NCBI RefSeq assembly: GCF_026004055.1
Contig: NZ_BPIJ01000003.1
Coordinates: forward strand, 282,406 to 346,405
Source: Meiothermus sp.
GTDB lineage: Bacteria > Deinococcota > Deinococci > Deinococcales > Thermaceae
Reading direction: 5' to 3'
DNA length: 64,000 nt
Shown: positions 1 through 64,000 of the stretch, piece after piece
Numbering within the stretch: position 1 is the first letter of the stretch
Layout: the number at the start of each line of letters is the position of its first letter
Notes under the pieces: generated by a model
Database searches by the model: none
What the model saw: the letters and a program-made list of their open reading frames with translations, nothing else
What the model was told of the DNA's origin: nothing
Program-made: the position numbers and the translations under genes

Positions 1-111
1 ATTGGCGTCGAGGGTGGAAGCAATGGCCGCGACGGTAGTTACTTCAACCAGGGTTTGGGCCAGGGCGGGAACTCCCAACAGAAGCAACCAGGAAAGGAGA
101 AGCGCTTTCAT
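1..111 (-). CDS. Secreted protein, N-terminal fragment (partial)
   Basis: The frame starts at an ATG on the minus strand and runs off the left edge of the window. The 37 visible residues begin MKALLLSWLLLLGVPALAQ, a classic Sec signal peptide with a likely cleavage after ALA. The mature start (TLVEVTTVAAIAST) contains no recognisable domain. No good Shine-Dalgarno is visible; a TACCCT lies 3 bases before the ATG. It is transcribed in the same direction as the ubiD gene to its right. Function cannot be assigned from so short a piece. Confidence 0.6.
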   Translation of the reverse strand, partial: MKALLLSWLLLLGVPALAQTLVEVTTVAAIASTLDAN

Positions 112-209
112 ACGACGAGGGTAGCCTCTCGCTGGCGGGAATCCAGGTTATTTGACAAATGCAAGCAACTGCGGCTCCTGAACAGAATCGCACCTACCAC
201 AGCCTGGCA

Positions 210-2033
210 TCAGGGCTGGGCAACGACCGTGGTGTCTTTGGGTGGCAGGGCCGGCAACCCCAGCGCCTTCCAGCGCTCGTCCACGCGCCGCACAATTTCG
301 GGCGACATCACGATTTTGGGCGGCCAGCGGCGGGTAAAGCCCTCCTCGGCCAGCTTGCGGGTGCCGTCCAGCACCAGCACGGCTCCCTCCACCCCCGGCA
401 TCACCCAGGCGTCGCGCTCGGGATCTATGTTGCCCAGCACCGCCCACATCACCTCGTCGAACTCGAGCGCGGTGTCGCTATCGGTCAGGAGTAGCAGGCG
501 GATACCCGCGCTTTGCGGAGCCGCCAGCAGTTGCTCGGCGACTTCCCTGGCCTGGTGGGGGCGGGTTTTCTCCAGCGTCACCATCCAGATGCCGGGCAGT
601 TGCTTCTGGCGCACCCCCGGAAGGCTTGGCAGGCTGGGGTGGGCCCTGGGGGTGAAGGGAAGGGGGCCGCCTTCTTCTTCCAGCTTGGCGGTGCCGTCCA
701 CAATCAGCTTGCCGCCGTAGCCCATCGCACGGGAGGAGTGGTCGAGCACATCGATGGGGCCCCTCGAGATCAGGGTGTCGCGCCCCGGCACAGCGTGTTG
801 CAGAGCGTGTTGCAGGGCTTCGGGGCCTTTGAGCGGGGCGCCGGCATCCAGCACCACGATCACCTTGGCAAACATCATCTGACCCAGGCCCAAGAGGCCG
901 CTCGCCACCTTGTAGCCCTGGCCGGGGTAACGTTTTTCGATGCTCACGTTCACCCAGTTGTGGGCTACTCCGGCGGGCGGCATATGGTAGTCGTGTATTT
1001 CTGGCAGGATAAGCTGCGCAGCGGGCAGGAAGAGCCGCTCGGAAGCCTCGATCAGGTAGGCGTCTTCCATGGGGGGCCGGCCCACGATGGTCGCGGGGTA
1101 GATGGCTTTTTTGCGGTGGGTAATGGCGGTGACATGAAAGCGTGGGTACAACTCTTCCAGAGTGTAAAAGCCGGTATGGTCGCCAAACGGCCCTTCCACG
1201 ACCAGGTCTTCGGCGGGGTCTACGTAGCCCTCGAGCACCAATTCGGCCTCGGCGGGCACGGGCAGGTCTACCGTCACGCCACGGGTGAGCTCCACCGGCT
1301 GCCCGCGCAGGAACCCGGCCAGGTTGAACTCGTTGACCCCCGGAAGGGGCGGCACCGGGGCAGTGGCGGCGTAGGTCAGGATGGGGTCGCCCCCCAAGGC
1401 GACGGCGACCTCGAGACGACGCCCCAGCTTTTTGGCCTTGTCGTAGTGCCGCCGCCCCACCTTGTGCAGTTGCCAGTGCATAGCGGTGCTCCGTTTGTCC
1501 AGCACCTGCATGCGGTACATGCCCAGGTTCAGCTCGCCGGTTTCGGGGTCTTTGGTGATCACCAGCGGCAGGGTGATGTAGGGGCCACCGTCCAGCGGCC
1601 AGCACTTGAGGATGGGGATTTTGAAGAGGTCGACCTGCTCGCCCTTCCAGACCACCTCCTGCACCGGGCCACCGCGCACTTTTTTGGGGAAGAAGCCTTT
1701 CAACTCGCGCAGCTTGGGCAGCAGGGCCAAGGCCGCCTTGAGGCCGCCCTTGCCGGGGTTGAGGTGCATCAGGTTGGCGACCCGTTCCGCCAGCTCATCG
1801 AGGCGCCTGACCCCCATAGCCCGCGCGGTACGCTCTGCCGTGCCAAAGCCCCCGATAAAAACCGGAAAATCGCGGCCCGCTACGTTCTCAAACAGCAGGG
1901 CCGGGCCGCCCGACTTGACCATACGGTCGGCGATTTCGGTGATTTCCAGCTCGCAGGAAACGGGCTCTTTGATGCGCACGAGCTCACCCTGGCGCTGTAG
2001 GTCTTGGATGAATGCCTGGAGGTTCTTGTACAT
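210..2033 (-). CDS. ubiD: UbiD family decarboxylase
   Basis: A 607-residue protein of the UbiD family, whose members are prenylated-FMN-dependent reversible decarboxylases of aromatic or unsaturated acids; homologues act in ubiquinone or menaquinone synthesis. Visible family features are the N-terminal segment beginning MYKNLQAFIQDLQRQGELVRI, the NLGMYRMQ block near residue 170, the EGPFGDHTGFYT block near residue 285 and the late block DTALEFDEVMWAVLGN. The length is within the range of UbiD-type menaquinone decarboxylases, the likely role here because Thermaceae make menaquinone, but the substrate is inferred. The ATG lies 7 bases after TATCCT, so the transcript is probably leaderless. The UbiX partner that makes the cofactor is not in this window. 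Confidence 0.9.
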   Translation of the reverse strand: MYKNLQAFIQDLQRQGELVRIKEPVSCELEITEIADRMVKSGGPALLFENVAGRDFPVFIGGFGTAERTARAMGVRRLDELAERVANLMHLNPGKGGLKAALALLPKLRELKGFFPKKVRGGPVQEVVWKGEQVDLFKIPILKCWPLDGGPYITLPLVITKDPETGELNLGMYRMQVLDKRSTAMHWQLHKVGRRHYDKAKKLGRRLEVAVALGGDPILTYAATAPVPPLPGVNEFNLAGFLRGQPVELTRGVTVDLPVPAEAELVLEGYVDPAEDLVVEGPFGDHTGFYTLEELYPRFHVTAITHRKKAIYPATIVGRPPMEDAYLIEASERLFLPAAQLILPEIHDYHMPPAGVAHNWVNVSIEKRYPGQGYKVASGLLGLGQMMFAKVIVVLDAGAPLKGPEALQHALQHAVPGRDTLISRGPIDVLDHSSRAMGYGGKLIVDGTAKLEEEGGPLPFTPRAHPSLPSLPGVRQKQLPGIWMVTLEKTRPHQAREVAEQLLAAPQSAGIRLLLLTDSDTALEFDEVMWAVLGNIDPERDAWVMPGVEGAVLVLDGTRKLAEEGFTRRWPPKIVMSPEIVRRVDERWKALGLPALPPKDTTVVAQP

Positions 2034-2040
2034 CTACTTC

Positions 2041-2046
2041 AGGATA
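2041..2046 (-). promoter_or_regulatory. -10 hexamer of leaderless ubiD promoter
   Basis: TATCCT on the minus strand lies 7 bases before the ubiD ATG, with no Shine-Dalgarno between. This matches the leaderless arrangement seen at many other genes of the window. Confidence 0.45.
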
Positions 2047-2091
2047 GCCCATGCCCACGGGGGCAATGTGGAAGCAGCTTTCAACTGAACT

Positions 2092-2421
2092 TCAAGGCTC
2101 CAGGCGCAGGTGCTCGAGGCGAAACTGCCGAGGGGTTCCGTAGACCAAGACCGCCTCGAGCCGCACCGGCAGGTCGTCTTGGCCCAGCAAATACAGCACC
2201 GACCGGTAGATGCGGCGGTACTTGGTGGGGGTTAGGGCCTCGAGGGGCGTCCCAAACGCACTACTGCGGCGCTGCTTGACCTCGATGGCCACGTAGGTAA
2301 GGCCATCCTGCATCCAGAGGTCAATCTCGCCAAAGGGGGTGCGCTTATTCTGCCCCAGCAGCGTATACCCCTGGGCCAGCAGATGCTGGCAGGCCAGTGC
2401 TTCGGCCCAGGCCCCTTTCAT
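2092..2421 (-). CDS. YraN family (UPF0102) nuclease-like protein
   Basis: A 109-residue protein with the YraN/UPF0102 pattern: an N-terminal helix ([20 protein letters not shown]), then [23 protein letters not shown], the D-(X)n-EVK core of the restriction-endonuclease-like fold, and a basic region. Family members are usually about 110-125 residues. Cellular function is poorly known; a role in DNA processing is inferred from the fold. Its ATG overlaps the TGA of the upstream PASTA gene (ATGA), so the two are probably translationally coupled. It is followed after 58 bases by ubiD, which has its own promoter. Confidence 0.88.
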
Positions 2422-4085
2422 AGCGGGCTTTCCAACACCTGCTGCCCGTTGACCACCACCCTCAGCACCGCCGTTCCACGCACCACAATCTCCTGACTAA
2501 AGCTCCAGGGCTGCTGCACCGGGCCTTCAAACACCGTGTTGACCAGTACCTCGTCCTGCACGGTGATGACCACCACGGCATTGGGGATGTTTTCCGGCAG
2601 GGTATAGCTCACGTTGACCCGGCGCTCCTGCGGCCCGGCAGGCACGGGGGGTGGGGTGGGCTGGTTTACCTCGGGATTGGGTGGCTCTGGGGTAGGCGTG
2701 GGCGCAGGGATAGGAGAGGGTGCGGGCTCCGGCTCCACAGGTGGGGGCGGCGGAGGGGCCTCCAGGCGGGGTGGCGCGAAGGGAGCAGCTTTGGGCAGGG
2801 TAGCTACCGGCTGGGCAGCCACCAGCACCCGCACCACGGTCTCGCGGGGCAGGGTCACGCCGGGGCCGGGTTCCTGGCCCACCACCAGCCCATCGGGTGC
2901 ACCGGAGGCTATCCGCACCACCTGGGCCTGGAGTTCGGCCACCGTCAGGATGTAGCGGGCCTCTTCTTCGGTCAGGCCGGTCAGGTCGGGTAGCACGGTC
3001 TCGCGCACCGGAGGCCGGGTTCCGGTAGAGACCAGGAGCCGTACTCCCTCACCCGGACGGAGGGGCTGGCCCTCGCGGGGAATGCTAGCAAGCACCGTAT
3101 CGGCAGTATCGCCAGAAGAAATGCGGGTAAGGCCCGCCACCCGGTAGCCGGCGGCCTCGAGGGCCTGGCGGGCATCGTCTAGCGAACGTCCGCTCACGGT
3201 GGGAACGCTGCCAAAGCGGGGCTTGTTGATGACCAGCTCGAGCCGGCGCCCCGGCTTCACGCGGGTGCCGGGGTCGGGGGTCTGTTCCAGAATCTGGTCT
3301 TTGGGCTGCGAGACATCGCTCCCCTCGGCGAACTCCACCTTGAGGCCATAGGTGCGAACGGCCTCGAGGGCCTGTCGAGGGGTTTTGCCCACCAGGTCGG
3401 GCAGTACGTACTCGGGCGGGTTCAGGTAGCGGGTGGTGGCCTGCCAGAACGCCACGCTGCCCAGGGCCAGCATTAAGAGCCCCGGTAGCCAGCCGGGCCA
3501 GTTCCAGCGATAGGTACGCTGCGGTGGACGGGGTTTGGGGTCTTTGGCTGGGGGGGTGGGGCTGGGTTTGGGGGGCATTTCGGCCTGGCTCCTGCGCTCG
3601 TAAGGCGCTGGGGTTGAGGAGGGTGGCTCGGAAGGAAGGGCTGGAAGGGTGGGATTCAGGTCGGGGCGACTCGAACTCTTGGGGGCCGGGGTAATCTGGG
3701 GCCGTAGTTTCCCCACCAGGGGTCGCCCGCTTTCCTCGGTGGCCTCGAGGTCGCCTTCCTGGTAACCAAAAGGCTCGAGGACTTCCAGCAAGGGCTTGAG
3801 TCGCCGGAGTTTGAGCGCCATTTTGGGCCGTTCGGGCCAGAAAACATAGTAGCGCCCCGGATTGGCCGAAACCAACACGCCCTCAGGCAAAAAGCCCTGG
3901 GCCTCGAGGCGGCGGATGGCGTTTTTGTAGCGGTGGAAGGCAGTGCGGGCCTCGGGGCTATGCACTTCAAACCAATACAACTGACCCCTAAGGCCCTCCG
4001 GGGTCTGTACCAGATAGGAACGCAAAAAGCCCTGCGGGGGCTCTTCGCTCAGAACGGTGAACTTATCGTCCAGTAGCGACACCAC
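2418..4085 (-). CDS. Membrane-anchored PASTA-domain protein
   Basis: A 555-residue protein. Residues about 1-125 form a globular domain that resembles the N-lobe of a Ser/Thr kinase but has no catalytic lobe. A proline/serine-rich linker (130-190) leads to one membrane segment (about 197-217, [16 protein letters not shown]). Three PASTA repeats follow, near 225-290, 293-360 and 366-430, with the usual LPDLVGKT and PGTRVKPG motifs. A Pro-rich stretch (440-500) and a small C-terminal beta domain close the protein. PASTA domains bind muropeptides or peptidoglycan, so a cell-wall sensing role is likely. The GTG start is 5 bases after TATAAT (leaderless). Kinase activity is not expected. Confidence 0.85.
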
Positions 4086-4090
4086 AAGCG

Positions 4091-4096
4091 ATTATA
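4091..4096 (-). promoter_or_regulatory. -10 hexamer of PASTA gene promoter
   Basis: A perfect TATAAT on the minus strand, 5 bases before the GTG at 4085 and 8 bases before a second in-frame GTG, implies a leaderless transcript. The segment from here to 4313 holds no gene that can be supported. Confidence 0.55.
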
Positions 4097-4313
4097 CAAA
4101 CCATAGGAAGGGCTTTATGAGCGGAAAGCAGCCCCTCCTCGGCTTGCCATGGGCCTTTTGCTTTAGCATTGCGGGTTTTGGCTCAGATGCTTCCATACCG
4201 CGTTCGTTGGTTTGTCCGTATCGTGCCATCTTATAGCAGGGTTTTACTTTCCTGGACACAAATAAATTAGCCTGGCTTTCCCGGGTTCCGGGGTGGGTGT
4301 GGAGGGTGCTCGG

Positions 4314-5095
4314 ATGGATATGGTGCTAGTACCGCCCGCGGACCCCGCGGACTACCCCCTCTTCCGGGGCCAGACCGCCCTCATGGCCGCGGCCCTACGA
4401 CTGGTCTCCCGGGACGGGTACCTGTGGTACAGCGTGCAGACGACCTCGGAGGAGAAGGTCCTGCACGCCCTCAGGAAGCTCCACGAGCGGCACATGATCC
4501 TGATGGACCCCCGGGCCCGGATCTACCGGCGAAAGGCGGGGCTACCCCTGGCCCAGGTCCTTTTGGGGCCCGAACCTCGAGGGGGCCGTTGGCCGCTCAT
4601 CCTCCTCTCCGACCAAAAACTCCCCGGGGAGAACATGGCCGGGCGGACCGGGTACCCCTCCGATGGGTGGCCTGGCGGAAGGAAGCGTGGCTTCCCACTT
4701 ACGAGCTCAGGCGGGACGAAAGAGGGAGGTGGACCTGGTACCTGGTGGAGGACTTCTACCGGGAGCTCCTGGAGGAAGCCCTCCACTACGCCCTCCAGGG
4801 CAACTGGCCCCGCTTGGTGGGGCACATGAAGACCCTAGGGAACCTCCCCATGTACCGGGGGGTGTGGCAACAGATCCAGGAGATCCGGAAGCGGGTGATG
4901 AAGGCCTGGGGGGACCGCCACCTACGAAGCCCGGAGGGCCAATGGAAGGCCCCCCCGTGGCGGGTGGCCACCGAGGGGTGGCCCAAAACCCCCCTTTCCC
5001 CTATTGGGATGCGCCTCTACGTGGAGCCTGGGGAGGGACGGCCCCGCACGGTGGGGGAGTGGCTGAGGAGGAGGCATGATGGGGCCCACGCATGA
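4314..5095 (+). pseudogene. Unknown protein gene interrupted by a -1 frameshift
   Basis: The gene opens at the ATG at 4314 behind GGAGGG. The first frame reads MDMVLVPPADPADYPLFRGQ and continues sensibly to about 4640 (GGRWPLILLSDQK). Good coding sense then resumes in another frame (RVPLRWVAWRKEAWLP, then RGRWTWYLVEDFYRELLEEA) up to TGA at 5093-5095. One base appears to be missing between about 4615 and 4660. Intact, it would be about 260 residues, basic and Trp-rich, with an N-terminal helical region that could be a winged helix. No family was recognised. The composition is more GC-rich than native genes and resembles Thermus plasmid or island genes. A sequencing error is possible; no canonical slippery heptamer is present. 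Confidence 0.6.
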
Positions 5096-5232
5096 CCTCC
5101 TTATGGGTCCTGGTGGCCCTCCTGTGGGCGGCGTGGCAGGGGGAGGGCGAGGGCGTTCGCCTCCCCCTGCCGCGGATCCTGAGGATGGGTGTCCCTGGAG
5201 TAGAAAACCCCCCGGTGCGGGGGGTGATGTAA
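5092..5232 (+). CDS. Small coupled ORF, 46 residues, possible membrane peptide
   Basis: The ATG overlaps the TGA of the preceding frameshifted gene (ATGA at 5092-5095), a sign of translational coupling. The product starts MTSLWVLVALLWAAWQG, a hydrophobic stretch that could be a signal anchor, and ends GVENPPVRGVM. It converges on the DGQHR gene, whose stop is 9 bases further on. No family was recognised. The overlap is the main reason to believe it is real. Confidence 0.35.
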   Translation: MTSLWVLVALLWAAWQGEGEGVRLPLPRILRMGVPGVENPPVRGVM

Positions 5233-5240
5233 AGGGACGG

Positions 5241-6398
5241 CTACTCTTCCTCTTCTCCCGTGAGATCGTATTCTGCCTCTTTTAGGTAAGCGATGATCAT
5301 CCTTCCCAGTCCAGTAGCTCCCTTGAGGCCACCATAGAGGGCAAATGTGCTGTCGGATCGCCAGCTTGCCCGAGTATCGAACCGCGCGTCTACCCCATCC
5401 CTGGCGGCAACTTCTGCTGCCTTCTTGAGGGCTTCGAAGACGAAGTCCTGGGTTATCGTCTTCTTCCCCCGAGTGTAGGCGAGCGTCCACAGGTAACGTA
5501 GAACGAGATGCATGGCAAAAACCCCAGGGATGGCTTTTAGGAGCACATAATCCTTAGGGTCATCGAAGGGGTTCGGTAAGTGGTTGTCCGGTGCCGTATC
5601 CATGAGCTTTTTGACCCCAAGCCAGAACTCGTCGATTCCGGTAGCGATGACCCTCGGATCTAGATCTTGGAATGGGAATGTGGTCAACAGGGGCCTGAGG
5701 GAATCTCCAAAACTCTTGTCTTTGATCGTGTGACTGGGCCGCCTCCGCTCGTTTGGGAACTGGATTCGCCCAGCCCACACCGAGCTATGTTTGTTTAGAA
5801 TGCTGATGATCTCGGATGCTTTTACCTCCCAGCTGCGGGGTTGGAGCATAGGACTTTTTTCTGCGGATAGGGGCCTTTGCTGGAGGCGAAGTGCAAGGAG
5901 CCTGCGCGCTAGGTCTGTCCGAACCTTTTTGGCTGTCTCGTTGATGATGCGGAAAAATTCGGCTTCCACGTACATATCGCTGTGGCTTAGGAGCATCACT
6001 GGGACTTCGATTTCTTCGGCTCCACTTACTTGCAGCTCCTTAATTGCGATCTCTAGACCTAAGAGCCGGTGCTGTCCGTCGACCACGTACATCTCGGGGG
6101 GCAAAGAAATCGTATAGAGATCCCCCCCTAGGGGCTTGGCGTCTACCTCTCCCCTATAGGCCAGCAGAATGGTTCCGGGGAAAGAGGCTTCTTTTTGGTT
6201 TAGGGCCGCTTCGATATAGCGCGCGAAGGCCAGGCCCCTGGACCGTTCAGGCTGGCGCTGGTAGCCGGTTTGGGACTTGGGATCGAAAACGTCCGGCTTG
6301 GTGCGACCGATTAGCTCGCCTGCCTGGACCTTAAAGAGGTAGGACAGCCTGGAACCTTGTTTGATCTGTTGGGCGATCAAGCCTTTTTGATTGGCCAT
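5241..6398 (-). CDS. DGQHR-domain protein (DndB-like family)
   Basis: A 385-residue protein with the sequence YVVDGQHRLLGL at about residues 104-115, the signature of the DGQHR domain. Upstream it has a GYQRQ block near residue 45, and downstream a region LPVMLL-like then FFRIINETAKKV typical of the family. Relatives include DndB, a regulator associated with DNA phosphorothioation, and orphan proteins in defence or mobile islands. The ATG at 6398 is chosen because GGAGGT lies 8 bases upstream; an in-frame TTG further up overlaps that Shine-Dalgarno. No other dnd genes are in the window, so it is an orphan. The gene is clearly less GC-rich than its neighbours and lacks CTCGAG, which suggests transfer. 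Confidence 0.85.
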   Translation of the reverse strand: MANQKGLIAQQIKQGSRLSYLFKVQAGELIGRTKPDVFDPKSQTGYQRQPERSRGLAFARYIEAALNQKEASFPGTILLAYRGEVDAKPLGGDLYTISLPPEMYVVDGQHRLLGLEIAIKELQVSGAEEIEVPVMLLSHSDMYVEAEFFRIINETAKKVRTDLARRLLALRLQQRPLSAEKSPMLQPRSWEVKASEIISILNKHSSVWAGRIQFPNERRRPSHTIKDKSFGDSLRPLLTTFPFQDLDPRVIATGIDEFWLGVKKLMDTAPDNHLPNPFDDPKDYVLLKAIPGVFAMHLVLRYLWTLAYTRGKKTITQDFVFEALKKAAEVAARDGVDARFDTRASWRSDSTFALYGGLKGATGLGRMIIAYLKEAEYDLTGEEEE

Positions 6399-6418
6399 AA
6401 TGATTACCTCCAAGGATC

Positions 6419-6447
6419 AATGTATTAGATCAACTCAACGTTGTCAA
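6419..6447 (-). promoter_or_regulatory. Consensus -35/-10 promoter of the DGQHR gene
   Basis: On the minus strand TTGACA (6447-6442) is separated by 17 bases from TACATT (6424-6419). The spacer holds the palindrome CAACGTTG overlapping the -35. This near-consensus housekeeping promoter plus a Shine-Dalgarno differs from the leaderless, -35-poor promoters of the native genes. Confidence 0.7.
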
Positions 6448-6512
6448 GCCCCCTGCCCAAAAGCCACCTTTCGCGCAAAAAAAAGCGGGAGAGGGGCGCA
6501 TTTTGCCTGTTC

Positions 6513-6541
6513 TATGCGCTAAATCCCGGCTTTAGCGCATA
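6513..6541. promoter_or_regulatory. Perfect 11-bp inverted repeat, candidate operator
   Basis: TATGCGCTAAA and TTTAGCGCATA are exact reverse complements separated by TCCCGGC. The repeat sits between two divergent promoters: that of the DGQHR gene on the left and the extended -10 at 6656 on the right. No U-run follows it, so it is more likely a binding site for a dimeric regulator than a terminator. The regulator is not identified. The rest of 6399-6655 shows no gene. Confidence 0.6.
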
Positions 6542-6655
6542 AACCTTGCATCAAGGGGCGGGAATCACCCCAAAGAACTTCCTCCCGCCCCTCCGCATAG
6601 GTTTGCGGGGTGCTACGGCATTCCCCACAGCATGTTCCCAAAAATAATCCAAATA

Positions 6656-6664
6656 TGGTATAAT
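6656..6664 (+). promoter_or_regulatory. Extended -10 promoter (TGGTATAAT)
   Basis: TG-G-TATAAT is an extended -10 with a perfect hexamer. Six bases later a GTG (6671) opens a reading frame, which is exactly the leaderless spacing seen elsewhere in the window. Confidence 0.6.
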
Positions 6665-6670
6665 GAAAGG

Positions 6671-6832
6671 GTGGAGGAGATCCTTCCCGCTGGCTCCAAT
6701 CTCCTAGTGAGGTTCGGGCCAACAAGTAAGCAGTTTAGGTTAAGGGGAACAATGGGAAGATTGAAACTTTCACTGGACTTTCGAATCTCCCTTAACCCAA
6801 GTTGCCACCTATCCCCGGCTTTGAAACAATAG
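6671..6832 (+). pseudogene. 5' remnant of a leaderless gene cut by the IS
   Basis: A GTG six bases after an extended -10 opens a frame reading VEEILPAGSNLLVRFGP and continuing to about residue 41, where the left inverted repeat of the IS982-family element begins (6792). The frame then runs into IS sequence and stops at TAG 6830-6832. The native part shows no known domain. No obvious continuation was seen in the sequence right of the IS (after 7687), so the 3' part may be lost. Confidence 0.4.
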
Positions 6833-6833
6833 C

Positions 6834-6864
6834 GGCCGGTATGCTTTAGCACATCATACCGGCC
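6834..6864 (+). repeat. 10-bp hairpin over the transposase start region
   Basis: GGCCGGTATG (6834-6843) and CATACCGGCC (6855-6864) are perfect inverted repeats around an 11-base loop. The only plausible ATG of the transposase (6841) is inside the stem. Such hairpins in insertion sequences often block translation from transcripts that enter from outside. Confidence 0.55.
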
Positions 6865-7674
6865 TTCTGCATTATAGACGATGCCCTCCAAGCCCTGGGC
6901 CACCGGGATGACCCCCAAGCCAAAACCCCCGCATCCGCCATCCTCACCCTGGCCATCTTGGCCGCCATGGAACTGGGAGGCAAGCACAACAAAGCCCTAA
7001 CCCTCGCCCGAGACCTGAAGCTCTTCAGCCACATCCCCTCCCCAAGCCGCTTCAACCGCAGGCTCCACGCCCTTTTCCCCCTCCTCCTGCCCCTCCACTA
7101 CCTCCTAGCCCAGGTCTGGAAGAACCTCCACCAGGCCCAGGCCTACGCCCTGGACACCTTCCCCCTCCCGGTCTGTGAGAACATCCGTGCCCCTCGCGCT
7201 AGGCGCTTCCCGGATAAGGTCTACCGGGGCTTCATCCCCAGGGAGGGGGTCTACTTCCACGGACTGAAGCTCCACCTCCTGGTGGACGACGGGAAGTTCA
7301 TCCACGAGGTGAACCTGACCCCGGGAAGCCTTCATGACCTGGTCTCTTTGCTCATCCTTCCCCTGGACCTTCCCGAGGGGGCGGAGTTCTACCTGGATCG
7401 GGGATACGAGAGCCATCTGTATGAGGACCTCTGTAGGGAAGCCCAGGGGATTGTTCCCATGGTGATCCGAAGGAGGAACAGTCGGCGCTATGTACCTTGG
7501 CCCCAGTACCTGGCCATGGTGGGGCGGCGGGTGGTGGAGACGGTGGGGAGTATGCTCCACGCCTCCTTTCCCAGGCGGATTCACACTGTGACCCAGGAGG
7601 GCTTCGTCATCAAGGTGCTCTCCTTCGTCCTGGCCCACAACCTTGGGCTCATGGTGCAGAAAATGCTTGGGTAG
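6850..7674 (+). CDS. IS982-family DDE transposase (start unclear)
   Basis: The open frame encodes 274 residues that align in pattern with full-length IS982 transposases: an N-terminal FCIIDDALQALG segment, the first catalytic Asp in ALDTFPLPVCEN (about residue 102), conserved YFHGLKLHLLV, the second Asp in YLDRGYES (about 183) and the Glu in VETVGSML (about 230). The upstream codons are ATG CTT TAG, so the expected start at 6841 is followed by a stop at codon 3. The first usable ATG is at 6958 and would drop about 36 residues. The gene is thus either inactivated by a nonsense mutation or uses an unusual start. Codon use is Thermus-like. Confidence 0.8.
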   Translation, partial: HIIPAFCIIDDALQALGHRDDPQAKTPASAILTLAILAAMELGGKHNKALTLARDLKLFSHIPSPSRFNRRLHALFPLLLPLHYLLAQVWKNLHQAQAYALDTFPLPVCENIRAPRARRFPDKVYRGFIPREGVYFHGLKLHLLVDDGKFIHEVNLTPGSLHDLVSLLILPLDLPEGAEFYLDRGYESHLYEDLCREAQGIVPMVIRRRNSRRYVPWPQYLAMVGRRVVETVGSMLHASFPRRIHTVTQEGFVIKVLSFVLAHNLGLMVQKMLG

Positions 7675-7806
7675 CAACTTGGGTTAAATTATCTTTAATG
7701 GCGATAAATCTATCCTGGATAGCTTTAGCTCAAACTTCACACTTTAGTCCCCAACTTCGCGGTATAATTTGCAATTTGATCCGTCATTGCTATCATAAAA
7801 TCGAGC

Positions 7807-8601
7807 ATGACTTCTCATTTTAGTCGGGTAGCCTTTACCTACGACCGGACGCGGTATCATCCGCCCGAGGTTTCCGGGCGCATCGCCACGGCGCTCACGG
7901 CCCCGGTGGAGAAGTTATTCCGCGACCCTTTATTCTTGGAAATAGGCGCAGGTACCGGCCGGATTTCGGTGCCGATTATTGCCCGGGGGTATCGCTACAT
8001 TGCCCTGGACGACAACCCGGCTATGCTCGAGGTATTGCGGCAAAAAGTGGCCGGCGTAGCCCGCAAAGCCCGTCTGGTCGAGGCCGATGCCCGCGAGCTG
8101 CCTTTCGAGCCTGCCAGCTTGCACGCAGTGATTGCGGTGCACTTCTGGCACCTTTTGGACAACTGGCAGCAGGCTTTGCGCGAATGTCTGCGGGTTTTGC
8201 GTCCGGGAGGTTTTTTGTTCGAGGGCTGGGACATCTCCGACGACGAGAGCGAAGACTGGCGTATCCAGCAAAAATGGAAAGAAATTCTGGCCGGTCTGGG
8301 CTATACCCTGGTGCGAGGCCGCCACCAGGCCCGCCTGGCCGAGGTAGAAAAGGCGTTGCTCCGCCACGGCCTCGAGCCCAAAGCCAAAACCGTGGCCGAC
8401 TGGGTCGAACTGCGCAGCCCTCGCACCAGCCTCGAGATGCTCCTGGAGCGCATCTACTCCTTCACCTGGGACGTTCCGGAGGAAGTTTTTAGGCCCTCGG
8501 TGGCTGAACTGGCCCATTGGATTAGTGAGACCTACCCCGACCCCGACATGGAATACCCCATTCACTGGAAATTCGTGGTGCGCAGTAGCCGGGTTCCTTA
8601 G
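7807..8601 (+). CDS. Class I SAM-dependent methyltransferase
   Basis: A 264-residue protein with a Rossmann-type methyltransferase domain. Motif I is FLEIGAGTGRI (about residues 43-53), the acidic residue binding the ribose is in ALDDNP, and the post-motif is RVLRPGGFLFEGWD. The family methylates small molecules, quinone precursors or macromolecules; the substrate cannot be told. A TAAAAT sequence 5 bases before the ATG and a TTGATC further up are possible promoter elements, and another TATAAT lies at 7763-7768. The gene stands alone, right of the IS element. Its TAG stop directly touches the left terminal repeat of a MITE-like element. Confidence 0.85.
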   Translation: MTSHFSRVAFTYDRTRYHPPEVSGRIATALTAPVEKLFRDPLFLEIGAGTGRISVPIIARGYRYIALDDNPAMLEVLRQKVAGVARKARLVEADARELPFEPASLHAVIAVHFWHLLDNWQQALRECLRVLRPGGFLFEGWDISDDESEDWRIQQKWKEILAGLGYTLVRGRHQARLAEVEKALLRHGLEPKAKTVADWVELRSPRTSLEMLLERIYSFTWDVPEEVFRPSVAELAHWISETYPDPDMEYPIHWKFVVRSSRVP

Positions 8602-8894
8602 TGGTCTGATAACTTTTTTTCTTTGTCATTCCGAACAGAACAAAGCGATGTGTGGAATCTGATGCACCCTAGAGCAGTTCCCACGAATACCCCCAACAGC
8701 GGTGTGTGCTGGTGGGGGTAAAATACTGGCCGCCGCAAGGGCTGTGTTTGTGGAAGCGCGATGGTCCACCGCATACACCATCCGTGTGCAGTACCAGATT
8801 CCTCGTTGCACGGCGTGCGCCTCTCAATCAACAAGAAGTGGAGGGCAGAAGTTGGGTTCGTTAGCGGTATCCCGATTATTCTGTTACCAGAGCA
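8602..8894. mobile_element. MITE-like element, 293 bp, TGGTCTGRTAAC ends
   Basis: The left end is TGGTCTGATAAC (8602-8613) and the right end GTTACCAGAGCA (8883-8894); the terminal repeats match at 10 of 12 positions. It has no coding capacity. It fills exactly the space between the stop codons of two convergent genes, the methyltransferase and hisA. Its interior contains a GTCATTCCGAA...GGAATCTG motif with a partial inverted copy near 8800, and one copy of repeat family A at 8674-8764. Related ends occur at 42.0 and 60.3 kb. Confidence 0.7.
8674..8764 (+). repeat. Interspersed repeat family A, copy 1
   Basis: About 90 bp beginning GCAGTTCCCACGAATAC and ending GGAAGCGCGATGG, shared with 29855-29942 and more distantly with 34207-34298. 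It contains a perfect 8-bp stem, TACCCCCA (8688-8695) with TGGGGGTA (8713-8720). This copy lies inside the MITE-like element. Confidence 0.65.
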
Positions 8895-9596
8895 CTAAAC
8901 CCACTTCTTCAAGTCAATACGGCCCTCGTAAATGGCCTTGCCGGTAATGGCACCCTCCACCCCCAGGTTTTGCAGGGCCTCGAGGTCGGCATCTGAGGCG
9001 ATACCTCCTCCGGCAATCAAGAAGCCCGGCCAGACCGCGCGAACCTCGCGCACCACCGCCAGGTCGAGCCCGGCTAGGGTTCCATCGCGGCGCACATCGG
9101 TATAAATCAGGGTGCGAACCCCCCTATCCCATAGCTGCTGGCTCAGGCTTTTTACACTTAGGGCGGTCTGTTCGGCCCACCCCGAGATCACCACCTCCAA
9201 ACCCCTGGCGTCCAGGCTCACCACCACCCGCTCGGCTCCAAATGCCGCCAGCATCTGGCCCAGCACTTCTGGCGCCTTTACGGCCACGGTACCCACCACG
9301 ACTCGGTGGGCTCCCAAGGCCAGCATCTCGCGGGCCGCCTCTACACTGCGAACGCCACCCCCCACCTCAAAGGGGATGGTCACGGCCGCCGCAACTTCGC
9401 GCAAAACCGCCCGGTTCTCTCCCCGGCCTGTCGCCGCATCCAAGTCTACTAGGTGCAGCATGTGGGCACCCTGGGCCTGCCAGTGCAAGGCCGCCTCCAC
9501 CGGGTTCTCGTAGTAGACGGTTTCTTGGCTGGGGTCGCCTTCAAACAAACGCACGGCCCGCCCGGACTGGATATCTACCGCAGGAATAACCAACAC
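8895..9596 (-). CDS. hisA: Phosphoribosylformimino-AICAR-phosphate isomerase
   Basis: HisA catalyses the Amadori isomerisation of ProFAR to PRFAR in histidine synthesis. The 233-residue TIM barrel has both phosphate-binding halves: FEVGGGVRS (first) and LIAGGGIASDADL (second). The catalytic Asp residues are in IPAVDIQSGR (about residue 8) and VSLDARG (about 128). Length is normal for the family. The GTG start lies 6 bases after TACAAT, so it is leaderless. No other his genes are nearby. The gene abuts a MITE-like element at its TAG stop. Confidence 0.95.
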   Translation of the reverse strand: MLVIPAVDIQSGRAVRLFEGDPSQETVYYENPVEAALHWQAQGAHMLHLVDLDAATGRGENRAVLREVAAAVTIPFEVGGGVRSVEAAREMLALGAHRVVVGTVAVKAPEVLGQMLAAFGAERVVVSLDARGLEVVISGWAEQTALSVKSLSQQLWDRGVRTLIYTDVRRDGTLAGLDLAVVREVRAVWPGFLIAGGGIASDADLEALQNLGVEGAITGKAIYEGRIDLKKWV

Positions 9597-9602
9597 CTTG
9601 GG

Positions 9603-9608
9603 ATTGTA
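9603..9608 (-). promoter_or_regulatory. -10 hexamer of leaderless hisA promoter
   Basis: TACAAT on the minus strand, 6 bases before the GTG start at 9596, with no Shine-Dalgarno in between. Confidence 0.5.
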
Positions 9609-9631
9609 TCAGGCTTGCAGGGGCCAGCTCA

Positions 9632-10528
9632 TCAATAAATCTTCTTGCCTAATAAGCTGCTGGCCAGCTCAACCATCATCTTGGCCGTGCGATTGGCGAT
9701 GTCTAAGATGGGGTTCACCTCGACCAGGTCGAGGCTAGTGACGATGTTGGCGTCGGCCAGAAGCTCCATTAGCAGGTGGGCCTCGCGGTAGGTCAGGCCC
9801 CCGGGCACCGGAGTTCCCACCCCCGGCGCGATTTCGGGGTCGAGCACGTCGGCATCCAAAGAAACATGTACCTTGGCAAAACCCCGAAATTGATCCGCCA
9901 CCCGCTCGGCAATGGCCGGAATGCCCTGCACATCGATTTCTTTCATGGTGTAAACCGTGACCCCCCGCTCGCGCAGCAGTTTGACCTCACCTGCATCCAG
10001 GCTACGGATCCCGATCAGCACCACGTCCTCGGGTCGCACCTTGGCCCCGGGGCGGCTTAGGTTCACCAGACGGGGGTCGCCCAGGCCGCACAGGTGAGCC
10101 AGGGGCATCCCATGAATATTGCCGCTGGGGCTGGTCTCGGGGGTATTGAAATCGGCGTGGGCATCTACCCAGATCACCCCCATGCGCTCACCCCGGCCGG
10201 CCCCGGTAACCGAGCCCATGGAAATCGAGTGATCGCCACCCAGCACGATGGGAAACACCTCGGCAGGCATCTGGTTCAGGGTTTGGATGGTATCCAAGCA
10301 GACCGTGCGGATGGCCTCGAGGTAGCCCAACCCCCCCTGATCTTGCTGCTGGTGGCGCAAACTCTCGACCACCGGTACCTGGATGTCGCCGTAGTCGTGT
10401 ACGCGATGGCCCAGAACCTCGAGTACCTCCTGCAAGCGTGCATAACGCATGGCGCTGGGCCCCATATCCACCCCACGCCGCCCCTGGCCCAGATCCATGG
10501 GAACCCCCACGATACCAATCTGCTTCAT
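9632..10528 (-). CDS. rocF: Arginase
   Basis: Arginase hydrolyses arginine to ornithine and urea with a binuclear Mn site. The 298-residue protein has all ureohydrolase metal motifs: GGDHS (His at about residue 100), DAHADFNTP (Asp122, His124, Asp126) and SLDADVLDP near 228. The stretch NTPETSPSGNIHGMPLA is diagnostic for arginase rather than agmatinase. TAAACT lies 9 bases upstream of the ATG (10538-10543), suggesting a very short or absent leader. It points the same way as hisA but each gene has its own promoter. It probably serves arginine catabolism. Confidence 0.93.
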   Translation of the reverse strand: MKQIGIVGVPMDLGQGRRGVDMGPSAMRYARLQEVLEVLGHRVHDYGDIQVPVVESLRHQQQDQGGLGYLEAIRTVCLDTIQTLNQMPAEVFPIVLGGDHSISMGSVTGAGRGERMGVIWVDAHADFNTPETSPSGNIHGMPLAHLCGLGDPRLVNLSRPGAKVRPEDVVLIGIRSLDAGEVKLLRERGVTVYTMKEIDVQGIPAIAERVADQFRGFAKVHVSLDADVLDPEIAPGVGTPVPGGLTYREAHLLMELLADANIVTSLDLVEVNPILDIANRTAKMMVELASSLLGKKIY

Positions 10529-10644
10529 ACCGTTCCCAGTTTACCGTGGACGCTTGTGGGGACATTGAGCGTCCTATTTGACCATATCCTGGCCATTGAC
10601 CCCAGGCCTTTTCGGCGCTACAGTTAAGAGCTACGACCTGGGCG

Positions 10645-10650
10645 TAGCAT
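10645..10650 (+). promoter_or_regulatory. -10 hexamer of the YceD-family gene
   Basis: TAGCAT lies 6 bases before the ATG at 10657. The intervening AGGAAA contains AGGA but is too close to act as a normal Shine-Dalgarno, so a leaderless start is favoured. Confidence 0.4.
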
Positions 10651-10656
10651 AGGAAA

Positions 10657-11211
10657 ATGAAAGAAACTTACATTCAAAGCATCAATCTATCCCGCCTGCT
10701 GCGAGAGGGTGGCAGCACCGATGCCAGAGGCGAAATTCTGGAGTACATCGCCCTGCCAAACGAACGCATACCCCTGGAAGGTTCTGCGGTCTGGAAGGTC
10801 GGGGTTACCCGGGTAGAGGGCGAGGGCGGCCTGGAGCTGTGGCTATCGGGCGAGATTGCGGGTCTGGCTCTGCTGGAGTGCCGCCGCTGCCTGACCCCTA
10901 CTCCTACACCGGTGCGGGCCCACTTCCAGTACATGCTGCGCTATCAGGCCGGTTTATCGCACCTCGAGACCATCGAGGAAAACGAAGAAGAAATCCTGCT
11001 CTTCGGGCACCCCGACCTCGACCTAGAGCCCCTGTTGAGCGAGGCTTTTGCCCTCGAGCTGCCCTATACCGCCCTCTGCAAAGAAGACTGCAAGGGCCTA
11101 TGCCCGGTTTGCGGGGCCAACCGCAACGAGGTAGACTGCGGCCACCGCGAAGAACCCCAGACCAGACTGGGGGCCGAACTTTCCAAGTTGATGGGCGACT
11201 TGAAGGATTAA
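10657..11211 (+). CDS. YceD family (DUF177) protein
   Basis: A 184-residue member of the YceD/DUF177 family, whose members are needed for normal 23S rRNA accumulation in bacteria and plastids. The N-terminal beta-rich half is followed by LLECRRCLTP and a C-terminal Cys cluster CKEDCKGLCPVCGANRNEVDC, which is characteristic and probably binds zinc. In many bacteria yceD precedes rpmF, but here the next gene encodes a CHAD protein with its own promoter. The exact biochemical role is not established. Confidence 0.85.
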   Translation: MKETYIQSINLSRLLREGGSTDARGEILEYIALPNERIPLEGSAVWKVGVTRVEGEGGLELWLSGEIAGLALLECRRCLTPTPTPVRAHFQYMLRYQAGLSHLETIEENEEEILLFGHPDLDLEPLLSEAFALELPYTALCKEDCKGLCPVCGANRNEVDCGHREEPQTRLGAELSKLMGDLKD

Positions 11212-11265
11212 TCGGGAACCCCCGAATGTCATCCAACAATCATGGCCCACAACCAAACCCGATGC

Positions 11266-11271
11266 TAGGCT
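11266..11271 (+). promoter_or_regulatory. -10 hexamer of the CHAD gene
   Basis: TAGGCT lies exactly 6 bases before the ATG at 11278, with no Shine-Dalgarno. The same hexamer and similar spacing occur before mtnN at 41337. Confidence 0.45.
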
Positions 11272-11277
11272 GGTTCC

Positions 11278-11979
11278 ATGTCGGCGATAGGTCTGGAGCC
11301 CTGGCTCCAACACTTGCTTGATCATCTACCCATCGCCCGAGAAGGCCGAGACCCCGAGGGGGTGCACCAGGTGCGGGTAGCGGTGCGGCGCTTGCGGGTG
11401 TGGCTACGGCTGGCCGGGATGCGCGTGCTACAGGACGACCTGGCCTGGCTGGTGCGTGCGGCAGGTGAGGTGCGCGACCTGGAGGTGCTGTTGCAATATC
11501 CCAACCTGCCCAAGGCCTTCCGAACCTGGGCCGAGCATCGACTGAAACAGGCCCGTACAGTGTTTGTCCCGCTGCTGGACTCCCCAAGGCTGGCCGGCCT
11601 TTTGCGGGCGCTGTCTATCTTGCCTCCGCTGGACAAAAAGTTGGCCGAGTTCCGGTTAGCACGCTTTGTGCGACAAGTGGAGCGCCGGGCCCAGGAATGG
11701 CACAGCGAAAATAGCCTCGAACACCTGCACGCTTTACGTCGGGCCTTGCGGCGTTTGCGCTACGCACAGGAGTGGCTCGAGCAAGATAGCCATACCGTGA
11801 AGACCCTGCAGGAGATTTTTGGGCAGGTGGGCGATCTGAGTTTTACCTTGAATTACCTTGCCGCTTTTGAGGCCGAAGGAGGCCAGGTGTCTATGCGCTA
11901 CCGCAAACAGCTCGAGGCCAGTCTAGCCGACGCACTTGAGACGGCCAAGCAAGCCTGGAGACAAAAAGCCCAACTGTAA
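11278..11979 (+). CDS. CHAD domain protein
   Basis: A 233-residue protein formed almost entirely by a CHAD domain, an all-helical fold with conserved His and many basic residues that binds inorganic polyphosphate. The two diagnostic basic helices are VHQVRVAVRRLRVWLRLAG near residue 30 and LHALRRALRRLRYAQEW near residue 150. There is no attached CYTH domain. It ends before a bidirectional hairpin that separates it from the convergent ribosomal protein genes. Polyphosphate granule association is known for the family and inferred here. Confidence 0.85.
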   Translation: MSAIGLEPWLQHLLDHLPIAREGRDPEGVHQVRVAVRRLRVWLRLAGMRVLQDDLAWLVRAAGEVRDLEVLLQYPNLPKAFRTWAEHRLKQARTVFVPLLDSPRLAGLLRALSILPPLDKKLAEFRLARFVRQVERRAQEWHSENSLEHLHALRRALRRLRYAQEWLEQDSHTVKTLQEIFGQVGDLSFTLNYLAAFEAEGGQVSMRYRKQLEASLADALETAKQAWRQKAQL

Positions 11980-11980
11980 A

Positions 11981-12005
11981 CAAAAACCGGAGGGGCTTCC
12001 TCCGG
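11981..12005 (-). terminator. Rho-independent terminator of the rpsT/bTHX transcript
   Basis: CCGGAGG (11987-11993) and CCTCCGG (11999-12005) form a 7-bp stem with a 5-base loop. On the minus strand the stem is followed by TTTTTG, giving a proper U-tract. The stem may also act on the convergent CHAD transcript. Confidence 0.7.
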
Positions 12006-12024
12006 CCGATACTGAACTAGGGGA

Positions 12025-12105
12025 TTACTTCTTGCGGGGGCGGTACTTGCCGTAAGAACCGCGGAAAATTTTGCCACGACGGGTACGACGATCACCTTTG
12101 CCCAT
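12025..12105 (-). CDS. Small ribosomal subunit protein bTHX
   Basis: A 26-residue, very basic peptide beginning MGKGDRRTRRGKIF and ending YGKYRPRKK. It is nearly identical to Thx of Thermus thermophilus, which sits in a cavity of the 30S head and stabilises rRNA. The Shine-Dalgarno AGGAG is 6 bases before the ATG. It lies 9 bases downstream of rpsT in the same direction, so the two small-subunit proteins are probably co-transcribed. It is a taxonomic marker for the Thermaceae. Confidence 0.95.
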   Translation of the reverse strand: MGKGDRRTRRGKIFRGSYGKYRPRKK

Positions 12106-12114
12106 ATTCTACTC

Positions 12115-12408
12115 CTAGGCTTTAGCACCACCCAAAAGCTGGGTTACCTTGCTCATCAGACGGGACTTGCGACGGCTGGCCGCGTTTTTGTGCAAGGTGG
12201 AACCTTTGGCGGCCTTATCGATCAGGCTTTCAGCATAGCGCATGACCCGCACCGCCTCGTCGGCATTGCCTTCTTTGGCCAGGGTCACTGCTTTCTTGCT
12301 GATGGTTTTGATGGCCGACATCTTGGACTTATTACGGGCACGACGCTTAAGCGACTGCCGGTGGCGCTTCATGGCCGAGGGGTTGCGAGCAGATTTTTTC
12401 TGTGCCAT
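12115..12408 (-). CDS. rpsT: 30S ribosomal protein S20
   Basis: A 97-residue basic helical protein that binds 16S rRNA early in 30S assembly. The family start [20 protein letters not shown] is clear, and the C-terminal part [14 protein letters not shown] fits S20. The ATG at 12408 is preferred to an upstream in-frame start because GGAG stands 6 bases before it and homologues begin here. It forms an operon with bTHX, closed by the terminator near 12000. Confidence 0.96.
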
Positions 12409-12511
12409 ATTTCTCCAAAATTGCCTAAATGGGGGCTGCACAGCTCCAAGAGCAGCCTCGAGGCAAACCGCTCACAAGTCTAGCATACCTCTAAGCCCCG
12501 TGCCTAGACCC

Positions 12512-12895
12512 TCAAAATTCGTTGCGGGCTGCAACCCAGTCCATGCGCACCTGGCCTCGAGCCTCTCTAAAGCGAAAAATCACATCGTACAGATTGGCCT
12601 CGGCCGGATACCTGATTTCTTCGGCAAAGCGACCCTGGTAGCGTTTGACCAGCCCCGGGCCGGTCTGACCCGCTCGGCGAATCTCCACCTCAAAGCTTCC
12701 CCGGCGCAGGTCTCCGCTTACGGTCACTTTGACAAAAGCCCGAATGCCCGTCGCCCGAACCTGGTTGCGGGTCTCGCCGGTGTAGTTCCAATAGTAGACC
12801 GGGGTGAACGGAGCATAGCCTATCGCCAAGCCAAAGCGCTCGGCATACAAGTACACGCCCCCTACAATCAGGGCCAGAAATAAAAGGCTTCGCAC
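12512..12895 (-). CDS. Small membrane-anchored protein of unknown function
   Basis: A 127-residue protein with one N-terminal hydrophobic segment (VRSLLFLALIVGGVYLYAE) followed by about 100 residues rich in beta-strand pattern and charged residues, probably outside the membrane. No family was recognised. The GTG at 12895 is chosen because TATACT lies exactly 6 bases upstream, the leaderless spacing of this genome; an earlier GTG at 12979 would put 28 charged residues before the membrane helix and has no Shine-Dalgarno. Confidence 0.6.
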   Translation of the reverse strand: MRSLLFLALIVGGVYLYAERFGLAIGYAPFTPVYYWNYTGETRNQVRATGIRAFVKVTVSGDLRRGSFEVEIRRAGQTGPGLVKRYQGRFAEEIRYPAEANLYDVIFRFREARGQVRMDWVAARNEF

Positions 12896-12901
12896 AGTTT
12901 C

Positions 12902-12907
12902 AGTATA
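12902..12907 (-). promoter_or_regulatory. -10 hexamer setting the GTG start at 12895
   Basis: TATACT on the minus strand, followed by GAAACT and then GTG. Spacing and hexamer match other leaderless genes here. Confidence 0.5.
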
Positions 12908-13004
12908 TCGAGGTTCTCGCTGTTTTTTGTGCCTATCCAGCCAAGAAGGCACTCGAGCCGCCCAAAACCCAACACGCACAGCTTTGGGATTTCTGGCGAG
13001 GACA

Positions 13005-14834
13005 TTACCCTGAAGGAAAGACCCGGTTGCGCCCGGCCCGCTTGGCCAGGTAGAGCTGGGCGTCGGCGGCGGCCAGGAGTTTCTCGTGGTTGGGAAGGGT
13101 GGGGTCGCTGCTCACCCCGATGCTCACCGTGACCCGCAGGTCGGGGTGCAGCCCAGACCAGTCGTGGGTCTCGATGCGCCGGCGCACCCGCTCACAGGCC
13201 ACCAGCGCCCCCGCTAGGTCGGTTTGGGGAAAGACCAGGGCAAACTCCTCGCCCCCGTAGCGGGCGGCGAAGTCGACTCCCCGGCAGCCGGACTCGAGTA
13301 TCTGCCCCACCAAACGCAGCACGTCGTCGCCTACCTGGTGCGAGAAGGTGTCGTTGATGTGTTTAAAGTGGTCTATGTCCACCATGGCAATACTGAGGGG
13401 AAAGCCATAGCGTTTGGAAGCGGCAAACTCGCGCTCCAGGTTCTCCTCCAGGTAGCGACGGTTATAAAGCCGGGTGAGGGGGTCTTGGCGGGCCAGGCGC
13501 TCGAGTTCTTGGGACTGCTGGCGCAGCTTGTCCAGTAGCCGCGATTTTTCGGCGTTGGCTTCTTTGAGGCTTTCGATGGCCAGGGCCAGTTCGCGGTTGG
13601 CGCGGGCCAGCTCGGTATTACGCAGACGCTCAATTTCGGCCTCCTGACGCGCTTTTTCCACCTGGAACCCAGCCAGCAGGGCAGCGGTTTTTTGGGCTTG
13701 CTGCTCTTTGTGCAGCCGGCGCTCAATTTCGAGGGCCTGCCGGAGGTGGTACAGCGCCAGGGCCGGTTTTCGTGCTTGCTCGAAAACCTCAGACAGGGCT
13801 TGGTGAAACTCGAGCAAGGGCTTTTGCGGGCCCAGTTCTTCGGCCAGTCTGAGCCCTTGTTGCAGCATCGTTGTAGCGGCATCGGGCTGCCCCAAGCGCC
13901 CCAGGGCCGTACCCATCTGCAACCGCACGCTAAGCTCACCCAGACGGTTGCCCACCTCGCGGTGAAGGTCTTGTGCTTCCTGGAAAAACTGCAGGGCTTT
14001 TTCTGCATGGCCTAGCTTAGCCTGGCACAGGCCGAGGTTTTCCAAGCAGGTAGCCCGCACCAGAGGGCTCTCGAGCCGGTCGGCCATCTGCAGGGCTTGC
14101 TGGTGGTAGTCCAGTGCCTCTTGTACGCGACCCAGCCGCTGAAACACCAGGCCCAGGTTGGAGAGGGCGTTGGCCTGGCCCTGTAGGTCGCCTAGCGTTT
14201 GTTTGAGCTGCAGGCTTTCGCGGTAAAGCTCCACCGCACCGGGGTAGTCGCCCATCTCGAGGTAGACCAGCCCCAGGTTGTTGAGGGTAGCGGCCTCTCC
14301 CAGGCGGTCGCCCAGCTCGCGCTTGAGGGTCAGACTGCGCAAAAAATACTTGGTGGCCTCCTGGTAGTTGCCCAGGGTGTACTGAACTACGCCCACCCCA
14401 CTCAGGGCGTTGGCTTCTTGCAGCTTGAGTTCGTACCTGCGGCTTTGCTCGAGGGCTTGCAGATAATACTCCAGCGCCTTGGGAAAACTGCCCTGGAAGT
14501 AGTAGAAGTTGCCGAGGGCGTTTAGGGTATCTAGCTCGCCTCTAACCTCGGCGGAGGCCCGCAGGATGGAGAGGGCTTCCTCCAAGCACCCCTGGGCTGC
14601 CGGCAGGTTGCCCTGGCGAAAATGAAAATCGCCCAGGTTTTTGAGGGCCAGGCCGCGCCCGGCCGGATAAGCCGGGTTCTGCGACAAGATCAGCATCTCC
14701 TCCACCGTTTCCCTGGCCCGGCGCAGGTCACTCAGGCGCAGAAACTGGTAGAGCTGATCTAAGAGCCCCAGTTTTTCCGATAGGAGCTGGGTTTGGCTCA
14801 GCTGGGCCTCGAGGGCCTGGAGGGTTTGGTTCAT
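13005..14834 (-). CDS. TPR-repeat diguanylate cyclase, I-site present
   Basis: A 609-residue cytoplasmic protein. Residues about 50-380 are a row of tetratricopeptide repeats (for example LGNYQEATKYFLRSL and LGDYPGAVELY-like units). A coiled coil (about 395-440, KARQEAEIERLRNTELARAN) leads to a GGDEF domain. The active-site signature is GGEEF at about 527-531, and RGVD five residues earlier is a standard RxxD inhibitory c-di-GMP site. It should make c-di-GMP with product inhibition. The ATG at 14834 was chosen since the upstream extension is out of character. Its downstream-most neighbour on the same strand is a paralogue, 34 bases upstream. Confidence 0.9.
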   Translation of the reverse strand: MNQTLQALEAQLSQTQLLSEKLGLLDQLYQFLRLSDLRRARETVEEMLILSQNPAYPAGRGLALKNLGDFHFRQGNLPAAQGCLEEALSILRASAEVRGELDTLNALGNFYYFQGSFPKALEYYLQALEQSRRYELKLQEANALSGVGVVQYTLGNYQEATKYFLRSLTLKRELGDRLGEAATLNNLGLVYLEMGDYPGAVELYRESLQLKQTLGDLQGQANALSNLGLVFQRLGRVQEALDYHQQALQMADRLESPLVRATCLENLGLCQAKLGHAEKALQFFQEAQDLHREVGNRLGELSVRLQMGTALGRLGQPDAATTMLQQGLRLAEELGPQKPLLEFHQALSEVFEQARKPALALYHLRQALEIERRLHKEQQAQKTAALLAGFQVEKARQEAEIERLRNTELARANRELALAIESLKEANAEKSRLLDKLRQQSQELERLARQDPLTRLYNRRYLEENLEREFAASKRYGFPLSIAMVDIDHFKHINDTFSHQVGDDVLRLVGQILESGCRGVDFAARYGGEEFALVFPQTDLAGALVACERVRRRIETHDWSGLHPDLRVTVSIGVSSDPTLPNHEKLLAAADAQLYLAKRAGRNRVFPSG

Positions 14835-14868
14835 AGCCCGAAAAATCCTGGGTTTTATGATACCGATT

Positions 14869-16707
14869 TTATGCTCCGAAACAAACCTGGTTGCGGCGTT
14901 TGCGCTTGGCCTCGTAGAGGTACAGGTCGGCTGCCATGAGCAGCTTTTCATGGTTGGAAGCAGCCGGCGCGTCGGACACCCCGATGCTGACCGTGACCAC
15001 CAGATCGGGGTGGATAGGGCTCCAGTCGTGCACCTCGATGCGCCGGCGCAGGCGCTCGCAGGCAGCGGCAGCCTCGAGCAGGGGGGTTTGGGGAAACACC
15101 ACCACAAACTCCTCCCCGCCGTAGCGGGCGATCAGCTCGGCTTGCGGCAGGGTTTCTTTGAAGAGGGCAGCAGTGGTTTTGAGCACCTCGTCGCCCACCT
15201 GATGGGAGTAGGTGTCGTTGATGGCCTTAAAGTGGTCGAGGTCAATCAGGGCTACGCTCAAGGGCCATTGCTCGGCGCGGGACTGCTCGAAGAGGCGACG
15301 AAGCTCTTGCTCGAGGTAGCGGCGGTTGTACAGCCCGGTCAGGTGGTCGGCGCGCACCATCTGCTCGAGCTGGGCCAGCAGTTGGCTTTTTTCGCGGTCG
15401 GCCTGCTTTAGGGCTTCGTTAGCCGAGACCAGCTCGACGTTGCGCAAGCGCACAATCTCGGCTTGCTTAAGGGCTTGTTCGGCCTGGAAGCGGATCAGGA
15501 GGGCCAGGGTTTTGCGCTCGAGCTGTTCGCGCAGGGTGGCTGTGGTGAGTTCGTGGTACAGCCGGTGTTGCTGGAGGGCCAGGGCAAACTGGCCCTTGTG
15601 CTGCCAGCACTCCGACAAATAGAGATGTACTTGGGTATGGGCCTTGCGGTTGCCCCCGGACTGGGCTACCTGCAGGGCTTCCTCGAGGGTACGCTGGGCC
15701 CTCTCGTAGCTGCGCTTTTCCAGCCAGATGCGACCCATCTGTACCAACAACTCGGCCTCGGTATGGCGGTTGTGCAGTTCGCGCTCGAGGGACAGGGCTT
15801 GTTGGTTGAGCTCGAGGGCGGTGTCGTACTGCCCCAGAGCCGAGTAGGCAAGGGCCAGGTTGCCCAAGGCGCTGGCCTCAATCCGCCGATCCTGTAGCTT
15901 CTGAGCCAGTCCCAGGGCTTGCTGGCTGTACTCGAGCGACGAAGGGTAAGCGTCCAGGCGGTAGTAGGTAAAACCCAGGTTGTTGCGGATAACCGCCTCG
16001 CGCTGCTGGTTGCCCACCCGGACGCAGATCTCCAGACCCTTCTGAAACAGCTCCAGGGCCTGGGAGAGCTCCCCTTGCTCCAGGTAGACCGCCCCCAGGT
16101 TGCCCAGGGCGGCCCCTTCGGCATCGGGGCTGCCCAGGTGCTGGGCCAGTTCCAGACTTTGCAGATAAAGTTCGGCGGCGCCCTGGTAGTCGAACAGCGA
16201 GAAATAGGTGCCGGCCAGCCCGTTGAGGGCAATGATTTCCTGGTTTTTGTCTTCCAGGCGGTGGGCCAGCTCGAGGGCCTGGGTGTAATGCTGGATGGCG
16301 GTGCGGTACTCCCCCAGCATGCGCTGCACATGGCCCAGCAAATTAAAGGTCTTGGCTTCCAGGGCCGGGTCGGGCCCCAACGATAGCAGGGTGTTTAGGT
16401 TGGCGCAGGCCTCGAGGTACTGCCCCAGCCGGTACTGGCTCTCGCCCAGCAGGCTTAGGGCCGGCAACCGCAGTTTATCCAGACCACTTTCTTCACAAAG
16501 CCGCACAGCTTGCCGGGCCATATCCAGAGCCTGGGCCGGGCTGATGCGCAAAACCTCGCAGCCCAGATCCACCAGGGTCAGTACCCGCTCGGCAACCGTA
16601 GGGGTTGTTGCAGATAGGAGATGGGTAGCGGCGTGGTTCAGAATTACTCCTCTGGATGTGGCATCAATATGGCAAAAAGAGCCAACTTGGCTCGAGCCTA
16701 GAGGCAA
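14869..16707 (-). CDS. TPR-repeat diguanylate cyclase, I-site lost
   Basis: Up to 612 residues with the same layout as the next gene: TPR repeats (about 50-400), a coiled coil (ALKQADREKSQLLAQLEQ) and a GGDEF domain with GGEEF at about 530-534. The RxxD inhibitory motif is absent; the equivalent residues are PQAE. The start is uncertain: the first frame-opening codon is TTG at 16707 without a ribosome site, while AGAGGAG precedes a CTG at 16641 with good spacing. The two genes form a tandem duplicate pair likely transcribed together. Confidence 0.88.
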   Translation of the reverse strand: MPLGSSQVGSFCHIDATSRGVILNHAATHLLSATTPTVAERVLTLVDLGCEVLRISPAQALDMARQAVRLCEESGLDKLRLPALSLLGESQYRLGQYLEACANLNTLLSLGPDPALEAKTFNLLGHVQRMLGEYRTAIQHYTQALELAHRLEDKNQEIIALNGLAGTYFSLFDYQGAAELYLQSLELAQHLGSPDAEGAALGNLGAVYLEQGELSQALELFQKGLEICVRVGNQQREAVIRNNLGFTYYRLDAYPSSLEYSQQALGLAQKLQDRRIEASALGNLALAYSALGQYDTALELNQQALSLERELHNRHTEAELLVQMGRIWLEKRSYERAQRTLEEALQVAQSGGNRKAHTQVHLYLSECWQHKGQFALALQQHRLYHELTTATLREQLERKTLALLIRFQAEQALKQAEIVRLRNVELVSANEALKQADREKSQLLAQLEQMVRADHLTGLYNRRYLEQELRRLFEQSRAEQWPLSVALIDLDHFKAINDTYSHQVGDEVLKTTAALFKETLPQAELIARYGGEEFVVVFPQTPLLEAAAACERLRRRIEVHDWSPIHPDLVVTVSIGVSDAPAASNHEKLLMAADLYLYEAKRKRRNQVCFGA

Positions 16708-16787
16708 GTGGTATTAATTCCGGTGATATTTGACACAACAGGGCGTTACCTCGAACGAATCTCTCATCGGCTCCCGGCAAAGTCGGC

Positions 16788-16793
16788 TATAGT
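16788..16793 (+). promoter_or_regulatory. -10 hexamer of the beta-helix lipoprotein gene
   Basis: TATAGT lies 9 bases before the ATG at 16803, allowing a transcript with a leader of only about two or three bases. The -35 region is weak. Confidence 0.4.
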
Positions 16794-16802
16794 GGTGTAC
16801 CG

Positions 16803-18002
16803 ATGTATCCAGGCACCACCGAAATTGCTATGAAAAGGCGCGCCTCTATTCCCCGGCTAAAACCGCGGCCCAAAAATATAAAATGGCTGGTAGCGTTCCT
16901 GGTCGTCTTGCTGGCAGCCTGCATTACCGGCTCCCAGTACAACCCCACATACCCCAAGCCGGATACTTCCTATGGCTTATTCAGCCTTCCCAGCGGAACC
17001 ACCTTCTACGTGGGGCCCGGCGGCAGCAACGCCAACGACGGCTCGCGCGAGCGGCCCTGGGCTACCATCAGCTACGGCGCTTCCCGGCTCAAGCCGGGCC
17101 AGATTCTGCGGGTGCTCCCCGGCACCTACAACGAGGCGGTGAGCGTGGCCGTGAGCGGTACTGCCTCCCAGCGCATCGTGATTGCCGCCGACAGCCGCTG
17201 GGCGGCCAAGGTCAACGCCCAGGGGGCCTTGTTCGGCATCGACGTGCGCGGTAGCTATGTGGACATCATCGGCTTTGAGGTGACCGGGGCTACCAACAGC
17301 GGCATCATTAGCTGGGGTAGCCAGAACCGCATTCTCTTCAACCATGTCTATGGTATCCGGGCCCAGTGCGACACCAACGGCGGCGCGGGCATCAACGCCA
17401 GCCAGCCCAACGCCAGCAACATTAGCATCCTGAGCAATTTAGTACACGACATCGGCGATCTTTCGGCGGGTTCGTGTACCCGTATCCACGGCATCTATCA
17501 GGGAAGCCCCCAGGGGGTCATCCAAAACAACATCATCTACCGGACTCGAGGCTTTGGCATCACCAACTGGCAGGCCGCCACCGCGGTGATCATGACCCAC
17601 AACCTCTCGTTTGCCAACCTCTACGGCGGCATCTCGGTAGGTTCGGGTGAGAATACCCGCGGCTTCAAGGCCGAGAACTTCCTGGTGGCCAACAACATTG
17701 TGGTGGGCAACCCCCGCGGCATCAGCGAGGAGAACAACACCGGGGTCAACCGCTTCGTAGCCAACCTGGTCTGGAACAACACCACCAACTGGGTTTTGCT
17801 CACCAGTAGCCAGCAAAATAGCCTGAGCGAAGACCCTCGCTTTATAAACTTCAAGGCCGACGGCACCGGCGACTACCGCCTGCAAAACGACAGTCCGGCC
17901 ATTGATAAGGGCATCCGCGAGGCGGCTCCCGGCTTTGATTTCCTGGGTCAAGCGCGTATTCAGGGCGCTGCACCCGATCTAGGCCCGCTCGAGATGCGCT
18001 AA
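16803..18002 (+). CDS. Right-handed beta-helix lipoprotein
   Basis: A 399-residue exported protein. A basic N-terminus (KRRASIPRLKPRPKNIK) precedes a hydrophobic stretch ending VLLAAC, a lipobox with the lipid-anchored Cys near residue 40. The body starts TFYVGPGGSNANDGSRERPWATI, the DUF1565-like entry to a right-handed parallel beta-helix, and continues with Asn-rich turns (NNIIYRTRGFGITNW, NNIVVGNPRGISEENN) of the pectate-lyase/NosD type. Such proteins bind or cleave polysaccharide. Its position just before the polysaccharide operon fits that. The start could also be the ATG at 16830. Confidence 0.8.
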   Translation: MYPGTTEIAMKRRASIPRLKPRPKNIKWLVAFLVVLLAACITGSQYNPTYPKPDTSYGLFSLPSGTTFYVGPGGSNANDGSRERPWATISYGASRLKPGQILRVLPGTYNEAVSVAVSGTASQRIVIAADSRWAAKVNAQGALFGIDVRGSYVDIIGFEVTGATNSGIISWGSQNRILFNHVYGIRAQCDTNGGAGINASQPNASNISILSNLVHDIGDLSAGSCTRIHGIYQGSPQGVIQNNIIYRTRGFGITNWQAATAVIMTHNLSFANLYGGISVGSGENTRGFKAENFLVANNIVVGNPRGISEENNTGVNRFVANLVWNNTTNWVLLTSSQQNSLSEDPRFINFKADGTGDYRLQNDSPAIDKGIREAAPGFDFLGQARIQGAAPDLGPLEMR

Positions 18003-18387
18003 TCCAGCGTTGGGTTGGATGTAACGCAGCCGTTAACCTCAGACCACCCCCCGGAGAAGGTCGGGGGTAAGTCTTGTCAAAGGGGTATCCAACAGGACTT
18101 TTAGCCCTACATCCAGCGCAAAAATGCCTGAAAGGAGCCAATCGCTGTATTTGCACGCAGCAGTTGATCGGTCTACAAGTAGAAGCGACCGTTATTTGTA
18201 AGCCTCTCATTAAGCGTTGAGTTCACACCTGTTGTGGCAGTGGTGTAACGCATATTGCGGCAAACGAACCGGCAACCTACAGCAAACTGACTACACTACA
18301 TGGGATGAGCGGGCCATGCGTTTTGTTATCAGGAGTACCCATCGTTGAACCGGCCTGGAAAGCGAGCAGAACCGTATTGGAGGCAGT
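18003..18387. other. Intergenic region before the polysaccharide operon
   Basis: This 385-bp stretch contains no ORF with coding character and no copy of the repeat families found elsewhere. It presumably holds the promoter of the operon that begins at 18388, but no clear -35/-10 pair could be chosen. GGAGGC lies just before the GTG start. Confidence 0.4.
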
Positions 18388-19623
18388 GTGCGTTTCTTGT
18401 TTCTAACCCAGTATTTTCCCCCGGAAATCGGTGCAGCACAGGTACGGCTGGCCTCGGTAATCCGCGAGCTGGTGCGGCTTGGACACCAGGTGGAAGTGCT
18501 CACCGCCCTGCCCAACTACCCCACCGGCCGGGTCTTTGAGGGATACCGCGGCAAGCTCTGGCTCGAGGAAGACTGGGAAGGGGTGCGGGTGGTGCGCACC
18601 TGGCTCTACCCCGCTATGGGCACCGGCCCCAAGCGGCTGCTCAACTACTTCAGTTTTGTGTTCAGTGCGCTGGGAGGGCTGCTTAAGGTGCAGAAGCCCG
18701 ACTATATTTTTGTTGAATCGCCCCCCCTTTTTCTCAGTCTGACCGGCTACCTGGCCTCACGCCGGTTTGGGGTTCCATTCATTTTTAACGTAGCCGACCT
18801 CTGGCCCGACTCGGTGCGCCAACTCGGGTTGATGAAAGAAGGGCCGCTCTTACGCCTGGCCGAGGGCCTCGAGCGCTGGAGCTACCGCCAGGCCCATTTT
18901 GTAACCGCTGTTACCGAGGGCATTCAGAAAATTTTGCTCGAGGAAAAGCAGGTACCGGCGCACAAGGTGCTCTACTTACCCAACGGGGTGGACACCGAGC
19001 GGTTCAGGCCCCTCCCCCCCGACCTGGAACTGGCGCGTGAGCTGAACCTGGAGGGCAAAAAGGTGGTTTTGTATGCCGGCAACCACGGCTATGCCCACGG
19101 CCTCGAGGTCGCGCTGCAAGCAGCCAGGCTGCTGCCAGAGGAGGTAGTTCTGGTGCTAATAGGCGACGGCTCCGAAAAACCCCGCTTGCAGCAGATGGCC
19201 CAGGAAATGCAGCTTTCCAACGTACGCTTTCTAGACCCCAAGCCTCCCGAATACATCACCCGGCTCTACTCTCTGGCTGTGGCGGGCCTCTCCACCCTGC
19301 GTGACTCTCCCCTCTTCGAAATGACCCGCCCGGTCAAGATATTTGCCGGTATGAGCTGCGCCAAACCCATCCTGTACACCGGCCGCGGCGAGGGCGCCCG
19401 GCTAATCGAAGCAGCCCAGGCCGGTCTGGTCAGCCCGCCCGAGGACGCCCAAGCCCTGGCCCAGCATATCCGCACCGTGGTAGAGAATCCCTCGCTGGCG
19501 GCAGAGCTAGGCCAGAACGGGCGACGCTATGTGGAAGCCCATCTGAGTTGGTCGAGTCTAATCCAAAACTGGCTCTACCAGCTTCAATCCCAACCCCCCA
19601 AAGCCGAAAAAGTACCCGGATAA
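18388..19623 (+). CDS. Glycosyltransferase family 4 (WbuB-like)
   Basis: A 411-residue GT-B fold enzyme. The N-terminal motif FLFLTQYFPPEIGAAQVRLA is typical of WbuB-type transferases that add amino sugars to lipid-linked glycans. The nucleotide-sugar binding half has KVVLYAGNHGYAHGLEVAL, and the late EX7E-type region is ...PLFEMTRPVKIFAGMSCAKP. The GTG start follows GGAGGC. It heads a run of nine same-strand genes with small gaps or overlaps, which is almost certainly one polysaccharide operon. The donor is plausibly the diacetamido sugar made by the next genes (inference). Confidence 0.88.
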   Translation: MRFLFLTQYFPPEIGAAQVRLASVIRELVRLGHQVEVLTALPNYPTGRVFEGYRGKLWLEEDWEGVRVVRTWLYPAMGTGPKRLLNYFSFVFSALGGLLKVQKPDYIFVESPPLFLSLTGYLASRRFGVPFIFNVADLWPDSVRQLGLMKEGPLLRLAEGLERWSYRQAHFVTAVTEGIQKILLEEKQVPAHKVLYLPNGVDTERFRPLPPDLELARELNLEGKKVVLYAGNHGYAHGLEVALQAARLLPEEVVLVLIGDGSEKPRLQQMAQEMQLSNVRFLDPKPPEYITRLYSLAVAGLSTLRDSPLFEMTRPVKIFAGMSCAKPILYTGRGEGARLIEAAQAGLVSPPEDAQALAQHIRTVVENPSLAAELGQNGRRYVEAHLSWSSLIQNWLYQLQSQPPKAEKVPG

Positions 19624-19631
19624 GGAGACCT

Positions 19632-20951
19632 ATGCAGACCGTAGTAGACCCCAAAACCCGTTTGTTGCAGCGCATCGAAGACAAAACCGCCACCGTAGGT
19701 GTAGTGGGCATGGGCTATGTGGGCCTGCCCTTTGCGGTGGAAAAGGCCAAAGTAGGCTACCGCGTGGTGGGCATTGACCGCAGCGCCCGGCGCGTGGAGA
19801 TGATTAACCGGGGCCAGAACTACATTGGCGACGTGCGGGACGAGGAGCTGAGCGACCTGGTAGCCCGGGGTCTGATCCGCGCCACCACCGGTTTCGAGGT
19901 AGTACCCGAGCTCGATGTGGTGGTCATTGCCGTACCCACCCCCCTCACCAAGAATCTGGTGCCCGACTTGCAGTACGTGGAGGGTGTCACCGCCGAAATT
20001 GCCAAGTATCTGCGGCCCGGCCAACTGGTGAGCCTCGAGTCCACCACCTATCCCGGCACCACCGAGGAGATCATGCTACCCTTGCTGGAGCAAAGCGGCC
20101 TCAAGCTCAACCAAGACTTCTTCCTGGCCCACAGCCCTGAACGAGTAGACCCCGGCAACGCCCGCTACACCACCAAGAACACCAACAAGGTGGTCGGTGG
20201 GGTGGGGCCCGAGAGCCTCGAGGTCGCGGTGGCTTTCTACAGCAAGACCATTGACCATGTCGTACCGGTGAGCAGCGCCAAGGCCGCAGAGCTGGTCAAG
20301 GTTTTCGAAAACACCTTCCGGGCTGTAAACATTGCCCTGGTCAACGAGCTCACCCTTCTGTGCGACCGTATGGACTTGAATGTGTGGGAGGTGCTGGACG
20401 CTGCTTTTACCAAACCCTTCGGCATTATGCCGTTTTATCCCGGGCCGGGGGTGGGCGGTCACTGCATCCCGCTCGACCCGCACTACCTCGAGTGGAAGGC
20501 CAAAGAGTACAACTTCAACACCCATTTCATCAACCTGGCCGGTGAAATCAACCGCAAGATGCCGGAGTTCACGGTGGACAAGGCTGCCAGGGTGCTGAGC
20601 CAACACGGCAAACCCTTGCACGGGGCCAAGGTGGTGCTCCTGGGCATGGCCTACAAAGCCAACCTGGACGACTACCGCGAAAGCCCGGCCATCGAGGTAT
20701 ACAAGCTCTTGCAGAAGCGGGGGGCCGAGGTGGTCTTCCACGATAGCTGGACGCCGCACATCGAAGAGCACGGCCTGGTAGCCGATAGTGTGGAGCTCAC
20801 CGACGAGCTATTGCAGTCGGCCGACCTGGTCATTATCACCACCAATCACAGCAACGTGGACTATGCCCGGGTGGTGGCCCTATCCAAGGCGGTGCTCGAC
20901 ACCCGCTACGCCACCCGCGGACTTAAGGCCGACCATGTGGTGCTGTTGTAA
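19632..20951 (+). CDS. wbpA: UDP-N-acetylglucosamine 6-dehydrogenase
   Basis: A 439-residue nucleotide-sugar dehydrogenase that oxidises C6 of UDP-GlcNAc to the uronic acid with two NAD. The Rossmann motif is VGVVGMGYVGLPFAVE near residue 22. The catalytic Cys is in PGPGVGGHCIPLDPHYL (about 275). The start at 19632 has AAGGAGA upstream; a longer in-frame reading overlaps the previous gene and is unlikely. Assignment to UDP-GlcNAc rather than UDP-Glc rests on the length, on the WbpA-like sequence and on the following three pathway genes. Confidence 0.9.
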   Translation: MQTVVDPKTRLLQRIEDKTATVGVVGMGYVGLPFAVEKAKVGYRVVGIDRSARRVEMINRGQNYIGDVRDEELSDLVARGLIRATTGFEVVPELDVVVIAVPTPLTKNLVPDLQYVEGVTAEIAKYLRPGQLVSLESTTYPGTTEEIMLPLLEQSGLKLNQDFFLAHSPERVDPGNARYTTKNTNKVVGGVGPESLEVAVAFYSKTIDHVVPVSSAKAAELVKVFENTFRAVNIALVNELTLLCDRMDLNVWEVLDAAFTKPFGIMPFYPGPGVGGHCIPLDPHYLEWKAKEYNFNTHFINLAGEINRKMPEFTVDKAARVLSQHGKPLHGAKVVLLGMAYKANLDDYRESPAIEVYKLLQKRGAEVVFHDSWTPHIEEHGLVADSVELTDELLQSADLVIITTNHSNVDYARVVALSKAVLDTRYATRGLKADHVVLL

Positions 20952-20960
20952 GGGGGCGTG

Positions 20961-21905
20961 ATGAAGAACTTTGCACTCATTGGCGCAGCAGGCTATATTG
21001 CACCCCGTCACCTCAAGGCCATCAAGGACACCGGCAACACCCTGGTGGCCGCACTCGACCCCTTCGACTCGGTGGGCATCCTGGATGCTCACTTCCCCGA
21101 GGCCGAGTTCTTCACCCAGCCCGAGGTGTTCGAGGACTACCTCTATAGCCTGCGCGGCACCCCACAGCAGGTAGATTATGTGAGCATCGCCAGCCCCAAC
21201 TACCTGCATGCTGCCCATATCCGCATGGCCCTTAGGGCCGGGGCCGATGCCATCTGTGAGAAGCCGCTGGTGCTCTGGCCTGAAGAAATCTTGCAACTCA
21301 AAGACCTCGAGGCCGAGACCGGGCGGCGGGTCTGGACCATCCTGCAACTGCGCACCCACGAGGCGCTGCTGGCTCTTCAGCAACGGCTGCAAACCCAGCC
21401 CCGGCGCAAATACCAGCTAGACCTCACCTACATCACCAGCCGGGGCACCTGGTACTTGCGTAGCTGGAAGGGCCGTACCGAACAGTCCGGCGGCCTGGCT
21501 ACCAACATTGGGGTGCACTTCTTCGATATGCTGACCTGGCTTTTTGGCCCGGTCGAGCAGGTAGAGGTTCACCGCCGCGACGATACCGTGGCCTCGGGCT
21601 ACCTCGAGCTTGCGCGGGCCCAGGTGCGGTGGTTTCTCTCGATTGATGTCAATCATGTACCCCAGCACCTGCGGGCCCAGGGCAAACGCACCTACCGCTC
21701 CATGCGCCTGGACGGCGAGGAGATCGAGTTCTCCGAAGGCTTTACCGAACTACACACCCGCGTCTACGAGCGCACCCTGGCGGGCGCGGGCTTCGGTCTC
21801 GACGACACCTACGAGGCCATCGCCACCGTTGCCAAAATCCGCAACCTGCCCCTTTCCCCGCGCCAGGAGACCCTCCACCCGCTCTTACAGCAAGTCGAGC
21901 AGTAA
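20961..21905 (+). CDS. wbpB: UDP-GlcNAc-uronate 3-dehydrogenase (Gfo/Idh family)
   Basis: A 314-residue WbpB/WlbA-type oxidoreductase that oxidises C3 of UDP-GlcNAcA. It has the family start KNFALIGAAGYIAPRHLKAI, the dinucleotide fold and ICEKPLVL near residue 100, with the catalytic Lys. The further block SGGLATNIGVHFFDMLTWLFG is strongly diagnostic for WlbA. The ATG at 20961 follows AGGGGG, 9 bases after the previous stop. It is the second step of the UDP-diacetamido-uronate pathway. Confidence 0.9.
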   Translation: MKNFALIGAAGYIAPRHLKAIKDTGNTLVAALDPFDSVGILDAHFPEAEFFTQPEVFEDYLYSLRGTPQQVDYVSIASPNYLHAAHIRMALRAGADAICEKPLVLWPEEILQLKDLEAETGRRVWTILQLRTHEALLALQQRLQTQPRRKYQLDLTYITSRGTWYLRSWKGRTEQSGGLATNIGVHFFDMLTWLFGPVEQVEVHRRDDTVASGYLELARAQVRWFLSIDVNHVPQHLRAQGKRTYRSMRLDGEEIEFSEGFTELHTRVYERTLAGAGFGLDDTYEAIATVAKIRNLPLSPRQETLHPLLQQVEQ

Positions 21906-21908
21906 CCT

Positions 21909-22487
21909 ATGGACTACTTCAAGCACGAGACCGCCATTGTAGACGAAGGCGCCCAGATTGGCCGGGGCACCAAGATCTGGCACTTTAGCCATATCAGCGC
22001 CAAGGCCATAATTGGCGAAAACTGCTCCTTGGGCCAGAACGTGTACGTTGCCAACAACGTGCGGATCGGCAACGGGGTCAAAATCCAAAACAACGTCTCG
22101 GTGTACGAAGGGGTCATCCTGGAAGACTACGTGTTCTGCGGACCCAGCATGGTTTTTACCAATGTGCTGACCCCCCGCAGCGAGTTTCCCCGCAACACCG
22201 CCGCCGACTACGGGCGCATCCTGGTCAAGCGGGGGGCCAGTATCGGCGCCAATGCCACCATCGTCACCGGGGTTACCCTGCACGAGGGAGCTTTTGTGGC
22301 CGCCGGTGCGGTCGTCACCAAAGATGTACCAGCCTATGCCATTGTGGCCGGGGTACCCGCCCGTGTGATCGGCTGGATGAGCGCCTACGGCGATCGGCTG
22401 GACTTTAGTCAAAGCGACACCGTGACCGACTCCCAGGGACACGTCTACCAGAAGGTAGGCCCCCTCGAGGTACGGAGGATCAAGTGA
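21909..22487 (+). CDS. wbpD: UDP-3-amino-GlcNAcA N-acetyltransferase
   Basis: A 192-residue left-handed beta-helix acyltransferase made of hexapeptide repeats ([44 protein letters not shown]). The sequence is very close to WbpD/WlbB, which acetylates the 3-amino group to give UDP-GlcNAc3NAcA. It starts 3 bases after the previous stop and its stop overlaps the next GTG (GTGA). In the pathway it acts after the aminotransferase encoded next. Confidence 0.9.
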
Positions 22488-23605
22488 ACACCCTGACCCA
22501 GATTCCAATCCTCGACCTGAGCGCCGAAGTTAGTGAGCTCTGGGATGAGCTCAACACCGCCATTCAGCAAGTCCTGCGTTCCACCCAGTTCATCATGGGG
22601 CCGGAGGTACAGCAGCTCGAGCAACAGCTTGCCCAGTATCTTGGGGTAAAGCATGCCATTGCCCTCAACTCCGGCACCGATGCGCTCATCATTGGGCTTA
22701 GGGCCTTGGGTATAGGGCCAGGGGATGAGGTAATTACCAGCCCCTTCACCTTTTTTGCCACCGCCGAGGCCATCAGCTTGCTGGGCGCTACGCCGGTGTT
22801 TGTGGACATCGACCCCGCCAGTTTCAACCTTAACCCCGAGCTGCTAAAGGCCGCCATTTCGCCCAGAACCAAGGCCATTATCCCGGTACACCTGTACGGT
22901 AACCCCGCCACCATGGACGAGATTCTGGCCATTGCCCGGCAACATGGCCTCCAGGTGCTAGAAGACTGCGCCCAGTCCTTCGGCGCCCGCTATTGGGGCA
23001 CGGGTGGCCCTCGCTTCACCGGCACCTTGGGAGACGCCGGGGCTTTCTCCTTCTTTCCCTCTAAGAACCTAGGGGCCTACGGAGACGGCGGCTTGCTGGT
23101 CACCGACCACGACCCCGTAGCCGAACAGGCCCGCATGCTCCGGGCCCACGGTTCGCGCAAGAAGTACCACAACGAGGTGGTGGGTTATAATTCGCGCCTC
23201 GACACCCTGCAAGCCGCCATTCTGCTGGTTAAGTTGCCGCACCTGGAGCGCTACAACCAGGCCCGCCGGGCCATTGCCCAGCGCTACAACGAGGAGCTGG
23301 CCGGTCTCGAGGGCCTCCTCATCCCCACCCTGACCCCAGGGCACATCTTCCACCAGTACACCGTGCGGGTTCTGGGCGGGCGGCGCGACCTGGTACAGGC
23401 CCGTCTGGCCGAGCAGGGGGTGGGCACCATGGTCTACTACCCGGTGCCGCTGCACCAGCTACCCATCTACCGGCCCCTGGGGCTCCACCTGCCCGAAAGC
23501 GAACGGGCCGCCCAGGAGGTGCTCTCGTTGCCCATCTGGCCACAAATGCCTCGGGAAACCCAGAGGGTGGTGGTCGAGGCAGTTAGAGCCGCCGTACGGA
23601 ACTAG
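22484..23605 (+). CDS. wbpE: UDP-3-keto-uronate aminotransferase (DegT family)
   Basis: A 373-residue PLP enzyme of the DegT/DnrJ/EryC1/StrS family that transfers an amino group to the 3-keto sugar. Key features are [24 protein letters not shown] and the PLP Lys in [16 protein letters not shown] (about residue 190). The GTG start overlaps the upstream TGA, indicating coupling. Together with the three preceding genes it completes UDP-GlcNAc3NAcA synthesis. A C2 epimerase (WbpI-like) that would make the manno form is not in the window. Confidence 0.9.
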
Positions 23606-23641
23606 CGCTAAGGGCCGTTTATTTGGAGGGAGGAAGCAGTT

Positions 23642-25546
23642 TTGTGTGGTATTGCAGGCATCGTTTTGCATAAACCAGGCGCCCTCAACTGGGCCGTCCA
23701 GGCTCTGGGGAGCTTGCATCACCGCGGCCCGGACGACCAGGGGTGGCTGGCCTGGGGCCCCACGACCCGCCGCGGGAGGGCTTGGGAGCAGGCCGAGGGA
23801 TCGGTGCTGCTGGTACACCGGCGGCTTTCCATCCTGGATCTCTCGGAGCAGGGCTGGCAACCCATGTCGAGCCCGGATGAACGCTATCACCTGGTATTCA
23901 ACGGTGAAATTTACAACTACCTCGAGTTACGCCAGGAACTACAGGCCCTGGGGTATTGTTTTCGCTCCCACTCCGATACCGAGGTGCTGCTGGCTGCTTG
24001 GGCCCGCTGGAGCACCGAATGCCTGAACCGCCTGGTGGGCATGTTTGCTTTTGCGGTGCTCGATACCCAAGAGCAAAGTCTCTACCTGGTGCGGGATTTT
24101 TTTGGCATCAAGCCGCTTTATTACGGCCGCTTCGCCGAGGGCGTGGGCTTTGCCTCGGAAATCCCGGCATTGCTCGAGCTGCCGGGGATTAGCCGGCAGG
24201 CTCACCCGGCGGGCCTCTACCGCTACTTGCGCTTTGGCCTGACCGACGATGGGGATCAGACGCTTTTTGCCGATATTCGGCAGCTCCCAGCGGCCCACTA
24301 CCTGCGGTTGAACCTCAGAGACCGGCAGTTCGGTAGCCCCACGCGCTACTGGCAGCCCACGCTCAAGGCCCCGCTCGAGCTCTCCTTCGAACAGGCCGCC
24401 GAGGCAGTGCGGGCGCAGTTTCTGGAAAACGTGCGGCTGCACCTCCGCTCGGATGTGCCGGTAGGGGCCGCACTTTCGGGAGGTATTGACTCCTCGGCCA
24501 TCGTGATGGCCATGCGCCACCTCGAGCCCGACCTCGAGCTCCACACCTTCACCTATGTGGCCGACAGCGGCATCTCCGAGGAGTCCTGGGCCGACCTAGT
24601 CGGCCAGGCTGCCGGGGTTAGGGCCCACAAGGTCAAACCCAGCGCCTACGAGCTGGTAGCCGACCTCGACCACCTGGTGCGGGTGCAGGGCGAGCCTTTT
24701 GGTTCGACCAGCATCTACGCCCAGTACCGGGTGTTCCGCCTGGCCCAGGAAGCCGGAATCAAGGTAATGCTGGACGGACAGGGAGCCGACGAGGTGCTGG
24801 CCGGTTATGCCGTGTACGGCGGGGCCCGCCTGGCCTCGCTGGTGCGCCAGGGGCGCTGGGGCGAGGCCCTGGCTTTCTTACGGTCAAGCCGGCTCGAGCC
24901 GGCCCTCAAAGACACCTGGAAAAGCGCCATCGGCTTTTTGCTCCCCGCGCGCTTAGAACCCCTGGCCCGCCGGTTGATCGGACAGGAGCTGGCCCCTTCC
25001 TGGCTCAATCGCACCTGGTTTACCGAACGCGGCGTACCGCTGACCTCGCCCCGCAGTGTCCACGGCCGGGAGGTGCTGCGCGAAGAGCTTTTGCAATCCC
25101 TCACCGAGACCAGCCTCCCTAAGCTGCTGCGCTACGAAGATCGCAACTCCATGGCCCATTCCATCGAGAGCCGGGTGCCCTTCCTCACGCCCAAACTGGT
25201 AGAGCTGTTGCTCAACCTGCCCGAGGCTTACATTCTTTCGCCCGAGGGCCAGACCAAGGCCGTGTTCCGCCGGGCCATGCAGGGTTTGGTACCCCAGGCC
25301 ATTCTGGATCGCAAAGACAAGGTGGGGTTTGCCACCCCCGAGCAGCGCTGGCTGGATCAACTGGCCCCTTGGGTTAAACAACAACTGGATGCCTCCACCC
25401 TAAGCCAGATTCACCCCCTACGACAGACTCTGCTGCAAGAGGAATTCGCCGCCGTGCTGGCGGGGCGCAAGCCTTTCGATACCCGGGTGTGGCGCTGGAT
25501 TAACCTAATCGCCTGGGCCCGCTCCTTTGGGGTGCGCTTTGACTAA
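23642..25546 (+). CDS. asnB: AsnB-type glutamine amidotransferase 1
   Basis: A 634-residue class II glutamine-dependent amidotransferase of the asparagine-synthetase (B) family. The nucleophile Cys2 is exposed by removal of the initiator Met (start MCGIAGIVLH). The glutaminase domain has HHRGPDDQGW and FNGEIYNYLELR. The synthetase domain has the ATP pyrophosphatase loop ALSGGIDSSAIV near 280. The TTG start follows GGGAGG. Because it lies inside a sugar operon beside a second copy, it may amidate a uronic acid as WbpS is thought to do rather than make free asparagine (inference). Confidence 0.88.
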   Translation: MCGIAGIVLHKPGALNWAVQALGSLHHRGPDDQGWLAWGPTTRRGRAWEQAEGSVLLVHRRLSILDLSEQGWQPMSSPDERYHLVFNGEIYNYLELRQELQALGYCFRSHSDTEVLLAAWARWSTECLNRLVGMFAFAVLDTQEQSLYLVRDFFGIKPLYYGRFAEGVGFASEIPALLELPGISRQAHPAGLYRYLRFGLTDDGDQTLFADIRQLPAAHYLRLNLRDRQFGSPTRYWQPTLKAPLELSFEQAAEAVRAQFLENVRLHLRSDVPVGAALSGGIDSSAIVMAMRHLEPDLELHTFTYVADSGISEESWADLVGQAAGVRAHKVKPSAYELVADLDHLVRVQGEPFGSTSIYAQYRVFRLAQEAGIKVMLDGQGADEVLAGYAVYGGARLASLVRQGRWGEALAFLRSSRLEPALKDTWKSAIGFLLPARLEPLARRLIGQELAPSWLNRTWFTERGVPLTSPRSVHGREVLREELLQSLTETSLPKLLRYEDRNSMAHSIESRVPFLTPKLVELLLNLPEAYILSPEGQTKAVFRRAMQGLVPQAILDRKDKVGFATPEQRWLDQLAPWVKQQLDASTLSQIHPLRQTLLQEEFAAVLAGRKPFDTRVWRWINLIAWARSFGVRFD

Positions 25547-25562
25547 GTGCAAAGGTGAGGTT

Positions 25563-26702
25563 ATGCTGCCCAAAATCGTTCATCTAACCTCGGCCCACCC
25601 GCCCTTTGACGTGCGGATTTTCCACCGGGAGTGCGTAAGCCTGGCCCAGGCCGGCTATAAGGTGGTGCTGGTAGCCCCCCACGAGCAGGACGAGGTACGC
25701 CAGGGGGTACAGGTGCGGGCCATAAGCAAAACCCACAAGGGCCGCCTGGGCCGCATGCTGGGGACGGTCTGGGCAGTCTACAAGCAAGCCCTGGCAGCGC
25801 AGGGCGACATCTATCATTTTCACGATCCCGAGCTGATCCCCATTGGGCTACTGTTGCGGCTGCAAGGCAAAAAAGTGGTCTACGACGTGCACGAAGACGT
25901 ACCCACCGACATCCTCAGCAAGAACTGGATTCCCAGGCCCTTGCGCGGCCTGGTCGCCCTGGGTATGCGGCTGCTGGAACGGCTGGCCGGTCATCTCTTG
26001 AGCGGTATCGTGGCGGTCACCGAGCCCATTGCTGCTCGTTTCCCCGCCCACAAGACCATCCTGTTGCAAAACTTTCCCCACCCCCAGGAGGTGGCCGCGC
26101 TGGAAGACCGGCCCTACGCGCAAAGGCCCGCCCGGGCGCTGTACGCCGGGAGCATCACCGCCGTGCGGGGGCTTTTTGAGATGCTAGAAGCCATGCAACA
26201 ACTCCAGGACTCGCCGCTCCGGCTGACCCTGATCGGGGCCTTTGCTCCCTCGGCGCTCCAGGCCCAGGCCGCGCAACACCCCGGCTACCGGCAGGTAGAC
26301 TTTCTGGGCTACAAAAACCGCCCCGAAACCCTCGAGCTACTCTCCCAAAGCCGCATGGGTCTGGCGGTGCTCCATCCCATCCCCAGCTTTTTGGTCTCGC
26401 AACCCACCAAGCTCTATGAATACATGATGGCCGGGATTCCTTTCGTGGCCTCGGACTTTCCGCTTTGGCGGGCCTCGGTCGGCGATACGGCCTGTGGCCT
26501 GTTTGTAAATCCCAAAGACCCCCAGGCCATCGCCGGAGCCATGCGGTGGCTGCTCGAGCATCCCGCCGAAGCCGAGGCCATGGGCCGGCGCGGGCGGCAG
26601 CTTATCGTCGAGCGGCTCAACTGGGGCGTGGAGTTCGACAAGCTAACCGCGCTTTATGCCAGGCTCAGCCGTACCGGCGCACCGCGCAGTCAGGAGGCTT
26701 GA
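25563..26702 (+). CDS. Glycosyltransferase family 4
   Basis: A 379-residue GT-B glycosyltransferase. The N-terminal HLTSAHPPFDVRIFHRECVSL and the segment DIYHFHDPELIPIGLLLRLQGKKVVYDVHEDVP are typical of a GT4 subgroup found in capsule clusters. The C-terminal half has ALYAGSITAVRGLFEMLEA and KLYEYMMAGIPFVASDFP, the donor-binding region. The ATG at 25563 (MLPKIVHL) is preferred over an upstream in-frame start because GGTGAGG precedes it. Its TGA lies immediately before the ATG of the second AsnB gene. Confidence 0.88.
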   Translation: MLPKIVHLTSAHPPFDVRIFHRECVSLAQAGYKVVLVAPHEQDEVRQGVQVRAISKTHKGRLGRMLGTVWAVYKQALAAQGDIYHFHDPELIPIGLLLRLQGKKVVYDVHEDVPTDILSKNWIPRPLRGLVALGMRLLERLAGHLLSGIVAVTEPIAARFPAHKTILLQNFPHPQEVAALEDRPYAQRPARALYAGSITAVRGLFEMLEAMQQLQDSPLRLTLIGAFAPSALQAQAAQHPGYRQVDFLGYKNRPETLELLSQSRMGLAVLHPIPSFLVSQPTKLYEYMMAGIPFVASDFPLWRASVGDTACGLFVNPKDPQAIAGAMRWLLEHPAEAEAMGRRGRQLIVERLNWGVEFDKLTALYARLSRTGAPRSQEA

Positions 26703-28553
26703 ATGTGTGGTATTGCCGGTGCTTACGCCCAGAACGAGCCCAGCGAAAGGCTCGAGCGGCTGGTACACAGCATTGTGCAAAGCCAGCTGCCCCGCGGCCC
26801 CGACCACCAGGCGGTAGTAGCCCTGCCCCAGGCCTCCGGTCGGCTGGTGCTAGGGCACAACCGCCTCAGCATCATTGACCTCTCGGAACACTCCAACCAG
26901 CCCTTGTGGGATCACAGTAGACGCTACGCGATTGTTTTCAACGGCGAGATTTATAACTATCTGGAGCTCCGCGCAGAGCTACAAGCGCAAGGCCACCGCT
27001 TCTTAACCCAGGGCGACACCGAGGTGATCCTGGAAGCCTACAAAGCCTGGGGCCCCGCGGCCTGGGAGCGGTTTATCGGAATGTTCGCCTTTGCCCTGCT
27101 AGACACCCAGGCCCAGCAGCTCTGGTTGGTGCGCGACCGCTTTGGGGTCAAGCCGCTGTTTTACCGGATACAGGGCGGGGTGCTGGCGTTTGCCTCCTCC
27201 ACCCTGGCCCTGGCCCGGCATTTCGGTCTGGCACCCAACCTGGAGTATGTGAGCCGTGGGCTCTTTTACTACGTCTACGAAGACGATACCGACCTTTCCC
27301 CCTACCAGGGCCTGCACGCCCTGCCCGCCGGCCACCATGCCTGCGTAGACCTGCGCCAACCCCGCGTCGAACCCCGACGCTACTACGACCTGGCCCGGCG
27401 GGTAGAAGAAAAAATAGAGGCCTTGGGCAACCAGGGCGAACAAGCCCTGCTGGAAGAGCTCGAGACCACCCTCCACAGCGCAGTTCGGCTTCGGCTGCGC
27501 TCGGACGTACCGCTGGCCATCTCACTCTCGGGCGGCCTGGACTCCTCGCTGGTAGCGGCCCTGGCAGCGCGGCAACACGAGCGGGTGGTGGGCTTCTGCT
27601 ACGGCCACCCCAAAGCTCCCCGCTCGGAAGGCCCCCTAGCCCAGGATCTGGCCCAAAAAAGCGGCATCGAGCTGCGTTTTGTCTGGCCAGAGCTCTCCCC
27701 CGAGCGGCTTGTCAAGGCCTTCGAGCAAACCCTGGCCGCCCAGGATGCCCCTTTCCCCACCCTGAGCATCCTGGCACAAAACTTCGTCTACGAAGCAGCC
27801 CGCGCCGAGGGCTATAAGGTGCTGCTGGGCGGGCAGGGAGGCGACGAAGGTTTTATGGGCTACCGCAAGTTTTTCCTGTTCCAGTTGCGGTACTTGCTCG
27901 AGCACAAGCGCTACAAGGAGCTGGCCGGCTTCGCCTTGGGGTTTGCCCAGCTCCTATCGGCCGAACTTTATAAACTGGGCCTCTTCTGGCAGAACCGCCA
28001 GCGCTACTCGGGCGCCCGGCTCGAGGGCAGCCTGCGCCTGCCTTCGGTTCAGCTACAGCTAGGGGCCGATGCACAGCAAGCGCCCTGGCAACGGCAGATG
28101 CTGGACGTAACCCGCTATAGCCTGCCCACCCTCTTGCGCTACGAAGACCGCAACTCCATGGGCCACAGCATCGAAAGCCGCTTGCCCTTTCTGGACTACC
28201 GGGTGCTCGAGCTAGGCCTAGCCCTACCGGTACACCTCAAGCTGCGGCACGGCTATGGCAAGTGGGCCCTGCGCCAGGTGGCGCGCGACAAAATTCCCGA
28301 GTCTATCCGCACAGCCCGCTACAAGCGCGGCTTCGACGTTACCCAAGGCTGGCTTTCGGCCGGGCTGGGCGCATACCTGCAAGAGCAAATCCAGGCTGCG
28401 GCACCCGGGTTGCGCGAGATCCTGGGCCCGCATCTGAACCCAGCCCAAACCTACGCACCCGCCCAGCTACAACAGCAACCCCGCCGGCTGGCCGAGGCCA
28501 TCAGCCTGGTCTGGCTGGCCCGAAAACTGGGGGCAGGTAGCCCACACTCCTGA
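26703..28553 (+). CDS. asnB: AsnB-type glutamine amidotransferase 2
   Basis: A 616-residue paralogue of the amidotransferase two genes earlier. It again starts MCGIAGAYA with the Cys2 nucleophile, and has FNGEIYNYLELRAEL, VRDRFGVKPLFYR and the ATP loop SLSGGLDSSLVAAL near 275. CAGGAGG lies upstream of the ATG. The two copies are diverged throughout, so they are not a recent duplication and probably act on different carboxyl groups. ATG of the next gene overlaps its stop. Confidence 0.88.
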   Translation: MCGIAGAYAQNEPSERLERLVHSIVQSQLPRGPDHQAVVALPQASGRLVLGHNRLSIIDLSEHSNQPLWDHSRRYAIVFNGEIYNYLELRAELQAQGHRFLTQGDTEVILEAYKAWGPAAWERFIGMFAFALLDTQAQQLWLVRDRFGVKPLFYRIQGGVLAFASSTLALARHFGLAPNLEYVSRGLFYYVYEDDTDLSPYQGLHALPAGHHACVDLRQPRVEPRRYYDLARRVEEKIEALGNQGEQALLEELETTLHSAVRLRLRSDVPLAISLSGGLDSSLVAALAARQHERVVGFCYGHPKAPRSEGPLAQDLAQKSGIELRFVWPELSPERLVKAFEQTLAAQDAPFPTLSILAQNFVYEAARAEGYKVLLGGQGGDEGFMGYRKFFLFQLRYLLEHKRYKELAGFALGFAQLLSAELYKLGLFWQNRQRYSGARLEGSLRLPSVQLQLGADAQQAPWQRQMLDVTRYSLPTLLRYEDRNSMGHSIESRLPFLDYRVLELGLALPVHLKLRHGYGKWALRQVARDKIPESIRTARYKRGFDVTQGWLSAGLGAYLQEQIQAAAPGLREILGPHLNPAQTYAPAQLQQQPRRLAEAISLVWLARKLGAGSPHS

Positions 28554-29761
28554 TGCTTTTGGTGAAGATTATGGACAAACGCATTCACTACCTCGATTGG
28601 CTACGCCTTCTGGCGGTGTTTTTGGGGCTGGTATTTCATGCCGGACGGCCCTTCGACACCTGGCCCTGGATTATCAAAGGCCCCGAACTCGGTTGGCTGA
28701 CCTATTTCAACGAAGCCCTCACCACGGTGCGCCTACCTTTGCTCTTTTTTGTCTCGGGAGCGGCTACCGTTTTTGCCCTGCGGAAGGCCTCGGCCAAGAC
28801 CTATTCCCTCGACCGCTTCAAGCGTCTGATCATCCCCTTGAGCATGGGGGTTTTGCTAATCGTGCCGCCGCAGCAGTATATTCGCCGTCTCGCCCTAGAC
28901 TCCAACGAACCACAACACTTTAGCGGCATCTATACACAATTCCTAACCGGCCCCTGGTGGGGCGATGCTCGTTTCCCCCTGGGCTTTTTGCGTACCGAGC
29001 ACCTGTGGTTTTTGCTGTATCTGTTCATCTTCTCGCTGCTGGCCCTGCCTGTGTTTTTGTACCTGCGCAGCCCCAGGGGGCTGGCTATACTGGCCCGGCT
29101 CGAGCACTGGTTGCAGGCCGCCCCCTGGCGGGTCTGGCTGCTGGTCGTGGGGCCCACCCTGACGGGAATTCTGCTGCCGCTTGGGCTGAACTCCCACCCC
29201 GGCCTGGCCGAAGACCTGGCCAACCTGGGGTTTTATTTCCAGCTTTTTGTGCTGGGCTTTGCGCTGTACCTATGGCCCGGCCTGCTTTCGCCCATTTTCA
29301 AGCAGCGCCGGGCTTTCTTGCTGGTTGGCCTGGGGCTTGTTCTGCTGAAAGCCTATCTCTATACGACCGTGCTCCACCGCAGCTTGCTGGTCTCGAGCGA
29401 ACTACTGCCCTACCACGAGCTGTACTGGTCTATACGGGATTTGGCCGCTTTATCGCTAATCTTTGCCGTTCTGGCCTATGCGCAAAAGCTCCTCAACCGA
29501 CCCTCGGCCTTTCTGAACAAGGCCCGCCACTGGGTCTACCCGTTTTATATCTGGCACCAGACGGTGATTGTGGTGTTGGGGTACTTTGTGCTCAAGCTGG
29601 GCTGGCCCGCGCCCTGGCTGTACGGGCTGCTGCTCCTGAGTTCCCTGTTGGTCACGGTTGCCCTCAGCGAGCTGGTACAGCACAGCGCCTTGAGCCGTTT
29701 CCTCTTTGGAGTACACCGCAAAGCTGAACCAAAGCCCGTAAGGCAGCCCTCTCGAGCGTAA
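28553..29761 (+). CDS. Acyltransferase 3 family membrane protein
   Basis: A 402-residue integral membrane protein with about ten hydrophobic segments. The start RIHYLDWLRLLAVFLGLVFHAG carries the acyltransferase 3 signature (Asp and Arg in helix 1 and the catalytic-type His). The pattern resembles OpgC/MdoC enzymes that put acetyl or succinyl groups on exported glycans. It overlaps the stop of AsnB 2 (TGATG) and ends the operon; an in-frame ATG at 28571 is an alternative start with GGTGA upstream. It likely O-acylates the polysaccharide made by this cluster. Confidence 0.82.
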   Translation: MLLVKIMDKRIHYLDWLRLLAVFLGLVFHAGRPFDTWPWIIKGPELGWLTYFNEALTTVRLPLLFFVSGAATVFALRKASAKTYSLDRFKRLIIPLSMGVLLIVPPQQYIRRLALDSNEPQHFSGIYTQFLTGPWWGDARFPLGFLRTEHLWFLLYLFIFSLLALPVFLYLRSPRGLAILARLEHWLQAAPWRVWLLVVGPTLTGILLPLGLNSHPGLAEDLANLGFYFQLFVLGFALYLWPGLLSPIFKQRRAFLLVGLGLVLLKAYLYTTVLHRSLLVSSELLPYHELYWSIRDLAALSLIFAVLAYAQKLLNRPSAFLNKARHWVYPFYIWHQTVIVVLGYFVLKLGWPAPWLYGLLLLSSLLVTVALSELVQHSALSRFLFGVHRKAEPKPVRQPSRA

Positions 29762-29854
29762 CCCATCGAAGGTTGCCCCACCCCGTTGGCATTGGAGCAT
29801 TCTGTACCTATTTTGAGCCATACGACTTCAAGAAAGCTTTGTCCTGCACCTATC

Positions 29855-30040
29855 GCGGTTCCCGCAAATACCCCCAACAGCGGTGTGTGCAGGTAGGGGC
29901 AAAACACTGGCCGCCGCGAGGGCAGTTGTGGAAACGCGATGGGCCCAGGCGCAACGCAGACAAGCGTGCCTCCCCTCGGTGAGGCACGTCTGCTTGTCCC
30001 TTCCCGTTTTCGCGGGTGGCCATCTCTGTTAAGAGTGCGA
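29855..30040 (+). repeat. Chimeric repeat: family A copy 2 fused to 3' half of family B
   Basis: 29855-29942 matches repeat A (about 80% to the copy at 8674), including AATACCCCCAACAGCGGTGT. It runs directly into 29943-30040, which matches the last 95 bases of repeat B, including the GACAAGC-GTGCCTC...GAGGCAC stem-loop. No gene lies between 29762 and 30055. Confidence 0.65.
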
Positions 30041-30055
30041 TAATCTGGCCTGGCT

Positions 30056-30859
30056 ATGCCCGAACTCCCCGAGGTCGAGACCACCCGGCGCATCCTCGAG
30101 CCCTACCTGCTGGGCCAGCGCATCCAAAAACTGCGCCACCAAGACCCCACCCGCTACCGCCGCACTGAGTGGGCCGAAGGGCGCAGGGTACTGGCTACCT
30201 CGCGCCGGGGCAAGTACCTTCTCCTACAGCTAGACCACAACCTCGAGGTGGTGGTGCACCTGGGCATGACCGGGGGGTTTCGCTTTGAGCCGCACCGGCA
30301 TACTAGGCTCACCCTCACCTTGCCCAATCAGACCCTCTACTACACCGACCCCCGCCGCTTTGGGCGCTGGTGGGTGGTCGAGGCCGGCGACTACCGCGAG
30401 ATCGGCTTGCTCGAGCGAATGGGGCCCGAACCCTTATCAAGCGACTTCACCCTGGCCAGCTTCGAGCAAGCGCTGCGGTGCACCAAGCGCAAAATCAAGG
30501 AGGTGCTGCTGGCACAAGAAGCGGTGGCCGGGGTGGGCAACATCTACGCCGATGAATCGCTTTGGTTAAGCCAGATCCACCCCGAGCGGCCCGCGAACAC
30601 CCTCTTGCCCTCAGAAATCAAGCGGCTCTACCGGGCCGTTCGGGAAGTGCTGCAGCAGGCTGTAGAGGCCGGAGGCTCTACCCTATCGGATGCCAGTTAC
30701 CGACAGCCGAGCGGCGAACCCGGCTACTTCCAGTTCCATCACCAGGCCTACGACCGCGCCGGCCAACCCTGTAAGCGCAAGGGCTGCAAGGGCAGCATCG
30801 AGAAGAAGGTGGTGGGGGGGCGGGGAACCCACTTCTGCCCCCGGTGCCAGCGCCTTTGA
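30056..30859 (+). CDS. mutM: Formamidopyrimidine-DNA glycosylase
   Basis: MutM (Fpg) removes 8-oxoguanine and cleaves the abasic site. After Met removal the catalytic Pro is N-terminal (MPELPEVETTRRIL). The 267-residue protein also has the helix-two-turn-helix region AGVGNIYADESLW near 160 and the C-terminal zinc finger C-K-R-K-G-C ... F-C-P-R-C. GATAAT lies 11 bases before the ATG, at the end of the upstream repeat, so that repeat may supply the promoter. No Shine-Dalgarno is clear. Confidence 0.95.
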   Translation: MPELPEVETTRRILEPYLLGQRIQKLRHQDPTRYRRTEWAEGRRVLATSRRGKYLLLQLDHNLEVVVHLGMTGGFRFEPHRHTRLTLTLPNQTLYYTDPRRFGRWWVVEAGDYREIGLLERMGPEPLSSDFTLASFEQALRCTKRKIKEVLLAQEAVAGVGNIYADESLWLSQIHPERPANTLLPSEIKRLYRAVREVLQQAVEAGGSTLSDASYRQPSGEPGYFQFHHQAYDRAGQPCKRKGCKGSIEKKVVGGRGTHFCPRCQRL

Positions 30860-30885
30860 CAGAGATTCTCGCGTGCATCATCCAT

Positions 30886-30891
30886 TATGCT
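30886..30891 (+). promoter_or_regulatory. -10 hexamer of psuG
   Basis: TATGCT lies 7 bases before the ATG at 30899. It overlaps two earlier in-frame ATGs and therefore decides for the shorter start. Confidence 0.4.
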
Positions 30892-30898
30892 GATGTCC

Positions 30899-31783
30899 AT
30901 GCGCTTACACCCCGAGGTTGCCCAGGCCCTACAAGCCCACCAAGCGGTGGTAGCCCTCGAGTCCACCGTTATCACCCATGGCCTGCCCCGCCCCCTGAAC
31001 CTGGAGCTCGCCCAGAGGCTCGAGGAAACCGTGCGGCAAGCCGGGGCTATACCTGCCACCATTGCCATCCTGAAGGGCGAGGTGGTGGTGGGTCTCACCC
31101 CAGACGAACTAGAGGCCATCGCCACCGACGATGCCGCCGACAAGGCCAGCCTGTGGAACCTGAGCGCGCTGGTGGCCCAGGGCAAGAGCGCGGGTACCAC
31201 CGTGGCCTCCACCACCTTCCTGGCCCACCAAGCAGGCATCCAGGTGTTTGCCACCGGGGGCATTGGTGGGGTACACCCGCATCCCTACGACGAATCGGCG
31301 GATCTGCTCGAGCTTTCCCGCACCCCCATTGTGGTGGTATCGGCGGGCCCCAAGAGCATCCTCGACCTATCCGCCACCTTAGAACGCCTGGAATCGCTGG
31401 GCGTAGCCCTGCTGGGCTACAAAACGCACCACCTCCCCGCCTTTCATAGCCCCACCAGCCCCTATCCCCTGCCCGCCCGGGTAGAGTCGCCCCAGGAGGC
31501 TGCCCGGGCTTTCCAGGCTGCGCGCAAACTGGGGCTGCCGGGAGCTTCACTGGTACTCAACCCCGTCTCCAAAGGCCTGGACTTTGCCCAGGTACAGCAC
31601 TGGGTCGAACAGGCCACCCAGGAGGCTGCCCGGGCCGGGGTGGGCGGCAAGGCCCTGACCCCCTTCCTGCTACGGCGCATCTCGGAGCTAAGCGGGGGCC
31701 AGACCGACGAGGTTAATCTGCGGCTCTTGGAAGAAAACGCCCGTCTGGCCGCACAAATTGCCCTGGCTCTGGCTCAAAGGTAG
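30899..31783 (+). CDS. psuG: Pseudouridine-5'-phosphate glycosidase
   Basis: PsuG reversibly splits pseudouridine 5'-phosphate into uracil and ribose 5-phosphate. The 294-residue protein carries the family blocks VVALESTVITHGLPRP, STTFLAHQAGIQVFATGGIGGVHP (about residues 105-125) and ALLGYKTHHLPAF. The ATG at 30899 is chosen for its leaderless spacing; starts at 30887 or 30893 would add two to four residues. The usual partner kinase psuK is not adjacent. It follows mutM by 39 bases. Confidence 0.92.
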   Translation: MRLHPEVAQALQAHQAVVALESTVITHGLPRPLNLELAQRLEETVRQAGAIPATIAILKGEVVVGLTPDELEAIATDDAADKASLWNLSALVAQGKSAGTTVASTTFLAHQAGIQVFATGGIGGVHPHPYDESADLLELSRTPIVVVSAGPKSILDLSATLERLESLGVALLGYKTHHLPAFHSPTSPYPLPARVESPQEAARAFQAARKLGLPGASLVLNPVSKGLDFAQVQHWVEQATQEAARAGVGGKALTPFLLRRISELSGGQTDEVNLRLLEENARLAAQIALALAQR

Positions 31784-31826
31784 CAGATACCGGCCCACCT
31801 CTCTTACGGCAGCTAATTTTGTGCAA

Positions 31827-31832
31827 TAGAAT
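31827..31832 (+). promoter_or_regulatory. -10 hexamer of the RodZ-like gene
   Basis: TAGAAT lies 8 bases before the ATG at 31841, allowing a leader of at most one or two bases. Confidence 0.4.
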
Positions 31833-31840
31833 AAGGCGCA

Positions 31841-32779
31841 ATGTGTGAGCTGGGGAAGCGGTTGCAAGAAGCCCGCGAGGCCAAAGGGTTGGATATAGCC
31901 CAGGCCGCAGAGACCCTCAAGGTGCGGCGGGCCATTCTGGAAGCCCTGGAAGACTGCCGTTTCGACGAGCTGCCCGAACCGGCCCTGGCTCGAGGCTACC
32001 TCAAGCGCTACGCCCAACTACTGGGCTTAGACCCCGCCCCCTTGCTGGCCCTCTATCCCCTCGGCACTCCCGAGTCGGCCCTTTCTACCCCGGCTGCTCC
32101 CGGCCCCAAGGCCGCCCCGGCCCCTTCCAACACCGGCTGGCTGTGGCTTATTCCTCTAATTTTCTTGCTGGCCGTACTGGGCTGGCTGGGCTACCGGGCC
32201 TTGAACCCGCCCAGCACGTCTGTCCCCACACCCACCCCACCGGCCCCCGTCACGCCTCCACCTCCCCCGCAGGTGAGCCTGCGCATTGCCACCCAGCCCA
32301 CCGGTGCGCGGGTCTACCTGGATGGCTTTTTGCTGGGGCAGGCCCCGCTCGAGGCCCGCGTGGAAGCCGGCGAACGCACCCTCCGCATCGAGGCCCCCGG
32401 CTACCAGAAATACGAACAGGTGCTTACCCTGCAAAGCGACCGTAACCTGAGCTTCGCCCTCACCCCCATTCCCCCCACCCCCCCAGCCAGCCCCGCCGCA
32501 CCCACCACCCCAGGGCCCACGCCCCCCACCAATCCGGCTACCCCCACCACCGGGCTGGTGCTGAGGCTCGAGGGCACCAGTTGGATCCGCGTGACCGACG
32601 CCCGAACCGGAAGGCCGCTCTACGAGGGCACCGTGCCCGGCGGCACCCAGCTCAGCTTCCCCCTCCCGGTGGTAGTGCGGGCCGGCAATGCCGGGGTGGT
32701 GCGGGTCATCGTGGGTGGTCAGGATCGAGGTCGCATGGGCAATGTGGGACAGGTGGTCACACAGCGCTACGGGCAGTGA
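31841..32779 (+). CDS. RodZ-like HTH protein with a PEGA domain
   Basis: A 312-residue protein. Residues 1-70 form a RodZ-type Xre helix-turn-helix (LGKRLQEAREAKGLDIAQAAETLKVRRAILEALE). After a Pro/Ala linker there is one membrane segment (about 95-118, WLWLIPLIFLLAVLGWLGYRAL). The outer part has a PEGA domain (RIATQPTGARVYLDGFLLGQAPLE, about 147-210), a Pro/Thr-rich spacer and a C-terminal DUF4115-like domain (SWIRVTDARTGRPLYEGTVPGG). RodZ links MreB to the membrane during rod growth. The PEGA insertion is unusual and suggests an added cell-wall contact. Confidence 0.85.
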   Translation: MCELGKRLQEAREAKGLDIAQAAETLKVRRAILEALEDCRFDELPEPALARGYLKRYAQLLGLDPAPLLALYPLGTPESALSTPAAPGPKAAPAPSNTGWLWLIPLIFLLAVLGWLGYRALNPPSTSVPTPTPPAPVTPPPPPQVSLRIATQPTGARVYLDGFLLGQAPLEARVEAGERTLRIEAPGYQKYEQVLTLQSDRNLSFALTPIPPTPPASPAAPTTPGPTPPTNPATPTTGLVLRLEGTSWIRVTDARTGRPLYEGTVPGGTQLSFPLPVVVRAGNAGVVRVIVGGQDRGRMGNVGQVVTQRYGQ

Positions 32780-32990
32780 TACCAACTCTTTAGGCGTGTA
32801 ATCAACTTTCAACGACGCATAAGGTAGAGGTAGGCAGTGGGAGGTAGGTTTTCAAAGCCTGCACCCTACCCCTGCGGTATGCAAAGTGTTCAAAAGACGG
32901 TGTGATTCAGTATACTGCCGCAAAAATACCTCTACTCCACTTTCAAAATAACCCTCGAGCCCCTCCCTTTCGCCTCGGGAGAGTGTTCTG

Positions 32991-33204
32991 CAAGGCCCCC
33001 ACCTTGGCGTGAAGGGCCAGGTGGGGTGGCTGACCTGGCCCTTCACGCAGCGGATTGGGGGCCTTGCCTGACACCCTCCCCCACCCTCCCTACGCGGTAG
33101 GGAGGGCGTTTTTAGGCCATCTCGGGGGCCGAAGTGGGATGGAATCTCTACATCGATGTATTCGGTGTGCGGTACATAACTTCGGAAATTTAGTTACCAG
33201 ACCA
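32991..33204 (+). mobile_element. Truncated MITE-like element, family C
   Basis: About 200 bases match the element at 42035-42367, ending in the same terminal repeat GTTACCAGACCA (33193-33204). The left terminal repeat is missing. Its start forms a very strong interrupted hairpin: CAAGGCCCCC (32991-33000) with GGGGGCCTTG (33057-33066), and inside it GCGTGAAGGGCCAGGT with its exact complement (33007-33048). Between 32780 and 32990 no gene or known repeat is visible. Confidence 0.65.
33084..33112 (+). terminator. Terminator-like hairpin inside the family C element
   Basis: CCCTCCCTA (33084-33092) and TAGGGAGGG (33098-33106) pair perfectly around CGCGG, followed by CGTTTTTA. The element may thus end transcription of the RodZ-like gene upstream. 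A shorter version occurs in the copy at 42 kb. Confidence 0.6.
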
Positions 33205-33205
33205 C

Positions 33206-33436
33206 TTAGAATCTTTTGTCCTGGACAAAACAGTGGCCGCCGGGAAACTCGAAACCCAAGCACCCGTGGCCCACGCCCCAGTGCGTAACATGCGTCTGTC
33301 AGGGAATGGCTTATGCCACAGCCACAACGTGGCTAACCTGGCCCAGACGCAACGCAGACAAGCGTGCCTCACCTCGGTGAGGCACGTCTGCTTGTCCCTT
33401 CTCGTTTTCGTGGGCGGCTACGTCTGTGAAGAGCGC
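33206..33436 (+). repeat. Interspersed repeat family B, copy 1
   Basis: About 230 bp nearly identical (about 95%) to the inverted copy at 40489-40730. It starts TTAGAATCTTTTGTCCTGGA and ends TGTGAAGAGCGC. The 3' half has a long stem-loop: GACAAGC, then GTGCCTCAC-CTCG-GTGAGGCAC, then GCTTGTC. It is joined directly to the family C element on its left. Confidence 0.7.
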
Positions 33437-33467
33437 ACCATGTGCCCGGCCTTATTTCTTTTAGTCC

Positions 33468-34052
33468 CTATCGCTTCAAGAAATTACCCAGCATCCGCAC
33501 TACATCGTCCACCACGTTGCCGTCGCGGTTTTGGTCGAGCAGCATGTTGACTAGGTTGAAGGCCTGGGGCTGTTGCTGCTGCATCTGCCCGGTGGCTTGC
33601 CCCAGCAGATCCAATAACCCCCCCATCCCTGCGCCTTGCTGACGGGTGGTTTTGCCCAAAGCCCCCATCACGATTGGGGCCAGCATCTCCAGCAGGCTCC
33701 CCACCTGGCCTGGGTTGATGCCCGCCGCCTGGCCGATCCCCTGTTGCACCACCGCCCGCCGATCGCCGAGCACGTGGCGCAAAATCCCGGCCCCTGGCCC
33801 CTGCTGGGCATGGCCCAAAAAGCCCATCAAATCGTCCAGAATGCTTCCGTCGTGGTCGCGGTCTAGGGCATGGGCCAGCGACTGGGCCCCCTGGGGGTCG
33901 GAAGCGCTGCGCTGCAAGCCCTGCAAGAGCGCGGGCAAGGCCATCCCAATCGCACTTTGCACCTGGGAATCCGAAGCCCCCAACTGGCCCGCCATTTGCC
34001 GGATGGTATTTTCGTTGAGGGCCGCGCCTAACAAATCCATGAGTCCTGCCAT
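33468..34052 (-). CDS. DUF937 family protein
   Basis: A 194-residue soluble protein of the DUF937 family (start MAGLMDLLGAALNENTIRQMA). It contains two similar acidic calcium-loop-like segments, LDRDHDGSILDDLMGFLG near residue 85 and LDQNRDGNVVDDVVRMLGNFL at the C-terminus, which resemble EF-hand or dockerin-type loops (DRDHDGS, DQNRDGN). The function is unknown. The ATG at 34052 is chosen for GGAGG just upstream. Confidence 0.82.
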   Translation of the reverse strand: MAGLMDLLGAALNENTIRQMAGQLGASDSQVQSAIGMALPALLQGLQRSASDPQGAQSLAHALDRDHDGSILDDLMGFLGHAQQGPGAGILRHVLGDRRAVVQQGIGQAAGINPGQVGSLLEMLAPIVMGALGKTTRQQGAGMGGLLDLLGQATGQMQQQQPQAFNLVNMLLDQNRDGNVVDDVVRMLGNFLKR

Positions 34053-34206
34053 TTTGACCTCCGGTTTCCACGGGCCATGCATGCAGATTCCTAGAAACCT
34101 CATAGAGTCTAGCAGCACCCTTTGCAGGAGATTTGTAGGGGGGCTGGCACCCATCGCGCCCTGTCTATCGGGATGCCTACATGCGGGCTCGCCCGCCATT
34201 ATGAGA

Positions 34207-34298
34207 GCGGTTCCCACGAATAGTCCCTCCAGCGATTTTTGCGGTAGGGACTACAATACGAGCCACCGCGTGGGCCCTTTTGGTGGGAATCGCAATGA
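34207..34298 (+). repeat. Interspersed repeat family A, diverged copy 3
   Basis: It keeps the flanks GCGGTTCCCACGAATA and GCCACCGCGTGGGC but has a different hairpin: TAGTCCCT (34221-34228) with AGGGACTA (34246-34253), a perfect 8-bp stem. The stem sequence differs from copy 1 on both arms in a compensating way. No gene is visible between 34053 and 34423. Confidence 0.5.
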
Positions 34299-34382
34299 GA
34301 AGACCTCTGGGCCCGCAAAGTCATCCAAAACAGCCCGGCCTCGGCTTGATGAGGCCCCCGGTAGGCAAGACCCAATTCCTGC

Positions 34383-34388
34383 TATACT
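34383..34388 (+). promoter_or_regulatory. -10 hexamer of rimO
   Basis: TATACT lies 35 bases before the ATG at 34424, giving a short leader with the ribosome site GGGAGA. The -35 region is weak. Confidence 0.4.
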
Positions 34389-34423
34389 CGAGCGCGTTGT
34401 CGCGGGAGCGCACGGGAGATGCA

Positions 34424-35800
<1,377 letters not shown>

Positions 35801-35950
35801 GCTGTACCCGGTTTGGCTTATGGAATCTTTTCAGGTCTGTCTGGACTTGAGCATTCGGCACAACCGGGAGAATGAACCCTCCGAAGACCTTCACAGGGGC
35901 CCTCGGCCTTTGATTTTCAGCTTTTGGCAGGTAGCAAAGCGGAGCCCGCT

Positions 35951-37288
35951 ATGTACATCGTAATTGCCGGCGGCGGCGAGATCGGCTCGCAGATTGCCAA
36001 GGCCCTGCACACCCAGCACGACCTGGTGGTGGTGGATACCAACCCCGAGGCCAAGGAGCGCCTGGGGGGCCTGGATGTACAGGTGGTGATCGGCAACGTG
36101 ACCGACCCCGAAATCCTGCGCGAGGCCAAGGTAGACCTTTGCCACACTTTTGTTGCCACCACCAACTGGGACGAGGTCAACCTGATCGCCTGTATGCTGG
36201 CCAAGGGACTGGGGGCCAAGGAAGTTTTGTGCTTTGTGGGAAAGCAGTCCTACGTGGACATCCTCACCGACCCCCGCACGGTGGAAATCCTGGGCACCCG
36301 CATTGACCAGGTCTTCTGGCCACAACGTTCGCTGGCCAAGGAAATTGTCGAGGTGATTCGAATCCCGGGCGCGGTGGATACCGAGGTGCTGGCCGGAGGG
36401 CGGCTGCGCTTTGTGGAGTATCAGGTGCGGGAGGGCGGCCCCTACGCTGGCAAGAAAATCGCGCTGCTGGACTGGCCAAGTGGTAGCTTCTTGGCCGGTA
36501 TCCTGCGGGAGGGGAAGTTTTATGCCGCGACCGACCCGGGTTTTGCCGAGCTTACCCTCGAGCCCGAAGACCGCATCTTCTTCATGACCACCCCCCAGGG
36601 CTTCGACGCCATCCAGGCCTGCTTTGCCCCCCGCGAGCGGGTGCGGCGGGTGATGGTAGTGGGGGGCGGGAATGTGGGCTACATGGTGACGCAGGAGCTT
36701 CTGAAGCATCGCCTCGAGGTCACCATCATCGACCACAACCCCGACCGCTGCGCCTGGCTGGCCGAGCACCTGCCGGGGGCGCTGGTGCTCGAGGGCGACG
36801 GCACCGACTTAGAGCTCCTGGAGTCGGAGGGCCTCGACCATGTGGATGTGATGGTGGCGGTCACCGAAAACGACGAGAAAAACCTGCTGGTCTCGCTCTT
36901 GGCCAAGCAGGTGGGGGTGGCCAAGGTGATTACCCGGGTCAACCGGGGCGAAAACCGCCGCCTCTTCGAGCATGTGGGCATCGACATCCCCCTCACCCCC
37001 CGCGCCGCCGCGGTGCGCGAGGTGGTGGACTGGATCGCACCCGACAACGTGGATCACCTGGCCCTGATCGAAGACCAGGTGGAGCTTTTGGAGTTCGAGG
37101 TGCCCCCCGATTTCCGCGAGACCCCTTTCGATAAGCTGCCCCTGCCCCAAGGAGCGGTGGCAGTGGCCCTCGAGCGCGGCACCAAGGTCTACCTGCGCTC
37201 CCCCATGCTGGCCGTTACGGCAGGTGACAAGCTCCTGGTACTCACCGACCGGCAGGTAGCCGATGAAGTCCTGGCCCAGGTTCGCTAA
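35951..37288 (+). CDS. trkA: Trk potassium uptake NAD-binding protein
   Basis: A 445-residue peripheral subunit with two RCK units. Each has a Rossmann motif: IVIAGGGEIGSQIAKAL (residue 3) and VMVVGGGNVGYMVTQEL (about 235), with acidic ribose-binding residues in VVDTNPEA and IIDHNPDR. RCK-C domains follow each (ending VYLRSPMLAVTAGDKLLVLT). NAD(H) binding gates the TrkH channel. The start ATG at 35951 has GGAG upstream. The stop is 26 bases inside the next gene, so trkA and trkH are tightly coupled. Confidence 0.93.
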   Translation: MYIVIAGGGEIGSQIAKALHTQHDLVVVDTNPEAKERLGGLDVQVVIGNVTDPEILREAKVDLCHTFVATTNWDEVNLIACMLAKGLGAKEVLCFVGKQSYVDILTDPRTVEILGTRIDQVFWPQRSLAKEIVEVIRIPGAVDTEVLAGGRLRFVEYQVREGGPYAGKKIALLDWPSGSFLAGILREGKFYAATDPGFAELTLEPEDRIFFMTTPQGFDAIQACFAPRERVRRVMVVGGGNVGYMVTQELLKHRLEVTIIDHNPDRCAWLAEHLPGALVLEGDGTDLELLESEGLDHVDVMVAVTENDEKNLLVSLLAKQVGVAKVITRVNRGENRRLFEHVGIDIPLTPRAAAVREVVDWIAPDNVDHLALIEDQVELLEFEVPPDFRETPFDKLPLPQGAVAVALERGTKVYLRSPMLAVTAGDKLLVLTDRQVADEVLAQVR

Positions 37289-38747
37289 AGCGGTACAGGC
37301 CAACCCCATCCCGGTTGCCACCTACATGACCGGGAGCGTGTATGTGGGTTTGGGGCTCATCATGGGGCTGCTGGGGCTGGCCGATGCCTTACTGGGAGAG
37401 GACGCTACGGGCTTCTTGGTAGGGGCGGCAATCGGGCTGGGTGGGGGGTTTGTGCTACGGCAGCTCGGCAGCCCGCAAGCCGAGCCGCGCCGGGCCGAAG
37501 CCCTGCTCACGGTAGCCGGGCTGTGGATTATGGTGCCCATCCTGGGGGCCATCCCGTACTGGATTTCGGGGGGCCTTGGCTACCTGGACGCGCTCTTTGA
37601 GGCCACCTCGGGCTTCAGCACCACCGGGGCCACCATTCTGGCCGACTTCTCGCAGTTCAGCTATGGGCTATTTTTCTGGCGCAGCCTGAGCCAGTGGTTC
37701 GGCGGGATGGGCATCCTGCTCCTCTTTATTGTGGTCTTGCCCCACCTGGCCCTGGCCGGACGGCAAATGTTTTTTGCCGAGACCACCGGCGTGCAAAAAC
37801 AGCAGCTCACCCCCAAGCTGCGCCAGACCGCCCACTACATCCTGCGGGTCTATCTGCTGCTCACCTTGCTCACCCTGACCGCCTACCTGCTCACCGGCGT
37901 GCCGGTGTTCGAAGCCTTGTGCAACACCCTCTCGAGCGTCTCCGCCGGGGGCTTCAGCCCCAATCCCCAGAGTTTTGCCGCCTATGCTCCCCTGACGCAG
38001 TGGATAGCCGCCTTCGTGATGTTCCTGACCGGGGTCAACCTGCTGCTCCAGTACCGGGCCATTTTTGGCCGCGAGTATGCCGCACCGCTGCGCGACCCCG
38101 AGTTTCGCGCCTACGCCCTGATTGTGTTTGTGGTGGCACTGGTCATGGCTGGGGTTCTGTTCGTTCGCCACGACTACACGCTAGAACCCGCTCTGCGCCA
38201 TGCCTTCTTCCAAACTGCCTCCATCATCACCGGCACCGGCTTTGCCTCGGCCGACTTCGCGCAGTGGGTGGTGCCCGCCCAGACCCTCCTGATCATGCTG
38301 ATGTTTGTTGGCGGCAGCGCCGGCAGTGTAGGGGGTAGCATCAAGGTCATTCGTTGGCTGGTGATTGGCTCGCTGGTGCGGCGGGAGTTGCAGCGGGCCC
38401 TGCACCCCCAGGCGGTGCTGCCCTTGCGGGTAGGCAACAAAAATGTCGGCGAGGATATCCTGCGCTCGGTCTCGGCCTTCATCACTCTGTATGTGGGCTT
38501 GTTTGCCCTGGGGGCCCTGGTGATGGGGGTGCTGGAAGAAGACTTTGTAATAGCCTTTACCGCCTCGGCGGCAGCCATCGGCAACGTGGGGCCGGGGCTA
38601 GGGGCCGTGGGGCCGATGGCACATTATGGCGAGCTGCATCCCATCTCCAAGGCGGTGATGATTTTTCAGATGTGGGCCGGACGTATCGAGCTGATTGCGG
38701 TGTTCTCGCTCTTCACCCCCGAGCTTTGGCGTCGGCTGCGGGCCTGA
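37263..38747 (+). CDS. trkH: TrkH-type potassium uptake channel subunit 1
   Basis: A 494-residue membrane protein with four pore repeats. The filter-like loops are SGFSTTGAT (about residue 120), SSVSAGGFSPN (about 225), ITGTGFASADF (about 325) and AIGNVGPGLG (about 440). It overlaps the end of trkA by 26 bases. With TrkA it forms a K+ transporter driven by ion gradients. It shares about half its residues with the next gene. Confidence 0.92.
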   Translation: MKSWPRFAKAVQANPIPVATYMTGSVYVGLGLIMGLLGLADALLGEDATGFLVGAAIGLGGGFVLRQLGSPQAEPRRAEALLTVAGLWIMVPILGAIPYWISGGLGYLDALFEATSGFSTTGATILADFSQFSYGLFFWRSLSQWFGGMGILLLFIVVLPHLALAGRQMFFAETTGVQKQQLTPKLRQTAHYILRVYLLLTLLTLTAYLLTGVPVFEALCNTLSSVSAGGFSPNPQSFAAYAPLTQWIAAFVMFLTGVNLLLQYRAIFGREYAAPLRDPEFRAYALIVFVVALVMAGVLFVRHDYTLEPALRHAFFQTASIITGTGFASADFAQWVVPAQTLLIMLMFVGGSAGSVGGSIKVIRWLVIGSLVRRELQRALHPQAVLPLRVGNKNVGEDILRSVSAFITLYVGLFALGALVMGVLEEDFVIAFTASAAAIGNVGPGLGAVGPMAHYGELHPISKAVMIFQMWAGRIELIAVFSLFTPELWRRLRA

Positions 38748-38931
38748 GACCTCCTATGAAGTCTCAGCAACTAACACCCAACAAAGCGTGGTGCCCTTGC
38801 AAGCTTGAGACAAAACCCAAGGGAAAGCATTTCAAAAACGCACGAGAAGCTCAAAATTTTCCGAACTGCTTCGGTGCATGGGTCAGTTTGCAGCCTCGAG
38901 GAAAGAGAATACGAAGGATATGGGCGGAACA

Positions 38932-40419
38932 ATGAAAACAAAAGCGAAACCCTGGCTACTGGAAAACCTGCGCTTTGCCTACTACTTCCTGGGCGTGGTG
39001 TATCTGGCTCTGGGCCTGGTGATGCTGGGGCTGGAAGTCCTCTCGCTGGTGCTTCGGGAGTCGCCCTGGGGTTTCCTGACCGGTGCAGTGGTGGGTCTGG
39101 GGTTGGGCGGTTGGTTTCGCCGACTGGGCGACCCCAAACACGAGCCGGGCCGGGCCGAGGCGCTCCTCTCCATTGCCTTGATCTGGCTGCTGGTGCCCGC
39201 GCTGGGGGCCATTCCCTTCTGGATTTCCGGTGGAATGTCCTACCTGGACGCGCTGTTCGAGGCCATGTCGGGCTTCACCACCACCGGGGCCACCGCCCTG
39301 GCCGATTTTTCCCAGTTTGGCTACAGCCTGTTCTTCTGGCGCAGCCTGATGCAGTGGTTTGGCGGGGTGGGCATCCTGGTACTGCTCACCGCCCTGCTGG
39401 CCCATCTGGCCGTAGCGGGCCGCCAGCTTTTCATCACCGAGAGCACCGGCGTACAAAAAGAACCCTTCACCCCCCGGCTGCGCACCGCCGCCCAGAGCAT
39501 CCTCAAGGTGTACACCGCACTCACCCTGGCCGCTGCGGTGTGTTACTGGTTGGCCGGCATCCCCTGGTTCGAAGCCGTCTGCAACGCCCTCACCACCCTA
39601 CCTGCAGCGGGGTTTAGCCCCAACCCGCGCAGCTTTGAGCAGTACAGTCCGCTGGCGCAGTGGTTCGGCACCTTATTTATGTTTCTAGCCGGCGCGGGGT
39701 TTGTTTTGCAGTATCGGCTCTTCTTTTCGCGCGACCCCAGGCCGCTTTTGCAGGACGTAGAGCTGCGGGTCTATAGCCTGATTGTGCTGGTATTTAGCCT
39801 GGCCCTGGCCGCTTTCTTGATGACCCACCACGCCCCGAACATGAACTATAGCTGGGGCGATGCCCTGCGCCATGCTTTCTTCAACGTGACCTCCATCATC
39901 TCCACCACCGGCTACGCCAGCGCCGACTTTGCCCTGTGGGTTCCGGCGGCTCAGGCCATTCTGGTTGCGGCCATGTTTGTGGGGGGCTGTGCGGGGTCTG
40001 GTGCGGGTGGCATCAAGGTGATCCGGCTGCTGGTGGTGGGGGCCATTGTACGGCGGGAGCTGATTCGCTCGCTGCACCCCCAGGCCATCATCACCCTGCG
40101 CCTGGGCCACAAAACCCTGGGGGAGGACGTGATGCGCTCGGTGGCTGCTTTCATCACCCTGTATGTGGCCCTGATGGCCGCCGGAGCCCTGCTGATTTCG
40201 CTGCTCGAGAACAACTTTGTGGTGGGTCTGACCGCCAGCGCCCAGGCCATCGGCAATATCGGGCCCGGCCTAGGAGAAGTGGGGCCTATGGGCAGCTACG
40301 CCGGGCTCGAGCCCCTCTCCAAGGTCATCCTGATTTTCCAGATGTGGGCCGGACGCATCGAGCTAATCCCGGTGTTTTTGTTGTTTACTCCGGAGCTGTG
40401 GAAAAAGCTACGGGGCTAA
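38932..40419 (+). CDS. TrkH-type potassium uptake channel subunit 2
   Basis: A 495-residue paralogue of the preceding protein with the same four loops: SGFTTTGAT, TTLPAAGFSPN, ISTTGYASADF and AIGNIGPGLG. In the third loop the Gly before Tyr is kept (TTGY instead of GTGF). It starts 184 bases after the first trkH, with its own weak ribosome site (GGCGGAAC). Both channel subunits presumably share the single TrkA. An in-frame ATG at 38920 is an alternative start. Confidence 0.88.
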   Translation: MKTKAKPWLLENLRFAYYFLGVVYLALGLVMLGLEVLSLVLRESPWGFLTGAVVGLGLGGWFRRLGDPKHEPGRAEALLSIALIWLLVPALGAIPFWISGGMSYLDALFEAMSGFTTTGATALADFSQFGYSLFFWRSLMQWFGGVGILVLLTALLAHLAVAGRQLFITESTGVQKEPFTPRLRTAAQSILKVYTALTLAAAVCYWLAGIPWFEAVCNALTTLPAAGFSPNPRSFEQYSPLAQWFGTLFMFLAGAGFVLQYRLFFSRDPRPLLQDVELRVYSLIVLVFSLALAAFLMTHHAPNMNYSWGDALRHAFFNVTSIISTTGYASADFALWVPAAQAILVAAMFVGGCAGSGAGGIKVIRLLVVGAIVRRELIRSLHPQAIITLRLGHKTLGEDVMRSVAAFITLYVALMAAGALLISLLENNFVVGLTASAQAIGNIGPGLGEVGPMGSYAGLEPLSKVILIFQMWAGRIELIPVFLLFTPELWKKLRG

Positions 40420-40488
40420 AAAGGTCAAGGGTAGAGGGCCGTGTGGATACTAACGGCGTGGCTTTCGTCGTTCAGCTTTTGGCCTACA

Positions 40489-40730
40489 GCGCTCTCCACA
40501 GACGTGGCCACCCACGAAAACGAGAAGTGACAAGCAGACGTGTCTCACCGAGGTGAGGCACGCTTGTCTGCGTTGCGTCTGGGCCAGGTTAGCCACGTTG
40601 TGGCTATGGCATAAGCCATTCCCTGGCAGACGCATGTTACGCACTGGGGCGTGGGCCGGGCCCGGCCCACGGGTGCTTGGGTTTCGAGTTTCCCGGCGGC
40701 CACTGTTCTATCCAGGACAAAAGATTCTTA
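40489..40730 (-). repeat. Interspersed repeat family B, copy 2 (inverted)
   Basis: The reverse complement matches 33206-33436 with only scattered differences and a 13-base insertion in the middle (GGGCCCGGCCCAC type palindrome near 40660). The left end GCGCTCTCCACA is echoed as TGTGAAGAGCGC at 40749-40760 just beyond the right end. No gene lies between 40420 and 40777. Confidence 0.7.
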
Positions 40731-40764
40731 CCCGATGGCTCGATATTTGTGAAGAGCGCTCTAG

Positions 40765-40770
40765 TAAACT
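40765..40770 (+). promoter_or_regulatory. -10 hexamer of luxS
   Basis: TAAACT lies 7 bases before the ATG at 40778 and just after the right edge of a family B repeat, with no Shine-Dalgarno. The luxS transcript should be leaderless. Confidence 0.45.
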
Positions 40771-40777
40771 GAAGTAG

Positions 40778-41254
40778 ATGTCCAAGCCACCCATCCCAGA
40801 ATCGTTTCGCCTCGACCACAAAAAAGTGCGGGCGCCCTACGTGCGGCTGGCGGGGGTGAAGGAAACCCCCAAAGGCGACCGGATCGAGAAGTACGACCTG
40901 CGTCTGGCCCAGCCCAACCAGGAAGCCCTCGAGACCGGCACCGTTCACACCCTCGAGCACCTCCTGGCCACCTATATCCGCAGTCACCTGGAGGGCGTGG
41001 TGGACATCTCGCCCATGGGCTGCCGCACCGGCTTTTACATGGTGGTGCTGGGGGAACCAGGCCCCCAGAAGGTACTGGAGGCTTTCCGGGAAACCCTGAA
41101 GGACGTGGCGAACCATACCGAAGCGGTACCGGGGGTGAGCGAGCTCGAGTGCGGCAACTACCGTGACCACGACCCCCCAGGGGCCAGAGCCTGGGCCCAG
41201 CGGGTATTGGAAACGGGCTTACACATCCAGGAAACCCTCGAGATTGCCGAGTAA
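40778..41254 (+). CDS. luxS: S-ribosylhomocysteine lyase
   Basis: LuxS splits S-ribosylhomocysteine to homocysteine and the precursor of autoinducer 2. The 158-residue protein has the metal motif HTLEH (His57, Glu60, His61), the catalytic Cys82 in PMGCRTGFY and the third metal ligand Cys125 in LECGNYRDHD. Length is normal. The next gene encodes the nucleosidase MtnN that makes its substrate, so the pair forms the LuxS branch of the activated methyl cycle. Confidence 0.95.
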   Translation: MSKPPIPESFRLDHKKVRAPYVRLAGVKETPKGDRIEKYDLRLAQPNQEALETGTVHTLEHLLATYIRSHLEGVVDISPMGCRTGFYMVVLGEPGPQKVLEAFRETLKDVANHTEAVPGVSELECGNYRDHDPPGARAWAQRVLETGLHIQETLEIAE

Positions 41255-41336
41255 CCCTGCTGCGTCCCTGTTCACATCGCCCATGATTCCGGCATTGCCC
41301 CGCACTTCGGCGCTGGATGTTCGCCCAGGTGAATGC

Positions 41337-41342
41337 TAGGCT
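41337..41342 (+). promoter_or_regulatory. -10 hexamer of mtnN
   Basis: TAGGCT lies 8 bases before the ATG at 41351, the same hexamer as before the CHAD gene, with no Shine-Dalgarno. Confidence 0.4.
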
Positions 41343-41350
41343 AACCTGGT

Positions 41351-42034
41351 ATGCCCATGGTCGCCCTTTTTGCTGCCGAAGGCGCCGAAGTCCAAGCGCT
41401 GCGCCGAAAACTCAGTTTGCACGAGGCCGTGGATGGCCCCTGGAACATTCACCAGGGGGAGCTGGGGCGCTATCCGGTGGTGCTCATCGAGACTGGGGTC
41501 GGCAAAGCCGCCGCCGCGGCAGCAGTGGCCTATGCCAAGGTTCGCTTCAACCCGGCGCAGGCCTTTTGGGTGGGCGTGGCCGGCGCCCTCAACCCCGACC
41601 TCAAAACCCTCGATCTGATCCTGGCCCAGGATGCCGTGCAGTACGACGTAGACATTACGGCCTTTGGCCGCGCTCCGGGCGAGCTGGCTACCGGCGAGCG
41701 CTTTATTCCCGCCGATGCTGGGCTCACCTCCAAGGTTTTACGCACGGCTCTGGCGATGGGCCTGCCCATCTACCTGGGGCGCATTGCCAGCGCCGACCGT
41801 TTTCTGGCCCACCGCAGCGAGGCCGAAGAGGTGCGCCGGATATTTGCCGCCGACGCCGTTGAAATGGAAGGGGCTGCTGCCTTATGGGCCGCCAAACGCA
41901 TGGGTATGCCGATGGCCCTGCTGCGGGCCATTACCGACCAGGCCGGCAGCGAAGCCCCTCTCGCCTTCGAAACTTTTTTGGAAAGCGCCTCGGAACGCCT
42001 GGCCGGTCTGATTGGTCAGGTGTTGAGCAGTTAG
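41351..42034 (+). CDS. mtnN: MTA/SAH nucleosidase
   Basis: It hydrolyses the glycosidic bond of 5'-methylthioadenosine and S-adenosylhomocysteine. The 227-residue protein has ALFAAEGAEV (catalytic-type Glu near 10), LIETGVGKAAAAAAV, VGVAGALNPDL and the nucleoside-binding block VEMEGAA near 173, followed by AITDQAG with the catalytic Asp. It follows luxS by 96 bases and feeds it. Its TAG stop lies within the 5-bp duplication (GTTAG) that flanks a MITE-like element. Confidence 0.93.
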   Translation: MPMVALFAAEGAEVQALRRKLSLHEAVDGPWNIHQGELGRYPVVLIETGVGKAAAAAAVAYAKVRFNPAQAFWVGVAGALNPDLKTLDLILAQDAVQYDVDITAFGRAPGELATGERFIPADAGLTSKVLRTALAMGLPIYLGRIASADRFLAHRSEAEEVRRIFAADAVEMEGAAALWAAKRMGMPMALLRAITDQAGSEAPLAFETFLESASERLAGLIGQVLSS

Positions 42035-42367
42035 TGGTCTGGTAACAAAATACACAGTATGGGGTTTAGCCTTCAGAACGCGCCGAACCTCGTCAACCTG
42101 GGCCTTCGGTGCCTTGCCTGTAGGGTCATGCAAAAAGCACCCCACCCCGCTTCGCCCCTTCCCTCCCCTACTGCGTAGGGGAGGCCAGGTGGGGTGGCTG
42201 ACCGGGCCCTTCACAGAGCAGATTGGGGGCCTTGCCGGATACCCTCCCCCACCCTCCGCGGTAGGGAGGGCGTTTTTGGCCATCTCGGGGGCCGAAGTGG
42301 GATGGAATCTCTACAACGATGTATTCGGTGTGCGGTACATAACTTCGGAAATTTAGTTACCAGACCA
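42035..42367. mobile_element. Complete MITE-like element, family C, with target duplication
   Basis: The ends are TGGTCTGGTAAC (42035-42046) and the exact complement GTTACCAGACCA (42356-42367). Both sides carry GTTAG (42030-42034 and 42368-42372), a 5-bp target-site duplication. The 333-bp interior has no ORF of coding character and includes two hairpins near 42170 and 42255. It is the most complete member in the window. The rest of the gap to 42528 holds the prs promoter. Confidence 0.8.
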
Positions 42368-42464
42368 GTTAGCCACAAATCTGACCAATCGGGGTCAACG
42401 AAGGCTCCCTCGTTTTCTGGAGGGCGCAACCTGGAGGCCCTGTGATGCTGGCTGGGTGCCCAAG

Positions 42465-42470
42465 TATACT
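42465..42470 (+). promoter_or_regulatory. -10 hexamer of prs
   Basis: TATACT, about 58 bases before the prs ATG. Unlike most genes here, prs has a leader and a strong ribosome site (GGAGGTAGC before ATG). Confidence 0.4.
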
Positions 42471-42528
42471 GGGGGTATCAAAGTGAGTCCGTTGGGTTGG
42501 CAGTGGTACGGGTACTGGAGGAGGTAGC

Positions 42529-43527
42529 ATGGGGGGCGCATCCGTAACTGAGCAGCGGCTGGGTTCAGAGCTAGTAGACGATTTGCAACACACCAACGGC
42601 GGACACGTCAAGCTCTTTTGCGGCAATGCCAACCGTCCCCTGGCCGAAGCGGTGGCCAAAGCCCTCGGGGTGCAGCTCGGCAAGGCCACCGTGGAGCGCT
42701 TCCCCGATGGCGAGGTGCAGGTGCGTTTGCTGGAGAGCATCCGGGGCGACGATGTGTACCTGATCCAGCCCACCGCTCCACCGGTCAACGATAATCTGAT
42801 GGAATTGCTGGTGTTGGCCGACGCGGTGCGCCGCAGCAGCGCCGGGCGTATCAATGCGGTCATTCCCTACTTTGGCTATGCCCGCCAGGACAAACAAACC
42901 CAGGGCCGCGAGCCCATCACCGCCCGGCTGGTAGCGGGCCTGCTAGAGCACGTGGGCATCCACCGGGTAATTACCGTAGACCTGCACGCCCCCCAGATTC
43001 AGGGGTTTTTTTATCAGCCGGTGGACGAGCTCTCGGCGGTGCGGCTATTCGCCGAGTACCTGGAAAGCCAGCACCTGACCGAAAACGCCGTGGTGGTCTC
43101 GCCCGACTCGGGCCGGGCCGAGCAGGCCCGCAGGCTCTCCGAGCGGCTGGGCCTGCCCCTGGCCATCCTGGCTAAGCGCCGCACCGGCCCCCGCGAGACC
43201 CAGGTCAGCTATGTGATTGGGGATGTGGCGGGCAAGCGCCCCCTCATCATTGATGACATCATCTCCACCGGCGGCACCATCCGGCGCGGGGTGGAGGCCC
43301 TGCTGGCCGCCGGGGCCGCCCCAGAAGTGGTGGTGATGGCCTCGCACGCGGTGCTGGTGGGCAACGCCCGCGAGAACCTGGCCCACCCGGCCATCCGCGA
43401 GGTGGTCTTTACCGATACCATCGCGCTTAATCCAGCGCTGGGCTACACCATCCTGCCCACCGCGCCCCTCCTGGCCCAGGCCATCCGGCGGGTGCACACC
43501 AACCAGTCGGTGAGTGTGTTGATCTAA
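42529..43527 (+). CDS. prs: Ribose-phosphate pyrophosphokinase
   Basis: It makes PRPP from ribose 5-phosphate and ATP for nucleotide, His and Trp synthesis. The 332-residue protein contains KLFCGNANRPLAEAVAKALG, the catalytic flexible loop YFGYARQDKQTQGREPITA, the divalent-metal motif TVDLHAPQIQGFF and the PRPP loop LIIDDIISTGGTI near 245. An N-terminal extension of about 25 residues precedes the usual start, but the ribosome site supports it. Its TAA overlaps the stop of the convergent peptidase gene by 4 bases. Confidence 0.95.
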   Translation: MGGASVTEQRLGSELVDDLQHTNGGHVKLFCGNANRPLAEAVAKALGVQLGKATVERFPDGEVQVRLLESIRGDDVYLIQPTAPPVNDNLMELLVLADAVRRSSAGRINAVIPYFGYARQDKQTQGREPITARLVAGLLEHVGIHRVITVDLHAPQIQGFFYQPVDELSAVRLFAEYLESQHLTENAVVVSPDSGRAEQARRLSERLGLPLAILAKRRTGPRETQVSYVIGDVAGKRPLIIDDIISTGGTIRRGVEALLAAGAAPEVVVMASHAVLVGNARENLAHPAIREVVFTDTIALNPALGYTILPTAPLLAQAIRRVHTNQSVSVLI

Positions 43528-45119
43528 GGGCCGCCGGACATATCCAGCAAGCCCTGTCCCCTGGCCTCCACCGGCGCATCCCCCAGGGGGGTAGGGTTGG
43601 TCAGGTTGGCCAGCAGGGTGAGCTCCAAGGCCTCCGGGGTGAGGGGGGTGAAAACGCTGGCCTGGCGCAAAACCGCCGCCGCCCCGGCCACCAGGGGAGC
43701 GGCAAACGAGGTGCCGGTGAACTCGGCCTCGAGGTTCGCCGGGCGCAGGCTCCGCACCCGCTCACCCGGCGCCACCAGGTCTAGGTAATCGCCTTGGTTG
43801 CTGAAGCTGCTCACGCGGAAGGCCGTACCGTAAAGCCCCACCGCCCCCACGCTCAACAGCCCCTTCAGAGGGGTCATGCGGCGGGCGGGGTCGCGGTGCG
43901 CCGAGAGCCCCCGGTTCCCTCCAAAGGAAGCCGGGAAGTGGTGCAACACGCCTTTCTTGCTACTGCGGATGGCCCACTGGTTGCCGGCGGCGGCCACCAC
44001 CGGAACCCCCTTCACCCCACGCTTCATGAGGGCATCTTTGAGCAGGATGTAGACGATCTCGCTGGGGGTATCGCTGCCTAGGCTAAGGTTCAGCACAAGT
44101 TTCTGATTGGTGTTCTTTTCGGCATAGGCCACCGCATGACAGATCCCCCGGATGACCGCCGAGAGAGCGCACTTGCCGTCTTTGTCGCAGCTTTTGATGG
44201 GGAGGATTCCGGCTGCAGACGCCACCCCGTAGGCTGCATCGGCGGCCAGCACCGCCGCGGCGGTGCCGTGGCCCAGGCCATCTTTGTACTCGTCTAGGTT
44301 GGGGTTGGGGGTTGTGGGGTTGGTAAAGTCGGCCCCACCGGAACGGAGGTTGAGGCTGGTTAGGTTGGCCACCCCGGTGTCCACGATGGCGATGGTGGTA
44401 CCTGCGCCGGTGAAGTTGCTGGCCGGGTTGCGCTGGATGGCCTGCCGGGCGTTGATGGGGCTGCTGTTCGGGCTGGGGGGCAGGTCGGAGCCGGTGTCGT
44501 AGCCGGTCAGGGGGTCTATGCCCAGAATGCCGTCCAGGTCTACCACTGCGCCTGCAGCGGCGGCCTCGAGCCGCTCCAGCAAAGCCCCCACCGCCAGGGG
44601 TGGGCCGGAAGCCTGGGCCACCTGGGCCAGCCTCCCCGCACAGGGCCCGGCGTCGCCGCCCAGGGGTATGGAGGGTTCTCCTTGGGATCCAGGCACCACC
44701 CGTAGCCCGGCCCCGGCCACCTGCTGGGCAAAGGCGCTGTCGGTCACGCTCGGCTTGAGCACCACCAGGGCTCCCGCGCCCACGCTCTCGCCCAGCACGG
44801 TCAGGCTGCCGGTAGCCCGGTTGGCCCCGTCGGTAATGTCCAGCGCCTGCGGGCCACCCCAGAAGTTGGGGGGCACTTTGAAGACTACCGTGCTGCCCGC
44901 CCCCGCCGGCTCAGTCCGCAGGCCGCCGACCTCCTCCCCCGCCAGGCGCAGGCGCAGACCCCCGCTCGCCCGCCAGGGCAGACCCACCCGTACCTCCTCC
45001 TCCCAGGCCGCCCGCCTGGGCGAGGGATAGACCTCCGCCGTGATAGGGGTACTCCCACGTCCTGAAAGGTCGCAGCCCACCAGACTCATCACCGCCGCCA
45101 ACACCAGCATCCATCGCAT
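43524..45119 (-). CDS. Subtilisin-like (S8) serine peptidase lipoprotein 1
   Basis: A 531-residue exported protease. The signal MRWMLVLAAVMSLVGC has a lipobox with Cys16. A propeptide-like region to about 230 precedes the catalytic domain, with Asp247 (IAIVDTGVAN), His284 (GLGHGTAAAV), the oxyanion Asn380 (VAAAGN) and Ser471 (GTSFAAPLVAGAA). Insertions around a CDKDGKC motif may form a disulfide. The ATG at 45119 has GGAGG upstream. Its promoter carries a putative SARP site, and the gene is adjacent to the SARP gene in the same direction. Confidence 0.9.
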   Translation of the reverse strand: MRWMLVLAAVMSLVGCDLSGRGSTPITAEVYPSPRRAAWEEEVRVGLPWRASGGLRLRLAGEEVGGLRTEPAGAGSTVVFKVPPNFWGGPQALDITDGANRATGSLTVLGESVGAGALVVLKPSVTDSAFAQQVAGAGLRVVPGSQGEPSIPLGGDAGPCAGRLAQVAQASGPPLAVGALLERLEAAAAGAVVDLDGILGIDPLTGYDTGSDLPPSPNSSPINARQAIQRNPASNFTGAGTTIAIVDTGVANLTSLNLRSGGADFTNPTTPNPNLDEYKDGLGHGTAAAVLAADAAYGVASAAGILPIKSCDKDGKCALSAVIRGICHAVAYAEKNTNQKLVLNLSLGSDTPSEIVYILLKDALMKRGVKGVPVVAAAGNQWAIRSSKKGVLHHFPASFGGNRGLSAHRDPARRMTPLKGLLSVGAVGLYGTAFRVSSFSNQGDYLDLVAPGERVRSLRPANLEAEFTGTSFAAPLVAGAAAVLRQASVFTPLTPEALELTLLANLTNPTPLGDAPVEARGQGLLDMSGGP

Positions 45120-45177
45120 CTTGAACCTCCAGATAGAGGGTCTCCTCGAGCCAGTACGCGCTTCGTGGCATGTCTTC

Positions 45178-45211
45178 ATACTGTTATGGCTACCCTGAAC
45201 GCTCCATGAAC
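45178..45211 (-). promoter_or_regulatory. Putative SARP operator and -10 for S8 peptidase 1
   Basis: Reading the minus strand, GTTCATGGAGCGTTCAGG (45211-45194) contains two heptamers with an 11-bp period, followed after exactly 10 bases by CAGTAT (45183-45178). The transcription start would give a leader of about 50 bases with a GGAGG ribosome site. The heptamers lie in the last codons of the SARP gene. Confidence 0.6.
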
Positions 45212-47565
45212 GCCCGCAGTTGCTCGCGCTGCTGCTGGGCCAGGTCGAAGTATCCGGCGTTCTCCGAGACCGCGATGGCCTCCTGCCAGACCTCGAGGTC
45301 GCCCAATAGCTCGGCCAGGTTGGAGAGGGCCAGGGCCAGCACATAGGCCTCGCCCGCCTCCCGCGCCGCCAGGATGGCCTTGTGGTAGTAGTGTTTGGCT
45401 TCGTCCAGGCGGTTTTGCATGTGGAACAAAGCCCCGATGTTGTTCTGAGCCAGGGCCGCTTTCTTGAGGTTGCCCGCCTCCTGGGCCAGCCCTTCGGCCT
45501 CACGGTAGCTCTCCAGGGCTTCTTCGAAGCGTTTTTGTCGTTCCAGTTCCTTGCCCAGGTTGATGAGGGCCTGGGCTTTGAGGTTCTTGTTGTCCTGGGC
45601 GGCTTCCAGAAGCTCCTGGAAAACCAGGGTCACGTCCTCGCCCATGCGGGCGCGGGCAATGGCTGCGTTGCTGAGCGCATCCAGGCGCCGGTTTTCATCC
45701 CCCAAACCCAGCCACAAAGCGGCGGCCCGTCGAAAGGCCCCGGCGGCCTCTATAAAGCTGCCTTTGGCCAGAAAAATCAGGCCCAGGGTGTTCTGCGCCT
45801 CGGCCCGGGCCTCCATGCCCCCCGAAAGAGCCTTCTCGGCAGCGGCCTGGGCCTCCTCGGCCCGGCCCAACCGGTGGAAGAGGGCGGCCAGCAGGGCCTG
45901 TTGCTCGGAGCTCGGGGGTAAAAAGCGCACTACCTCGAGGGCTTCCTTGTACATGCCCGCCCGCTCCAGGGCCCGTGCGCGCAGCAGGGCAATCTCGGGG
46001 TGGGCCGGGGCTTCGGCCAGCTCCTCGGCGGCGCGTTTGGGAAAGCCCCGCCGGATGAGCTCGCTGGCCCAGGTGATGTAGGCCTGCTGCAGGTGGGGCA
46101 GGTCGGCGTCCTCGAGCAACCCTCGAGCCCGGCGGTACAGCGGCAGGGCTTGTTGGGGTTTGAGCCGGCGGGCCAGCCCCAGGCTGAGCCGGGCCTCGAG
46201 GGTGGGGCGTTCGGCCAAAAAGCGCAGGGCCGCCTCGCGCCCAAAAACCACCCCGTTCAGGTCAATCAGGCCGGCGGAAAGAAGCAAGTCTACGGCCTGG
46301 GCCATCTCGGTCGCGTTCAGGCCCAGGGCCTGGCGTACCAGCAGCAGGTCGGGGGTTTCCAGCAAGGCCAGGCCCATGTAGACCTGCCGAACCGGCTCGG
46401 GCAAGCCCAGCAGGCGGGCTTCCAGGGCAGTCTGGATGGGCTCACCGCGCAGCCAGGCGCCCACCAGGGCGGGCACGCCCCCGGTGGTCTCGAAAGCCCC
46501 CGGATAACTGGCCAGCTCCTCTAGGGTGAGGGGCTCCAGCTCAACCAAGCGGTCTACCGCAAAGGGGGGCTCCCCCCGGCCCGCAAGCACCACCCGGATG
46601 GGTGGGCGCAAAGCCCGCAAGCGGGTAAGGATGCGCTGACTCTCGGGGTCTATCTGCTCCCAGTCGTCGAGCAGCAGGTTCTCGCGCAGCTGGGCAATGC
46701 CGCGCAGCAGGGCCTCCTCGCCCCCCTGGATGTTCTCGAGCAGGGGTTCCAGTGTGGCGTAAGGGAGCCCTGTGCGGGCCGGTAGGTACAGCCAGCCGGT
46801 GCGACCCGCCACCTCGTGCAGCAGGGCGGTCTTGCCCATCCCGGCCCCACCCCTAACCCAGGCCCAGGCCCCCTCCTGGAGGGCCAGCAAAGTGGCCATC
46901 TCGGGCTCCCGCCCCACCAGGGCTTGGCGCAGGCGACCCCGCGCAGCCTGGCTCGAGCCGCCCAACGTAATGCCCAGCTCTCGCGCCTCGCGCTCGAGGG
47001 CCTCGGCCAGGGGATGCTCGGCCGCCAGCAGCAGCCGGTACACCTTGGGCAGCTCCTCCGGCTCCAAAGGCGGTGCACCGGCCACCTGGTGGGCGTGTTC
47101 GGCCTTACGGGCGGCTTCGCCAAACTTCCCCTGGTGAGCAGCTTTTTCGGCCAGAACCAGATACGCCTGCCGAACCTCCGAAGCCAGCCGCTCGCGCACC
47201 CCCAGCACCCACTCCTCCAGCTCTGCGCCCAGGCTCTCCTTCAGCCCCTCGGCAAAAGGCCCTCTGTAAAAGCCCACCCCCTCTTCCCAGCGTCCCGCCC
47301 GCAGGGCATCCTGCAAGGCCAGGGCGTCGCAGTCCAGATCTACCCAGGCCCGGCTCTCGTCGTTGTAGGCCACGCCCAGCTTGCGCAGCTTGGCCAGCGC
47401 CACCGCCAGCGAGTTCATGGGGTCGGCAGCCTCGGGCCAGAACAGCTCGGCCAGAAAGCGCCTTGGCTTGGGGCCCTCCAGGGCCAGGTAGGCCAGGAGC
47501 AACAGGGGCTTCTCCCGGCTGAAACTGCTCCCCTCCAGCCGCAGGCCGCCCAGGGTGTGAAGCAT
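45190..47565 (-). CDS. SARP-type regulator with AAA and TPR domains
   Basis: A 791-residue transcription regulator. Residues 1-90 match the winged-helix domain of SARP proteins (MLHTLGGLRLEG, then LLLLAYLALEGPKPRRFLAELFWP). Residues about 95-190 are a bacterial transcriptional activation (BTAD) domain. A STAND/AAA-like ATPase follows with Walker A GGAGMGKT at 239-246 and a DDWEQID Walker B type segment near 295. The C-terminal third is TPR repeats. The ATG is 6 bases from TAAACT, so it is leaderless. It is surrounded by the three promoters that carry the double-heptamer motif, and is their likely activator. Confidence 0.88.
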   Translation of the reverse strand: MLHTLGGLRLEGSSFSREKPLLLLAYLALEGPKPRRFLAELFWPEAADPMNSLAVALAKLRKLGVAYNDESRAWVDLDCDALALQDALRAGRWEEGVGFYRGPFAEGLKESLGAELEEWVLGVRERLASEVRQAYLVLAEKAAHQGKFGEAARKAEHAHQVAGAPPLEPEELPKVYRLLLAAEHPLAEALEREARELGITLGGSSQAARGRLRQALVGREPEMATLLALQEGAWAWVRGGAGMGKTALLHEVAGRTGWLYLPARTGLPYATLEPLLENIQGGEEALLRGIAQLRENLLLDDWEQIDPESQRILTRLRALRPPIRVVLAGRGEPPFAVDRLVELEPLTLEELASYPGAFETTGGVPALVGAWLRGEPIQTALEARLLGLPEPVRQVYMGLALLETPDLLLVRQALGLNATEMAQAVDLLLSAGLIDLNGVVFGREAALRFLAERPTLEARLSLGLARRLKPQQALPLYRRARGLLEDADLPHLQQAYITWASELIRRGFPKRAAEELAEAPAHPEIALLRARALERAGMYKEALEVVRFLPPSSEQQALLAALFHRLGRAEEAQAAAEKALSGGMEARAEAQNTLGLIFLAKGSFIEAAGAFRRAAALWLGLGDENRRLDALSNAAIARARMGEDVTLVFQELLEAAQDNKNLKAQALINLGKELERQKRFEEALESYREAEGLAQEAGNLKKAALAQNNIGALFHMQNRLDEAKHYYHKAILAAREAGEAYVLALALSNLAELLGDLEVWQEAIAVSENAGYFDLAQQQREQLRAFMERSG

Positions 47566-47571
47566 GCCCCT

Positions 47572-47577
47572 AGTTTA
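47572..47577 (-). promoter_or_regulatory. -10 hexamer of the SARP gene
   Basis: TAAACT on the minus strand, 6 bases before the ATG. The corresponding -35 zone (about 47595-47600) overlaps the double heptamer at 47593-47610, which would allow autoregulation. Confidence 0.5.
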
Positions 47578-47592
47578 CCGACCCCTGTGGCC

Positions 47593-47626
47593 GTTCATGG
47601 AGCGTTAAGGGGTGTTTCGTTAATCT
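47593..47626 (+). promoter_or_regulatory. Putative SARP operator and -10 for the gene at 47633
   Basis: GTTCATG (47593-47599) and GTTAAGG (47604-47610) are 11 bp apart. Ten bases later comes TAATCT (47621-47626), then six bases and the GTG start at 47633. Confidence 0.6.
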
Positions 47627-47632
47627 CCAAGC

Positions 47633-47974
47633 GTGCTACGGTTTATGGCTTTTGGCGACAATGTCCTGTACAGGCTGACCAGCAGCGACCAGAGCGGCAG
47701 CGGCACCAAGACCCTCACTCCGGCTATTCAGGTGAGTGTTTCGGTAGGGGCGTTGCTCGAGGGCATGGCCTTCGACGAGGGCGGCGGGATGTGGATTACC
47801 TACTCCGCCGGCAAGTTTGCCCGTCTCTCCTCTTCACAACTCGGCACCAGCAGCACCTCGGGTAGCCCCACCACTCCCGAGCGTATTATTACCAGCAACA
47901 GCATCGGCAGTGCGGGAGGCCTGGCCCTATATCCCGCCCCGGCCAGTCTCCCACTCTTCCACAAGTTGCCATAG
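47633..47974 (+). CDS. Short beta-propeller-like protein, possibly truncated
   Basis: A 113-residue product starting VLRFMAFGDNVLYRL at a GTG six bases after a -10. The pattern GALLEGMAFDEGGGMWITYSAGKFARLS resembles one or two blades of an NHL or beta-propeller protein, and the end IGSAGGLALYP looks like the terminal strand of a larger one. No signal peptide is present, so it may be the 3' remnant of a longer gene now driven by a recruited promoter. It ends before a strong terminator. It lies between the SARP gene and the second protease. Confidence 0.5.
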   Translation: MLRFMAFGDNVLYRLTSSDQSGSGTKTLTPAIQVSVSVGALLEGMAFDEGGGMWITYSAGKFARLSSSQLGTSSTSGSPTTPERIITSNSIGSAGGLALYPAPASLPLFHKLP

Positions 47975-47993
47975 ATCTTTTGCCAATCCCTCA

Positions 47994-48017
47994 ATCCCGC
48001 CCTAGGGCGGGATTTTT
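47994..48017 (+). terminator. Rho-independent terminator
   Basis: A perfect palindrome (ATCCCGCCCT and AGGGCGGGAT, 47994-48013) followed by TTTT lies 20 bases after the stop of the 47633 gene and insulates it from the downstream protease promoter. Confidence 0.8.
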
Positions 48018-48043
48018 GGTTTGTCGGACTTGTGTTCCCAGTC

Positions 48044-48077
48044 GTTCATGGGTCGTTCAACCCCTCGCCTCTACCCT
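48044..48077 (+). promoter_or_regulatory. Putative SARP operator and -10 for S8 peptidase 2
   Basis: GTTCATG (48044-48050) and GTTCAAC (48055-48061) are 11 bp apart, and TACCCT (48072-48077) follows after exactly 10 bases. A GTTCCCA at 48034 might be a weaker third repeat. The leader of about 37 bases ends in GGAGG before the ATG at 48121. Confidence 0.65.
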
Positions 48078-48120
48078 TGGAGCAGCTTCGGGAGAACCCG
48101 AAGACCCGAGGAGGAAAACC

Positions 48121-50643
48121 ATGAAACACCTTTGGAAAGCACTCTTTACCAGCTCGCTGCTCTTGTTGGCGGCCTGTGGAACCCAAAGGCCCGCCGGAAC
48201 CTTGCAAATTCCTGTGGACACCAGCCTGACTCCCGCCCAGGCCACCCTCCCCGGCCCCGACGGCAGCCCGCGCCCGCTGGCCCGCATGGTGGGCGAAAGC
48301 GGGATCCCCATGGACTTTGTGCTGGGCGAGCTGGTGGTCAGCACCGATGACGAATCCAAGCTCAATGCCTTCCTGGCCCGCTGGGGCGGGCAGGTGATAG
48401 GTCAGGCGGAAAAGGTGGGCGACGCCCCCAAAACCTATCAGGTGAAGCTCAACCCCTCGGCGGCCCAGGTGGAGCGCATCCTGCAGCAGCTCAACCAGAA
48501 CCTACCCGACCTGAAGGGGCGTTTTAGCACCTCGAGCCCTGCTGCCGCCCAGTTGCTGGCGGTGGCGCTGGCCGAGGCCCACCAGGAAAAAATGACCGTC
48601 ACCCCCAACTTTGTGCTTACCTCCGGGGCCATCGCCGACGGAAGCACCAGCGAAGCCCCTACATCGGAATCCGATGGCATTCCCTACAGCCCCAGTGCCT
48701 TCCAGTGGACCTACATGAACCGGGGCAGCGCCCAGGATATTGGGGTAGGTGAGGCCTGGCGCTTGCTCGCGCGGGCCGGACGCTTTAGCAACAAGGTTCG
48801 CATCATGATTCTGGACGGTGGGTTTGCGCCCAGCGGCGACTTCCCCGAAACCAGCCAGGTAGTGGGAAGCTGGAACGAACCCAACGCCCTGCAATGCTCG
48901 GGCGGAAATTCCTGCCCCTGGCACGGCACCCACGTCACGACCTCGGCCATGGGCCGTCCCGACAATGCCTTTGGCGTGGCGGGCCCCGCTGGGCCGGTAG
49001 GGGAGCTGCTGGCGGTGCCTTTCCAGGGAGACTTTATCGGTATTATCACCACCCTCGAGCGCATCATCACCGCTACCCTTTTCGGCAATCCCAAAATCAT
49101 CAACATGAGCTTTGGCTTCGAGCTCGATCTGGGCTGGGACGCCGCAGTCAAAGTGGCCTGCCTGTTCCTATGCCCCGCGCCCAGCGAGATCATAGACGGC
49201 TTCACCGCAGCGGTTTCGGCAAGTGGCAAGCTAATTTTTGCTTCAGCGGGGAATGACGGCAAGGACGTGGACAACGGCGGCGGCATCGAAGGCTCGACCC
49301 ATATTCCCTGCGAGTCGGTCGGGGTGATCTGCGTGGGAGGCATGGCCCACGACGCCACAGCCCGCGACGCAGGTTCCAACTTTGGCAGCAAGCGCGACGA
49401 CAACAGCGTGGACATCTATGGGCCTTACTGGCTCTGGGTCGGCTTCGACCCCGACAACCGGGCCAATCAGGCCCGCCTGCGGGCCGGCACCAGTTATGCC
49501 TCCCCCTTTGTGGCCGGGGTGGCGGCGCTGGTCTGGGCAGCCAACCCCTCTCTGAACGCCGGTCAGGTCTGGGCCATCCTGCGCGATACGGCCCATGTGG
49601 GTGGGGTGGGGGTACGGGGCCACGAGCGCCGGGTGAATGCCTTTGCTGCGGTTTCCCGGGCCCTCGAGGTGGGCACCAGCGGCCCCAGCATCGCGCTGAG
49701 CGACTCGGCCACCGCCCACCTCAACCGCGAGTGGAGTGTGACCGCCAACGTGACCGATTTTGCCGGGAACAACTGCCCACCCGTCTACTGCCCGCTATCC
49801 TTTGACCCGGCCCCCACCCGGATCGTGGGCAACACCGCCTTCTACCGGTTCAATACGGCAGGAAGCCGCACGGTTCGGGTCACAACCCGCGATCTGCTGG
49901 GCCGTGAAGCCAGCGAGAGCCGGACGGTCATGGTAGTAAATACCCCGCCGGAGGTCTCGATTTCCCAACCCAGCAGCGGCGCCAGCTTCTTTGTGGGGCA
50001 GAGCGTGCAACTGCTGGGTTCGGCCACCGACCTGAACGAAGGCCCCGACCCCGGCCCCGGCCCTATTGCCTGCCGCTGGACCAGCAGCAATTCTGGGGAC
50101 ACCAGTTTCCCTCGCACCGGCTGCAACACCACCGCCAGCTTCTCCACCACCGGCACCCGCACCCTCACCCTGACCGCCACCGACCCCCAGGGGCTCAGCA
50201 CTTCAGCCAGCGTGAGCATCACCATCAACCCCGCCCCGGCCAACCTGCCGCCCAACATCACCCTCGGTAGTTTGTCACCGGCCACTCCCAACTACATAGA
50301 TGGCTACTCCTGGAGCACTCGGCTGACCGCCACCGGCAGCGCCACCGACCCCGAGGGCAACACCCCCATCACCTACACCTGGCGGGCCACCTCGTTCCGG
50401 CCCAATAGCACTACCGTCTGGCGCAGCAACATCACCCTCAGTACCAGCACCACCAACGGCAACCTGGATTGGACGCCCAGTTCCTTCAACCCCAGCAACT
50501 TGATCGGCGACTTAGGTGATTTTGGTAACGACTGCTACAACGGCCAGATCGTGCGGCTGACGCTGACCGCTACCGACTCGCTGGGCAACAGCAGCACCCG
50601 CAGCCTGCCCGATATCAAGGTATACCGCTGCACGCTGGATTGA
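48121..50643 (+). CDS. Subtilisin-like (S8) serine peptidase lipoprotein 2
   Basis: An 840-residue exported protease. The signal MKHLWKALFTSSLLLLAAC has a lipobox with Cys19. A propeptide (about 40-200) precedes the catalytic domain with Asp232 (MILDGGFAP, where the usual DTG/DSG is DGG), His268 (CPWHGTHVTTSAMG), Asn378 (ASAGND) and Ser458 (GTSYASPFVAGVAAL). Three Ig-like or PKD-like domains follow (for example EVSISQPSSGASFFVGQSV near 645), probably to hold cell-wall or S-layer glycans. GGAGGAAAACC precedes the ATG. It belongs to the putative SARP regulon. Confidence 0.92.
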   Translation: MKHLWKALFTSSLLLLAACGTQRPAGTLQIPVDTSLTPAQATLPGPDGSPRPLARMVGESGIPMDFVLGELVVSTDDESKLNAFLARWGGQVIGQAEKVGDAPKTYQVKLNPSAAQVERILQQLNQNLPDLKGRFSTSSPAAAQLLAVALAEAHQEKMTVTPNFVLTSGAIADGSTSEAPTSESDGIPYSPSAFQWTYMNRGSAQDIGVGEAWRLLARAGRFSNKVRIMILDGGFAPSGDFPETSQVVGSWNEPNALQCSGGNSCPWHGTHVTTSAMGRPDNAFGVAGPAGPVGELLAVPFQGDFIGIITTLERIITATLFGNPKIINMSFGFELDLGWDAAVKVACLFLCPAPSEIIDGFTAAVSASGKLIFASAGNDGKDVDNGGGIEGSTHIPCESVGVICVGGMAHDATARDAGSNFGSKRDDNSVDIYGPYWLWVGFDPDNRANQARLRAGTSYASPFVAGVAALVWAANPSLNAGQVWAILRDTAHVGGVGVRGHERRVNAFAAVSRALEVGTSGPSIALSDSATAHLNREWSVTANVTDFAGNNCPPVYCPLSFDPAPTRIVGNTAFYRFNTAGSRTVRVTTRDLLGREASESRTVMVVNTPPEVSISQPSSGASFFVGQSVQLLGSATDLNEGPDPGPGPIACRWTSSNSGDTSFPRTGCNTTASFSTTGTRTLTLTATDPQGLSTSASVSITINPAPANLPPNITLGSLSPATPNYIDGYSWSTRLTATGSATDPEGNTPITYTWRATSFRPNSTTVWRSNITLSTSTTNGNLDWTPSSFNPSNLIGDLGDFGNDCYNGQIVRLTLTATDSLGNSSTRSLPDIKVYRCTLD

Positions 50644-50660
50644 GCACTTGAAGTTGTAAC

Positions 50661-50682
50661 GGAGGGCCTTTTTGGGCCCTCC
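50661..50682 (+). terminator. Terminator-like hairpin after S8 peptidase 2
   Basis: GGAGGGCC (50661-50668) pairs with GGCCCTCC (50675-50682) around a T-rich loop. No U-tract follows, so termination may be partial and the next gene could be partly co-transcribed. Confidence 0.5.
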
Positions 50683-50732
50683 ACTCGCACGGATACCTCG
50701 TACACTTAAAGCGACCCGCGAAAGGAGGAAAC

Positions 50733-51395
50733 ATGAGGAAACTCTGGGTTGTGATTGGAACCGGCCTATGCGCTTTAGCGCTGGCCCAGGCGGTGCAAAA
50801 GACCTATCGCCTCCTCATCAACGGCCAGGCCGCCAGCGGGCAGGCAGTGGTGGTGGGGGGCAAGACCTATGTTTCGCTGGATGCGCTGAAGGCCGCCGGG
50901 GTGGGCGTGAGCCTCTCGGGCTCCACCCTGAGCCTCACCCTGCCGGGCGCTCCGCAGGCCCAGGGCGGGGCCAACCAGGTGGCGGCCTTAGAGGGTTGCC
51001 TGAACGAGTGGCTCTTCAATGGCATCTGGCGCTTCCGGGTGCTCTCCGTAGAGCCCCTGCCCCCCGGAGGGCGGGGGGGCTGGAAGGCCAAAGTAGAGTT
51101 GCGCAACGGCACCAACGTCAACGGCGCGGCGTTGGCCGGTACCGGCTGGCAGGGCCTGCTCTTGGCCCTGGACAACGGCAACACCGTTGAGTCGGGCTAT
51201 GTTCAGATGCGGGACAAGCCTTTTGCCCAGGGCACCGGCATGGTGCAGGAGGCGGTGTTCTACTCCAAGGAGACCGACCGAACCCCCACCAAGCTGCTGT
51301 TGCTGCTCGAGCCTAAGAAGATGCTTACCACCCTTCCGGTTCGATACAGCGTGGCCGACCCCAGCTTCCGGGTGCGGCTGGACTGCCGTAAGTAG
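50733..51395 (+). CDS. Secreted protein with copper-amine-oxidase-like N-domain
   Basis: A 220-residue exported protein. The signal peptide MRKLWVVIGTGLCALALA is followed by KTYRLLINGQAASGQAVVVGGKTYVSLDALKAAGVGVSLSGSTL, the repeat fold called the copper amine oxidase N-domain or stalk domain, common in wall-associated proteins. The C-terminal 130 residues have no known family but contain two Cys (EGCLNEWLF and the last DCRK) that could pair. AAAGGAGG precedes the ATG and TACACT near 50701 is a likely -10. It lacks the SARP heptamers. Confidence 0.7.
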   Translation: MRKLWVVIGTGLCALALAQAVQKTYRLLINGQAASGQAVVVGGKTYVSLDALKAAGVGVSLSGSTLSLTLPGAPQAQGGANQVAALEGCLNEWLFNGIWRFRVLSVEPLPPGGRGGWKAKVELRNGTNVNGAALAGTGWQGLLLALDNGNTVESGYVQMRDKPFAQGTGMVQEAVFYSKETDRTPTKLLLLLEPKKMLTTLPVRYSVADPSFRVRLDCRK

Positions 51396-51585
51396 GAGGA
51401 AAGTTCATGAAACCGCCCCGTGGCTTTACATTTCAACCCTGAGCCTCCTGACCACTTGCCCCAGCCACCCACAGTGTGAACGATATCGTTCCGTAAGGCG
51501 CTCGCGGGTTGTACCTAAAACCCGCCCGGTCGGCCTGCGAACGAGCCGACCAGGCTCCCCGTATCCTCGAGGCCCGTAGCTCTGC

Positions 51586-52836
51586 TCAAACCGCCCCAAC
51601 CACCCCCGCCGCTACCAACTCCCGAACCTGCTCCGGCGTGTAGCCCAGCACCTCGCTCAACACGGCCCCGGTGTGTTCGCCCAGCAGCGGCGGATGGGCC
51701 TGGGCCTTGGCAGGCGTGCGGGAGAGGTGGGCCAGCGGCGAGCCGATTAGGGGAATGGAGCCCAGGGTGGGGTGTTCGACCTGCTGAAGCATCCCCCGAG
51801 CCCGGGCCTGCGGCTCGGCAAAGGCCTCGGCCAGGTTGTTGACCGGCGTCACCGGAACCCCGGCCTGGGTGAAGCGCTCGAGCCACTCCCGGCGGGGGCG
51901 GCTACGCAGGATGGCCTCGAGCCGGGGCAGCAGCTCGGCGCGGTGGGTGACCCGGCCCGCGTTGGTCTGGAAGCGGGCATCCTCCCACAACTCCGGGTGT
52001 TCCATGGCCTCGCAGACCCGGCGGTACTGCTCGTCGTTGCCCACGGTCAGCATGAACCAGCCATCCGAAGCGGCAAAAGCGCCGTAGGGGACAATCTGGG
52101 GGTGGGCGTTACCCAGCCGTTCGGGTAGCTCGCCGGTCAGCAGGTAGCTCTGGGCCAGGTTGACCATGGCGGCCAGCCCCACATCAAACAGCGCCAGGTC
52201 GAGGTGCTGCCCCAGCCCGCTGCGGGCCCGCTCCTGAAGCGCCGCCAGGATGGCCACGGCCCCGTTCATGCCGGTCATCAGGTCTATCCAGGCCACCGGC
52301 ACCCGCATGGGCGGGCCCTCGGGCTCCCCCGTGACCGACATGATGCCGCAAAGCCCCTGTACCGCCACGTCGTAGCCGGGTTCCTGGGCCCGGGGGCCGG
52401 TCTGGCCATAGCCGGTGATGGAGAGGTAGATGAGCCTGGGGTTCTGCCGGGAAAGGCTGACATAGTCCAGGCCATAGCGGGCCAGGTCGCCGGTTTTGTA
52501 GTTCTCCACCAACACATCGGCCTGCTGGGCCAGGTCTTGCACAATCTGCTGGCCCCGGGGGTCTTTGAGGTTGACCACCACGCTCTTCTTGCCCCGGTTG
52601 CAGGAAAGGTAGTAAGCGCTCTCCCCCTCAGGGGCCACCTCCCATCCCGTCCCACCCTTTTCTTTGCCCGACCCCCCTCCCCTGATAAAGGGAGGCCCCC
52701 AGATGCGGGTGTCGTCGCCCTTGGGGGGCTCGATTTTCCAGACCTCCGCACCCAGGTCGGCCAGCATCTGGGTGCAATAAGGGCCGGCCAGAATGCGGGA
52801 AAGGTCGAGCACCTTGAGACCATCTAGTGCGCCCAT
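51586..52836 (-). CDS. CaiB/BaiF family CoA transferase
   Basis: A 416-residue class III CoA transferase that moves CoA between carboxylic acids. The N-terminal GLKVLDLSRILAGPYCTQMLADLGAEVWKIEPP is diagnostic, and ADVLVENYKTGDLARYGLDY and YLSITGYGQTGP follow. The catalytic Asp is expected in the VAWIDLMTGM segment (about residue 190). Substrate unknown. A loop of about 20 residues near 50-70 (GGGSGKEKGG) is an unusual insertion. TAGTAT lies 7 bases before the ATG. It is divergent from galE with only 38 bases between. Confidence 0.9.
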   Translation of the reverse strand: MGALDGLKVLDLSRILAGPYCTQMLADLGAEVWKIEPPKGDDTRIWGPPFIRGGGSGKEKGGTGWEVAPEGESAYYLSCNRGKKSVVVNLKDPRGQQIVQDLAQQADVLVENYKTGDLARYGLDYVSLSRQNPRLIYLSITGYGQTGPRAQEPGYDVAVQGLCGIMSVTGEPEGPPMRVPVAWIDLMTGMNGAVAILAALQERARSGLGQHLDLALFDVGLAAMVNLAQSYLLTGELPERLGNAHPQIVPYGAFAASDGWFMLTVGNDEQYRRVCEAMEHPELWEDARFQTNAGRVTHRAELLPRLEAILRSRPRREWLERFTQAGVPVTPVNNLAEAFAEPQARARGMLQQVEHPTLGSIPLIGSPLAHLSRTPAKAQAHPPLLGEHTGAVLSEVLGYTPEQVRELVAAGVVGAV

Positions 52837-52843
52837 GGTCAGA

Positions 52844-52868
52844 ATACTAAGGCTTTTGCGGGTAGAAT
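52844..52868. promoter_or_regulatory. Overlapping divergent leaderless promoters (CoA transferase / galE)
   Basis: TAGTAT on the minus strand (52849-52844) serves the CoA transferase and TAGAAT on the plus strand (52863-52868) serves galE, 6 bases before its ATG. The whole intergenic space is 38 bases, so the two polymerase sites must overlap and compete. Confidence 0.5.
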
Positions 52869-52874
52869 CGGGCT

Positions 52875-53879
52875 ATGAAGGTTCTGATTACCGGCGGAGC
52901 CGGCTACATCGGCAGCACCATCGCCCACGCGCTTCTGGACACCGGCCATCTGCCGGTGCTGCTGGACTCGCTGGTCACGGGGCCCCGGGCTTTTACCCAG
53001 GGCAAGATTTTTTACGAGGGCGACATCGCCGACCGGGCCCTGCTAGAACGCATCTTGCGGGAGCACCCCGACATCCACAGCACCATCCACTGCGCCGCGC
53101 GGATAGTGGTGCCGGAGTCGGTGCAGGAGCCCTACCTTTACTACCGCGAAAACGTCTGCAAGAGCCTCGAGCTGTTCAAGAACCTGGCCGAGCTGGGCTA
53201 CCCCCGGGTGGTATTCAGCTCTTCGGCCTCCATCTACGACGCAGTGCCGGGCTTCAAGGTGACCGAAACCTCGCCCCTCAAGCCCAGCTCCCCCTACGCC
53301 CGTACCAAGTACATGATGGAGATGGTGCTGGAAGACCTGTGCAAGGCCACCCCACTGCGGGGAATTGCCCTGCGCTATTTCAACCCCATCGGGGCCGACC
53401 CCAAGCTGCGCAGCGGCATTCATGTGCGCGAGCCCAGCCATGTGCTGGGCAAGATGGTAGACGTAGCCCTGGGCAAGCTGCCCGAGTTCACCCTCACCGG
53501 CGTAAACTGGCCTACCCGCGACGGCTCCGGCATCCGCGACTACATCCACGTCTGGGATCTGGCCATGGCCCATGTAAAGGCGGTGGAGCGCTTCGACGAG
53601 GTTATCGCCAAAACCCAAAGCCCCTATGTGGTGATCAACCTGGGCACCGGCCACGGGGTGACCGTAAAGGAACTGGTAGCAGCCTTCGAGCGCGTGTACG
53701 GAAAGCAGATTCCCAAGCGCGAAGCCCCACCCCGCCCGGGCGATGTGGCCGGGGCCTATGCCAACGCCGACCGGGCCTTAGAGCTACTGGGCTGGAAGGC
53801 CGAGCACTCGATTGACGAGGGCATCGCCAGCGCCCTGGCCTGGGGCCAAAAACGCAAAGAAATCCTGGGGTATGTCTAG
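52875..53879 (+). CDS. galE: UDP-glucose 4-epimerase
   Basis: A 334-residue short-chain dehydrogenase that interconverts UDP-Glc and UDP-Gal. The NAD motif is LITGGAGYIGSTIA near residue 5, the catalytic Ser is in FSSSASIYD (about 120) and the YxxxK pair in SPYARTKYMME (about 145). RYFNPIGADP and IRDYIHVWDLA are GalE blocks. It is preceded by TAGAAT and starts without leader. It may supply sugars for the wall polysaccharide. Confidence 0.93.
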   Translation: MKVLITGGAGYIGSTIAHALLDTGHLPVLLDSLVTGPRAFTQGKIFYEGDIADRALLERILREHPDIHSTIHCAARIVVPESVQEPYLYYRENVCKSLELFKNLAELGYPRVVFSSSASIYDAVPGFKVTETSPLKPSSPYARTKYMMEMVLEDLCKATPLRGIALRYFNPIGADPKLRSGIHVREPSHVLGKMVDVALGKLPEFTLTGVNWPTRDGSGIRDYIHVWDLAMAHVKAVERFDEVIAKTQSPYVVINLGTGHGVTVKELVAAFERVYGKQIPKREAPPRPGDVAGAYANADRALELLGWKAEHSIDEGIASALAWGQKRKEILGYV

Positions 53880-54006
53880 CGCAACCCACAAATCGCCATT
53901 CAGAGCCATCGTCAGGCCCCGTGCCCTCCATTTGGTTTTCCCCCATCTGGGGCCCCCTTGAGAAGCGTGGATCTGCACGCTTATGGGAAAACTGGGTAGA
54001 CACCCG

Positions 54007-54163
54007 TGGATTGGTAACAAAACATGGGATGCTGGCCTTCTCCCTCTAAGGGGCATTGCGAGCATCCGCAGGATGTGAAGCAATCCAGTTCACCCTACTC
54101 AGCCAATCGTTTGGCAAAGCTATCTGGATTGCTTCGTTGGTCTTTGGCCTCCTCGCAAAGACG
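54007..54163. repeat. Diverged MITE-like repeat, family D copy 2
   Basis: It begins TGGATTGGTAAC, close to the TGGTCTGGTAAC end, then matches the reverse complement of 60331-60603 (GATGCTGGCCTTCTCCC, GCATCCGCAGGATG, CTATCTGGATTG, GCCTCCTCGCAA). The right terminal repeat is not recognisable. From 53880 to 54286 no gene is visible. Confidence 0.55.
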
Positions 54164-54249
54164 AAATTCGCTTGAGAGACTGGTTGGTGAGCCCTCCTAC
54201 CGACTTTCACTTTGGATATAGTCACCTTTACAACGCTGTACTTAGCAAC

Positions 54250-54280
54250 TTGCGACCTTTTTGGGTGCTGTGCGTACAAT
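54250..54280 (+). promoter_or_regulatory. Promoter of the putative zinc peptidase gene
   Basis: TTGCGA (54250-54255) and TACAAT (54275-54280) are 19 bases apart. GTG follows 6 bases later at 54287, so this is a leaderless start and decides against the upstream ATG at 54212. Confidence 0.5.
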
Positions 54281-54286
54281 CAACCT

Positions 54287-57575
<3,289 letters not shown>

Positions 57576-57625
57576 AAGCATTTAATACAACAGCGTGCCA
57601 AGATGTAGGGTGCCTGGGGGTATTC

Positions 57626-58624
57626 ATGCGCGTAGGGGTCAGCGGATATTACGGTTTTCAGAATGCCGGCGACGAGGCCATCCTCGAGGCCATTGTGCAC
57701 GAAATTAAGGCCCGAGGCCACCAGGCTGTGGTGTTTTCTCACAACCCCGGCGAAACCGCTCAGCGCTACGGGGTCGAGGCCGTCAAGCGCACCCAGCCGC
57801 TGGAAGTCTGGAAGGCGCTGGGCACCCTAGACCTGCTCTTATCGGGTGGGGGCGGTCTGTTGCAGGACAAGACCTCTGGGCTAAGCCTGTGGTACTACCT
57901 GACCATCCTGGGCCTGGCCCGGCGCCGGGGCAAGACAGTGTACGTCTTCAATCAGTCGCTGGGGCCCCTCAGCAAGCGGGGTGAGCAGCGGGTAAAGCGG
58001 GCCTTGCGAGGCGTAACGTGCTTTTTTCGCGATGAAGGCTCGCTCGAGTACGGGCGCAAGCTGGGGCTCGAGGTGCATCTGGGTGCCGACCCGGCCTTGC
58101 TCCTGACCCCCCCGCCAGTGGAGCGCGAGCCCAATATGGTGGTGCTGGTGCCCAAGTACGGCACCGAGGAGGCCAACGCCAACCTGCACAAGCTGGCCGA
58201 CCGGCTGCGGGTAGAGGGCTTCGAGGTGGTAATCCTGGCCCTGCAACCGGGCTTCGACGAACCGGTCTTGGAAAAGTTCAGCAGCTTCACCCGTGAGCTG
58301 GCCTGGGATCCGCGCCGGGTGAGCTACCTGCTGGCCCAGGCAGGCTACGTGATCTCGGTGCGCCTGCACGGGGCCATCCTGGCGGCGGCTGCCGGAACCC
58401 CCTTTGCCGGCATCGCCTACGACCCCAAGGTGGCCGGTTTCTGCCGCGATGCCGGGGCGGTGTATGTGGACATGCCGGGCGACCCCGACCTGCTGGCCGG
58501 GGCGGTGCTGACCCAGCGCCAGCCCAACTGGAGTGCCATCGAAACCATGAAAACCCGCGCCCGCAGCAGCTTCGACCAGGTGCTCTCCAGCCGCCCCCAG
58601 GGGCGCGTACAGCGCTCGAAGCCC

Positions 58625-58630
<6 letters not shown>
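57626..58630 (+). CDS. csaB: Polysaccharide pyruvyl transferase
   Basis: CsaB adds a ketal-linked pyruvate to the secondary cell-wall polysaccharide, the ligand for S-layer (SLH) domains. The 334-residue protein starts MRVGVSGYYGFQNAGDEAIL and has LLLSGGGGLLQDKTS near residue 75, FRDEGSLEYG and the late block VISVRLHGAILAAAAGTPFAGIAYDPK, all diagnostic. The ATG at 57626 is 50 bases after the DUF5693 stop. The two form an S-layer anchoring unit. It overlaps the convergent carboxylase gene by 6 bases. Confidence 0.93.
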
Positions 58631-60190
<1,560 letters not shown>

Positions 60191-60330
60191 AGCGCTTGTA
60201 TCTTACCAGCCTTATGAGGAAGGAAGCTGTTGAGCAGCTAAGTTCGCTGCCCCCAGAGCCCGGCTCGAGTAACCCAAAGCTTCACGCCTTGGCCCGTCTT
60301 CCCCTCAGCGCGATAAACGGCGGGCACCAG

Positions 60331-60603
60331 TGGTCTGGTAAGCTGATTTGCGTCACTTTGCCCTTATAAATCCAAACGTGAGCACCTTGTCATTGCGAGG
60401 AGGCCCCTGCCGACGAAACAATCCAGATAGCCTTGTGTAGGCTGGCCAGGGCAGAGATTCCGTCGCGTCTCCCACGAATACTCGGCACAGCAAAGTTCAC
60501 TGTACCGAGTATGGGTGGAAGTCTGCTCTGGATTGCTGTGCATCCTGCGGATGCGAAGCAATGACGGGAGAAGGCCAGCATCACATACTTTGTTACCAGA
60601 CCA
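60331..60603. mobile_element. MITE-like element, family D, TGGTCTGGTAA ends
   Basis: The ends are TGGTCTGGTAAG (60331-60342) and GTTACCAGACCA (60592-60603), and the flanking CCAG/CTGG extends the match. The 273-bp interior contains an inverted pair, ATACTCGG and CCGAGTAT near 60480-60515, and a TTGCGAGGAGGC...GACGAAACAATCCAG motif. No coding capacity. It fills most of the gap between the carboxylase and leuS. The remaining bases 60191-60330 show nothing. Confidence 0.7.
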
Positions 60604-60648
60604 CTGGGTGCTTCAGCGAATCCGGCCATGCGGCCTTGTGGGGTCGAT

Positions 60649-63273
60649 TTATCCCTTCACCACAATGTTGAGCAGCTTGCCCGGAATGTAGATTTCTTTT
60701 ACTACCTCCTTGCCTGCAATATGCTGTTGAACATTGGGGATTTCTCGAGCCAGGCGTTTGATTTCCTCCTCGCCGGCCTGGGCCTGGATGGTGACCTTGC
60801 CGCGCAGTTTACCGTTTACCTGCACGACCAGCTCGAAGCTGTCGGCCACCAGGGCTCTTTCGTCCAGGGCGGGCCAGGGCGCGGCAAACACCGAGTTGGA
60901 ATAGAACTCGTGCCACAGCTCTTCGGCCAGATGGGGGGCAAAGGGGGCCAGCATCTGGATATAGCGCAGCACCGCCTCCCGGAAGACCGGCGTGACCCCC
61001 TGCTCTTTGCGGTACTCACTCATGGCGTTGAGCAACTCCATCAGGGCCGCAATGGCGGTGTTAAAGCGCAGGGCCTCGAGGTCTTCGGTGACCTTTTTGA
61101 TGGTCTGGTGCAGCTTTTGGTAGAGGCCTTTGTGAGCCCCTTCCAGCGCGGTGGGCTCGAGGGCATCACTTTGGGCCCGGAGCTCTACCCGGTGCTCCGC
61201 GACCAGCCGGTGAACCCGGTTGAGGTAGCGCCACGCGCCCTGCACCCCCTCCTCGGTCCAGATCATCTCGTTCTCGGGAGGGGCGGCAAACAGAATGGTG
61301 ATGCGGGCAATGTCGGCGCCTTGCTCCTTCACAAAAGGCCCTACCATGACCCCGTTGCCCAGGCTCTTGCTCATGACGGCCGGTTTCCAGAAGTAGGTTT
61401 TGCCGCCTTCCTCGCGTAGCTCGGCCCCGCTCTTCTGGGCTTCCTCGAGGGTAATCCCTTGCTCAATCTCGAGCTTGCTGCGCCGGGCGTCGTCTTTGAA
61501 GTAGATGCGCCCCTCCCGAACCTCCACCTCCCCCACGTTGGTCCAGCCCATCACCATGCCCTGGGTGAACAGACCTTCAAAGGGCTCCTGGGCTTCAACC
61601 ATCCCCAGGTCGTGCAGGAACTTGGTAAAGAAGCGGGCGTACAAGAGGTGCAGAATGGCGTGCTCGACCCCCCCGATGTACTGATCGACCGGCATCCAGA
61701 AGTTGGCTTTCTCTGGGTCGAAAGGCAGATGGGGGTTTTGCGCATCGGTGTAGCGCAGGAAATACCAGGACGAGTCGATGAAGGTGTCCATGGTGTCGGT
61801 GTCGCGCCGGGCCTTGCCGCCACACCGGGGGCAGTCGCACTCGTAAAACTCGGGGTGGGCCGCCAGCGGGCTTTTACCTTTGGGCCGAATATCCTCCACG
61901 TCGCGCAGGGTAGGCAGCTCGACCGGAAGCTGCTCGTAGGGCACCGGCACAATGCCGCAGCGCTCACAGTGAATCATGGGGATGGGGGTGCCCCAGTAGC
62001 GCTGGCGGCTAATCAGCCAGTCGCGCAGGCGGTAGTTGACCTTGCCCTGGCCGATGCCCTTTTCCTCCATCCAGGCGATGATTTTCTTCTTGGCCTCTTC
62101 CATATAGAGGCCGTTCAAGAAACCGGAGTTGATGGCGGGGCCGTCCTCGGTGTAGGCCTTACCCTGCCAGCCCGCGGGGGGCTCGACGGTACGGATAATC
62201 TCGAGTCCGAACTTCTCGGCAAACTCCCAGTCGCGCTCGTCCTGCCCCGGCACCGCCATAATAGCCCCGGTGCCGTAGCCCGCCAGCACGTAATCGGCAA
62301 TCCAGATGGGAATCTCTTTGCCGTTGGCCGGGTTGATGGCGTAAGCCCCGGTGAAGACCCCGGTTTTCTCGCGGTCTTCCATCTGCCGCTCAACCTCGCT
62401 TTTCATCTTGGCTGCGGCCACGTAGGCTTCCACGGCGGCTTTTTGTTCGGGGGTGGTGAGCTTTTCCACCAGCTCGTGCTCGGGGGCCAGCACCATGAAA
62501 GTAGCCCCAAAGATGGTGTCGGGACGGGTGGAGAAAACCCGGATTTTGGCCGGGTGCCCCTTCACCTGAAATTCGAACTCGGCCCCTACGCTCTTGCCGA
62601 TCCAGGCCCGCTGCATGGCCTTGACCTTTTCGGGCCAGCGGGGGAGCTTGTCCAGGTCATCCAAAAGGCGCTCGGCGTAGTCGGTGATCTTGAGGTACCA
62701 CTGCTCGAGTTCGCGCTTCTCTACCAAAGCCCCGCTGCGCCAGCCCCGCCCCTCGATTACTTGTTCGTTGGCCAAAACGCTCTGTTCTACCGGATCCCAG
62801 TTAACCAGGCTTTTCTTGCGGTAGGCCAGGCCCTTTTCGTACATTTTGAGGAAAATCCACTGGTTCCACTTGTAGTACTCCGGGGTACAGGTGGTCACCT
62901 CGCGGCTCCAGTCGTAGCGGATGCCCATCAGGCCCAGCGACTCTTTGGACTGTTGGATGTTGCCGAATGTCCATTCGGCGGGCGAGACCCCAAACTTCAA
63001 CGCAGCGTTCTCGGCAGGCAGCCCAAAGGCGTCCCAGCCAAAAGGGTGCAGCACGCTGTAGCCCTGCTGTACCCGGAAGCGGGCCAGAGCATCTCCCATG
63101 GTGTAGTTTTTCAGGTGACCCATGTGCAGGTCGCCCGAGGGGTAGGGAAACATCACCAGGATGTAGGCTTTTTTGCCCTTGCTCTCGGTGGCTTTCAAAA
63201 GCCCGATTTGATCCCAGTATTTCTGCCATTTGGGTTCGATTTCGTGGGGGTTGTATTTTTCGGTTGTGACCAT
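60649..63273 (-). CDS. leuS: Leucyl-tRNA synthetase
   Basis: An 874-residue class Ia synthetase. The HIGH motif is in [15 protein letters not shown] (about residues 40-54), the editing CP1 domain is present with the T-rich [12 protein letters not shown] block, and the KMSKS motif is [11 protein letters not shown] near 655. A zinc-binding Cys4 insert (CERCGI and CDCPRCGG, about 425-480) is visible. The ATG at 63273 (VTTEKYNP) has GGAG upstream; an in-frame GTG five codons earlier overlaps that site. The leader carries an attenuator. Confidence 0.96.
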
Positions 63274-63346
63274 GGCTCGCTTCTCCACTTCTCAAAGGGC
63301 CATTGTATTGCTTGGCCAAGCTAAAAAGGAACGGCTGTCCAATCGA

Positions 63347-63380
63347 ACAAAAAAATCCCCCTTCGGCACGGAAGGGGGAG
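63347..63380 (-). terminator. Attenuator terminator in the leuS leader
   Basis: On the minus strand CCCCCTTC (63378-63371) pairs with GAAGGGGG (63364-63357), followed by ATTTTTTTG. An alternative pairing of AGGGGAG (63403-63397) with CTCCCCCT (63380-63373) would break this stem and act as antiterminator. Confidence 0.75.
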
Positions 63381-63401
63381 TCTCCCTTGGGCGGGCCTCC
63401 C

Positions 63402-63434
63402 CTAAGGTAGTTCTAGGCGGATAAACAGCCGCAT
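63402..63434 (-). CDS. Putative leucine leader peptide of leuS
   Basis: An ORF of ten codons, MRLFIRLELP, starts 6 bases after the -10 TATGAT and stops at TAG 24 bases before the terminator stem. Three codons are Leu, two of them CUA, which is uncommon in these GC-rich genes. Stalling at codons 7 and 9 would cover the sequence just before the competing stem, as in classic amino-acid attenuation. Confidence 0.55.
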   Translation of the reverse strand: MRLFIRLELP

Positions 63435-63440
63435 AGCACC

Positions 63441-63446
63441 ATCATA
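63441..63446 (-). promoter_or_regulatory. -10 hexamer of the leuS leader transcript
   Basis: TATGAT on the minus strand, 6 bases before the leader-peptide ATG. It overlaps the TGA stop of hutI. The -35 is weak, as is usual here. Confidence 0.5.
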
Positions 63447-64000
63447 GCACGCTCTGAGAACCCCATACCCACCGACCCGCTATGTACACCGAGTGAATGG
63501 GGCTATGACACCAGCGGTAGAGGGCCTCGAGGGCCTGCACCGAGTCCACCACCACAAAGTCGGCCCAGGCTCCGGGTTCAACTATCCCCAAGTCCGACCT
63601 ACCCAGGGCCAGGGCTGCGTGCTCGGTATGGGCAACTAAGGCTTCCTCGAGGGAAAGGTGTCCGAGGGACACGGTTAGCTGCATACCCAACCAGGGGCTA
63701 AACAGCGGGCTGCTGCCGGGGTTGTGGTCGGTAGCAATGGCCACTTTTACACCCGCCTCCCACATGGCCCTGGCTTTGGGAAAGGGCTTGCGCAGAATCA
63801 CCGCCGCACCGGGGAGCAGCGTGCCCACCGTGCTGCTTTTTGCCAGGGCCTGCCAGTCATCGGGGGTGGTTTGCTCGAGGTGATCCGCCGAGAGCGCCCC
63901 CAGCTCCGCCGCGAGCTTGGTGGCCCCGGTGTGGGCGATCTGCTCGGCGTGGAGTTTTATCCGGAGGTTATGCGAAAGGGCCGCCTCCAGGATTTGCCGA
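63442..64000 (-). CDS. hutI: Imidazolonepropionase, C-terminal part (partial)
   Basis: The frame enters from the right edge and ends at TGA (63444-63442). It has the HutI C-terminal metal-site pattern: IKLHAEQIAHTGATKLAAELGALSADHLE (metal His), then STVGTLLPGAAVILRKPFPKAR, VAIATDHNPGSSP with the metal Asp and MQLTVSLGHLSLEEAL. The enzyme opens the imidazolone ring in histidine breakdown. The N-terminal two thirds are outside the window. Confidence 0.9.
   Translation of the reverse strand, partial: RQILEAALSHNLRIKLHAEQIAHTGATKLAAELGALSADHLEQTTPDDWQALAKSSTVGTLLPGAAVILRKPFPKARAMWEAGVKVAIATDHNPGSSPLFSPWLGMQLTVSLGHLSLEEALVAHTEHAALALGRSDLGIVEPGAWADFVVVDSVQALEALYRWCHSPIHSVYIAGRWVWGSQSVL

Follow-up and report, generated by a model that had tools for sequence, protein, structure and literature searches.

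SARP regulators are best known for activating antibiotic genes in Streptomyces. AfsR, the closest described relative of the system reported here, binds two 11-bp repeats with the consensus CGTT(T/C)ATCGNN (PMC10972967). Its box spans -40 to -19 and covers a poor -35 element, and CACTGT is the -10 element; the SARP domain docks on sigma region 4, and the NOD and TPR domains inhibit AfsR until ATP is bound (PMC10936776). In Deinococcus-Thermus, TANNNT directly before ORFs is a functional -10 element (PMC12340547). Like the regulator studied here, GSU1771 of Geobacter sulfurreducens is a SARP-family protein outside Actinobacteria, but it is a receiver-domain SARP that controls electron-transfer and biofilm genes (PMC10599522). 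DnrS of Thermus thermophilus is a BTAD-domain activator from the same bacterial family as our host, but it has an N-terminal GAF and a C-terminal BTAD domain and places denitrification under oxygen and nitrate control; the passages on it give no operator (PMC5748679).

In this study, we analyzed a window of 64,000 nucleotides from the hot-spring bacterium Meiothermus sp. (contig NZ_BPIJ01000003.1, positions 282,406 to 346,405), in which three sites precede -10 elements as follows.

45194..45211, minus strand: operator 1, GTTCATG-GAGC-GTTCAGG, in the final codons of SARP-A, the regulator gene (exact match, genus conservation, synonymous constraint)
45178..45183, minus strand: -10 element of S8 protease 1, CAGTAT (A2 and T6 invariant in the alignment of relatives)
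47593..47610, plus strand: operator 2, GTTCATG-GAGC-GTTAAGG (exact match and alignment of relatives)
47621..47626, plus strand: -10 element TAATCT after operator 2 (alignment of relatives)
48044..48061, plus strand: operator 3, GTTCATG-GGTC-GTTCAAC (exact match and alignment of relatives)
48072..48077, plus strand: -10 element TACCCT after operator 3 (alignment of relatives)

The initial annotation had described the 18-mer GTTCATG-GRKC-GTTMARS at three sites, with a heptamer period of 11 bp and 10 bp from the end of the second heptamer to CAGTAT, TAATCT or TACCCT. Both the motif and this geometry were exact, at these coordinates and strands, and the three hexamers share the form YANNNT. The three sites were the sole zero-mismatch matches to the 18-mer in the window. 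When the whole 3.18-Mb genome was scanned with GTTCATGNNNNGTTMA, the zero-mismatch matches were these same three only, each at a promoter and not randomly scattered. The one-mismatch matches elsewhere in the genome, four in number (L004-L007), did not exceed the reversed control; they were rejected as further sites, being inside genes or otherwise without a plausible promoter position, and L005 in addition overlaps a stretch of short repeats. Across the SARP loci, 0.73 Mb in all, the repeat distance of 11 gave 56 matches, and all other distances from 5 to 24 gave at most one each, except 22 (12 matches), which is consistent with a third repeat. Similarly, the spacer of 12 nt from GTTMA to the -10 element gave 56 matches and other spacers at most three each, except 23 (13 matches). 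These off-peak exceptions are multiples that reflect third repeats. As in operators of large SARPs, the direct repeats, at 11 or 22 bp, overlap the -35 region. These results confirmed that the three-site arrangement is real and beyond chance.

The Meiothermus box, C-GTTCATGGNN-C-GTTMA, is near the AfsR consensus, and a C precedes the first GTT in 24 of 28 aligned sites. The likeness to AfsR and afsS of Streptomyces coelicolor covers the SARP-NOD-TPR architecture, 11-bp direct repeats that share the core CGTT(C/T)A and lie over the -35 region, and a weak CANNNT-type -10 element (CACTGT at afsS, CAGTAT at S8 protease 1). The earlier proposal of a SARP-like operator held for the core, which matches the AfsR box (PMC10972967; PMC10936776). 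The distance from repeat to -10 element is constant in the analyzed sites; it is 10 bp in the heptamer phase of the initial annotation, versus a published 8 bp, and varies with the placing of the heptamer. If transcripts of S8 protease 1 start at the leaderless ATG described below, the box center would lie at about -30.5, compared with -29.5 for AfsR. The two systems differ in their targets, which are lipoproteins and S8 proteases here instead of afsS or antibiotic genes, in the host, which is non-actinobacterial here, and in that an operator is embedded in the 3' coding end of the regulator's own gene. Sequence similarity to AfsR is also low, and the SARP region of SARP-A is below Pfam detection.

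The regulator encoded at this locus has the following parts.

45190..47565, minus strand: SARP-A regulator, 791 aa (Pfam TPR, weak AAA_16; N-terminus by hhalign; genus orthologues)
about aa 1-200: SARP region, winged HTH and BTA (profile comparison)
about aa 214-400: NOD/STAND ATPase with Walker A GGAGMGKT (weak AAA_16)
about aa 490-790: TPR repeats (Pfam TPR families above cut-off)

Pfam and NCBIfam named the N-terminus poorly, the Pfam Trans_reg_C and BTAD models gave no direct match to SARP-A, and the AAA_16 match was weak (E 8e-4, below cut-off). With hhalign, the N-terminus was compared with BTAD-positive proteins of the same genome (10 proteins from loci chosen for Pfam-BTAD matches); the probability was 99.5% with E 8.6e-23. 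SARP-B, a paralogue in that genome, scores above the BTAD cut-off. An AlphaFold model of the SARP-A N-terminus, built from six sequences, had a pLDDT of 65.7, and below 50 in the DNA-binding part. Foldseek and VIA-align with this model returned generic TPR folds only, and PDB sequence searches returned only TPR proteins or nothing relevant. Because of the hhalign result and the BTAD-passing paralogue, SARP-A can be classed as an AfsR-like SARP-NOD-TPR protein. It combines an N-terminal OmpR-type DNA-binding domain and all-helical BTA domain with C-terminal NOD (STAND ATPase) and TPR domains, as AfsR-type large SARPs do. The SARP-AAA-TPR assignment made earlier was thus upheld, its SARP part by hhalign and its TPR and weak AAA_16 parts by Pfam.

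The genes downstream of the three sites, together with one element of their leaders, were then assigned.

43524..45119, minus strand: S8 peptidase 1, subtilisin-like lipoprotein, MRWMLVLAAVMSLVGC... (PF00082 E 1e-27; lipobox)
47633..47974, plus strand: remnant of an NHL/propeller lipoprotein gene, C-terminal ~112 codons (comparison with full-length relatives)
48086..48103, plus strand: 5' UTR inverted repeat CTTCGG-gagaac-CCGAAG (kept in orthologues of S8 peptidase 2, read from the alignment)
48121..50643, plus strand: S8 peptidase 2, 840-aa subtilisin-like lipoprotein, MKHLWKALFTSSLLLLAACG... (PF00082 E 1e-20; lipobox)

In relatives, operator 2 precedes a gene for a lipoprotein of 440-460 aa. 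The corresponding sequence in the window begins with 45 bp that match the promoter, and its remainder corresponds to codons from about 330 on; a deletion of about 1.04 kb at ~47637-47645 removed the start codon and signal peptide of the ~441-aa gene. Operator 2 is intact in the window and its gene is not. The gene at 47633 in the initial annotation does have operator 2 with a -10 element upstream, but its ORF is only the C-terminal remnant of a longer gene. We also examined the genes behind all 84 distinct sites. An automatic signal-plus-lipobox rule found a lipoprotein downstream of 63, and about six more were recognized by eye; the remaining sites were mostly contig ends, the remnant gene of the window, or probable chance matches. 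The target types were S8 proteases, NHL/propeller, Ig-like and laminin-G-like lipoproteins, and unknown families. Both S8 genes carry operators, but the targets are lipoproteins generally and not proteases only; "lipoprotein regulon including proteases" is more accurate because most sites precede lipoproteins. Taken together, the sequence evidence suggests that the SARP-NOD-TPR protein encoded at 45190-47565 very probably has the three sites as its operators; it would activate lipoprotein genes including the two S8 proteases.

Next, the locus was compared across 18 genomes of the genus; the species named in the matching records are Meiothermus taiwanensis and M. hypogaeus. A whole SARP-A orthologue was present in 11 of the 18, the window's own genome included, at 74-86% protein identity. 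The operator with its -10 element, a 34-mer, gave 34 exact matches, all within these 11 genomes and none in the seven without full SARP-A; the reversed control, with one mismatch allowed, gave three matches across all 18. The operator of S8 protease 1 was kept in all 11 SARP-A genomes, and those possessing the propeller gene and S8 protease 2 also retained their operators. Loss of the operator despite retention of the SARP and both proteases, which could have spoken against the initial annotation, was seen in no genome. In an alignment of 28 sites, the GTT triplet and the A of each repeat and the -10 A and T were invariant, and the adjacent DNA varied. Mean column identity was 0.94-0.98 in the 18-mer, and in the 40 bp upstream it was 0.51 (S8 protease 2) and 0.59 (propeller gene).

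Part of the conservation of site 1 could be coding, since it forms the last SARP codons, TTC ATG GAG CGT TCA GGG TAG (FMERSG-stop). We therefore used the 421 columns in the eleven SARP-A orthologues in which the amino acid is invariant and has synonymous codons. The codon was invariant in 71 of these 421 columns. TTC, GAG, CGT and TCA of site 1 were all frozen across the 11 genomes, and two of them are rare: CGT makes up 8% of the codons for Arg and TCA 4% of those for Ser. This result indicates that the DNA is constrained beyond the protein. It also bears on the view that the sites have no regulatory function and are repeats that recombine or were copied recently, or, at site 1, a by-product of coding. 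The three sites are near-identical and closely placed, and one is coding, as this view would have it. Its probability is nevertheless close to nil: besides the frozen rare codons, the sites are conserved in 11 of 11 SARP-A genomes at the protein identity given above with the -10 A and T fixed, the operators survive a 40-kb gene relocation, and variants exist in other genera and families.

The relocation was found in G005 and G013, where the block of S8 protease 2 and the propeller gene is about 40 kb away from the SARP gene and the operators are retained. In G012 and G001, the gap from SARP to propeller gene is 2.7 kb and the operator stays with the propeller gene. The operator accompanies its target gene upon relocation. 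In G006, SARP-A is reduced to a fragment with stops; the operator of S8 protease 2, itself frameshifted, has one change (GTTCATA), and no operator was found at the propeller promoter. In G015, SARP-A was undetected, an absence that is less certain because the assembly consists of 490 contigs, and both operators are mismatched in the second repeat. Decay of the operators accompanies a SARP gene that is undetected or has become a pseudogene. These movements are relevant to whether SARP-A represses at the operators or works mainly in self-control through the divergent site 2, which begins 28 bp ahead of the SARP start codon, both in the window and in most relatives. Direct binding would be unchanged in that case. 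However, in all four rearranged genomes (G012, G001, G005 and G013) site 2 has remained beside the propeller gene instead of the SARP gene, and SARP activators are likewise positioned over a -35 region that has no -35 box (PMC10936776). We regard repression or self-control as quite unlikely, and activation of the downstream genes by SARP-A is the reading we retain.

We then extended the comparison to 50 Thermaceae genomes with the general pattern GTTMA-N6-GTTMA-N12-TANNNT, which gave 76 matches and one in the reversed control. Of the 37 SARP-positive genomes, 33 had the pattern, compared with 1 of the 13 SARP-negative ones (Fisher p = 1.8e-7), although the genomes are not independent observations because SARP and operators are both inherited. 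The single SARP-negative genome with the pattern is a 65%-complete assembly. The TANNNT pattern was missing in four SARP-positive genomes (G020, G029, G043 and G046), and G020 has a CACGCT version of the -10 element instead. A PhoB/PhoP-type response regulator of the OmpR family could also be considered as the binder of the repeats. It has the same winged-helix type, the Pho box consists of 11-bp direct repeats at the -35 region with the near-identical half site GTTCACC in S. coelicolor (PMC4415409), and PhoP and AfsR overlap at Streptomyces afsS (PMC4415409, PMC10972967). However, PhoB and PhoP are two-component proteins with a receiver domain and serve phosphate genes, and the operators here track SARP presence and paralogue identity, not OmpR-type regulators. 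Ten SARP-negative Thermus genomes have 7-10 OmpR-type (PF00486) domains each and no operator. In the window's own genome, the general motif had five matches; four belong to SARP loci, and the fifth, an outlier, lies between a folD-like and a nusB-like gene, which is not a phosphate operon. Binding by a PhoB/PhoP-type regulator is very unlikely on this evidence, and the SARP remains the preferred binder.

SARP paralogues possess their own operator variants in the equivalent position. SARP-B, a shorter paralogue of ~565 aa without NOD found in Meiothermus, Thermus and allies, adjoins another S8 lipoprotein, and its sites are GTTCAGR-N4-GTTAAGR, often with a third repeat. In this respect SARP-B promoters resemble those of SARP-LAL regulators such as PimR, with two or three heptameric direct repeats and 4-nt spacers (PMC5930380), but the latter have the heptamer CGGCAAG, polyene-cluster targets and a different C-terminal half. 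For SARP-C, TAACG-N6-TAACG occurs at the equivalent place in three genomes, read by eye and without statistics. SARP-NOD-TPR relatives with 40-47% identity were found in two other families of the order, and seven of their loci were examined. Five showed the plan of S8 lipoprotein, TTCAG-type repeat and TANNNT; the sixth had a GGTCA-type repeat without an S8 gene, and such a repeat was not found in the seventh. The earlier interpretation as a SARP-linked regulon was supported, and is amended in scope: the regulon spans Thermaceae and beyond, not Meiothermus alone. A description of this regulon was not found in the open-licence literature searched.

The promoter of S8 protease 1 contained one further feature.

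45109..45171, minus strand: conserved beginning of a leaderless micro-ORF, MPRSAYWLEETLYLEVQDAMD (ATG 6 nt past the -10 element; codon comparison)

The micro-ORF overlaps the start of S8 protease 1 out of frame. Its ATG lies exactly six nt past the -10 element in twelve SARP-A-type loci, and the frame opens MPxSAYxLEE. Codon differences in this frame were 305 synonymous versus 230 non-synonymous, compared with 50:502 and 83:469 in the other frames. Similar starts (MPRSVIELD, MPISIIEID, MPLSLWDLD) occur at the equal position in other families and Thermus. The Shine-Dalgarno sequence of the S8 gene is formed by GAG-GTx codons of the micro-ORF, and translational coupling of the two is the plainest reading. 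A role of the product as a peptide signal is possible but unsupported. RRNPP-type systems pair a TPR regulator with a cognate exported pro-peptide; here a TPR regulator and a conserved micro-ORF are present, and the micro-ORF product is without an evident signal peptide. It is a long shot that the micro-ORF, at the front of the protease-1 transcript, supplies a signal or regulatory peptide (MPxSxxxLE...) that the S8 lipoprotein protease matures and the SARP TPR domain senses, in a self-contained, protease-linked peptide-sensing circuit of Deinococcota.

We infer that SARP-A binds the operators directly, activates rather than represses, and is gated by its C-terminal domains. Two SARP domains would sit side by side in the -35 region, one on each GTTCA-type repeat. 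The promoters concerned have no good -35 box, and the two domains would keep RNA polymerase on the TANNNT or CANNNT -10 element in the manner of AfsR at afsS. SARP-A may be held inactive by its NOD and TPR domains until some signal arrives. Active SARP-A would then turn on the lipoprotein genes, namely the two subtilisin-like proteases and, in relatives, the propeller lipoprotein and others, with the operator of protease 1 written into the last codons of the regulator's own gene.

The published SARP operators found in the open-licence literature are from actinobacteria only and mostly from antibiotic clusters. Here, in a different phylum, an AfsR-like protein, operator and promoter geometry apparently serve the expression of surface lipoproteins and proteases. 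The operator code is readable enough for genome-by-genome prediction of SARP targets. Because Thermus polymerase and genetics are standard tools, SARP activation is testable in Thermus, outside Streptomyces. In addition, the paralogues with altered half sites offer material on the evolution of SARP specificity.

Features in and next to the regulon (lipoprotein genes, including S8 proteases, preceded by the paired-repeat operator), in window coordinates:
45171-45109, minus strand, conserved leaderless micro-ORF, starting 6 nt past the -10 of the promoter of the S8 protease gene S8_1
47633-47974, remnant of a propeller lipoprotein gene (full form ~441 aa) with an internal deletion of ~1.04 kb
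48086-48103, short inverted repeat CTTCGG-loop-CCGAAG, just past the presumed transcript start of the second protease gene, S8_2
50733-51395, gene for a 220-aa secreted protein, downstream of S8_2

The operator of the propeller remnant is intact. Equivalents of the micro-ORF, which overlaps the S8 start in a different frame, were found at L038-L047, L147, L196, L198-L200, L150, L155, and L159, and the conserved form of its product is MPxSAYxLEETLxLEV. Synonymous and non-synonymous counts indicate that its frame is coding. The S8_2 inverted repeat is kept in orthologues with varying loops; inverted repeats ahead of the ribosome site were also seen on other lipoprotein transcripts belonging to the regulon. 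Relatives of the 220-aa protein adjoin S8_2-type genes in a number of relatives (L123, L126, L127, and L128).

Some promoters linked to SARP-B, the shorter regulator paralogue, carry three GTTCA-type repeats 11 bp apart (L113 in G013, L115 in G005, L110 in G001, L148, and L152). At loci of the third group, SARP-C (L048, L049, and L144), TAACG-N6-TAACG-N10-TACAWC lies at the 3' end of the regulator gene, and the recognition helix reads KVVLHRLRQ or KVVLHKLRG, compared to AVALAKLRK in SARP-A. Operator-like sites also lie 5' of genes with SARP/BTAD-type-looking starts in L182 (G034, contig C61) and L183 (G037, contig C1), possibly reflecting cross-regulation or chance.

L128 (G006) is a natural loss case, in which SARP-A, operator and S8_2 have decayed:
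15767-16001, SARP-A fragment with stops
9156, degraded operator
7927-9087, frameshifted S8_2
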